From: Bacteroidales bacterium
GTDB lineage: Bacteria; Bacteroidota; Bacteroidia; Bacteroidales; VadinHA17
Reading direction: 5' to 3'
Length of the DNA: 35,158 nucleotides
NCBI GenBank assembly: GCA_011620595.1
Contig: WOYX01000059.1
Coordinates: forward strand, 102,064-137,221
Part shown: positions 1 to 35,158 of the stretch, in pieces
How the letters are laid out: the number at the start of each line of letters is the position of its first letter
How positions within the stretch are numbered: position 1 is the first letter of the stretch
Notes under the pieces: model-generated
What the model was told of the DNA's origin: nothing
Seen by the model: only the letters and a program-made list of their open reading frames with translations
Databases searched by the model: none
Position numbers and translations under genes: made by a program

Positions 1-173
1 GCAGTCCGGCTGCTCGCTGTAATGACCCACCGGGTCATTCATTCACGCTCGCCCCCCCCTGCAGTCCGGCTGCTCGCTGTAATGACCCACCGGGTCATTC
101 ATTCGCGCTCGCCCCCCTGCAGTCCGGCTGCTCGCTGTAATGACCCACCGGGTCATTCATTCACGCTCGCCCC
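1..173. repeat. Tandem array of three ~58 bp units, each with a palindrome
   Basis: Three near-identical head-to-tail units begin at 1, 61 and 119. They differ by one A/G change in the second unit and by the length of a C-tract, which is 8, 6 and 4 C in successive units. Each unit carries the perfect inverted repeat AATGACCCACCGGGTCATT (8 bp arms, 3 nt loop) at 21-39, 81-99 and 139-157. The array starts at or before the window edge, so its full copy number is unknown. It ends about 19 bp before the prfB -7 box. It contains no unique spacers and no plausible gene. It could be an interspersed intergenic repeat or an operator array; the sequence does not decide. Confidence 0.9.
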
Positions 174-191
174 TCTACTCCCTATTTTTAC

Positions 192-199
192 TATCTTTG
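192..199 (+). promoter_or_regulatory. Bacteroidetes-type -7 box of prfB
   Basis: TATCTTTG is an exact match to TAnnTTTG and lies 18 nt upstream of the prfB start codon. No clear TTG is visible at the -33 position, which falls at the edge of the tandem repeat array. Confidence 0.6.
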
Positions 200-217
200 C
201 GCCAGACAGAAAGAGCC

Positions 218-1310
218 ATGATAACCAATGACCAGCTAAAAGAGCTCACTGAACGCCGGGATGCGTTAAGGAGGTATCTTTGACATCGACGGGAAGAGAA
301 CAGAGATAAAGGAGAAAGAGGAGATCACACATGCACCAGACTTCTGGGATGACCCAAGGAAGGCCGAGGAGCTGATGAAGGAGATATCCTCGGTAAAGAG
401 CTGGACAACAGCCTTTGATGCCGTCAACACCGCTGTCGAGGACCTCCTGGTCCTTTATGATTTCTACAAGGAGGGTGAGGTCACCGACAAGGAGTTGGGC
501 CGGCAGTATGACACTGCCCTGGCTGCCGTCGGGAAGCTCGAGGTGCGTAACATGCTCCGCAATGAGGAGGACCGCCTCGGGGCTATGCTCAAGATCAACG
601 CCGGTGCCGGCGGTACGGAGAGCAACGACTGGGCGCAGATGCTCATGCGCATGTACCTCATGTGGGGAGAGAAGAACGGCTACAAGGTCACCGAGGCATA
701 CTACCAGGAGGGAGACGAGGCAGGAATAAAGACTGTCACCCTCGAGTTCGAGGGCGACAACGCCTACGGATATCTCAAGAGCGAGAACGGCGTGCACCGC
801 CTGGTGCGCATATCGCCATTCAATGCCCAGGGTAAGCGTCAGACGACATTTGCATCGGTATATGTGGCACCACTGGTGGATGACGAAATCACCGTCGAGA
901 TAAACCCTGCCGACATCACCTGGGAGACCTTCCGCTCGTCGGGTGCCGGCGGCCAGAACGTCAACAAGGTGGAGACCGCGGTACGACTGCGCCATGCACC
1001 CACAGGACTGGTGATAGAGAACCAGGAGTCGCGCTCACAGGGACAGAACAGGGAGAATGCACTGCGCCTTCTGCGGTCGCATCTCTATGAGATGGAGCTG
1101 AGGAAGAGACAGGAGGCACAGGCAAAGATTGAAGGGTCGAAGAAAAAGATAGAGTGGGGCTCACAGATAAGATCATATACACTGCACCCCTTTAAGCTGG
1201 TGAAGGACCTGCGTACCGGTTATGAGACCGGCAACGCACAGGCAGTACTCGACGGCGAACTCGATGGGTTCATCAAGTCGTACCTCATGGAGTTCGGTGG
1301 CAGCCAGTGA
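218..1310 (+). CDS. prfB: Peptide chain release factor 2, expressed by programmed +1 frameshift
   Basis: RF2 recognises UGA and UAA stop codons and triggers peptide release in the ribosomal peptidyl-transferase centre. The gene is in two frames. ATG 218 opens a 21-codon frame-0 leader ([10 protein letters not shown]...RRYL) that ends at an in-frame TGA (281-283). A +1 slip at the preceding CTT continues from GAC 282 to the TGA at 1308-1310. The product is 363 residues, against about 365 in E. coli RF2. The leader and the residues just after the shift (DIDGKR..., APDFWDDP) align well with E. coli RF2. The stop-codon-recognition tripeptide SPF sits in [15 protein letters not shown], and the catalytic GGQ in [17 protein letters not shown]. 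The GGQ glutamine is the expected substrate of PrmC, encoded 6 kb away. A start at the internal ATG 375 would remove the N-terminal helices and is unlikely. Confidence 0.96.
269..284 (+). promoter_or_regulatory. RF2 autoregulatory +1 frameshift site
   Basis: The site reads AGGAGG TAT CTT TGA C. An internal Shine-Dalgarno-like AGGAGG is followed after 3 nt by the slippery CTT codon and by a TGA in the weak TGAC context. This is the same arrangement and spacing as the well-studied E. coli prfB site (AGGGGG TAT CTT TGA C). Low RF2 lets the ribosome pause and slip +1; high RF2 terminates at codon 22. The two halves of prfB lie in frames that only this shift joins. Confidence 0.95.
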
Positions 1311-1383
1311 TTCCTCATGACAAAAAGCATGATTTAAAAGGCTAATAATCCGTTTATTTACGCCATCAGGAACAAGCATTTCA

Positions 1384-3249
1384 ATGGATAAGAAAGAAAG
1401 GTTATTCGGGGATTTTCCGCCTGTCACCACAGAAGAGTGGATGGCAAAGATCACTGCCGACCTCAAGGGGGGTGATTTCAGGAAGAAACTGGTATGGAAG
1501 ATGCGTGACGGCATAGAGGTCATGCCTTTCTACAGGCAGGAGGATCTCGACAGTCTCCCGCTCACCAACCTGCTGCCGGGAGACTTTCCCTGGCTCAGGG
1601 GAAACAGGCTCTCTGACAACAGCTGGCTGGTGAGGCAGGATATAAGCGTCACCGACTATGCAGAGGCCAACCGCAAGGCTCTCGACATACTGATGAAAGG
1701 GGTCTCCGCACCCGGCTTCATTATTGGCGATCCGCAGTCGGTCAACGATGCCAACATAGCCACTCTGCTTAAGGGCATTCACGCGGAGAGTGTTGAGCTC
1801 AATTTTATCACCGCCGGCATGGCCAAAGAGCTCATCGCCGCCCTCAAAAAGGCAGTGACGGGCATGGGCAGCGAACCTGGCACGGCGAAGATAGTCGTCT
1901 CGGCCGACCCCCTCGGCCGGCTGCTGGCCAACGGCAAGCTGTGCGTCACCGTTGAGGAGGGACTCGATTACCTTGCTGACCTGGTGAGGGAGAGGACAGC
2001 GCTGCCCGGGCTGAAGTGCGTGGAGCCCTCAGGCACCCTCTTCAGCAACGCGGGGGCAGGGCCGGTGGCAGAGATTGCCTACACCCTGTCGCTGGGCAAT
2101 GAATACATGGCGGCCCTGACATCCCGTGACATAGATCCTGATATGGCTGCCGGGGCCTTCCGGTTCACTTTCGGCATCGGCCCCGACTTCTTCCCGGAGA
2201 TTGCCAAGCTGCGTGCGGCACGACTGCTGTGGGCAGTGATTGTCAAAGGCTACAGGCCTGCTGCCGCAGAATCCTCCTTGATGCATATACACTCGGTGAC
2301 CGGGAGATGGAACAAGACCCTCTATGACGCATACGTCAACATGCTCCGCACGCAGACGGAGGCCATGTCGGCGGTCCTCGGAGGAGCGGATACGATAACC
2401 GTGGAGCCCTTTGACACTGTCTTCCGGACTGCTGGCGAATTCTCAGAGAGGATAGCCCGCAATCAGCAGCTGCTGCTGATGGAGGAGTCTCACTTCGACA
2501 AGGTGGCGGACCCCGGTGCCGGGTCATACTACCTCGAGGAGCTAACCTCGGCCATCGCTCATGAAGCATGGCGTCTCTTTCTGGAGATCGAGAACGAGGG
2601 CGGATTTCTGGCGGCAATACGGAAAGGCCTGATACAGGAGAGGATAAAGACGACGTCAGCCTCACGCGAGGGTGACGTGGCACGCCGGCGCGCCATACTG
2701 CTGGGCACCAACCAGTACCCGAACTTCACCGAGCAGCAGGCGCCGCAGCATGAAAAGGAAAAGCTCTTCCCGCCGGCCGGGGCGACTGCGGATGAAGAGG
2801 TAAAACGCATCGTGCCCGTACGAGGGGCACAGGAGTTTGAAAAGCTCAGACTGGCAACGGAGAGGGCGGGCCGCCGGCCGCTGGCCTTCATGCTCACCAT
2901 TGGCGACCGCGCCATGAGGATGGCCAGGGCACAGTTCTCATCCAACTTCTTCGCCTGTGCAGGATACGAGGTGAGAGACAACAACGGCTTCGGGTCGGCG
3001 GAGGAGGGCGTTGCTGCTGCCCTGAAGGCAAAGGCAGACATAGTAGTCATCTGCAGTTCGGATGAGGAGTATGCCACCCTGGTTCCGGAGATACATAAGA
3101 TGGTTGCAGGCAAGGCCCTGGTGGTGGTAGCAGGCAATCCGCCATGCACGGATGACCTCAAAGCGCTGGGGGTGGAGCATTTCATCAGCATCCGCACCAA
3201 TATGCTGGAGACGCTGCAGATGTTCAACGGATTACTGGGAATAAAGTGA
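1384..3249 (+). CDS. mutA: Methylmalonyl-CoA mutase small (beta) subunit
   Basis: This is the non-catalytic partner of MutB in the adenosylcobalamin-dependent interconversion of succinyl-CoA and (R)-methylmalonyl-CoA, used for propionate production or use. The 621-residue protein has an N-terminal TIM-barrel half resembling MutB (IGPDFFPEIAKLRAARLLW; EESHFDKVADPGAGSYYLE) and a C-terminal B12-binding-like domain from about residue 495. The cobalt-ligating DxHxxG motif present in MutB is missing here: the equivalent stretch reads TIGDRAMRMAR. That is expected for a small subunit, which does not bind B12. It lies 6 nt upstream of mutB and is clearly co-transcribed. The 73 nt between prfB and mutA show no cobalamin riboswitch motifs and no clear -7 box, so the promoter was not located. 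Confidence 0.95.
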   Translation: MDKKERLFGDFPPVTTEEWMAKITADLKGGDFRKKLVWKMRDGIEVMPFYRQEDLDSLPLTNLLPGDFPWLRGNRLSDNSWLVRQDISVTDYAEANRKALDILMKGVSAPGFIIGDPQSVNDANIATLLKGIHAESVELNFITAGMAKELIAALKKAVTGMGSEPGTAKIVVSADPLGRLLANGKLCVTVEEGLDYLADLVRERTALPGLKCVEPSGTLFSNAGAGPVAEIAYTLSLGNEYMAALTSRDIDPDMAAGAFRFTFGIGPDFFPEIAKLRAARLLWAVIVKGYRPAAAESSLMHIHSVTGRWNKTLYDAYVNMLRTQTEAMSAVLGGADTITVEPFDTVFRTAGEFSERIARNQQLLLMEESHFDKVADPGAGSYYLEELTSAIAHEAWRLFLEIENEGGFLAAIRKGLIQERIKTTSASREGDVARRRAILLGTNQYPNFTEQQAPQHEKEKLFPPAGATADEEVKRIVPVRGAQEFEKLRLATERAGRRPLAFMLTIGDRAMRMARAQFSSNFFACAGYEVRDNNGFGSAEEGVAAALKAKADIVVICSSDEEYATLVPEIHKMVAGKALVVVAGNPPCTDDLKALGVEHFISIRTNMLETLQMFNGLLGIK

Positions 3250-3255
3250 CAGGAG

Positions 3256-5412
3256 ATGAGCAACAGACCAAAATATACAGAGCACGATATTGACAGGGTA
3301 ACGGTGCCCTCACGCAATATCACCGAATGGGAGAAGGAGAACGGCATCACGCCTCTCTGGGTTACTCCCGAGCGCATACACGTTAAGAGCGTATACACAC
3401 GCGCTGACCTGAGTGAGATGGAGCACCTGAACTACGCTGCCGGAATACCGCCCTACCTGGGAGGCCCCTACTCGGCAATGTACGCCATGAAACCGTGGAC
3501 CATCAGGCAGTATGCCGGTTTCTCCACCGCTGAGGAGTCGAATGCATTTTACCGCAGGAACCTGGCAGCAGGACAGAAGGGTCTTTCTGTGGCATTTGAC
3601 CTTGCAACACACCGCGGCTATGATTCGGATCATGAGCGTGTCGTCGGTGACGTTGGCAAGGCAGGCGTAGCGGTGGATTCGGTGCTTGACATGAAGATAC
3701 TCTTCGATCAGATACCCCTGAACAAGATGTCTGTCTCGATGACGATGAACGGTGCCGTGCTTCCCGTACTGGCGTTTTACATCGTCGCCGGCCTCGAGCA
3801 GGGGGCAAGGCTTGAGGAGCTGCAGGGTACCATACAGAATGACATCCTGAAGGAGTTTATGGTGCGTAACACCTACATCTATCCTCCGGCCTTCTCGATG
3901 CGCATCATCGCTGACATCTTCAGGTACACGTCGGAGAAGATGCCGAAGTTCAACAGCATATCCATCTCCGGGTACCATATGCAGGAGGCTGGTGCCACAG
4001 CAGACCTGGAACTGGCGTACACCCTTGCCGACGGGCTCGAGTACCTGCGTACCGGCGTCAATGCCGGTATGAGTGTTGACGATTTTGCACCCCGTCTTTC
4101 ATTCTTCTGGGCCAGCGGGTTGAATTTCTTCATGGAGATAGCCAAGATGAGGGCGGCGCGGATGCTCTGGGCAAAGATCGTCAGCGGCTTCAATCCGAAA
4201 AACCCCAAGTCACTTGCCCTGCGCACACACACCCAGACCTCGGGCTGGAGCCTCACGGAGCAGGATCCCTTCAACAATGTGGGACGCACCTGCATCGAGG
4301 CCATGGCTGCCGCCCTGGGTCACACACAGAGCCTGCACACCAACGCCCTCGATGAGGCAATAGCGCTGCCGACGGATTTCTCGGCCAGGATAGCTCGCAA
4401 CACACAGATATTCCTCCAGGAGGAGACCAGCATATGCAGGGCTGTTGATCCGTGGGCCGGTTCATACTACCTGGAGACACTCACCGACGAGATAGCGCAC
4501 AAGGCCTGGGAGCTGATAGAGGAGGTGGAGAGCCTCGGCGGGATGGCCAAAGCCATTGAGTCAGGCATTCCCAAGATGAGGATCGAGGAGGCAGCCGCCA
4601 GGGCACAGGCCAGGATTGACTCCGGGGCACAGACAATAGTAGGTCTTAACAAATACAGGCTGGAGAAGGAGGACCCCCTGGAGATACTGGAGGTCGACAA
4701 CAGCGCCGTACGTGATTCACAGATAAAGAGACTGAAGCAGCTCAGGGCCTCACGCAACGAAGAGGAGTGCCGCGCGGCGCTGGAGGCCATCACCAGGGCA
4801 GCGGAGACGGGAGAGGGTAACCTCCTCGCACTAGCCGTGGAAGCAGCATCAAAGAGAGCTACCCTCGGGGAGATATCATACGCATGTGAAAAAATAGCAG
4901 GAAGGTACAAAGCAGTGATAAGGACAATATCAGGAGTATACTCGTCGGAGTACAAGTCGGACTCCGACTTCGAAGAAGCAAAGGCCATGGCTGCCGAGTT
5001 TGCCTCCAGGGCCGGCAGACAACCCAGGATCATGATAGCCAAGATGGGGCAGGACGGCCATGACCGGGGTGCCAAGGTGATATCGACAGGCTATGCCGAC
5101 ATCGGGTTTGATGTAGACATCGGGCCTCTGTTCCAGACTCCTGCCGAAGCCGCCCGCCAGGCTGTGGAAAATGATGTCCACCTGCTGGGTGTCTCAAGCC
5201 TTGCTGGCGGCCATAAGACCTTGATTCCGCAGGTGATAAGCGAACTCAAGAAGCTGGGGCGCGAGGACATACTGGTGATAGCCGGGGGGGTGATACCCCC
5301 GCAGGATTACCAGTTCCTGTATGATGCCGGCGTGGCAGCCATCTTCGGTCCCGGAACCGCTGTGTCGAAAACAGCAAAAGAGATATTATCTTTGCTATTA
5401 CAGACAGTATGA
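3256..5412 (+). CDS. mutB: Methylmalonyl-CoA mutase large (alpha, catalytic) subunit
   Basis: Catalytic subunit of the B12-dependent mutase, 718 residues, which is typical for the family. The N-terminal (beta/alpha)8 barrel contains the substrate-channel signature around [15 protein letters not shown] and [17 protein letters not shown]. The C-terminal cobalamin-binding domain (about residues 590-718) shows the base-off/His-on motif [10 protein letters not shown] (DxHxxG), then [12 protein letters not shown] and [14 protein letters not shown] directly abuts the ATG, so it is poorly placed as a Shine-Dalgarno. The stop codon overlaps the next start as ATGA. No epimerase, MeaB chaperone or decarboxylase gene lies next to it here. 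Assignment is secure from motifs and from pairing with mutA. Confidence 0.97.
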
Positions 5413-6080
5413 GAATAACAAGTATCATCACCATCATTGCCGTTCTGGCCGCACTGGCCGGATGCAGCACCTCCCGCAAGCACACAGCAGGGGCAAGTGA
5501 GAGTGCACCCGCTGCGACAGTGGAACCGTCCGCACCGCAGGAGACGGTTCCGGAGACAGCACCGTTTGGCAATGCGGCCCTTGCCGGGAAGGAAGAGGCA
5601 GAGAGTGAAGCCGCCACACATGTGTGGGACTTCCGTGACGCCACCACCTGGCTCCTGGGCGACATCAGCCCGGAGAGGCTGGCAGAACCACCCCACTCAT
5701 CATGGTACCTGGAGGGTTACTCCAGCTATAACCCTGACCCTGAATACCTGGAACAGCTAAGGAAGATGGATATCAGCAACCTTACGGTCACCGTGGTGTT
5801 CGGCACATGGTGCCCCGACAGCCGCAGGGAGGTGCCGCGGTTCATGAAACTGGCTGACCTCTGGGGCCTCCCGACAGACAGGATACGGTTTATCGGTGTC
5901 GACATAAACAAAGTGGCTCCGTTGGATGAGTATGACAGCCTGGGCATAGAGAGAGTACCTACCTTCATATTTTTTGAAAATAATTCGGAGATGGGACGCA
6001 TCATTGAGATTCCGGTATCGTCTTTAGAACAGGATAGCAGAGATATCCTCGAAGGAAAATATGAACCGATAAAATTTTGA
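5409..6080 (+). CDS. Thioredoxin-fold lipoprotein with a CxxS active site
   Basis: The 223-residue protein starts with a lipoprotein signal peptide (hydrophobic 4-17, lipobox LAGC, acylated Cys19). A low-complexity Ala/Pro/Glu linker runs to about residue 70. The C-terminal half is thioredoxin-like: a strand (VTVVFGTW), the active-site motif WCPDS at 134-138, and the cis-proline loop RVPTF with Pro184. The second redox cysteine is replaced by serine (Cys135-Pro-Asp-Ser138), so a classical dithiol exchange is not possible. A monothiol, isomerase-like or binding role is more likely. It overlaps the mutB stop codon by 4 nt (ATGA), which implies translational coupling, although no metabolic link to the mutase is obvious. 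It probably acts in the periplasm, anchored to a membrane. The exact function is unknown. Confidence 0.8.
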
Positions 6081-6084
6081 ACCC

Positions 6085-6588
6085 ATGGAAGAAGAAATAG
6101 CCAAAAACCAGTCCGGAGTGGGCGTGGGCGCCCTGGTGACAGCCATCATAGCATTTCTGCTGGCAGTAGTGCCATGCCTTGGACTTATCGCATTCATTCC
6201 CGCAGTGATAGCCATCGTTCTGGCCATTGTCGGCCTCTCACGTTCGAACGGCAACCAGGGGATGCTGGTGGGAGGACTGGTCGTGGCGGTAATCGCCCTC
6301 ATGATCTCAGTGTCGCAAACCTTCGTGATAGGCAAGATCGCCAACAACTCAGGCAAATGGTCTAACGATATCGAGAAGGTGATCAGGGATGTCACTGACG
6401 ATATCGAGAAGGAGTTCGGTGATAATGAGATCACCATCCGTATCAACAATGATGACGAGACTGTGGAGATCAAGGCTTCTGCCAGGAAGGATGAGCTCAA
6501 GGACAGGCTTGAGGAGCTCGAGGGGACGACTGACACCGTGAAGACCGAAGCGGAAAAGGAACCGCAGAAGGAAGAAGAACAGCAGTGA
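6085..6588 (+). CDS. DUF4190-like two-helix membrane protein
   Basis: A 167-residue protein. Residues 11-42 and 58-80 form two hydrophobic segments separated by a short loop (GLSRSNGNQGMLVGG). This layout is typical of DUF4190-type proteins and of small Gly/Ala-rich paired-helix proteins. The rest (about 85-167) is hydrophilic, highly charged and ends in a Glu/Lys-rich tail (EAEKEPQKEEEQQ), so it is probably a soluble or coiled domain. The start is 4 nt after the preceding stop, and the stop overlaps the next gene's GTG start. It is therefore part of the mutAB-led run. Function is unknown; the DUF4190 assignment rests on topology and the hydrophobic pattern only. Confidence 0.65.
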   Translation: MEEEIAKNQSGVGVGALVTAIIAFLLAVVPCLGLIAFIPAVIAIVLAIVGLSRSNGNQGMLVGGLVVAVIALMISVSQTFVIGKIANNSGKWSNDIEKVIRDVTDDIEKEFGDNEITIRINNDDETVEIKASARKDELKDRLEELEGTTDTVKTEAEKEPQKEEEQQ

Positions 6589-7073
6589 AGCTGTCATCTT
6601 CCCTGAGAGCTTACTTTGCCGTTAACGCGATATTTGCCGGAGTGATCCTGTTCATCATGGGTTACTCCGTTTTTTATTCCCCAGACACCGGTCAGTACCC
6701 TGTCGCCTGCATCCATGAGAAGATTACAGGGCAACCGTGTCCCTCATGCGGACTGTCGCATGCGTTCTCACTTATTGTAAGGGGGCGAATCTCAGAGGCT
6801 CTGGAGTGGAACAGCGTCTCACTGAGGGTCTTTCTTTTCTTTGCCGTTCAGCTTGTTATGCGCGCCGGGCTGGGAGCATGGACACTGGTGGCCGGCAGGG
6901 GTTCAGTGGAGACTGCAGGTTCCGGGCGGGCGGCGGAGACAGGAACGGCACCCGAAAATGGACATTTGTCGGGCCTGAGGCATGTTACGGTTGCTGATGC
7001 GGTCATCTCATCAGCTATGGCCCTCTATGCATTCTATCCCTTCCTCAGGGCACTCTGGATATCCCTCTTCTGA
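6585..7073 (+). CDS. DUF2752 family membrane protein
   Basis: A 162-residue protein beginning with GTG that overlaps the previous stop (GTGA). Residues 10-30 are hydrophobic. They are followed by the family hallmark PCPSCGLSHAF at 51-61, in which the Cys-Pro-x-Cys-Gly cluster and the following Ser/His/Ala match DUF2752. A second hydrophobic stretch (80-104) and a third (about 137-162) flank a variable Gly/Ala/Glu-rich loop. Members are small integral membrane proteins of unknown role. They are often found beside DUF4190 or dispanin-like genes, as here. It is the last gene of the run that starts at mutA. The two cysteines suggest a metal site or disulfide, which is inference. Confidence 0.75.
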   Translation: MKLSSSLRAYFAVNAIFAGVILFIMGYSVFYSPDTGQYPVACIHEKITGQPCPSCGLSHAFSLIVRGRISEALEWNSVSLRVFLFFAVQLVMRAGLGAWTLVAGRGSVETAGSGRAAETGTAPENGHLSGLRHVTVADAVISSAMALYAFYPFLRALWISLF

Positions 7074-7181
7074 ACCTCAGTTTCTGAAGAGAGAACGTTG
7101 CCTGTATCTCTCTCCCTCCCCTTATCCTCAGTTGTTGAACAGGAAACATATTCGTGTTGCTTGCACACCTACCGTCAATTA

Positions 7182-7652
7182 TTAATCGACGAGTGAGTTT
7201 ATCACCCTGTAGACAAGGTCACTCTCAAATCCCCTGCCCAGGGCGTGCCTCAGCAACTTCCCCTTGAGGTCATACCGGTTCTTTGCCCTGATCTTCTTTC
7301 GCTGATCCTCTATCGTCTTTCGGAGCAGATCCATATATTCCTCATCATCAATGGCTTCCAGTCCTGATGCAATCGCCTCCGGGGCCACCTTCTTGTTCCG
7401 CAGTCCCATGGTGATCTTCACCCTGCCCCAGTGGCTGTGCCTGAAGTGGTCAAGGACAAAAGCCCTGCTGTACCTCTGCTCGTCTATGAATTTTTCTTTC
7501 AGCAGCCTGTTGATGATATGTTCCCTGGTGTTCTCATCCACTGCTCCCCACCGGTCGAGCATCGACCTGATGTCACTGATGCAGTATTCCCTGCCCGAGC
7601 AGGCCTTCATGGCCTTCTTCAGCAGCTCCTCCCTGTCAACTTTATCGCTCAT
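7182..7652 (-). CDS. recX: Regulatory protein RecX
   Basis: A 156-residue all-helical protein with the three-helix RecX repeats. Diagnostic stretches include SDIRSMLDRWG, then RLLKEKFIDEQRYSRAFVLDHF, HWGRVKITMGLRNKKV and a C-terminal ALGRGFESDLVYRVI. RecX binds RecA filaments and modulates recombination and SOS activity. The length is at the short end but normal for the family. Its ATG lies 11 nt inside the end of prmC, so the two are co-transcribed with prmC first. recA is not in the window. Confidence 0.9.
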   Translation of the reverse strand: MSDKVDREELLKKAMKACSGREYCISDIRSMLDRWGAVDENTREHIINRLLKEKFIDEQRYSRAFVLDHFRHSHWGRVKITMGLRNKKVAPEAIASGLEAIDDEEYMDLLRKTIEDQRKKIRAKNRYDLKGKLLRHALGRGFESDLVYRVINSLVD

Positions 7653-8511
7653 GTCTCACAGCTTTGATAAACCTCTCTTTCCCCCTGATATCCTTTATGA
7701 TGCTTATATTTTCATAAATATCGCGGCGCAACAGTGAGGCCGTCTCCGCCGCCAGCTGCTCGTTGACCTCCAGCCAGAGTGCTCCTCCGGGTTCAAGGCG
7801 GGCATCGGCTATTGCGGCTATGGCCCGGTAGTATAGCAGGGGGTCGTTGTCAGGCACGAACAGGGCCTCATGAGGCTCATACTCCGTGACATTGCCGTGC
7901 ATGTCACTCATCTCACTCATCCTGACATAGGGCGGGTTGCTGACGATTATATCACTCACCGGCACAGTTTCGGGTGCCTGGCTCAGGATGTCAGCAGCGA
8001 TCAGCTGTACGGAGGTGCCGGTGAGTTGTATGTTGCGTGCCGCTGCCCGCAGTGCCGCGGGAGAGTTCTCGGCAGCAACCACCGTTGCCTCCGGGAAGGC
8101 AGCCGACAGTGCAATGGCTATGCACCCCGACCCGGTGCAGAGGTCGGTGACGGTGCCGGTGAAGCCGCTGTTTTCGGCAATTATCATGGCAGTCATCTCC
8201 TCGGTCTCAGGCCGGGGTATCAGCACTCCGCTCCCGACCTCTATCCTCTCTCCGCAGAAGATGGTATAGCCAAGGATATACTGCAGAGGTTCGCCGGCGG
8301 CGGCCCGGCCGGCTGCATCAAGTATCCTTTCCAGCTGCTCCTTCTCTGCCGTGCGGTCGCCGAAGGCCAGCTGCGCGCCCCGGTTCATTCCGGTATATTC
8401 CAGTATTATTGAGGAGGCCAGGGCTGCGGCCTCCTCCGGAGGCCACAGACGACCAAGCATTAGTGACAGATGGCGCTGAATGTCGCTTATTGTTCGTAAC
8501 TTTTCAGCCAT
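7642..8511 (-). CDS. prmC: Release factor glutamine N5-methyltransferase
   Basis: PrmC (HemK) methylates the glutamine of the GGQ motif in release factors RF1 and RF2 using S-adenosylmethionine. The 289-residue protein has an N-terminal helical domain, the hinge GSGVLIPRPETEE (93-105), the SAM-binding motif DLCTGSGCIAIAL (123-135) and the catalytic NPPY (192-195). The start chosen is ATG at 8511 (MAEKLRT...). The frame is open 59 codons further upstream, but that part would overlap ribD on the other strand and resembles no PrmC sequence. It precedes recX with an 11 nt overlap. A -7 box sits only 5 nt upstream of this ATG, suggesting a near-leaderless mRNA. Confidence 0.94.
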   Translation of the reverse strand: MAEKLRTISDIQRHLSLMLGRLWPPEEAAALASSIILEYTGMNRGAQLAFGDRTAEKEQLERILDAAGRAAAGEPLQYILGYTIFCGERIEVGSGVLIPRPETEEMTAMIIAENSGFTGTVTDLCTGSGCIAIALSAAFPEATVVAAENSPAALRAAARNIQLTGTSVQLIAADILSQAPETVPVSDIIVSNPPYVRMSEMSDMHGNVTEYEPHEALFVPDNDPLLYYRAIAAIADARLEPGGALWLEVNEQLAAETASLLRRDIYENISIIKDIRGKERFIKAVRHER

Positions 8512-8515
8512 GAAC

Positions 8516-8523
8516 CAAAGATA
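8516..8523 (-). promoter_or_regulatory. Candidate -7 box of prmC-recX
   Basis: Minus strand TATCTTTG matches TAnnTTTG exactly. It lies 5 nt from the chosen prmC ATG, so transcription would begin at or next to the start codon. The whole prmC/ribD divergent gap is only 25 nt. Confidence 0.45.
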
Positions 8524-8536
8524 GGCATTTGTTCTC

Positions 8537-9601
8537 ATGAGACACACCCATGACCTGGCCTTCATGCGCCGTTGCCTTGACCTGGCAGGCAACGCAGAGG
8601 GAGCCACAGCCCCTAACCCCATGGTGGGAGCGTTGATAGTGCATGACGGCGTGATAATAGGCGAGGGATACCATCTTAAGGCAGGCACCCCGCATGCAGA
8701 GGTCCATGCCCTGAATGCCGTGCGCGACAGGTCACTGCTGCCACAGTCGGTAATGTATGTCAGCCTTGAACCCTGTTCTCATCACGGGAGGACGCCGCCC
8801 TGTGCCGATCTGATAATCCGCAGCGGCATCCGGAAGGTAGTGGTGGGCACGGAAGATACCAGCATCAAGGTAGCCGGCAGGGGTATAGCCCGACTGCGGG
8901 AGGCAGGTGTGGAGGTGATTACGGGGGTGGCAGAGAAGGAGTGCCGTATTATCAACAGGAGGTTCTTTACATGGCATGAAAAACAGCGTCCCTACGTGAT
9001 ACTAAAATGGGCCCGCAGCGCCGACGGCTTCATCGACCTGGTACGCAATGCCGATGACGCTGTGGAGCCTCACTGGATTACCGGCATGACGGAACGGATA
9101 CTGGTGCACCGCTGGCGTGCGGCAGAAGATGCCATCCTCGCCGGGGGAGCCACGGTGCGCGCCGACAACCCTTCACTGGATGTGCGCTTCTGGCATGGGA
9201 AAAACCCCCTCAGGGTGATAGTCAGCCGCAGCGGTAACATTGACCCTCGTTCAAGGGTCTTCGACGGGTCGACGGAGACACTGCTCTTCACCACAAATAC
9301 GAGTCTCAGCCTGCCCGGCGTACAGGTAATCAGACTGACGGGGAAGAACGATTTTGTAAATGAGATACTCCGCACACTCCACTCCATGGGAGTACAGTCG
9401 CTCTTCGTAGAGGGCGGCGCCTTCATGATAAGAAGCTTCATCGAGGCAGGAGCCTGGGATGAAGCCAGACGTTTCACCGGCATGATGACCTTCGGCAACG
9501 GAGTGCCTGACCCCTTTCCCGGGATGAGACCGGAAAAATTGTTCCTTTTTGAGAAAAGTAAACTGGAAATTACGTATCATTTTGACGGGAACTCCGTATA
9601 A
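8537..9601 (+). CDS. ribD: Bifunctional riboflavin biosynthesis deaminase/reductase
   Basis: RibD carries out two early steps of riboflavin synthesis: deamination of the pyrimidine from GTP cyclohydrolase II, then NADPH-dependent reduction of its ribosyl side chain. The N-terminal deaminase domain shows the zinc site: HAE at 53-55, then Cys80 and Cys89 in EPCSHHGRTPPC. The C-terminal reductase domain (about 147-350) shows RPYVILKWARSADGFI, ILAGGATVRADNPSL and SLFVEGGAFMIRSFI. The length of 354 residues fits the bifunctional form. It is divergent from prmC. No FMN riboswitch can fit in the 25 nt upstream, and no other rib gene is adjacent. Confidence 0.95.
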   Translation: MRHTHDLAFMRRCLDLAGNAEGATAPNPMVGALIVHDGVIIGEGYHLKAGTPHAEVHALNAVRDRSLLPQSVMYVSLEPCSHHGRTPPCADLIIRSGIRKVVVGTEDTSIKVAGRGIARLREAGVEVITGVAEKECRIINRRFFTWHEKQRPYVILKWARSADGFIDLVRNADDAVEPHWITGMTERILVHRWRAAEDAILAGGATVRADNPSLDVRFWHGKNPLRVIVSRSGNIDPRSRVFDGSTETLLFTTNTSLSLPGVQVIRLTGKNDFVNEILRTLHSMGVQSLFVEGGAFMIRSFIEAGAWDEARRFTGMMTFGNGVPDPFPGMRPEKLFLFEKSKLEITYHFDGNSV

Positions 9602-9625
9602 CTCTACTGTTAGTAACTGCTATTA

Positions 9626-9655
9626 TTTGTTAATAAATAATTATTCGTATTTTTG
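9626..9655 (+). promoter_or_regulatory. Promoter of the caspase/Reg_prop operon
   Basis: TTTG (9626-9629), 18 nt, then TATTTTTG (9648-9655) fits the Bacteroidetes TTTG-N19-TAnnTTTG promoter within one base of spacing. It sits in an AT-rich gap 30 nt upstream of the chosen start at 9686. It argues against any start upstream of 9686. Confidence 0.75.
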
Positions 9656-9685
9656 AGACCCAATCTTAAAAAGGGATCTGATATC

Positions 9686-12067
9686 ATGAAACGAGGATTC
9701 TCAATTCTTGTGATGGTTCTTTTAGTTGCCGTTATTGATCTGAGCGGACAGACAGCGCGCAAATACATCAAGGCCGGAGACGAGTTTGTGCGCAACGGTA
9801 TGTTCGAGGATGCCATTGACCAGTTCTCCCGTGCCATTGATGAGGCGCCAGCTTCTGCCGACGGCTATGTCAGGAGGGCGATGGCCTATGAACTGACAGG
9901 CGATTACGGCCTGGCGTATGACGACTACAGGAGAGCCGGCAACTTCAAACCCGACGATACCGGAATACTTTATAACCTGGCACGTATATGCAACAGGCTC
10001 GGGGCAGAAGAAAAGAGCACCCCGGAAGAGAAGAACAAATACTATTCTGAAGCTGTGGCTCTGTTGCAGAAGGCCATCAGTGCAGAGTACCGCAACGGCA
10101 AGCTATACACGGAAAAGGTTGTATCACTGATTGGGATGGGACTGTGGGATCAGGCTCTCGGAGCCTCCGACACCGCCCTCCAGATGAGGGACGATGCCCT
10201 GAACTACTATTACCAGGGGATCATCTACCAGAGGAAGAATGATTACAACACGGCCAGGCGGCAGCTTGAGAAGGCTGTGACAAAGGATAAATCATTTACT
10301 GAGGCCCGCCTGGAGCTGGCAAGGGTACTCATCCGCCAGGGTGACGTGAACAGTGCGCTGGGACAATGCAACATGGTTATGAAGCAGGATGACAGGAACG
10401 TTGATGCTTACCTGACCAGGGCATTGGCATACGAAGCCAAGCTCGACTACCCGGCAGCCATCAATGATGTCTCCACGGCAATACTCCTTGATCCGGCGAC
10501 AGCTAAACACTATGTCACCAGGGGCACCTGCTACCAGAAGTTCAACCAGCATCTTGCCGCGGTGAACGATTTCACCAGGGCGCTGGCCATTGACCCGTAC
10601 ATGACGGAGACATACCTGCTGCGCGCCAGGTCATATGAGGAGATGAACGACTTCGAAAAAGCCGGGGACGACTATTCGAGTGTCATCACCATGAATGAAA
10701 GCAGCTCATCAGCAAAGCAGATGCTTAAGGAGGCCAACGAGAGGCTCTTTGCCATCAACCGCGAGACTGTCAGTCCTGAGATCATGATAGAATCACCCAC
10801 AATCATCGCAGGAGGTGAGATAGAGGTAGGTCTCGACAGGGAGAGCGTGCTCATCACCGGCAAGATCAGCGACAAGAGTATGCTGGCAGAGTTTTCCATC
10901 AACAATCAGCCGGTTCCTTTCGAGGGTAAGGGCACAATACCCTTCTCAGCGGAGGTTGAGATATCCGAAGATGAGATGGTCAGGATCATTGCCCGCGACA
11001 TATACAACAACGAGAGCGCACTGGCCTACCGCATCAGGCGTACGGAGGTGGATCCTCCGGAGATAGAGATACTGGCACCTTACATGGCAGGAGAGAACAT
11101 GTTGGTGATAGACAGTATCGCCACACGTATCGATATAGAGGGTAAGGTACTTGACCAGAACATGATCAGGTCGGTCATGATTGAAAACATCAGCGCGCAG
11201 TTCTCGCAGGACAACCTGAATCCCGAGTTCATTGCCAGGGGTGTTGACATCAGGAACAGAGACAAGGTCACTATCATTGTGGAGGACAAGTACGGCAACA
11301 GGACCATCAGGGATTTTACCCTGAACCGCAACGGCACCACCATTTCGGAGTCGAATCCCATGGGCAACACTCTCGTGGTCTTCATTGAGAACAGCGATTA
11401 CAAAAACTTCGCCGAACTGCAGGGTCCGCCCAGGGATGCAAGCCTTGTCACCTCAGTTCTGGAGGGCGACTACCAGGTGCTGCCGGTACGCAGGTTAAAG
11501 AACCAGACCAAGCAGCAGATGGAGAAGTTCTTTTCCATCGACCTGCGTGATGAGGTCAGGGACAAAAAGATCAAGTCGCTGGTGATATGGTTTGCCGGGC
11601 ACGGCAAGTTCATCAACGATGTCGGTTACTGGATTCCTGTTGACGCCCGCCGCGATGAGGAGTTCACCTATTACAGCCTCAACACTCTCAGGGCCTCCAT
11701 GGAGACCTACATGAACTACCTGACACACGTCCTGGTCATCACTGACGCCTGCGAATCGGGCCCCAGCTTTTACCAGGCAATGCGGTCTGACGTCAAACCG
11801 CGCAACTGTTCCGACTGGAGGGCCACGCAGTTCAAGTCGAGCCAGGTATTTTCATCGGCCGGCTATGAACTGGCGGTTGACGACTCCCAGTTCACGCGCA
11901 CCTTCGTCAATACTCTCAGGGGTAACCCCAACACCTGCATCTCCATCGAGGAGATAGTGATGCAGGTTACACAGGCCGTCGCACGGAATAATCAGCAGAA
12001 GCCCAAATTCGGTAAAATTACCGGTCTGAAAGATGAAGACGGCACCTTCTTCTTCGTAAAGAAGTAG
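9686..12067 (+). CDS. Exported TPR / Ig-like / caspase-family (C14) protein
   Basis: A 793-residue protein in four parts. (1) A signal peptide (MKRGFSILVMVLLVAVIDLSG), so it is exported. (2) About nine TPR-like helical pairs (about 25-340), for example DAIDQFSRAIDEAPASADGY and AVNDFTRALAIDPYMTETYL, for protein binding. (3) Two similar beta-rich modules of about 90 residues (about 365-455 and 456-552) resembling bacterial Ig-like repeats. (4) A C-terminal caspase/metacaspase domain (about 555-793). The catalytic dyad is visible: His639 in WFAGHGKF and Cys689 in ITDACESG, 50 residues apart. A peptidase role is therefore plausible, but substrate and activation are unknown. The start at ATG 9686 was chosen because it begins a signal peptide and follows the promoter. 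The next gene starts 4 nt after the stop. Confidence 0.88.
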   Translation: MKRGFSILVMVLLVAVIDLSGQTARKYIKAGDEFVRNGMFEDAIDQFSRAIDEAPASADGYVRRAMAYELTGDYGLAYDDYRRAGNFKPDDTGILYNLARICNRLGAEEKSTPEEKNKYYSEAVALLQKAISAEYRNGKLYTEKVVSLIGMGLWDQALGASDTALQMRDDALNYYYQGIIYQRKNDYNTARRQLEKAVTKDKSFTEARLELARVLIRQGDVNSALGQCNMVMKQDDRNVDAYLTRALAYEAKLDYPAAINDVSTAILLDPATAKHYVTRGTCYQKFNQHLAAVNDFTRALAIDPYMTETYLLRARSYEEMNDFEKAGDDYSSVITMNESSSSAKQMLKEANERLFAINRETVSPEIMIESPTIIAGGEIEVGLDRESVLITGKISDKSMLAEFSINNQPVPFEGKGTIPFSAEVEISEDEMVRIIARDIYNNESALAYRIRRTEVDPPEIEILAPYMAGENMLVIDSIATRIDIEGKVLDQNMIRSVMIENISAQFSQDNLNPEFIARGVDIRNRDKVTIIVEDKYGNRTIRDFTLNRNGTTISESNPMGNTLVVFIENSDYKNFAELQGPPRDASLVTSVLEGDYQVLPVRRLKNQTKQQMEKFFSIDLRDEVRDKKIKSLVIWFAGHGKFINDVGYWIPVDARRDEEFTYYSLNTLRASMETYMNYLTHVLVITDACESGPSFYQAMRSDVKPRNCSDWRATQFKSSQVFSSAGYELAVDDSQFTRTFVNTLRGNPNTCISIEEIVMQVTQAVARNNQQKPKFGKITGLKDEDGTFFFVKK

Positions 12068-12071
12068 ACTG

Positions 12072-15000
12072 ATGTACGGGGGAAGCGGTAATCACGGGAA
12101 CTCACTCTCTCTCCTCTCGGCGTGCCTGCTTCTTGTATCCTTCCTGCTGCCGTTGAATGCATCGGGGCAGCAGTATTATTTCGAACATTACAGCTCCAAG
12201 GAGGGTCTGGGCGCTTCAAAGGTCTACACTGTCATACAGGATGCCAATGACTTCATCTGGCTTGGTACTGGCAGCGGGGTGACACGGTTCGACGGACTGA
12301 GGTTCGAGAACTTCTCCTCTTCTGACAGTCTTGCCCCGGGAGGGGTGAAGAGTATCTTTGAGGACAGCCGCGGACGCCTGTGGCTTGGCCATATCGGGGG
12401 AGGCATGTCGGTACTGGAAGATAACCTCTTCAGGCGGGTGAGCTTCTCACCTTCACTATTCATCGGGGTCGACTCTGCCCGCATTACCGATCCGCTGAGT
12501 CCGGTGATGAGTCTCACGGGAGACATCACAGCGATTGTTGAATATGAGGGTTCCCTCTGGGTGGCTACATCACTGGGAGGGGCTCTGCGTCTTGAGATTC
12601 CGGAAAAAGGCGATGCGGTGATGACCGGCCAGCAGTATATGGGTCGGCAGGGCCTGAGCAATGATGCCTTCGGACTCTTCAGTGACAGCCGCGGCAGCCT
12701 CTACTGCATCACTGACATCGGGATCAAAAAGTACGATCATGCAAGTGACAGGTTCATCCCCTTTCACCCGGAAGGACTGACGAAGTATTTTCTGACCACC
12801 ACCATTTTCGAGGATTCGAGGAACAACATGTGGTTTGGCACCTTCAACGGGGGGCTCTACCGCCTTGACAGCGAGACAGGCGAGATGGGCTTCTACGATA
12901 CGCGCAACGGCCTCTGGGGTAACTTTGTGACTTTCATTACGGAGGATTACCGCGGCAACATCTGGGTTGCATCCATGGAGGACTGGGAGAGCAGGGGCGG
13001 GATCACGGTTTTCACACCTGAAGGTGCCAGAGTCTTCAACAGCACCAACGGGCTAATGGCGCGGCATATACTCTGCCTGACCGAAGACAGGGAGAGAAAC
13101 ATGCTGATAGCAGACAGGGATGCCGGTTTCTTTATCTACAAGGGGGATCACTTCACTTCGTTCCCTGCACCTGAGTATCTCCCCTCGAATGATGTGTTTA
13201 CCCTTGCGCAGGATACCACGGGTCGATACTGGTTTGGCACAAGCAAGGGGCTGTCGCTCTATGACCCTGAGAAAAAGGGCGACGAACGTGTTGTGCTCAG
13301 CGGTTTCCCCTCAGCCCTTGAAGAGGTGCACATAAGCATCATAAGGCCTGACGGCTACGGCAATGTATGGATTGTCACCTCCGGCGATGAGGTCTACAGG
13401 TATGATCTCAGGGAGAAGACCTACCGGTATGACCTCGATCTCAATGCCAGCCTGCGGTCTCTGAGGATAGCTGCGCTGGCTGCCGACGACAGCCACAATC
13501 TCTGGCTGGGCACTGACCGCGCTCTGATATCGTGGGATGAGCAGAGGAAGAAGGTCACCACCTACACCAGGATCAACGGGCTGACGGGTAATAACATCAC
13601 CTCTCTCTTCTGCGATAGCCGCGGGGTGATGTGGATAGGCACCGAAGACCGTAACGGTCTGACGAAACACATACCCGGCAGCGGCATATTTACGGCTGTA
13701 GATTTCGGCGCCGATGTAAGGCCGACGGCTATCAGTGAGACTGCCGACGGCACCCTCTGGGTGGGGACCATTGACGGGCTCTACGGGCTGAGAAATGATA
13801 CGGTATGGAAGAGGCTGACAGAGGCTGACGGGCTGCTGATGAACTCTATCAACCTGTTACAGCCCGACACCGACTGTAACCTCTACATTGGCACCAGCCT
13901 CGGGCTAAACAGGTACGACTGCACCACCGGACGTATATCTTCTTTCACGGAGAAGAGCGGCTTCACGGGGATAGAGACCAGGCCCGGCGCCTCGTTTATT
14001 GACGAGAGTGGTGATCTCTGGTTCGGTACGGCCAACGGAGCCATCAGGCTCAACCCGACGCTAATGCCTCCCGTGGTGACGGAGCCGGCGACACATATAT
14101 GGAGGACGCTGGTCAACTATGAAACCTTTCCCATGCATGACGGCATCCGTCTCTCCCACACCCAGAACAGGATCATCTTTGACTTCCTCAGCATCTGCCT
14201 GGTGAACCCCGAGACCGTCAGGTACCAGTTCATGCTTGAGGGTGCCGATGAAGGGTGGGTGACCACGGACCAGACGCGGGCCATGTACTCTTCCCTCAGT
14301 CCCGGGAGGTATGTATTCAGGGTGAAGGCATCCAACAACTACGGCTACTGGAATGAAGAGCCTGTTGAGCTGGCCTTCTCCATCAAGGGGCCTGTCTATC
14401 AGACGGCGTGGTTTCTGATACTGTGCATCACAGCCCTGATGAGCGCCATCTACATATTCATAAGCCTGAGGGAGCGCACTCTCCGCAAGGAGAAGGAGCT
14501 GCTGGAGCAGATGGTCGATGAGCGGACGGCTGAGGTGGTGACAAAGAGTATCGAGCTGGAGGAGAGGAACAGGGACACCACTGCCAGCATCAGGTATGCT
14601 GAGCGGATACAGGCCGCCATGCTTCCTCCGGAGAACTTCTTCAATGATACCTTCGTGCTGTTCATGCCCCGCGATATTGTCAGCGGCGACTTTTACTGGA
14701 TGTATGACAGCGGTTTCAAACAGTATATTGCTGCGGTAGACTGCACAGGTCACGGCGTCCCCGGCGCCTTCATGTCAATAATAGGCCACAACTCCCTGAA
14801 CAAGATCGTCAGGGAGAGCGGTATCACCAGGCCGTCAGAGATACTTGACCGTCTCAATACCGAGGTGGTACATGCGCTGCTTCAGAGGAGCGAGAAGGCA
14901 GTGCGCGACGGCATGGATATTTCGGTAATATCATATGACATACTCGACCATTATGTAGAGTATGCAGGTGCCTACCAACCCCTGTATCATGTGAGGAACG

Positions 15001-15317
15001 GAAAGGTGACCATAATAAAGGCTGACCGATTCCCGATAGGCATGATTGACGGACAGGCGAGGAAGGTCTTTACAAACCACAGGCTGGATGTCATGAAGGG
15101 CGACATGCTCTATATCTTCACCGACGGTTTTGCCGATCAGTTCGGTGGACCCGGGGAGAAGAAGTTCAAGACGGTAAGCATACGGTCGCTGCTGGCGGAG
15201 ATATATATGCTCCCCGTTGATGAGCAGAAGAGGCTGCTTGAGAAATCCATTCGCGACTGGATGGGAGATCTGCCCCAGATAGACGATATCCTGTTCATCG
15301 GAACAAGGATACCGTAG
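12072..15317 (+). CDS. Reg_prop beta-propeller sensor with SpoIIE/PP2C phosphatase output
   Basis: A 1081-residue protein. An N-terminal signal segment (about 10-32) is followed by 14 Reg_prop-type blades with the pattern D-x-x-G-x-hydrophobic-W-h-G-T (for example DANDFIWLGTGSG, DSRGRLWLGH, DTTGRYWFGTSKG, DESGDLWFGTANG). That number suggests two seven-bladed propellers. A Y_Y_Y domain follows (about 665-775), then one transmembrane helix (about 779-800), a coiled coil (about 803-840) and a cytoplasmic PP2C/SpoIIE (RsbU-like) serine phosphatase domain (about 841-1079). Conserved acidic residues include Asp890 in AVDCTGHGVPGAFMS and Asp1018 in FTDGFAD. It resembles hybrid two-component sensors of Bacteroidetes but has a phosphatase in place of the histidine kinase. 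Its target, such as an anti-sigma antagonist, is not encoded nearby. Co-transcription with the caspase gene is likely. Confidence 0.92.
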   Translation: MYGGSGNHGNSLSLLSACLLLVSFLLPLNASGQQYYFEHYSSKEGLGASKVYTVIQDANDFIWLGTGSGVTRFDGLRFENFSSSDSLAPGGVKSIFEDSRGRLWLGHIGGGMSVLEDNLFRRVSFSPSLFIGVDSARITDPLSPVMSLTGDITAIVEYEGSLWVATSLGGALRLEIPEKGDAVMTGQQYMGRQGLSNDAFGLFSDSRGSLYCITDIGIKKYDHASDRFIPFHPEGLTKYFLTTTIFEDSRNNMWFGTFNGGLYRLDSETGEMGFYDTRNGLWGNFVTFITEDYRGNIWVASMEDWESRGGITVFTPEGARVFNSTNGLMARHILCLTEDRERNMLIADRDAGFFIYKGDHFTSFPAPEYLPSNDVFTLAQDTTGRYWFGTSKGLSLYDPEKKGDERVVLSGFPSALEEVHISIIRPDGYGNVWIVTSGDEVYRYDLREKTYRYDLDLNASLRSLRIAALAADDSHNLWLGTDRALISWDEQRKKVTTYTRINGLTGNNITSLFCDSRGVMWIGTEDRNGLTKHIPGSGIFTAVDFGADVRPTAISETADGTLWVGTIDGLYGLRNDTVWKRLTEADGLLMNSINLLQPDTDCNLYIGTSLGLNRYDCTTGRISSFTEKSGFTGIETRPGASFIDESGDLWFGTANGAIRLNPTLMPPVVTEPATHIWRTLVNYETFPMHDGIRLSHTQNRIIFDFLSICLVNPETVRYQFMLEGADEGWVTTDQTRAMYSSLSPGRYVFRVKASNNYGYWNEEPVELAFSIKGPVYQTAWFLILCITALMSAIYIFISLRERTLRKEKELLEQMVDERTAEVVTKSIELEERNRDTTASIRYAERIQAAMLPPENFFNDTFVLFMPRDIVSGDFYWMYDSGFKQYIAAVDCTGHGVPGAFMSIIGHNSLNKIVRESGITRPSEILDRLNTEVVHALLQRSEKAVRDGMDISVISYDILDHYVEYAGAYQPLYHVRNGKVTIIKADRFPIGMIDGQARKVFTNHRLDVMKGDMLYIFTDGFADQFGGPGEKKFKTVSIRSLLAEIYMLPVDEQKRLLEKSIRDWMGDLPQIDDILFIGTRIP

Positions 15318-15381
15318 GTCATGTGTAAACGGTCAGCGGCGGGCCACTAATCAGTTATCGTGAGGCATCTGCGGATCAGAT

Positions 15382-15957
15382 CTAAATTCTGGCTATTACC
15401 TTCGGGTCAGCATGCCATCCGGTATAATTCAGGATGGCCGGCACCACCTCCCCGGCCGACGTGACAATCTGCCATATATCCTTGTGCTCCAGCCTGATGA
15501 AGTTGCCCCTGAACATGTGCTCGAAGAACTCTATGAGATGGTCATAAAAGCCGTTGACGTTAACGATGATTATGGGCTTGTTGAACTGCCCCAGCTGCTT
15601 CAGGGTGATCACCTCTGTCAGCTCCTCCAGCGTGCCCACGCCGCCGGGCAGGGCCACCGCTGCATCTGACATGGCAAAGATCGTCTTCTTCCTCTCTGAC
15701 ATGTCGGCAGTCACAATCATATCACTGACACCGGCATGTCCCCATCCTTCATCCATCATAAACCCGGGGATTACACCCGTTATCTTTCCGCCGGCTGCAA
15801 GCATGCTGTCGGCGAGGATGCCCATAAGTCCTATGCCTCCTCCGCCGAAGACTGCATGTACGCCCTCACGGGCAAATACGGTACCCAGTTCACTGGCGGC
15901 CTCCAGGTATACACTGTCAATGCGGCTGCTCGATGCTGCGAAAACACATACTCTCAT
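15382..15957 (-). CDS. LOG family protein (TIGR00730-type Rossmann fold)
   Basis: A 191-residue protein with an N-terminal Rossmann-like strand (MRVCVFAASS), the glycine-rich loop VFGGGGIGLMG (36-46) and the two family hallmarks MSERKK (86-91) and PGGVGTLEE (104-112). These last two form the active site of LOG phosphoribohydrolases, which release a free base from nucleoside 5'-monophosphates. In plants and some bacteria the substrate is a cytokinin nucleotide. In Bacteroidetes the substrate is not established, so only the family name is given. It starts 6 nt after the thioredoxin stop and is the second gene of that operon. The 64 nt beyond its stop, facing the Reg_prop gene, contain no clear terminator. 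Confidence 0.88.
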   Translation of the reverse strand: MRVCVFAASSSRIDSVYLEAASELGTVFAREGVHAVFGGGGIGLMGILADSMLAAGGKITGVIPGFMMDEGWGHAGVSDMIVTADMSERKKTIFAMSDAAVALPGGVGTLEELTEVITLKQLGQFNKPIIIVNVNGFYDHLIEFFEHMFRGNFIRLEHKDIWQIVTSAGEVVPAILNYTGWHADPKVIARI

Positions 15958-15963
15958 GAGTGA

Positions 15964-16281
15964 TCAGAGAAGAGGGATGAGCTTGGCCTCGAACGCTGAC
16001 CTGGCGGCTGCCCCTACCTGCTTGTCAACTACCTCACCGCCCTTGAAATAGAGCACCGTAGGGATGTTTCTGATGCCAAACCTCCGTGCAATGTCGGGTG
16101 AGCTGTCTACATCACACTTAACAACAAGTGCCCTGTCACTGTATGCTTCGCCTATCTGTTCAATATACGGGGCTATCATCCTGCAGGGGCCACACCACTC
16201 TGCCCAGAAATCCACAATCACCGGTTTGTCTGACTTAAGAACAACCTCATCAAAGTTACTGTCGTTAACATGCTGTGCCAT
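15964..16281 (-). CDS. trxA: Thioredoxin
   Basis: A 105-residue cytoplasmic thioredoxin with the canonical active site WCGPC (Cys30 and Cys33) in VDFWAEWCGPCRMIAPYIEQI and the cis-proline loop NIPTVLYFKGGEVV. It has no signal peptide. It reduces protein disulfides and supplies electrons to reductases. It lies downstream of dnaE on the same strand, with a 49 nt gap that holds its own promoter, and is followed at 6 nt by the LOG-family gene. Unlike the lipoprotein at 5409-6080, both redox cysteines are present. Confidence 0.95.
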   Translation of the reverse strand: MAQHVNDSNFDEVVLKSDKPVIVDFWAEWCGPCRMIAPYIEQIGEAYSDRALVVKCDVDSSPDIARRFGIRNIPTVLYFKGGEVVDKQVGAAARSAFEAKLIPLL

Positions 16282-16321
16282 AATATTATATCTTTTTTGT
16301 TTGTATATCTTTCCGAGTCCG

Positions 16322-16350
16322 CAAATATATCTAATTTACTTTAAAATCAA
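16322..16350 (-). promoter_or_regulatory. Promoter of trxA-LOG
   Basis: On the minus strand TTG (16350-16348), 18 nt, then TATATTTG (16329-16322). The -7 box matches TAnnTTTG exactly and lies 40 nt upstream of the thioredoxin ATG. The -33 part falls inside the 3' end of dnaE, so trxA can be transcribed independently. Confidence 0.65.
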
Positions 16351-19300
16351 GCTCAGGGTTGTCTTCGATCCATCCGATGAGCTCATCGGTGATGCCTGCC
16401 TTGATGCTTCGCGAAAACAGGGGAACTGTAATCTTGTCATCATGGTCTATCAACAGAAATTTAAGTGTTTTGTTTCCAGGGTTGTCGTTGATGATTGATT
16501 TCAGGTTCTTGATGAACTCAGTGTTGATGAGCTCTGCCTTCAATTTTATGGTAATGGAGTTGATCAGCTCGTCCCGCACGGTGGAGAGCAGATAAATCTC
16601 CCGGATTTTGAACTCAAGCTCATCGGGGTTGTAATGCCTGCCCTGCACCTTTCCTTTGACAAGAAGCCGGTAATCAGTGTTGAAGAAGTTACTGAACGAG
16701 ACATATTCCTTGTCAAACAGAAGGAAGGAGAATGAGTCAGTGTAATCCTGCAGTGTGAAGCCGCCAAAGGGTTTGCCGTTTTTTGTGACTCCGTTTCTTG
16801 TCTCGGTGACAATTCCTGCCACGGTGACCTCGCGGTTGGCAAATTCATGGAGGTTTTGCAGATCGGCCAGGGTGGCGTTGCAGAATGTGTTGATCTCAAG
16901 CCGGTAATCGTCCAGGGGGTGTGATGACAGGTAAATGCCTATTACCTGTTTCTCCTTGTTGAGCTTCTCCAGCTTCGACCAGTCGGCACACGGTGCCGGT
17001 TCAGGCTTCACCAGCTCGAAGCCTGCCGCCTCTCCGAAGAGCGACTGCTGGCTGCTGTTGCGTATGTTTTTGACATTTGTACCGTAACGTATCAGGCTCT
17101 CAAGGAAGCTTACGCCCTTATTGTCTGCCGAGAAGTACTGCGCCCTTGTGATGCCCGGCAGGCCGTCGAGGGCTCCGGATACCACCAAGGCCTCCAGCAT
17201 CTTCTTGTTGACGGTGTTCAGGTTGACCCGTTCGACAAGATCATAGATGTCACTGTAGGGGCCGTTGTTCTCCCGCTCCTCCACAAGGTGAAGCACGGCG
17301 TTCTCACCGACACCCTTGATGGCACCCAGTCCGAACCTGATATTGCCGTTGCGGTTGACAGTGAATTTCAGGAGGCTCTCGTTCACATCAGGACCCAGAA
17401 CCTCGATGCCCATCCGCTTTGTCTCTTCCATCATCACGGTGATCTTTCTGATGTCACTGATGTTGCGGCTGAGCACTGCAGCCATGAACTCCGCAGGGTA
17501 GTTGGCTTTCAGGTATCCGGTCTGGTAGGCTATGAGCGCATAGCATGTGGAGTGTGACTTGTTGAAGGCATACTCGGCAAACGACTCCCAGTCGGACCAG
17601 ATCTTGTTGATGGTGTTCTGATCATAGCCGTTCCTGTGACAACCCTCAATGAACTCAATCTTCATCTGGTCCATGATGTTCCGCTTCTTCTTTCCCATGG
17701 CCTTGCGAAGCGAGTCGGCCTGTCCTTTGGAGAACCCTCCAAGCTCCTGGGAGAGCAGCATCACCTGCTCCTGGTAGACGGTGATGCCATAGGTCTCCTT
17801 AAGGTACTTCTCCATGGCGGGTACCTCAAAACTGATCTTCTCCTTGCCGTGCTTGCGCCGGATGAACTGCGGGATATAATCCATGGGGCCGGGCCTGTAG
17901 AGGGCGTTCATGGCTATCAGGTCGCCGAACTGGTTGGGTTTGAGCTCGCGGAGGTATCGTTTCATCCCGACGGATTCAAACTGAAACACGCCTGTGGTCT
18001 CGCCGTTGCTGAAAAGTTCATAGGTGGCCTTGTCTTCCAGCGAGAGCGATGGGAGATCAATGGTGATGCCCTTTGACTTTTGCACATTCTCGACGGCATC
18101 CTTAAGTATTGACAGTGTCTTCAGGCCCAGGAAATCCATCTTCAGCAGACCTACCGATTCCACGTAGTTACCTTCATACTGTGTGACGTAGAGCTCGGCA
18201 TCTTTGGCAGTGCAGATGGGTATATGCTCGTACAGGTCATCCTTGCTGATGATGATGCCGCAGGCATGGACCCCGGTCTGTCTGACGCTTCCCTCGAGTA
18301 CCTCGGCATATTTGAGAGTCTGTGCCACCAGCAGCTCCTTGGAGCTTCTTTCCTTCAGCAGTTCAGGCACCTCTTCATATGCTGTCGCGAGGGTCATGCC
18401 GGGCCTGTCGGGAACGAGCTTCGTCAGCCTGATAGCTTCGGGCAGCGGCAGCTTCTGCACCCTGGCCACATCGCGGATTGCCATCTTGGCGGCCATGGTG
18501 CCGAAGGTGATGATGTGGGCCACGCGGTTGTGACCGTATTTGTCAACAACATATTTCAGCACCTTCTCGCGTCCGTCTTCGTCGAAGTCAATATCGATGT
18601 CAGGCATTGAGATGCGGTCAGGATTGAGAAAACGCTCGAACAGCAGGTTGTATTTGATCGGGTCTATATCTGTTATTTTCAGACAGTAGGCTACGGCACT
18701 GCCGGCAGCTGACCCACGTCCGGGACCCACCCATACCCCCATCTCGCGAGCCGCCCGGAGGAAGTCCTGCACTATCAGGAAGTACCCCGGAAAGCCCATA
18801 TTTTTTATCACCGACAGCTCGAAGTCGATTCTGGCCTGCAGCTCGGGGCTGATCTCGCCCCATCGCTCGGCAGCACCCTTCAGCGTCAGGTGACGCAGGT
18901 ATGCATCCTTGTCGGGGAACTCTTCCGGGATGGCAAAGTCAGGCATGATGGGATCGCTGGAGAGTGAGTAGTACTCAACCTTGTCGGCTATCTCCCGGGT
19001 GTTTGTCACCGCCTCGGGAATATCACTGAAGATTCGGAGCATCTCCTCCTCGCTCTTGAGGTACTCCTGCTTGGTGTAGCGGAGACGTTTGGGGTCGTCA
19101 ATATCCTTGCCGGTGTTGAGGCAGATGAGCCTGTCGTGCGCCTCGGCCTCATCCTCCATAATGAAGTGAACGTCATTGGATGCAATGATCTTCACATTGT
19201 GTTTTGCAGCCAGCTCACGGTAGGCGGCGATGACCCTCTGCTGCTGCGGGAAGACGGTGGTGTCTGCCGTCGGGTCCGAAGTCTCATGCCTCTGCACCTC

Positions 19301-19816
19301 CAGATAGTAATCGTCGCCGAAGATCTCCTTGTATGAGAGGATGGCCTCTTCGGCACCCTTCATGTTTCCCGAGAGTATCTCCTGTGCTGCCTCCCCGGCA
19401 ATGCAGGCCGATGAGACTATAAGGCCCTCACTGTGTTCCCGGAGAAGCTGCTTGTCAATACGGGGCTTGTAGTAAAAGCCCCTAATCCATGCCTCGGAGA
19501 CAAGCTTTACCAGGTTGTGGTAGCCGGTGAGGTTTTTGGCAAGGAGTATGAGGTGATCGCCGGAGCGGTCCTCGACAGATGTCTTGTCTTCAAGATTGGT
19601 GCGTGCCACATAGATCTCGCACCCGATGATCGGCTTGATGGAGGCCGCCGTGGCAGCATCATGAAACTCCTTTACGCCAAACATGTTGCCGTGGTCGGTG
19701 ATGGCCAGGGCATCCATGCCCAGGTCGGCAGCCCTCCTGACAAGTGCCTTTACTCCTGCTGCCCCGTCAAGAATGGAATATTGTGTATGTACGTGTAAAT
19801 GAACAAATGAAGACAT
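16331..19816 (-). CDS. dnaE: DNA polymerase III alpha subunit
   Basis: The replicative polymerase catalytic subunit, 1161 residues against 1160 in E. coli DnaE. Domains in order: an N-terminal PHP domain (HLHVHTQYSILDG; ITDHGNMFG), then the polymerase palm with PDIDIDF at 405-411 (catalytic Asp406 and Asp408, matching E. coli 401 and 403) and the third aspartate in KMDFLGLKTL. Fingers follow, then helix-hairpin-helix repeats (FGLGAIKGVGENAV) and a C-terminal OB fold (REVTVAGIVTETRNG). The start is ATG 19816 (MSSFVHLHVHTQYS). The frame stays open 52 codons further upstream through the promoter region but shows no family similarity. The PHP metal-binding residues look largely intact, so residual exonuclease activity is possible. 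The gene is divergent from rpsP. Confidence 0.97.
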   Translation of the reverse strand: MSSFVHLHVHTQYSILDGAAGVKALVRRAADLGMDALAITDHGNMFGVKEFHDAATAASIKPIIGCEIYVARTNLEDKTSVEDRSGDHLILLAKNLTGYHNLVKLVSEAWIRGFYYKPRIDKQLLREHSEGLIVSSACIAGEAAQEILSGNMKGAEEAILSYKEIFGDDYYLEVQRHETSDPTADTTVFPQQQRVIAAYRELAAKHNVKIIASNDVHFIMEDEAEAHDRLICLNTGKDIDDPKRLRYTKQEYLKSEEEMLRIFSDIPEAVTNTREIADKVEYYSLSSDPIMPDFAIPEEFPDKDAYLRHLTLKGAAERWGEISPELQARIDFELSVIKNMGFPGYFLIVQDFLRAAREMGVWVGPGRGSAAGSAVAYCLKITDIDPIKYNLLFERFLNPDRISMPDIDIDFDEDGREKVLKYVVDKYGHNRVAHIITFGTMAAKMAIRDVARVQKLPLPEAIRLTKLVPDRPGMTLATAYEEVPELLKERSSKELLVAQTLKYAEVLEGSVRQTGVHACGIIISKDDLYEHIPICTAKDAELYVTQYEGNYVESVGLLKMDFLGLKTLSILKDAVENVQKSKGITIDLPSLSLEDKATYELFSNGETTGVFQFESVGMKRYLRELKPNQFGDLIAMNALYRPGPMDYIPQFIRRKHGKEKISFEVPAMEKYLKETYGITVYQEQVMLLSQELGGFSKGQADSLRKAMGKKKRNIMDQMKIEFIEGCHRNGYDQNTINKIWSDWESFAEYAFNKSHSTCYALIAYQTGYLKANYPAEFMAAVLSRNISDIRKITVMMEETKRMGIEVLGPDVNESLLKFTVNRNGNIRFGLGAIKGVGENAVLHLVEERENNGPYSDIYDLVERVNLNTVNKKMLEALVVSGALDGLPGITRAQYFSADNKGVSFLESLIRYGTNVKNIRNSSQQSLFGEAAGFELVKPEPAPCADWSKLEKLNKEKQVIGIYLSSHPLDDYRLEINTFCNATLADLQNLHEFANREVTVAGIVTETRNGVTKNGKPFGGFTLQDYTDSFSFLLFDKEYVSFSNFFNTDYRLLVKGKVQGRHYNPDELEFKIREIYLLSTVRDELINSITIKLKAELINTEFIKNLKSIINDNPGNKTLKFLLIDHDDKITVPLFSRSIKAGITDELIGWIEDNPELDFKVN

Positions 19817-19852
19817 TTTCTCAGGGTTTTGACCGGTGCCTGTGGCTGGAAA

Positions 19853-19860
19853 CAAAAATA
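19853..19860 (-). promoter_or_regulatory. -7 box of dnaE
   Basis: Minus strand TATTTTTG matches TAnnTTTG and lies 36 nt upstream of the dnaE ATG. A TTG lies 21 nt further upstream (19884-19882 on the minus strand). Confidence 0.6.
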
Positions 19861-19916
19861 TCAAAAAGGTCGTTGCCCGGTCAATTTTTTTATTAACATG
19901 AGGGCGGATGATTATT

Positions 19917-19947
19917 TTTGTAAGCTCGATATATTGTGATATATTTG
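19917..19947 (+). promoter_or_regulatory. Promoter of rpsP-rimM
   Basis: TTTG (19917-19920), exactly 19 nt, then TATATTTG (19940-19947). This is a full match to the Bacteroides consensus TTTG-N19-TAnnTTTG, as expected for a strongly expressed ribosomal protein gene. The start codon is 43 nt downstream. Confidence 0.85.
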
Positions 19948-19990
19948 CACCCTCATAAAAAACAGGTATCAATTAAACCGAAAATTTTAA

Positions 19991-20974
19991 ATGTCAGTAA
20001 AAATCAGATTAGCTAGGAAGGGCCGCAAAAAGCAGGCCTACTACCACGTGGTGGTAGCGGATAGCAGTGCGCCACGTGATGGCAGATTTATTGAAAAGAT
20101 CGGAATGTACAATCCTCTTACCAACCCGGCAACGATAGAGATCGATTTCGGGAAGGCGCTGGATTGGCTCCAGAAGGGTGCCCAGCCCACAGAGACCTGC
20201 AGGGCAATCCTCAGGTACAAGGGTGTCATGATGAAGAAGCACCTGCTTGAAGGAGTAAAGAAGGGTGCATTTGACGAGGCCGAGGCTGACCGTCGTTTCA
20301 ATGAATGGCTGAAGGTCAAGGAGGAGCAGATCGAGAACAAGAAGACGGGCATCGAGAAGAAGGGCGAGGAGACACGTCAGAAGAGACTTGAGGCTGAGAC
20401 CGCGATCAAGGAAGCCAGGGCTGCCGAATATGCCAAAAAGATTGCTGCACTAGCCGCTGAGGCCGAGGCTGCCGCCAGGGCTGCCGAGGGAGGTGAGGCA
20501 CCTGCAGAGGAGCCCGTGGCAGAAGCTGCCGACGAAACCGAAGTCACTGAAGCTGTAGCTGAAGAGAGCGCTGTTGAAGAAGCAGCCCCGGAAGAGGAGG
20601 CAACAGCTGAGGTGACCGCCGAAGAAGCGCCGGCCGCAGCAGCAGAGGCAGCTCCTGAAGAAGAGACAGCTCCTGCTGATGAAGCTGCCGCCACAGAGGC
20701 AGCCCCTGCAGAAAAGGCCACAGCCGAAGAAACAGCCGCTGCACCTGCAGAAGAAGCAGAGAAGACTGCCGCAGCACCGGCAGATGAAGAGGCACCGGCT
20801 GCCCCGGAGGCAGAAGAGACTGCAGTTGCAGAAGAGGCAGAGAAGACTGCCGCAGCACCGGCAGATGAAGAGGCACCGGCTGCCGACAATGAGGCTGCTC
20901 CTGCAGATGAAGAGGCACCTGCTGCCGACAAGGCAGGCGACGAGAGTGCCGAAGAGACTGAGAAGCCTGAATAA
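19991..20974 (+). CDS. rpsP: Small ribosomal subunit protein bS16 with a very long Ala/Glu tail
   Basis: The first ~85 residues are a normal bS16 ([43 protein letters not shown]), which binds 16S rRNA and helps 30S assembly. The protein then runs on to 327 residues, several times the size of E. coli bS16 (82). A charged helical part (about 110-165) is followed by about 160 residues built almost only of Ala, Glu, Pro, Asp and Thr. Bacteroidetes bS16 proteins often have such a tail, but this one is long. It contains internal duplications such as [14 protein letters not shown], repeated exactly at the DNA level. rimM follows after 27 nt. The tail is probably disordered and acidic; its role is unknown. 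Confidence 0.93.
20756..20884 (+). repeat. 48 bp exact direct repeat in the rpsP tail
   Basis: Bases 20756-20803 are repeated exactly at 20837-20884, an offset of 81 bp or 27 codons, so the reading frame is kept. Each copy encodes part of the [16 protein letters not shown] module. The identity at synonymous sites indicates a recent in-frame duplication. Confidence 0.9.
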
Positions 20975-21001
20975 AGCGCTTCTCTCCCCCTCCGCCTGAC
21001 A

Positions 21002-21496
21002 GTGAAAACCGTTGGCAGAATAACAAAGACTTACGGCTATGAAGGAGCCGTGGTTGTGAGGATGCAGGGCGGCATCAGAGGGGAACCTGAACAGGGTGAA
21101 CCGGTATTCGTCGTTAAAGACGGGATACCGGTTCCCTTTTTTGTCAGGGAGGCTTACTGCCCTGCACCCGATACACTGATAATTTCATTCGACGATTACC
21201 TGACGGCCGAATCAGTCGTTTCCCTCAAGGGTTGTGATCTCATTATCCCCGGTGAGAAGGAGGAGAGCGATGAGCTGCAGGACCTTGCAGGTTTTACCCT
21301 CACTGACAGCGGCAGCGGCTTCAGCGGAAGGGTAATCTCCGTAAAACGCAACCCCGGTCAACTGCTTGCCGAAGTGGCCTCCCCGGCAGGGGTGATACTC
21401 GTTCCCCTGCACCCCGATCTGATCATCTCTGTTGACAGGAGGAGAAAGATCATAGAGATGTCTTTTCCTGAAGGACTGACCAGTCTGAACGACTGA
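21002..21496 (+). CDS. rimM: Ribosome maturation factor RimM
   Basis: RimM binds the 30S head and helps late 16S processing. The 164-residue protein has the N-terminal beta-barrel signature (VGRITKTYGYEGAVVVRM) and a C-terminal PRC-barrel ending with the hallmark ISVDRRRKIIEMSFPEGL. The start is GTG at 21002, since the conserved Val-Gly-x-Ile begins three codons later and no suitable ATG lies upstream. It follows rpsP by 27 nt, the usual rpsP-rimM pairing, but trmD and rplS do not follow as they do in Proteobacteria. Confidence 0.93.
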   Translation: MKTVGRITKTYGYEGAVVVRMQGGIRGEPEQGEPVFVVKDGIPVPFFVREAYCPAPDTLIISFDDYLTAESVVSLKGCDLIIPGEKEESDELQDLAGFTLTDSGSGFSGRVISVKRNPGQLLAEVASPAGVILVPLHPDLIISVDRRRKIIEMSFPEGLTSLND

Positions 21497-21510
21497 ATCT
21501 TATTTTTTTA
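21481..21510 (+). terminator. Possible weak intrinsic terminator at the end of rimM
   Basis: CAGTC-TGAAC-GACTG forms a 5 bp stem with a 5 nt loop overlapping the rimM stop codon. It is followed by AATCTTATTTTTTTA. The stem is short, so efficiency is doubtful. Confidence 0.35.
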
Positions 21511-21586
21511 CGGTTTCATGCAGCACTGCGCCGCCGGCGTCGTCTTTTATCTGTTAACCGGTAATCCGAAAATGGTTCAGTCATGA

Positions 21587-21641
21587 AACTTGCATGAGCA
21601 AGAGCTCACAACGGGTTTGATTATTTGATCTCATGCAAGTT
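21587..21641. repeat. 12 bp perfect inverted repeat with 31 nt spacer
   Basis: AACTTGCATGAG (21587-21598) and its exact complement CTCATGCAAGTT (21630-21641) flank a 31 nt AT-rich spacer. The right arm ends 32 nt before the GIN-domain gene start. There is no T-run after it, so it does not look like a standard terminator. It may be a regulator-binding site pair, an mRNA leader stem or a small repeat element. Confidence 0.75.
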
Positions 21642-21673
21642 CCATTCGACCAATAAAATAAAAATAAAATCGA

Positions 21674-22369
21674 ATGAAAAAATCAATCCTTTTTGCAGCT
21701 CTTCTGGTCGTTGCGGTCCAGGTATCACAGGCACAGGATACATACAGGGAAACAAGAGATGTCTCCGGTTTCAGCGAGGTGGCCTTCGCTGTGTCAGGCG
21801 AGGTGTTGATTGACATCGGGGATGAGTACAGTGTGGTCCTTGAAGGTGACAGGGAATATATAAGAGAGATAGAGACGAAGGTCTACGGGGATGAGCTCAG
21901 GATCAGGAGGGACAAATGGTTTGATTCCGGGAACAAAAAGGTCGTTGTGCGTATCACCATGCCAAAGCTTGAGGGTATCAGTGTATCAGGATCCGGGAAG
22001 GTCACAGTCAATGATCCTCTCAGGGGGGAAGACCTGAACATAGGTATCAGCGGTAGCGGAAAAGCATTTCTGAAAGAAGTGGCATTGCAGGATGCAGAGT
22101 GCTCGATCTCGGGATCAGGCAGCCTCATCATTGACGGAAGCGGCACCGTGAAAAGCCTTGAAATAAATATTTCAGGTTCGGGTGACTATTTGGGGGAGGC
22201 CACCAGGGTTGGAACGCTGGAGGCAAATATTTCCGGCAGCGGCAGCTGCAAATGTTATGTTACGGACATGCTCAGGGCTTCCATCTCCGGCAGCGGGAGC
22301 ATCATCTATTCGGGCAATCCGAAGATTGATGCAGCTGTTTCAGGCTCCGGCAAGGTGCGGACGAAATAG
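21674..22369 (+). CDS. Exported GIN-domain (DUF2807) protein
   Basis: A 231-residue protein. It has a signal peptide (MKKSILFAALLVVAVQVSQA, cleavage before Gln21) followed by the 'putative auto-transporter adhesin head GIN' domain. The opening strand pattern RDVSGFSEVAFAVSGEVLI and the serial Ile/Val-Ser-Gly-Ser-Gly turns are diagnostic: GSG occurs at least seven times at roughly regular spacing. This implies a right-handed beta-helix in which each coil ends in an SGSG turn. The domain is common in Bacteroidetes, and its function is unknown despite the adhesin name. It probably sits in the periplasm or at the surface. Its stop abuts the tsaC stop with no base between them (convergent genes). 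Confidence 0.88.
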   Translation: MKKSILFAALLVVAVQVSQAQDTYRETRDVSGFSEVAFAVSGEVLIDIGDEYSVVLEGDREYIREIETKVYGDELRIRRDKWFDSGNKKVVVRITMPKLEGISVSGSGKVTVNDPLRGEDLNIGISGSGKAFLKEVALQDAECSISGSGSLIIDGSGTVKSLEINISGSGDYLGEATRVGTLEANISGSGSCKCYVTDMLRASISGSGSIIYSGNPKIDAAVSGSGKVRTK

Positions 22370-22945
22370 TCAGCCGCGCAATATTTTAACGACTCCGTTC
22401 CCGGATACCCTGATGACCGAAGAGGCCTCTGTGCTGCTTCGGTCATCCTGTCTCCAGCGGCACACATAATCGGCAGCGCTTTTGATCTCCTCGGCTATCT
22501 CATCAAAAAATGCCGGGGCAGGAGTGCCGCTGACGTTGGAGGAGGTAGAGACCAGGGGCTTGCGAAATGCTGTTATCAAATCATCGCAGAAGGGATCACT
22601 GCAGAGTCTCACCGCCAGTGAGCCGTCATCAGCTGCCACACCGTCAGCCACTCCCCACCCTCGGTCGTAGATAACGGTCAGGGGAGACTCACTCCATTCG
22701 GCCATCTGCAGGGCCACATCAGGGGGATCAACAACATAACGTGTGAGCATCGCCAGTGAATTGACAAGAATGATCATACCCTTTTTGTCAATTCTATGCT
22801 TGATCTCACCGATCCTTTTCACCGCTTTGACGTTTGCAGGATCACACCCCAGTCCCCAGACAGTGTCTGTTGGATAGAGTATAACCCCGCCGTCACGCAA
22901 TACCTTCAGGGCATTCCTGATGTCATCTTCATATTCCTTTTCCAT
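22370..22945 (-). CDS. tsaC: L-threonylcarbamoyladenylate synthase (YrdC/Sua5 family)
   Basis: A 191-residue YrdC-fold protein. It makes threonylcarbamoyl-AMP from threonine, bicarbonate and ATP, the first step towards t6A37 in tRNAs reading ANN codons. Motifs seen are the nucleotide-binding YPTDTVWGLGCD (24-35), the basic KHRIDKKGM segment, SPLTVIYDRG and the near-C-terminal STSSNVSG. The short single-domain length fits TsaC rather than the two-domain Sua5. A YciO-type paralogue cannot be excluded. The gene is divergent from the S9 peptidase gene and convergent with the GIN-domain gene. Confidence 0.88.
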   Translation of the reverse strand: MEKEYEDDIRNALKVLRDGGVILYPTDTVWGLGCDPANVKAVKRIGEIKHRIDKKGMIILVNSLAMLTRYVVDPPDVALQMAEWSESPLTVIYDRGWGVADGVAADDGSLAVRLCSDPFCDDLITAFRKPLVSTSSNVSGTPAPAFFDEIAEEIKSAADYVCRWRQDDRSSTEASSVIRVSGNGVVKILRG

Positions 22946-23082
22946 GGCTGAAATTTATTTTCTGTCTGACCGGAAAACCTCCGCTCCGGGCTGTGTTGAA
23001 CTGTCACCGCTCTCTGCAGGCAGTTAAAAGTTAAAAAACAATAATAGCTGTTATTTGGTATATAAACTTTGATACATAAGTA

Positions 23083-23090
23083 TAATTTTG
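23083..23090 (+). promoter_or_regulatory. -7 box of the S9 peptidase gene
   Basis: TAATTTTG matches TAnnTTTG and lies 22 nt upstream of the ATG. The nearest upstream TTTG (23054-23057) is 25 nt away, wider than usual. Confidence 0.55.
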
Positions 23091-23112
23091 AGCCAAAGCT
23101 AAAACAACCGTC

Positions 23113-25524
23113 ATGATAAAGAAAATTCTCCTCACCGCCATCATCATCGGATCGGCTCTGGCTGTCAGAGCCCAGGACACCCCGGGATACCAGCTTCCTC
23201 CCGCTGAGATAATCTCAATAGTTGACGCACCGCAGACACCCGGCGTTCTTGTCAGTCGTGACAATAAAAGCATTCTTCTGCTTGAACGCCCTGAGCTGCC
23301 GTCCATTGCCGACCTCTCGAAGCCGGAGCTGCGTCTTGCAGGCATCAGGTTCAATCCCTCCACCAACGGCAGCAGCCGCGGGCAGGGAGTGGTAAGGATC
23401 TCCGCCATGAACATTGACGGCACCAACCTTCGCGAACTGAAAGGGGTGCCGGCTGATCCGCATATAGGCGGGGTCACATGGTCAAACGACTGCAGCATGT
23501 TCGCCTTCACCAACACCACGGATGCCACGGTAGAGTTGTGGGTGGCTGATCTGGCGACGATGACAGCAAGCAAGATCGATGAGGGGCTGAATGACATATT
23601 CAGGAGGACCATGACCTGGCTTCCTGACGGATCGATTGTCTATCTGCGCACGCTGAGCGACAGGGGCAAGGCTCCGGAGGCATCCAGGGTGCCGAAGGGA
23701 CCGGTCATACAGGAGAGTGCAGGTGTCAGGGGAGAGTCGCGCACCTTTCAGGATCTCATCAAGAACCCTGATGACGAAAGGATATTTGAATATTATGCCA
23801 CCTCAGAACTGATGCGCTGGAGCAACGGCAACAGCACCTCTGCAGGCAGCCGTGGCATGATCATCGACCTGTCGCCTTCACCCGACGGGCAGTATCTTCT
23901 GATAACCAAAATCGACAAGCCATTTTCATACATAGTACCCTACTATTATTTCCCCTCAACCACACAGATATGGGATCTGCAGGGTAATGTCGTCACCACG
24001 CTCCTCGAGAAGCCCCTGCAGGAGAACCTGCCACGAGGGTACGATGTGGTTAATCCCGGTCCCCGTGGCTACAGCTGGCGCAGCGACAGGCCTGCAACCA
24101 TCATGTGGGTAGAGGCGCTGGACGAGGGTAACTATCATGCCAATGAGATGCAGTACCATGATCAGGTCTATATGCTTGATGCTCCCTTTGCAGGAGAACC
24201 GGTGCCGTTCATTGCCACGGAGAAGCGCTACCAGGGTATTGTCTGGGGTAATGACAATCTTGCCATGCTCAGCGAGGGACTGGCCAAGAGCCGTATCAGG
24301 GTCACCAGCACCTTCAGCCCTGCGAGCCCGCAGGCGACACTGAAGAAGATCTTCGAAATCAATGCCGACGACCGTTACAATAACCCCGGCTTCCCGCTCA
24401 CAACGACCAACAGCTACGGAAGACAGGTGCTGCTGCTGGCCGACAGGGGCAGGAGCCTGTATCTTTCCGGTCAGGGCGCCTCTCCCGAGGGAGACAGGCC
24501 CTTCATCGACAAGTATGACATAAGGACCGGCAAGACCATACGCCTGTGGCGTTCGGAGGCACCCTATTACGAGACTGTCAGTGAACTTATTGACCCGGCT
24601 AAACAGGTGATGCTCACCGTACGGCAGTCGGTCACCGAGGTGCCCAACTACTTCATACGTGATCTGAAAAAGGGCACACTGAAGCAGGTGACTAATTTTG
24701 AAAATCCCTACCCGCAGCTTGCCGGCGTGCACGGGGAGCTGGTCACCTACAAGCGTAACGACGGCATAGACCTCTCATTCATGCTCTACCTGCCGGCAGG
24801 CTACGACAGGGAGAAGGACGGTCCTTTGCCCACGATACTGTGGGCCTATCCGCGCGAATACAATGATCCCTCAACAGCCGGGCAGATAAGCGGCTCACCA
24901 TACAGCTTCACACGGGTGAGTCCCTCCTCGGTACTCGTATATGTCACCCAGGGATACGCCATCCTCAATAACGCCAGCTTCCCGATTATTGGTGCTGAGG
25001 GAGAGGAGCCCAATGACACTTTTGTCAGTCAGCTTGTCGCCAATGCCGAGGCTGCTATAAACAAGGCTGTTGAGATGGGTGTCACTGACCCCGCGAGGGT
25101 GGCTGTCAGCGGTCATTCCTACGGGGCCTTCATGACTGCCAACCTTCTCTCTCACTCGAGGCTGTTTGCCGCAGGCATAGCACGCAGCGGCGCCTATAAC
25201 CGTACGCTGACACCGTTCGGGTTCCAGAGCGAACGACGCAGCTTCTGGGAGGCCCCCGAGCTCTACCTTGAGATGTCGCCATTCACCCATGCCACAAAGG
25301 TTAAGGATCCCCTGTTACTGATACACGGCATGGCCGACGACAACCAGGGCACCTTCCCGATACAGAGTGAGAGGTACTACGCCGCACTCAAGGGAGCCGG
25401 AGCCACGACAAGGCTTGTACTGTTGCCTTACGAGGCCCACGGCTACGCCGCCCGCGAGTCGTTGCTGCACATGCACTGGGAGTACATCAGGTGGCTCGAT
25501 AAATATGTGAAGAACAAAAAGTAA
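23113..25524 (+). CDS. S9-family serine peptidase, glutamyl endopeptidase-like (S9D type)
   Basis: An 803-residue exported peptidase. It has a signal peptide (MIKKILLTAIIIGSALAVRAQ), a long N-terminal beta-propeller region (about 60-560) and a C-terminal alpha/beta-hydrolase domain. The catalytic triad is visible: Ser669 in SGHSYGAFM, Asp742 in HGMADDN and His776 in EAHGYAARES. The stretch GIARSGAYNRTLTPFGFQ, with FWEAPELYLEMSPF after it, closely recalls the plant chloroplast glutamyl endopeptidase group (MEROPS S9D) rather than classical DPP-IV. Cleavage after glutamate is therefore an inference. The propeller normally limits access to peptides. It is divergent from tsaC and transcribed from its own promoter. 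Confidence 0.9.
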   Translation: MIKKILLTAIIIGSALAVRAQDTPGYQLPPAEIISIVDAPQTPGVLVSRDNKSILLLERPELPSIADLSKPELRLAGIRFNPSTNGSSRGQGVVRISAMNIDGTNLRELKGVPADPHIGGVTWSNDCSMFAFTNTTDATVELWVADLATMTASKIDEGLNDIFRRTMTWLPDGSIVYLRTLSDRGKAPEASRVPKGPVIQESAGVRGESRTFQDLIKNPDDERIFEYYATSELMRWSNGNSTSAGSRGMIIDLSPSPDGQYLLITKIDKPFSYIVPYYYFPSTTQIWDLQGNVVTTLLEKPLQENLPRGYDVVNPGPRGYSWRSDRPATIMWVEALDEGNYHANEMQYHDQVYMLDAPFAGEPVPFIATEKRYQGIVWGNDNLAMLSEGLAKSRIRVTSTFSPASPQATLKKIFEINADDRYNNPGFPLTTTNSYGRQVLLLADRGRSLYLSGQGASPEGDRPFIDKYDIRTGKTIRLWRSEAPYYETVSELIDPAKQVMLTVRQSVTEVPNYFIRDLKKGTLKQVTNFENPYPQLAGVHGELVTYKRNDGIDLSFMLYLPAGYDREKDGPLPTILWAYPREYNDPSTAGQISGSPYSFTRVSPSSVLVYVTQGYAILNNASFPIIGAEGEEPNDTFVSQLVANAEAAINKAVEMGVTDPARVAVSGHSYGAFMTANLLSHSRLFAAGIARSGAYNRTLTPFGFQSERRSFWEAPELYLEMSPFTHATKVKDPLLLIHGMADDNQGTFPIQSERYYAALKGAGATTRLVLLPYEAHGYAARESLLHMHWEYIRWLDKYVKNKK

Positions 25525-25563
25525 TATCTGCAGTAAGCGGTTATGTTATCAGAAAAAACTGAT

Positions 25564-25571
25564 TAGTTTTG
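25564..25571 (+). promoter_or_regulatory. -7 box of hppA
   Basis: TAGTTTTG matches TAnnTTTG and lies 27 nt upstream of the hppA ATG. A small ATCAG/CTGAT hairpin (25548-25563) sits directly upstream of it. No clear -33 TTG was seen. Confidence 0.55.
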
Positions 25572-25598
25572 TCACTCTAATCTTTAAAACCAAAGCTT

Positions 25599-27893
25599 AT
25601 GATCAGTAGTTTGTTCTGGATAGCACCTGTCGCAGCGGTGTCGGCCCTGCTCTTTGCATGGATATTCTACAGGAGCATGATGAAGACACCTGCCGGCAAC
25701 GACCGGATGCAGGAGATCGCCGGTTACGTCAGGGAAGGTGCGATGGCCTACATCAAACGCCAGTATGGTGTTGTTTTAAAGGTCTTCATTGTTCTTGTAA
25801 TTCTGCTTGTGATACTGGCCTATCTCGGGGTGCAGAACCCCTTTGTGCCGGTAGCTTTCCTGACCGGCGGGTTTTTCTCAGGCCTCTGCGGTTACCTGGG
25901 AATGAGAACGGCAACCAACGCCTCCTCAAGGACAGCCCAGGGTGCCTCCGAATCTCTCAACCAGGGGCTCAAGATTGCATTCCGCAGTGGTGCGGTGATG
26001 GGACTGATAGTTGTCGGTTTCGGACTGCTTGACATTGTAATATGGTTTCTTGTGCTGAACAACCTGGTCTTCACCCCCGAGAACATGGCTGAAGGATGGA
26101 AGTGGCTGGGACTGACCTTCGTTCACGCCGGCACCACTGATCACCAGAAGATGATCGAGATCACTGCCACCATGCTTACCTTCGGTATGGGTGCCTCCAC
26201 ACAGGCTCTCTTTGCCCGTGTCGGCGGCGGCATCTTCACCAAGGCTGCTGACGTAGGCGCTGACCTGGTAGGCAAAATTGAGGCAAACATACCTGAGGAT
26301 GACCCCCGTAACCCTGCAACCATTGCCGATAATGTTGGCGACAACGTTGGCGACGTGGCAGGAATGGGTGCTGACCTCTATGAATCATATGCCGGTTCTA
26401 TACTGGCAACGGCGGCGCTCGGAGCAGCCCTGCCGCTGCTGACGGCCGCTGACCAGATGAAGGCTGTCATCGCACCGATGATAGTGGCATCAATAGGAAT
26501 ACTGCTCTCCATTGCAGGTGTATACATGGTGCGTACCAAAGAACAGGCCACCCAGAAGAACCTGCTCAACGCATTGCTGCTCGGCACGGGCGGGAGCTCG
26601 GCACTGATACTGGTGGCCATGGCTGTCATGGCCTTCACCGGATGGATCACCTGGGGCGTCTTCGGCGCCGTGGTCGCCGGCCTTGTTGCCGGAGTCATCA
26701 TAGGCCAGTCGACTGAATACTTCACCTCCGATGAATACAAGCCCACAAAGGGGATTGCAAAACAGACACAGCAGGGACCGGCCACCACCATCATAGAGGG
26801 CATAGCCGTCGGTATGCAGTCGACATGGATTCCTGTCCTCACCATTGCCATTGCCATCATTGCCGCCTACGGATTCGCCGGCGGGTTTCAGGATTTCGCT
26901 GCTGGTGTCTACGGTATCGGCTTTGCTGCTGTGGGGATGCTCTCCACCCTGGGGATCACCCTGGCTACCGACGCCTTCGGTCCGATAGCTGACAACGCGG
27001 GCGGCAACGCCGAGATGTCTCATCTGCCCAAGGAGGTGCGCGAGCGCACTGATGCGCTGGATATGCTTGGCAACACCACGGCTGCAACCGGGAAAGGATT
27101 TGCCATCGGCTCAGCCGCTCTTACCGCCATGGCCCTCGTGGCAGCGTACATGGAGGAGGTCAAGCTCTGGCTGGGACGCCTGGCCGACGACACAGCCGAA
27201 GGATACAAGCAGATTGGCGATGTGCTCTTCTACAAGAGCACCATGCCATCGGTGATACCTGAAGGGATGACGGCCGTCGATTTAAACACGGCTCATGTGA
27301 GTGACTTCGTGGCAGCATATGACCTGTCGTTGTTCAATCCGCTGCTTATTGGCGGCATCTTCATCGGTGCCATGATGGCGTTCCTCTTCAGCTCGATGTC
27401 GATGAAAGCCGTGGGACGCGCAGCCGGTAAGATGGTTGATGAGGTGAGACGCCAGTTCCGGGAGATACCCGGTATCATGGATGGGTCAGGCAAGCCTGAC
27501 TATGCAAGATGCGTTGCCATCTCTACCAGGGGTGCACAGCATGAGATGATGCTTCCGTCGCTGATAGCCATCGCCGTTCCCCTGGCCATAGGGCTCACGC
27601 TGGGTGTTGCCGGTGTGGTGGGTCTGTTGATAGGAGGCATGACTACCGGCTTCACGCTGGCGAGTATGCTCAACAACTCCGGCGGAGCATGGGACAATGC
27701 CAAGAAATTCATTGAGAAGGGCAACTACGGCGGCAAGGGCAGTGAGTCGCACAAGGCCGGCGTGGTGGGCGACACCGTTGGTGATCCTTTCAAGGATACC
27801 TCCGGCCCCTCGCTCAACATCCTCATCAAGCTCATGTCAATGGTTTCGGTTGTTATGGCCGGTCTGACCGTGACATGGAGCATAATGGGTTAA
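25599..27893 (+). CDS. hppA: Membrane-bound ion-pumping pyrophosphatase, K+-dependent type
   Basis: A 764-residue integral membrane protein with about 16 hydrophobic segments. It hydrolyses pyrophosphate and pumps Na+ and/or H+ across the cytoplasmic membrane. Active-site signatures are DVGADLVGK (218-226), then DNVGDNVGDVAGMGADLYESY and the C-terminal GDTVGDPFKDTSGPSLN, plus the mid-protein DAFGPIADNAGGNAEM. The family's K+-dependence determinant is readable at GNTTAATGKG (491-500): Ala495 and Gly498, rather than Lys and Thr, indicates the K+-stimulated class. That class includes Na+ pumps and the dual Na+/H+ pumps reported from Bacteroides. Which ion is pumped cannot be read with confidence. 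It is monocistronic: a promoter lies upstream and a strong hairpin downstream. Confidence 0.95.
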   Translation: MISSLFWIAPVAAVSALLFAWIFYRSMMKTPAGNDRMQEIAGYVREGAMAYIKRQYGVVLKVFIVLVILLVILAYLGVQNPFVPVAFLTGGFFSGLCGYLGMRTATNASSRTAQGASESLNQGLKIAFRSGAVMGLIVVGFGLLDIVIWFLVLNNLVFTPENMAEGWKWLGLTFVHAGTTDHQKMIEITATMLTFGMGASTQALFARVGGGIFTKAADVGADLVGKIEANIPEDDPRNPATIADNVGDNVGDVAGMGADLYESYAGSILATAALGAALPLLTAADQMKAVIAPMIVASIGILLSIAGVYMVRTKEQATQKNLLNALLLGTGGSSALILVAMAVMAFTGWITWGVFGAVVAGLVAGVIIGQSTEYFTSDEYKPTKGIAKQTQQGPATTIIEGIAVGMQSTWIPVLTIAIAIIAAYGFAGGFQDFAAGVYGIGFAAVGMLSTLGITLATDAFGPIADNAGGNAEMSHLPKEVRERTDALDMLGNTTAATGKGFAIGSAALTAMALVAAYMEEVKLWLGRLADDTAEGYKQIGDVLFYKSTMPSVIPEGMTAVDLNTAHVSDFVAAYDLSLFNPLLIGGIFIGAMMAFLFSSMSMKAVGRAAGKMVDEVRRQFREIPGIMDGSGKPDYARCVAISTRGAQHEMMLPSLIAIAVPLAIGLTLGVAGVVGLLIGGMTTGFTLASMLNNSGGAWDNAKKFIEKGNYGGKGSESHKAGVVGDTVGDPFKDTSGPSLNILIKLMSMVSVVMAGLTVTWSIMG

Positions 27894-27910
27894 TTGCTGA
27901 AAATTATTCT

Positions 27911-27939
27911 GTAACGACGCTCTGACCGGGCGTCGTTAC
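27911..27939. terminator. Hairpin between hppA and the PLP enzyme gene
   Basis: GTAACGACGC (27911-27920) pairs perfectly with GCGTCGTTAC (27930-27939) across a 9 nt loop. The stem is GC-rich and lies 17 nt after the hppA stop. No T-run follows, so it is either a factor-dependent terminator or a 3' end stabiliser. Confidence 0.6.
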
Positions 27940-27962
27940 GTGTATTAAACCGTTGACAAGTG

Positions 27963-28919
27963 ATGTTCATTCCGGAATTCAGAGATATTGAATCGGCCAT
28001 GGAGCTGATCGCACCGCATGTCCACCGAACTCCGGTTTTGACCTCCCGGCAGCTTGACGCCATCACCGGTGCGAGGCTCTTCTTCAAGTGCGAGAACTTT
28101 CAGAAGGTGGGGGCCTTCAAGTTCAGGGGTGCCACGAATGCAGTCCTGAGTCTGTCAGACAGCCAGCGCGCCGCCGGCGTGGTGACGCACTCGTCGGGCA
28201 ATCATGCCGCCGCCCTGGCGCATGCCGCGGTCTCACGGGGGGTGAAGGCCTATATTGTTATGCCCTCCTCGGCTCCGGAGGTAAAGAAGAGGGCGGTGGC
28301 GGGCTACGGTGCAGAGATCACCTTCTGTGAGCCCACGCTGGCGGCGCGGGAGGCCGCCGCCGCAGAGATCATCAGACGTACCGGCGCCACCATGATACAC
28401 CCCTATGACAACTTTTTCATCATCGCCGGCCAGGGTACGGCAGCGATGGAGATGCTGGCCGATATCCCCGCCCCTGATGCGGTCATCGCCCCCGTCGGCG
28501 GCGGCGGCCTCCTCAGCGGCTCGGCGATAGCAACCAGGCACCTCGCTCCCGCGGCACACGTCTACGGCGCCGAGCCGCTGCTGGCTGATGACGCAGCCCG
28601 GTCACTGCACGCCGGAGCCATACAGCCGGCACTGCCGCCACGAACAATCGCAGACGGACTCCTCACATCGCTCTGCGAAAGGACATTCACAGTCATCAGG
28701 GAGAGTGTCAACGATATCCTGACAGTGACCGAAGAGCAGATAACAGAGGCAATGACCCTTATCTGGACAAGAATGAAGATAGTGGTTGAACCATCAGCGG
28801 CTGTGCCGTTGGCGGCAGTGCTGGCCAACAGAGAGCTGTTCAGAGATAAGAGCGTTGGGATTATTGTTTCCGGCGGGAATGCTGACCTGTCGAAGCTTCC
28901 TTTTGCTCAAGACGCCTGA
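27963..28919 (+). CDS. Fold-type II PLP enzyme: threonine dehydratase / serine racemase-like
   Basis: A 318-residue PLP-dependent enzyme of the catabolic threonine/serine dehydratase and serine racemase group. The lysine that binds PLP is Lys53 in GAFKFRGA. The substrate loop is SSGNHAAALA, the phosphate-binding loop GGGGLLSG, and the C-terminal cofactor contact SGGN. There is no C-terminal ACT regulatory domain, so it is not the allosteric biosynthetic IlvA form. Likely reactions are L-threonine or L-serine deamination, or serine racemisation; the sequence alone does not separate them. ATG 27963 is preferred, although GTG 27960 directly precedes it in frame. Its last 59 nt overlap the convergent endonuclease-family gene. 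Confidence 0.88.
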   Translation: MFIPEFRDIESAMELIAPHVHRTPVLTSRQLDAITGARLFFKCENFQKVGAFKFRGATNAVLSLSDSQRAAGVVTHSSGNHAAALAHAAVSRGVKAYIVMPSSAPEVKKRAVAGYGAEITFCEPTLAAREAAAAEIIRRTGATMIHPYDNFFIIAGQGTAAMEMLADIPAPDAVIAPVGGGGLLSGSAIATRHLAPAAHVYGAEPLLADDAARSLHAGAIQPALPPRTIADGLLTSLCERTFTVIRESVNDILTVTEEQITEAMTLIWTRMKIVVEPSAAVPLAAVLANRELFRDKSVGIIVSGGNADLSKLPFAQDA

Positions 28920-30009
28920 AATAGGCGATGACAGGATAGTGATCCGAATAGTGCACCTTGACGATGTCAAAATCGGTGCACTCAATCTCATCATTGTAGA
29001 GAACGTAATCGATACGGTTAGGTGGATACTTGCCACGGTAGGTGAATCCGGCACCATACCCCGCCTCCACAAAGGCATCCTTCAGCCCGCGGCGCATCCG
29101 CCGGTAGGTGTATGATACAGGCGTGTCATTGAAATCGCCGGTGACGATGACCGGGTAGGGAGAGCTCTCAATATGCCTCCTCACCCTGTCTACCTGCAGG
29201 GCCCTGCTGGCAAAACCCTCCGTGAGACTCCTGTATATTCCGGAGAGGCTCTCCATGGATCTCCCCTGCACCTCGCCTGTGATGTCGCTGAGAAGGGTTC
29301 CCTCTACGCGGCGCAGCCGGAACGACTGCAGGTGGTTGTTGTAGACCCTGAAGGTGTCAGTATCAACAACAATATCCGTGAAGATGGTGAGTGATGATGA
29401 GCCCGGGTGAACAATATCGCCCCGGTAAACAACGGGGTAACGTGTGAGGGTGGCGATGCCGTAACGACTGACAGCACCGCTCTTTATGAGCTTGAAGTGT
29501 GTTGACCAACTTCCTCCGAGTCCGCTCTTCAGCTTGCGCTCACCGGCAGCCGGATCACCCCTGACATAGTATTCCTGGAGACAGAGGATCCCGGGATCCT
29601 CCTTCCTGAGAAGCTGCAGCATCTTGCTGAGAGTATTATGCTCATTCTCCTCGTAGAAGTTGAAGAGCCTGACATTGTAGCTCATCAGCTTCAGCTCGTG
29701 ATGCTCTTCGTTGCCGTGATTGGTGAACCTGATGAAATTGTGTATGTAGCCGATGCCGATCACAATGGCAGCGGCTGATATCAGGGCATACCATCTCCTG
29801 AAGATTATCCAGAAGAGAACCATCGCGATGTTCGCGGCGGCGATGTATGGATATGCCAGCCCGAAGAGAGCAGGTATGGCTGTAGTGGCCGGATTGACGA
29901 AGATGGATAGATAAGCGGTCAGGAGCATGAGGACGAGAACGATGTTCACCGCCAGGAGGATGTTACGTGTAAACCGTTTTATCCCTCTATCCTTTTTTCT
30001 GGCTTTCAT
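28861..30009 (-). CDS. Membrane-attached endonuclease/exonuclease/phosphatase (EEP) family protein
   Basis: A 382-residue protein with three N-terminal hydrophobic segments (about 17-37, 43-70 and 76-90), then an EEP (DNase I/Mg2+ phosphodiesterase fold) domain. The metal and catalytic motifs are complete: Asn112 in MSYNVRLF, Glu146 in LCLQEYY, NNHL (224-227), GDFND (291-295), RIDYV and SDHYP (355-359). The substrate could be nucleic acid, a phospholipid headgroup or another phosphodiester. The domain probably faces the periplasm or cytoplasm according to the odd number of helices, which is not resolved. The start is ATG 30009, overlapping the upstream rhomboid by 23 nt. Further in-frame ATG codons upstream lie deeper inside that gene. 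Confidence 0.87.
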   Translation of the reverse strand: MKARKKDRGIKRFTRNILLAVNIVLVLMLLTAYLSIFVNPATTAIPALFGLAYPYIAAANIAMVLFWIIFRRWYALISAAAIVIGIGYIHNFIRFTNHGNEEHHELKLMSYNVRLFNFYEENEHNTLSKMLQLLRKEDPGILCLQEYYVRGDPAAGERKLKSGLGGSWSTHFKLIKSGAVSRYGIATLTRYPVVYRGDIVHPGSSSLTIFTDIVVDTDTFRVYNNHLQSFRLRRVEGTLLSDITGEVQGRSMESLSGIYRSLTEGFASRALQVDRVRRHIESSPYPVIVTGDFNDTPVSYTYRRMRRGLKDAFVEAGYGAGFTYRGKYPPNRIDYVLYNDEIECTDFDIVKVHYSDHYPVIAYFRRLEQKEASTGQHSRRKQ

Positions 30010-30904
30010 TGAAAAGGATCTCTTTTTCTTCCCTGGTGAGACTGTCATAACCTCCTTTTGAGATCTTGTCAAGTATGTGGTCTATTGCTTTCTGCCTCTC
30101 TGCCTTCGCCGCGTTGTACTCGTAGTCTGTTTTTGTCTTCCTGGCATCAAACTGTGTGCCGGCATTTTTGTAGGTGACCTTCATGCGCCTTCTGCCCGGT
30201 TTGAAGAGGGTAACAATGAAATCGATGAAACGGTTCAGCCACGCCCCGATATCCGTGCCGTTCTTCAGATTGTACCCGTAGGCGAATCCCATCATGGCTC
30301 CTCCGATATGCGCTATCTTGCCCCCGGTGTTGACCGAGAAGTCGAAAACGGAGGTGATGAGAAAGATTATCAGCGCCAGGTATTTCAACTTCACCCTGCC
30401 GAAGAAGAGGAGATGGAGCTCCAGGTCCGGCAGGTATACTGCGGTGGCAACAACAAGCGCCATCACCGAGGCTGAGGCTCCCAGGGCAATGGAGACGTGC
30501 ACCATGCCGGCAAAGGCAGGGAAGATGTTGAATACGGCGATGTAAAGAACTGCTCCTGCCAGCCCTCCAAGGATGTAGAGCGACACCAGCTTGCGCTGAT
30601 CGAGGTAGTCCATGAATATCTTTCCTAACCACCACAGCCACAGCATGTTAAAGAGGAGGTGGATGAAGCCCTGGTGGGTGAACATATAGGTGAGGGGCGT
30701 CCAGGGCTTCAGGGCCAGGGCTCCAATGGAGGCCGGGACCGACAGAAAGGAGATCACCGTCGGTGCCAGGGCCGGACTGGCCGACAGCACCCCGATAACC
30801 TCAATGATCTTTATCAGAAGAAATATTGCGGCGTTGATGTAAATAAGCCTGGTGAGGGCTGAACCGCGTTTGAATGATCCCTTTATCTCATCCCAGATGC
30901 TCAT
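29987..30904 (-). CDS. Rhomboid family intramembrane protease, with cytosolic tail
   Basis: A 305-residue protein with six or seven hydrophobic segments. Conserved rhomboid features are the L1 region (TPLTYMFTHQGFIHLLFNM), the helix-4 serine motif LGASAS with Ser144, and the helix-6 histidine in KIAHIGGAMMGFAYG with His199. The usual GxSG is GASA here: the residue after the nucleophile is Ala, not Gly. Both catalytic residues are nevertheless present. A soluble C-terminal part (about 230-305) ends in the small domain ILDKISKGGYDSLTREEKEILF, frequent at the end of Bacteroidetes rhomboids. Its ATG overlaps the previous rhomboid's stop as TGATG. Substrates are unknown. Confidence 0.92.
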   Translation of the reverse strand: MSIWDEIKGSFKRGSALTRLIYINAAIFLLIKIIEVIGVLSASPALAPTVISFLSVPASIGALALKPWTPLTYMFTHQGFIHLLFNMLWLWWLGKIFMDYLDQRKLVSLYILGGLAGAVLYIAVFNIFPAFAGMVHVSIALGASASVMALVVATAVYLPDLELHLLFFGRVKLKYLALIIFLITSVFDFSVNTGGKIAHIGGAMMGFAYGYNLKNGTDIGAWLNRFIDFIVTLFKPGRRRMKVTYKNAGTQFDARKTKTDYEYNAAKAERQKAIDHILDKISKGGYDSLTREEKEILFNESQKKG

Positions 30905-31638
30905 CAGTAGAGTGTTTTTGTTGTCTTGCGCCAGTATCTTATAAGGAGATAGCCGAAGATCATGCCGCCCAGATGTGCTGTGTGGGCTATGCCGCTGCCG
31001 GGACTGGTGATAGCAAGATAGAGTTCGATGGCAGCATATCCTATGACAACATATTTGGCTTTGACGGGTATGGGCGGGAAGATGAACATCAGCTGCGTGT
31101 TGGGGAAGAGCACCCCGAAGGCAAGCAGGACGCCGTAGACGGCTCCCGAAGCCCCCACAACGGGAACGTTGAGGATTGAGTTAAGCCTTGCCATCTGGGC
31201 ATTGGTGAAGTTCTTTCCCTGGCTGACGGCCTCGCTGCCCGAGTCATATACATACTGCAGCTGTTCAGGGGTGAGGAGGTCCATCACCTTGTTGTACTGT
31301 ATCCACTGCACCAGCTCAAAGAAGAAGGCCGCACCCAGCCCGGTGACCAGGTAATAGAGCAGGAAACGCTTCGGTCCCCACACCTGTTCCAGTATCCTGC
31401 CGAACATCCACAGTGCGAACATGTTGAACAGCAGGTGTACAAAGCCGCCGTGCATGAACATGTGGGTCACTATCTGCCATGACCCGAAGAACTCCGATTT
31501 CGGGAAGTATAGCCCCAGTATCCCGTTCAGGTTGATGCCGGAGGTGAATCTCAGCAGTTCATTGAGGAGAAGCATCACCACGTTGATGATGATGAGGTTC
31601 TTCACCACCGGTGGCGTGCCTGATAATATTCTGTTCAT
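30904..31638 (-). CDS. Rhomboid family intramembrane serine protease
   Basis: A 244-residue polytopic protein with a canonical catalytic dyad: Ser164 in VGASGAVYGV and His222 in AHTAHLGGMIFGY. The L1/helix-2 signature MFMHGGFVHLLFNMFALWMFG is present. Rhomboids cleave transmembrane segments of substrate proteins within the lipid bilayer. An insertion of about 45 residues between helices 3 and 4 (about 113-158) is longer than in minimal rhomboids. It lies downstream of mutL and upstream of, and overlapping with, a second rhomboid, so the two are probably translated together. A -7 box 27 nt upstream suggests its own promoter. Confidence 0.94.
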   Translation of the reverse strand: MNRILSGTPPVVKNLIIINVVMLLLNELLRFTSGINLNGILGLYFPKSEFFGSWQIVTHMFMHGGFVHLLFNMFALWMFGRILEQVWGPKRFLLYYLVTGLGAAFFFELVQWIQYNKVMDLLTPEQLQYVYDSGSEAVSQGKNFTNAQMARLNSILNVPVVGASGAVYGVLLAFGVLFPNTQLMFIFPPIPVKAKYVVIGYAAIELYLAITSPGSGIAHTAHLGGMIFGYLLIRYWRKTTKTLY

Positions 31639-31664
31639 AGTTGATATTCTCTTGTTTCAGACGG

Positions 31665-31672
31665 CAAATTTA
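31665..31672 (-). promoter_or_regulatory. -7 box upstream of the rhomboid pair
   Basis: Minus strand TAAATTTG matches TAnnTTTG and lies in the 51 nt between the mutL stop and the rhomboid ATG. No clear TTG is visible at -33. It may allow the rhomboids to be expressed separately from mutL. Confidence 0.5.
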
Positions 31673-31689
31673 GCCATTCTGCGGGAAAA

Positions 31690-33492
31690 TCAGCTGAATC
31701 TTCTGTCGAGCTCTTCTAGGGTGATGATATTCATCACCGTTTTGCCTGTGGGCGAGTAGTTTGGCATGGTGCACGCGAAGAGCATGTCAAAGAGCTCTTC
31801 CATCTCGGTATGTGTCAGAGGCATGCCGTAGGGTATTGCCGCAGCCTTCGCCATTGATAGCGCTACCCTCTCACGGGCTCCGATGGAGGGGTCGGAGAGT
31901 GTCTGGCGGTATTCGGCTATCAGCGTCTCAAGCATAGCAAGAGGGTTGGCGTTGCGGCTGTCGGCTGGGTGGCTCTTTATGGTGACCCTGTTGTCAGAGT
32001 CTGTCTCCAGCTCGAAGCCTATGGTCCTGAGCTGATCGCCTATCTCCTGTACTATGACCATGTCGCCGGGGTTCAGCTCTGCGGTGACGGGGAAGAGCGA
32101 CACCTGTGCCGGGCGGGGTCCGTCGCTGAATGATGTAAGGTACTTCTCATACAGCACCCGCTCGTGTGCCCTCCGCTGGTCTATCATCATGATGCCGGAT
32201 ATCACCGGGCACATTATATACCTGTTTTTTACCTGGAAGAAGCGGCGCTGGCCCTCTGCAGCGCCTGTACCTTCATGCTGCTCACTGCGGGCGGTGATGG
32301 TGAATAACGACTCCCATCCGCGGGCATTGCCGCGGTCACGCTCACTGTCCCGCTTCGTCTCCGGACGTTGGTACTCCGTCCCGTCGAAGGGGTTGAAGTT
32401 ATGGTCCACCTCCACCTGCGGCGGTGGCGGTGCCGTCATGCCGCCGGTGATGACGGGTATCTCCACGGCGCCCTCCGGCCCGAAGTCGAGCGACGGCACC
32501 ACGTTGAACCGGCCGAGGGCCTCGCGCAGGGAGGCCAGCATTATCTGCCACACCGAGCGCTCATCCTCGAACTTGACCTCGGTCTTGGTGGGGTGTATGT
32601 TGACGTCTATGGCCGAGGGGTCGGCGGTCATGTAGATGAAATAGGCAGGCACCGTGTCGGGAGGCAGGATGCCCTGGTATGCCTCCAGCACCGCGCGGTG
32701 CAGGTAAGGGTGCCTGATAAAGCGGTTGTTGATGAAGAAGAACTGCTCTCCGGCGGAGCGGCGGGCGTTCTCAGGCTTGCCGGCAAAGCCGCTGATGGAG
32801 ATGATGGTGGTGGTTGTCTCCACGGTGACCAGGTTCTGGTTGTAGTGTTTGCCGAAGAGGGAGATGATGCGCTGGCGACGGCTGCCCTGCGGCAGACGGT
32901 ATATCTCCTGGTCGTTGTGTATGAGCGTGAATTTTATGTCAGGGTGTGCCAGCGCCACACGCTGGAACTCTGTTATTATGTGTCTGAACTCGGTGTTGTC
33001 AGTCTTGAGGAACTTGCGTCGTGCAGGGACATTGTAGAAGAGGTTCTTGACACTGAAGACCGACCCTGCCGCGCAGGAGCAGGGCTCCTGACGTATTACC
33101 CTTGAGTTGTTTATCTCCACCAGCGTACCTGCCTCATCCTCCTGGCGACGGGTGCGCAGCTCGGTCATGGAGACGGCAGCGACGGATGCCAGCGCCTCGC
33201 CACGGAATCCCTTGGTGGTGATGGTAAAGAGATCGTCGGCCGATGAGATCTTGGAGGTGGCGTGACGTTCAAAGGCGAGGCGGGCGTCAGTCTCGCTCAT
33301 GCCACAGCCGTTGTCTATCACCTGCACCAGGGTGCGACCGGCATCGCGTATCACGATGCTGATCTCCGTGGCTCCGGCGTCGACGGCATTCTCCGTCAGC
33401 TCCTTGACCACGGAGGCCGGCCGCTGTATCACCTCGCCGGCAGCTATCTGGTTGGCAACGGAGTCGGGAAGAAGCCTGATAATATCACTCAT
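31690..33492 (-). CDS. mutL: DNA mismatch repair protein MutL
   Basis: A 600-residue GHKL ATPase that links MutS mismatch recognition to strand removal. The N-terminal ATPase motifs are intact: ELTENAVDAG (Glu31 and Asn35 region), DNGCGM (60-65) and KGFRGEAL (94-101). A proline- and charge-rich linker (about 340-405) precedes the C-terminal dimerisation domain. In that domain the endonuclease metal motif DQHA(x)2E(x)4E reads DQRRAHERVLYE from Asp438, with Arg in place of His. The downstream Cys/His motif (CPHGRP in nicking MutLs) reads PNYSPTGKT (577-585). The nicking activity may therefore be absent. It follows a small membrane-protein gene by 9 nt and leads into the rhomboid block. Confidence 0.96.
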   Translation of the reverse strand: MSDIIRLLPDSVANQIAAGEVIQRPASVVKELTENAVDAGATEISIVIRDAGRTLVQVIDNGCGMSETDARLAFERHATSKISSADDLFTITTKGFRGEALASVAAVSMTELRTRRQEDEAGTLVEINNSRVIRQEPCSCAAGSVFSVKNLFYNVPARRKFLKTDNTEFRHIITEFQRVALAHPDIKFTLIHNDQEIYRLPQGSRRQRIISLFGKHYNQNLVTVETTTTIISISGFAGKPENARRSAGEQFFFINNRFIRHPYLHRAVLEAYQGILPPDTVPAYFIYMTADPSAIDVNIHPTKTEVKFEDERSVWQIMLASLREALGRFNVVPSLDFGPEGAVEIPVITGGMTAPPPPQVEVDHNFNPFDGTEYQRPETKRDSERDRGNARGWESLFTITARSEQHEGTGAAEGQRRFFQVKNRYIMCPVISGIMMIDQRRAHERVLYEKYLTSFSDGPRPAQVSLFPVTAELNPGDMVIVQEIGDQLRTIGFELETDSDNRVTIKSHPADSRNANPLAMLETLIAEYRQTLSDPSIGARERVALSMAKAAAIPYGMPLTHTEMEELFDMLFACTMPNYSPTGKTVMNIITLEELDRRFS

Positions 33493-33501
33493 CTGATGGG
33501 A

Positions 33502-33831
33502 TTAAAAACGCAGGTACAAATAGACGACCAGGACAATTATTATTATGATGACCAGAAGCCTTATGGTGGTATGTCTCTCGGCACGTTCCTTTCTTCTCTG
33601 GAAGTGATTACGCATGTCACCACGCATGATCCTTGAGCGGTAGGGCTGGTTTGCCCCGCCCTCCGTAGCTTTAGCGGAGGAGGGTCCGTCCACTGAATCT
33701 TCAGCGGAGGAGGACTCCTTGCTCCACGCCTTGCGTCTCTGCTCCAGCTCCTCACTCACCGGGTCATAATATCGCGGCACGTAGTTAAAGCCGCGCGGTT
33801 TATTCTGTTTAAAGAAACTGGGGATAGCCAT
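33502..33831 (-). CDS. Small tail-anchored membrane protein, conserved in Bacteroidetes
   Basis: A 109-residue protein. The N-terminus (MAIPSFFKQNKPRGFNYVPRYYDP) is the conserved part of a small Bacteroidetes family of unknown function. Members are, as I recall, sometimes misnamed as riboflavin synthase subunits, and nothing here supports that name. Residues 40-62 are a low-complexity Ser/Glu/Ala/Gly linker that carries an inserted repeat element. Residues 63-88 are very basic, and residues 90-107 form a single C-terminal transmembrane helix, so the protein is probably tail-anchored with a cytoplasmic N-terminus. It is first in the operon, 9 nt upstream of mutL. Confidence 0.75.
   Translation of the reverse strand: MAIPSFFKQNKPRGFNYVPRYYDPVSEELEQRRKAWSKESSSAEDSVDGPSSAKATEGGANQPYRSRIMRGDMRNHFQRRKERAERHTTIRLLVIIIIIVLVVYLYLRF
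33660..33713. repeat. Palindromic/direct repeat element inside the small membrane-protein gene
   Basis: CCTCCG (33660-33665) and CGGAGG (33675-33680) form a short hairpin around TAGCTTTAG. AGCGGAGGAGG occurs twice, at 33673-33683 and 33703-33713, 30 bp apart. The element lies within the low-complexity linker of the coding sequence and keeps the frame, adding a Ser-Ala-Lys-Ala-Thr-Glu-Gly peptide. In another frame it reads PPPLKLRRAG, a peptide I recall from interspersed repeats in Bacteroidetes and candidate-phylum genomes. Confidence 0.55.
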
Positions 33832-33844
33832 GACGCACTTTTTG

Positions 33845-33852
33845 CAAAAATA
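33845..33852 (-). promoter_or_regulatory. -7 box of the small membrane protein-mutL operon
   Basis: Minus strand TATTTTTG matches TAnnTTTG, 13 nt upstream of the ATG at 33831. No -33 element was recognised. Confidence 0.55.
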
Positions 33853-33919
33853 GTAAGAAAAGCCTGAATTCAGAACTCTGTACGGGGTAACCGGAATTTT
33901 AGAATCGTTCTCTTTTTGT

Positions 33920-33927
33920 TACCTTTG
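33920..33927 (+). promoter_or_regulatory. -7 box of the flavodoxin-like gene
   Basis: TACCTTTG matches TAnnTTTG and lies 27 nt upstream of the ATG at 33955. It is divergent from the mutL operon promoter about 70 nt away. Confidence 0.55.
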
Positions 33928-33954
33928 AGTTTCTTAAAACCTGATAACTGAACG

Positions 33955-34506
33955 ATGAAGATCCTTGTCACTTTTGCCGGCAGTGCAGGTGTGACATCAA
34001 GTGTGGCTGACCGCATTGCCAGGGTGATGACCGGGCTGGGGGCGGAGGTGACGCTGCTGCCCATGAGCGGTGTCAGGACTGTCAGGGGTTTTTCGGCAGT
34101 CGTTGCCGGCAGCATCGAGCATGGAAGGGGATGGATGCCTGAGGCAATGGAGTTTATCAGGGTCAACCAGGTGTTGCTGAAGAAGAAGCCTCTGGCGCTT
34201 TTCACGGTTATACCGTCACTCGGATCCGAGAAGGGAGCAGAGTCGCGCATGGTAATCATGCAGTACACGGCTCATGTTCGCGGCATGGTTCATCCCGTGA
34301 GTGAAGGGTTTTTCAGCGGTGAGGGTGTCACAGGACAGAAGGCAGTGCCCGGCGAGAGGTCGAAGTTCAAACTGAGGATACTGTTCAGCCTGCTGAAGGA
34401 GAGCGAGTTCCGCAGTCACGAGGTGGAGACCTGGGCGGCAAGGCTGCATGAGAAGCTGCTGCAGGTCACGGGCAAAGGTCCGACCGGCCCTGTGCACGGA
34501 GCCTGA
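33955..34506 (+). CDS. Flavodoxin-domain protein (HemG-like)
   Basis: A 183-residue protein with a flavodoxin-like N-terminus. The first strand and phosphate-binding loop (MKILVTFAGSAGVTSSVADRIA) have a degenerate T/S-x-T-G-N-T-type loop. A second signature is VVAGSIEHGRGWMPEAMEFI, which resembles the VIGASIxxGxxxxxxxxFV segment of the HemG-type (menaquinone-dependent protoporphyrinogen oxidase) flavodoxin family. The C-terminal half (LALFTVIPSLGS...) also follows that pattern. It likely binds FMN and moves electrons; a role in haem synthesis is possible but not shown by context. It stands alone, with its own promoter. Confidence 0.78.
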   Translation: MKILVTFAGSAGVTSSVADRIARVMTGLGAEVTLLPMSGVRTVRGFSAVVAGSIEHGRGWMPEAMEFIRVNQVLLKKKPLALFTVIPSLGSEKGAESRMVIMQYTAHVRGMVHPVSEGFFSGEGVTGQKAVPGERSKFKLRILFSLLKESEFRSHEVETWAARLHEKLLQVTGKGPTGPVHGA

Positions 34507-34692
34507 TCAGCCAGGTGAGGACCTGCAACTGGTGAGATGTGCATGAGCTACGACATATCTCTTGCCACAAGTCCCCGGACTCTTAATCATCAGGGAAATA
34601 TAAGATGCTGCCTCAGTAGTATTGATGAAGATGGTTGCCTTCCTCCCGGCGTACTGTTGCATGTGATTCAGAAGAGGTGAGGCTGTATCCTC
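34507..34692. other. 186 bp gap without recognised features
   Basis: This lies between the convergent flavodoxin-like and lipocalin-like genes. I see no plausible gene, no clear terminator with a T-run and no repeat. An imperfect GAGG/CCTC stem near 34674-34702 is too weak to call. Confidence 0.6.
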
Positions 34693-35133
34693 TCACTTCA
34701 CCTTAACGTACTTTTCGCTGGTATAGTTGCTTTTGTCAACCACTCCCAGCTCATCGGCAGGCCAGACCTGGATAAGGGTGTCATTCTCAACCACGATCCT
34801 CATCCGGAGGGTTTTCCCGACATTGTCTTTATTGTTGTGGTATTTTATTGTCTCCTTGTAGACGATACCCTCAAGGGTGTAGGAGCCGCCGCCGAAGTTG
34901 TCGTTGGTGACGGTGTCCTGTGTCATTTCGCCGGTGAACATCCAGTAGTTGTTGCACCACATTTTTACCTGGCTTCCCTGGTAGTCTCCGGGGAAGGTAG
35001 ATATGATCGAGTCGTTTTTCACCTGTCTGGCATAGATCAGATCCCATGCGCCAACGACAGGGTTCACCGGTTTCTGGTTGCATCCGGCAAGGATGAGCAG
35101 GAGCAGAGCGCTGAAAAGAACAGTCTTTTTCAT
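34693..35133 (-). CDS. Lipocalin-like lipoprotein
   Basis: A 146-residue protein with a lipoprotein signal (MKKTVLFSALLLLILAGC, lipobox LAGC, acylated Cys18). The mature domain has beta-strands typical of the lipocalin-like families of Bacteroidetes: NPVVGAWDLIYARQ near the start, WMFTGEM, GGGSYTLEGIVYKETIKYH and a closing strand YTSEKYVKV. These small proteins probably bind a hydrophobic ligand or assist the envelope; the ligand is unknown. The gene is complete. Only 25 nt of upstream sequence remain in the window, so its promoter and neighbours cannot be judged. Confidence 0.8.
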   Translation of the reverse strand: MKKTVLFSALLLLILAGCNQKPVNPVVGAWDLIYARQVKNDSIISTFPGDYQGSQVKMWCNNYWMFTGEMTQDTVTNDNFGGGSYTLEGIVYKETIKYHNNKDNVGKTLRMRIVVENDTLIQVWPADELGVVDKSNYTSEKYVKVK

Positions 35134-35158
35134 AGGCTTATAGTTTTGATTTGACGTT

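Follow-up and report, generated by a model that had tools for sequence, protein, structure and literature searches.

A conserved Bacteroidales gene pair suggests an exported caspase homologue as a possible input of a propeller-PP2C sensor that probably acts on SiaC

In many Bacteroidales the gene for a caspase homologue with a predicted export signal lies beside that of a double-propeller sensor phosphatase. From this arrangement it seems that an extracytoplasmic protease may act on a phosphorylation switch in the cytoplasm. We propose, with a probability of roughly one half, that the pair forms a transmembrane input module of a partner-switch: a propeller-PP2C sensor would dephosphorylate SiaC, and the exported caspase would serve as that sensor's dedicated input. 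The pair was identified in a stretch of 35,158 nucleotides from a Bacteroidales bacterium (contig WOYX01000059.1, assembly GCA_011620595.1), hereafter the window, whose relevant features are collected in Table 1.

Table 1. Features of the caspase-sensor gene pair, in window positions; residues are numbered within each protein.
Feature	Position	Strand	Remarks
Promoter-like match of Bacteroidota type, TTTG-N18-TAnnTTTG	9626..9655	+	30 nt 5' of the P0001 ATG
P0001 (caspase protein) ORF	9686..12067	+	793 aa counted from ATG
P0001 putative signal peptide	9686..9751	+	residues 1-22, from hydropathy; cleavage near SGQ
P0001 architecture		+	TPR ~23-357, two Ig-like ~361-550, caspase C14 556-793; Pfam and predicted structure
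P0001 caspase domain	11351..12064	+	residues 556-793
P0002 (sensor phosphatase) ORF	12072..15317	+	1081 aa
P0002 architecture			Reg_prop double propeller / Y_Y_Y / TM helix / coiled coil / PP2C (SpoIIE)
P0002 periplasmic double propeller	12174..14051	+	~residues 35-660; Pfam, structure
P0002 membrane helix	14394..14474	+	hydropathy peak, ~residues 775-801
P0002 PP2C/SpoIIE domain	14607..15314	+	residues 846-1081; SiaA-PP2C-like

The open reading frame coordinates agree with the preliminary description in separating the two genes by 4 nt (12068-12071); an alternative TTG start at 9653 would lengthen P0001 by 11 residues. The same description placed one good promoter before them, and there is indeed a match to TTTG-N18-TAnnTTTG, which we take to be the Bacteroidota promoter consensus. 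The window holds two such matches against 0.32 expected by shuffling, but because 6 of 100 shuffles also gave at least two, a promoter serving the pair at this site is plausible rather than established. A scan for sigma-70-type promoters found no plus-strand site in this region, and the scan for terminator-like sites found none between the two genes.

The adjacency noted in the preliminary description is conserved across the order. Within a sample of 247 Bacteroidales genomes, and among the matches listed, the two genes are adjacent in 22 of the 26 genomes with a P0001 orthologue (clade I), always in the same order and on the same strand, with gaps of -4 to 356 nt; the pairs span 14 family codes and so extend well past this genome and its close relatives. 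Thirteen of the 22 lie in a ribD neighbourhood and eight have other upstream neighbours. A second, distant caspase clade repeats the arrangement, 6 of its 10 rows being paired with a Reg_prop-SpoIIE clade of their own (support 100*), and the caspase gene comes first in all 28 paired genomes (22 clade I, 6 second clade). None of the other 37 caspase rows outside clade I meets the scripted pairing rule. Both trees were built by a quick method with long branches flagged, leaving out near-duplicates and fragments (L031, L033-L045, L068, L076, L077 and L080 from the caspase tree; L031, L033-L045 and L068 from the sensor tree). Loci L084-L087 were included because both genes lie on one contig among the matches listed, and 40 further loci chosen by caspase match alone yielded two pairs (L122, L125). 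Some pairs may have been missed, since several chosen loci stop near the caspase gene; two near misses at contig edges, a SpoIIE fragment 5' of the caspase (L127) and a propeller fragment two genes 3' of it (L118), were left uncounted.

Recurrence across families takes the adjacency beyond chance, although shared ancestry lies behind much of it in clade I, where the 22 genomes cannot be counted as separate evolutionary events. The distances of P0001 and P0002 are also correlated (r 0.84, 19 rows), a value that we do not count as evidence because shared phylogeny alone would yield much of it. The functional link suggested in the preliminary description is supported by this conservation, and we consider it probable that the caspase protein and the sensor act together; TPR binding, which that description offered as one way of coupling, is not a constant part, since two paired caspases (L074, L075) consist of a signal peptide and caspase domain only, with no TPR or Ig-like part, and TPR identity is low among the others (see below). 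It is unlikely that the operon serves only dosage or common regulation, with the caspase maturing or degrading other envelope proteins while P0002 senses, for instance, a glycan. Such a reading would suit the 4 of 26 genomes in which the genes are unlinked (in G037 and G035 the P0002 orthologue lies at another place, and G228 and G125 are absent from the best 24 P0002 rows listed), the 41 of 47 caspase rows outside clade I that have no such neighbour, and the resemblance of the P0002 sensor to a heparin-sensing hybrid two-component system in Foldseek; it sits poorly with adjacency that recurs in different neighbourhoods and in two distant caspase clades with the caspase always first, and with the two minimal paired caspases. 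One genome, G042, carries an additional unpaired full-length caspase copy.

P0001 was described beforehand as an exported TPR/Ig-like protein with an intact His639/Cys689 dyad, and Pfam, hydropathy, predicted structure and residue alignment uphold this. Peptidase_C14 matches at residues 563-774 (54.8 bits, cut-off 21.4) and several TPR models match as well, whereas no Pfam model matches either Ig-like domain, both being drawn from the predicted structure (strands 365-547). Hydropathy gives an N-terminal hydrophobic segment in both P0001 and P0002, and all paired caspases with a complete N-terminus begin with a signal-peptide-like segment, from which we predict that P0001 is exported to the periplasm. 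The order of caspase strands and helices fits in the predicted structure, but pLDDT is below 50 across residues 687-793; the caspase domain by itself matched no PDB sequence at E<=1, and the 50 Foldseek rows listed for the whole model are TPR proteins, judged by their descriptions. A search of the window's own genome with P0001 gave one match; the PF00656 family search of that genome missed it (0 of 1), a false negative given its Pfam score, and was therefore not used for caspase counts.

The residue numbering of the dyad was checked, and across 44 clade I rows, near-duplicates included, the catalytic His is kept in 42 and the Cys in 44. Loss of catalytic residues in homologues, which the preliminary description had counted against its hypothesis, is thus seen once: both exceptions (L046/L068) are one contig of one genome, where Leu replaces His while the Cys and the pair are retained. 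Asp584 and Asp687 are invariant in all 44 rows and, from their motif positions, would correspond to Asp95/Asp211, the acidic S1 pocket of TbMCA2 (PMC4357240, PMC6426788). Mean identity to P0001 is highest in the caspase domain (63.2%), against 34.4% for the TPR part and 30.3% and 38.0% for the Ig-like domains (means over 19 and 18 full-length paired orthologues, the caspase value over 19). These patterns bear on a reading that we regard as doubtful, in which the caspase domain cuts nothing and instead serves the propeller as ligand or co-receptor: the lineage that lost its His yet kept Cys and pair, together with TPR and Ig parts that suggest binding, would favour it, but the near-universal dyad, the preserved pocket Asp and a caspase domain much better conserved than the TPR and Ig-like parts weigh against it. 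That proteolysis itself is the signal comes, in our estimate, just short of an even chance.

The double-propeller sensor was said to lie outside the membrane with a PP2C/SpoIIE phosphatase inside, and P0002 answers to this in Pfam (Reg_prop 143.5 bits, Y_Y_Y 53.1, SpoIIE 67.3), structural matches and hydropathy. Its propeller part matches the periplasmic domain of BT4663 (4a2m, TMt 0.72-0.74, Foldseek), and the double propeller, Y_Y_Y and single membrane helix together resemble the Bacteroides hybrid two-component systems BT4663 and BT3049 (Foldseek E to 1.5e-45). The output differs: Pfam finds no histidine kinase, receiver or HTH in P0002, only SpoIIE following Y_Y_Y. This PP2C domain, with a mean identity of 52.5% among paired orthologues, matches the solved SiaA-PP2C 6k4e in structure (TMt 0.82, 29% identity, Foldseek) and in sequence (E 8.6e-29). 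We rejected P0002 as a SiaA equivalogue, since model NF038263 scores 176.2 bits against a cut-off of 700 and covers residues 804-1080 only, and therefore denotes the same domain rather than the same protein.

Of the 247 genomes, 102 have SiaC, and exactly these 102 have SiaA-type PP2C domains (E<=1e-20), with no discordant genome. In three relatives (L061, L070, L073) SiaB and SiaC directly follow the caspase-sensor pair in a continuing operon. Co-occurrence, operons and fold together make it very probable that the PP2C domain of P0002 acts on SiaC, and a SiaC partner-switch is the most likely output of the phosphatase. The window's own genome has seven SiaC genes, one of them adjoined by SiaB (127.6 bits to the SiaB family, cut-off 85) and none adjoining the window pair. 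The phosphosite motif NTS is retained in SiaC of L061 and L101, and Ser replaces Thr in 2 of 5 fully read SiaC sequences of the own genome (L103, L105). Two of the three operons continue with a membrane stalk protein. Against the PDB, the profile of the stalk proteins retrieved only a PhoU homologue (E 0.0048) and no SiaD, so that their resemblance to SiaD is founded on weak matches to NCBIfam models (E 4e-4 and 1e-4, accompanied by further weak coiled-coil matches) and on a short motif (5 of 5) compared with residues named in PMC8457831. Such a stalk protein, present in five relatives, is a candidate effector that SiaC would bind; none was found in the window's own genome.

In the mechanism that we propose, P0001 would reach the periplasm, its caspase domain carried in most members on a TPR/Ig platform, and would report an envelope event to P0002. 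It might do so by cutting P0002 or its ligand, in which case the acidic pocket leads us to expect a basic P1 residue, or by docking on P0002 in a state-dependent manner; both the contact with the propeller and the direction of the switch are conjectural. The double propeller would relay this signal, by way of its single membrane helix and the coiled coil, to the PP2C domain, which would remove the phosphate that a SiaB-family kinase adds to a SiaC-family protein, and unphosphorylated SiaC would bind its effector, in some relatives probably the stalk protein through its SiaD-like SiaC-binding motif. More tentatively, the caspase may switch the propeller receptor by cutting, with the PP2C domain setting SiaC phosphorylation for a cyclase-free stalk effector and no need of c-di-GMP.

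Genomic surroundings also raise a somewhat unlikely account in which the caspase is a stress protease and the pair keeps watch over the biogenesis of the outer membrane or of type IX secretion. A paralogous Reg_prop-SpoIIE gene (L088) of the window's own genome closes a CHU_C / PorP-SprF operon, eight more loci resemble that operon in the sizes and order of their genes, other Reg_prop-SpoIIE genes lie 3' of SurA/PPIase foldases (L098-L100), and P0002 weakly matches the PorZ model NF052228 (63.7 bits, below the cut-off of 260). Against this, no T9SS or envelope-chaperone gene was seen beside the window pair when neighbour translations were read by eye, and P0001 has no secretion-tail domain in Pfam, for which reason we rejected it as a T9SS substrate; moreover, the account names a stimulus only and is compatible with the partner-switch module. 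Caspase homologues serve as effectors in some bacterial defence systems, and a cell-death or anti-phage module was considered on that ground. We rejected it as very improbable: PADLOC models match neither protein at E<=0.001, the signal peptide places the caspase outside the cytoplasm, and the ribD neighbourhood shared by 13 pairs is a common chromosomal one and not an evident mobile island.

Beyond the order, a phylum-wide search of 395 genomes with P0001, whose listed matches included only five other genomes of the order, gave no full-length orthologue in any of the remaining 394, where the best row reached 90 bits; clade I thus looks confined to Bacteroidales. No Reg_prop-SpoIIE gene was found near clade II-like caspases in 14 loci of other orders or classes. 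At L173 the gene directly after the caspase encodes a Reg_prop protein that carries a secretion tail but lacks SpoIIE; papain/DUF4384 proteins (L180, L173), secretion-tail proteins (L174, L176), and CHASE2-SpoIIE and CHASE2-cyclase proteins (L181, L179) were also seen in these loci. The CHASE2 loci resemble the pair in tying a caspase to a transmembrane receptor with phosphatase or cyclase output, but their receptors are of another fold, they lie outside the order, and their gene order is looser.

Among known systems, prokaryotic caspase homologues (orthocaspases/metacaspases, PMC3501461) share with P0001 the C14 domain, HC dyad, acidic S1 pocket and TPR partners. A caspase-CHASE2 fusion is described in that paper, whose main text contains neither 'SpoIIE' nor 'propeller' and whose operon section has no SpoIIE phosphatase. 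The SiaABCD partner-switch of Pseudomonas aeruginosa (PMC7647112, PMC8457831) shares the SiaA-like PP2C and, in the pair clusters of the three relatives, the SiaB-family kinase and SiaC-family phosphoprotein; the pair differs in its double-propeller sensor and in the exported caspase 5' of it. A diguanylate cyclase effector such as SiaD was likewise not found in the window's genome, where the GGDEF family search gave no match (8 of 14 control genomes were positive, and the search carries the same false-negative risk as that with PF00656). In keeping with the preliminary description, our literature search found no description of a caspase paired with a Reg_prop-SpoIIE protein.

To our knowledge, few roles have been assigned to exported bacterial caspase homologues. 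Here gene order connects one such family, in each of two distant clades, with a receptor whose probable cytoplasmic output, the phosphorylation of SiaC, is open to assay. SiaA-type phosphatases and SiaC travel together throughout the order, in the genome of the window with no detectable diguanylate cyclase, and five relatives offer a candidate SiaC effector. If the more tentative reading given above is true, a caspase would signal to a phosphatase across the inner membrane independently of c-di-GMP.

The exported caspase protein P0001 and the adjacent propeller sensor phosphatase P0002 are separated by 4 nt and lie among what look like ordinary chromosomal genes. Reading the translations, we named the 5' neighbours prmC and ribD, and the 3' neighbours, on the opposite strand, a LOG-family gene, thioredoxin and dnaE. 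A putative Bacteroidota-type promoter-like match stands 30 nt 5' of the P0001 ATG, and by our own count on the predicted model the P0002 double propeller comprises fourteen strand groups.

Features of the gene pair (window positions or residues) and of the putative effector in two related loci
Feature	Position	Strand	Details
P0001	9686-12067	+	793 aa
P0001 signal-peptide-like start	N-terminus	+	hydropathy
P0001 TPR superhelix	residues ~23-357
P0001 two Ig-like domains	residues ~361-550		predicted model
P0001 C14 caspase domain			His639 and Cys689
P0002	12072-15317	+	1081 aa; signal-peptide-like start, double propeller, Y_Y_Y, membrane helix, coiled coil, PP2C/SpoIIE, in that order
P0002 membrane helix, single	residues near 775-801
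Putative effector ORF, locus L061	11479-12003		174 aa, downstream of SiaC
Putative effector ORF, locus L073	5208-5774		188 aa, downstream of SiaC

Among 247 sampled genomes of the order, 26 were found to have a P0001 orthologue (split across two contigs in G049 and short in G038), and in 22 of these, representing 14 family codes but not independent events, a P0002 orthologue follows downstream on the same strand. Gaps range from -4 to 356 nt and do not exceed 51 nt in 17 of the 22; the P0002 frame of G099 is interrupted, giving two ORFs. The paired sensors account for 22 of the best 24 P0002 matches (E up to 4.5e-143), and all 15 close relatives from the species collection (78-95% identity) carry the pair with a 4-nt gap. 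The gene upstream is ribD in 13 of the 22 pairs and another neighbour in 8, with the contig split affecting the last (G049), so the two genes stay together across differing neighbourhoods. The pair is not adjacent in four genomes (G228, G125, G037 and G035), the last two of which carry a P0002 orthologue at another site.

Gene order, co-export and this conservation together suggest that the caspase acts on the propeller. Such a step could take the form of P0001 cutting P0002 or its ligand, or of docking without cleavage; a third possible form is an operon shared by proteins that make no contact. Over 19 paired orthologues, identity to P0001 averages 63.2% for the caspase domain, 34.4% for the TPR region and 30.3% and 38.0% for the two Ig domains; for P0002, over 18 orthologues, the mean is 52.5% in the PP2C domain and 39.5% in the propellers. 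Two minimal paired caspases (L074, 261 aa; L075, 263 aa) consist of a signal peptide and the caspase domain only, with the next upstream gene 185 and 322 nt away, respectively, and in one family (L054/L060) the N-termini resemble, by eye, a lipoprotein signal (LVQC). Within clade I, the P0001 orthologue group, the catalytic Cys is present in 44/44 rows and the His in 42/44, near-duplicates counted; the two exceptions (L046 and L068), where Leu replaces His, are one contig. A catalytic link that is obligate is disfavoured by the single lineage lacking His and by the four genomes in which the pair is not adjacent. Cleavage after Arg or Lys would be expected, because Asp584 and Asp687 fall at the positions of the TbMCA2 acidic pocket residues Asp95 and Asp211 (PMC4357240 and PMC6426788). 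Cys708 and Cys751 are invariant across clade I rows and would suit a periplasmic disulphide.

A second, distant caspase-sensor pairing emerged from a caspase tree of 76 rows, 29 from clade I (23 paired, 6 unpaired) and 47 others from the order. Counting as paired a caspase gene followed on the same strand within 1200 nt, we found a Reg_prop-SpoIIE gene downstream in six of the 47 (L084-L087, L122 and L125), four of them chosen since both genes appeared in match lists and two found among 40 loci retrieved by caspase match alone. Gaps are 2-59 nt, except in L084 (857 nt, one ORF in between). These six caspases belong to a single branch of 10 rows distant from clade I, and none of the remaining 37 rows is paired under the same rule. 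Their sensors likewise form one clade (support 100), separate from the P0002 clade. The two pairings could reflect either one ancient pairing or two. In the sister group of this second sensor clade, SurA/PPIase-type foldases (L098 7830-10034, L099 8743-10914, L100 2257-4374) are encoded just 5' of the Reg_prop-SpoIIE genes. The window's own genome carries a P0002 paralogue as the last gene of another operon (L088, G000:C58 4454-13001), after genes for a CHU_C protein, PorP-SprF, a PKD-PD40 protein and an unknown protein of 332 aa (Pfam, L088 only); eight more loci (L083, L089-L094, L097) show a similar run of gene sizes.

No description of a caspase-propeller-SpoIIE pair was found in the open-access papers searched. 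One caspase survey analysed operon neighbours, and its main text contains neither 'SpoIIE' nor 'propeller' (PMC3501461). Outside the order we observed a caspase gene whose immediate downstream neighbour encodes a Reg_prop protein bearing a type IX sorting tail and lacking SpoIIE (L173 5668-9901); a CHASE2-SpoIIE protein (L181 13066-15054) and a CHASE2-cyclase protein (L179 9072-11258), each encoded in the vicinity of a caspase gene; and, in one genome of another order, nine consecutive caspase-domain ORFs over two adjoining stretches (L177 and L178, G368:C96 324000-356000).

On the sensing side, the P0002 model matches two hybrid two-component sensors, BT4663 and BT3049, in their periplasmic domains (Foldseek TMt 0.70-0.74). 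On the output side it matches SiaA-PP2C (6k4e; TMt 0.82, 29% identity; phmmer E 8.6e-29), and the GD, VDC.GHG, MD, TDG and DDI motifs line up by eye. In Pseudomonas aeruginosa, SiaC is phosphorylated at T68 by SiaB and dephosphorylated by SiaA, and free SiaC binds the SiaD stalk (PMC7647112 and PMC8457831). The window's genome has six SpoIIE-domain matches and seven SiaC genes, one adjoining a gene for a kinase of the SiaB family (127.6 bits against a cut-off of 85); a GGDEF search of it gave no match. One SiaC gene (G000:C17:93940-94308), preceded by a gene resembling RNase H by eye, lies 8 kb left of the window, on the pair's contig and outside its operon. The NTS phosphosite motif is present in SiaC of L061 and L101 and, by eye, of L102 and L104, with Thr replaced by Ser in L103 and L105. 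With P0002 850-1081 as query and a threshold of E<=1e-20 fixed in advance, SiaA-type PP2C was found in 102/247 genomes, a set identical to the 102/247 with SiaC and including all 26 with a P0001 orthologue; many genomes have at least 10 matches of each.

In three relatives, G159 (L061), G049 (L073) and G134 (L070), the next genes on the pair's strand encode first SiaB (136-156 bits against a cut-off of 85) and then SiaC (Pfam, 138-147 bits against 24.5). In G134 and G199 just one SiaA-type PP2C match reaches the threshold, its strength consistent with the P0002 orthologue, and SiaC is likewise single; in these two genomes the sensor and SiaC are therefore very likely to be cognate. The putative effector of L061 and L073 has a coiled coil, the motif KISDRLQ, two hydrophobic stretches and no GGDEF match. 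Among 80 genomes searched, 40 with SiaC (26 of them with P0001 orthologues) and 40 without, this protein (173-188 aa; L187-L191) occurs in five, G049, G159, G099, G134 and G199, all with a P0001 orthologue and one SiaC match each; the search did not find it in the window's genome or in 20 of the 25 other P0001-orthologue genomes. It lies immediately 3' of SiaC in four of the five, and all five copies carry [KR]ISDRLQ, which resembles R80-I81-S82-x-R84-Y85-Q86 of SiaD, where S82 and Q86 touch T68 of SiaC (PMC8457831). We read the protein as a candidate cyclase-free SiaC effector; its sequence weakly suggests kinship to SiaD.

The best-supported chain would run from the exported caspase through the propeller receptor and its PP2C domain to SiaC and an effector. 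More broadly, an exported or envelope partner gene 5' of a propeller phosphatase is the recurrent theme.
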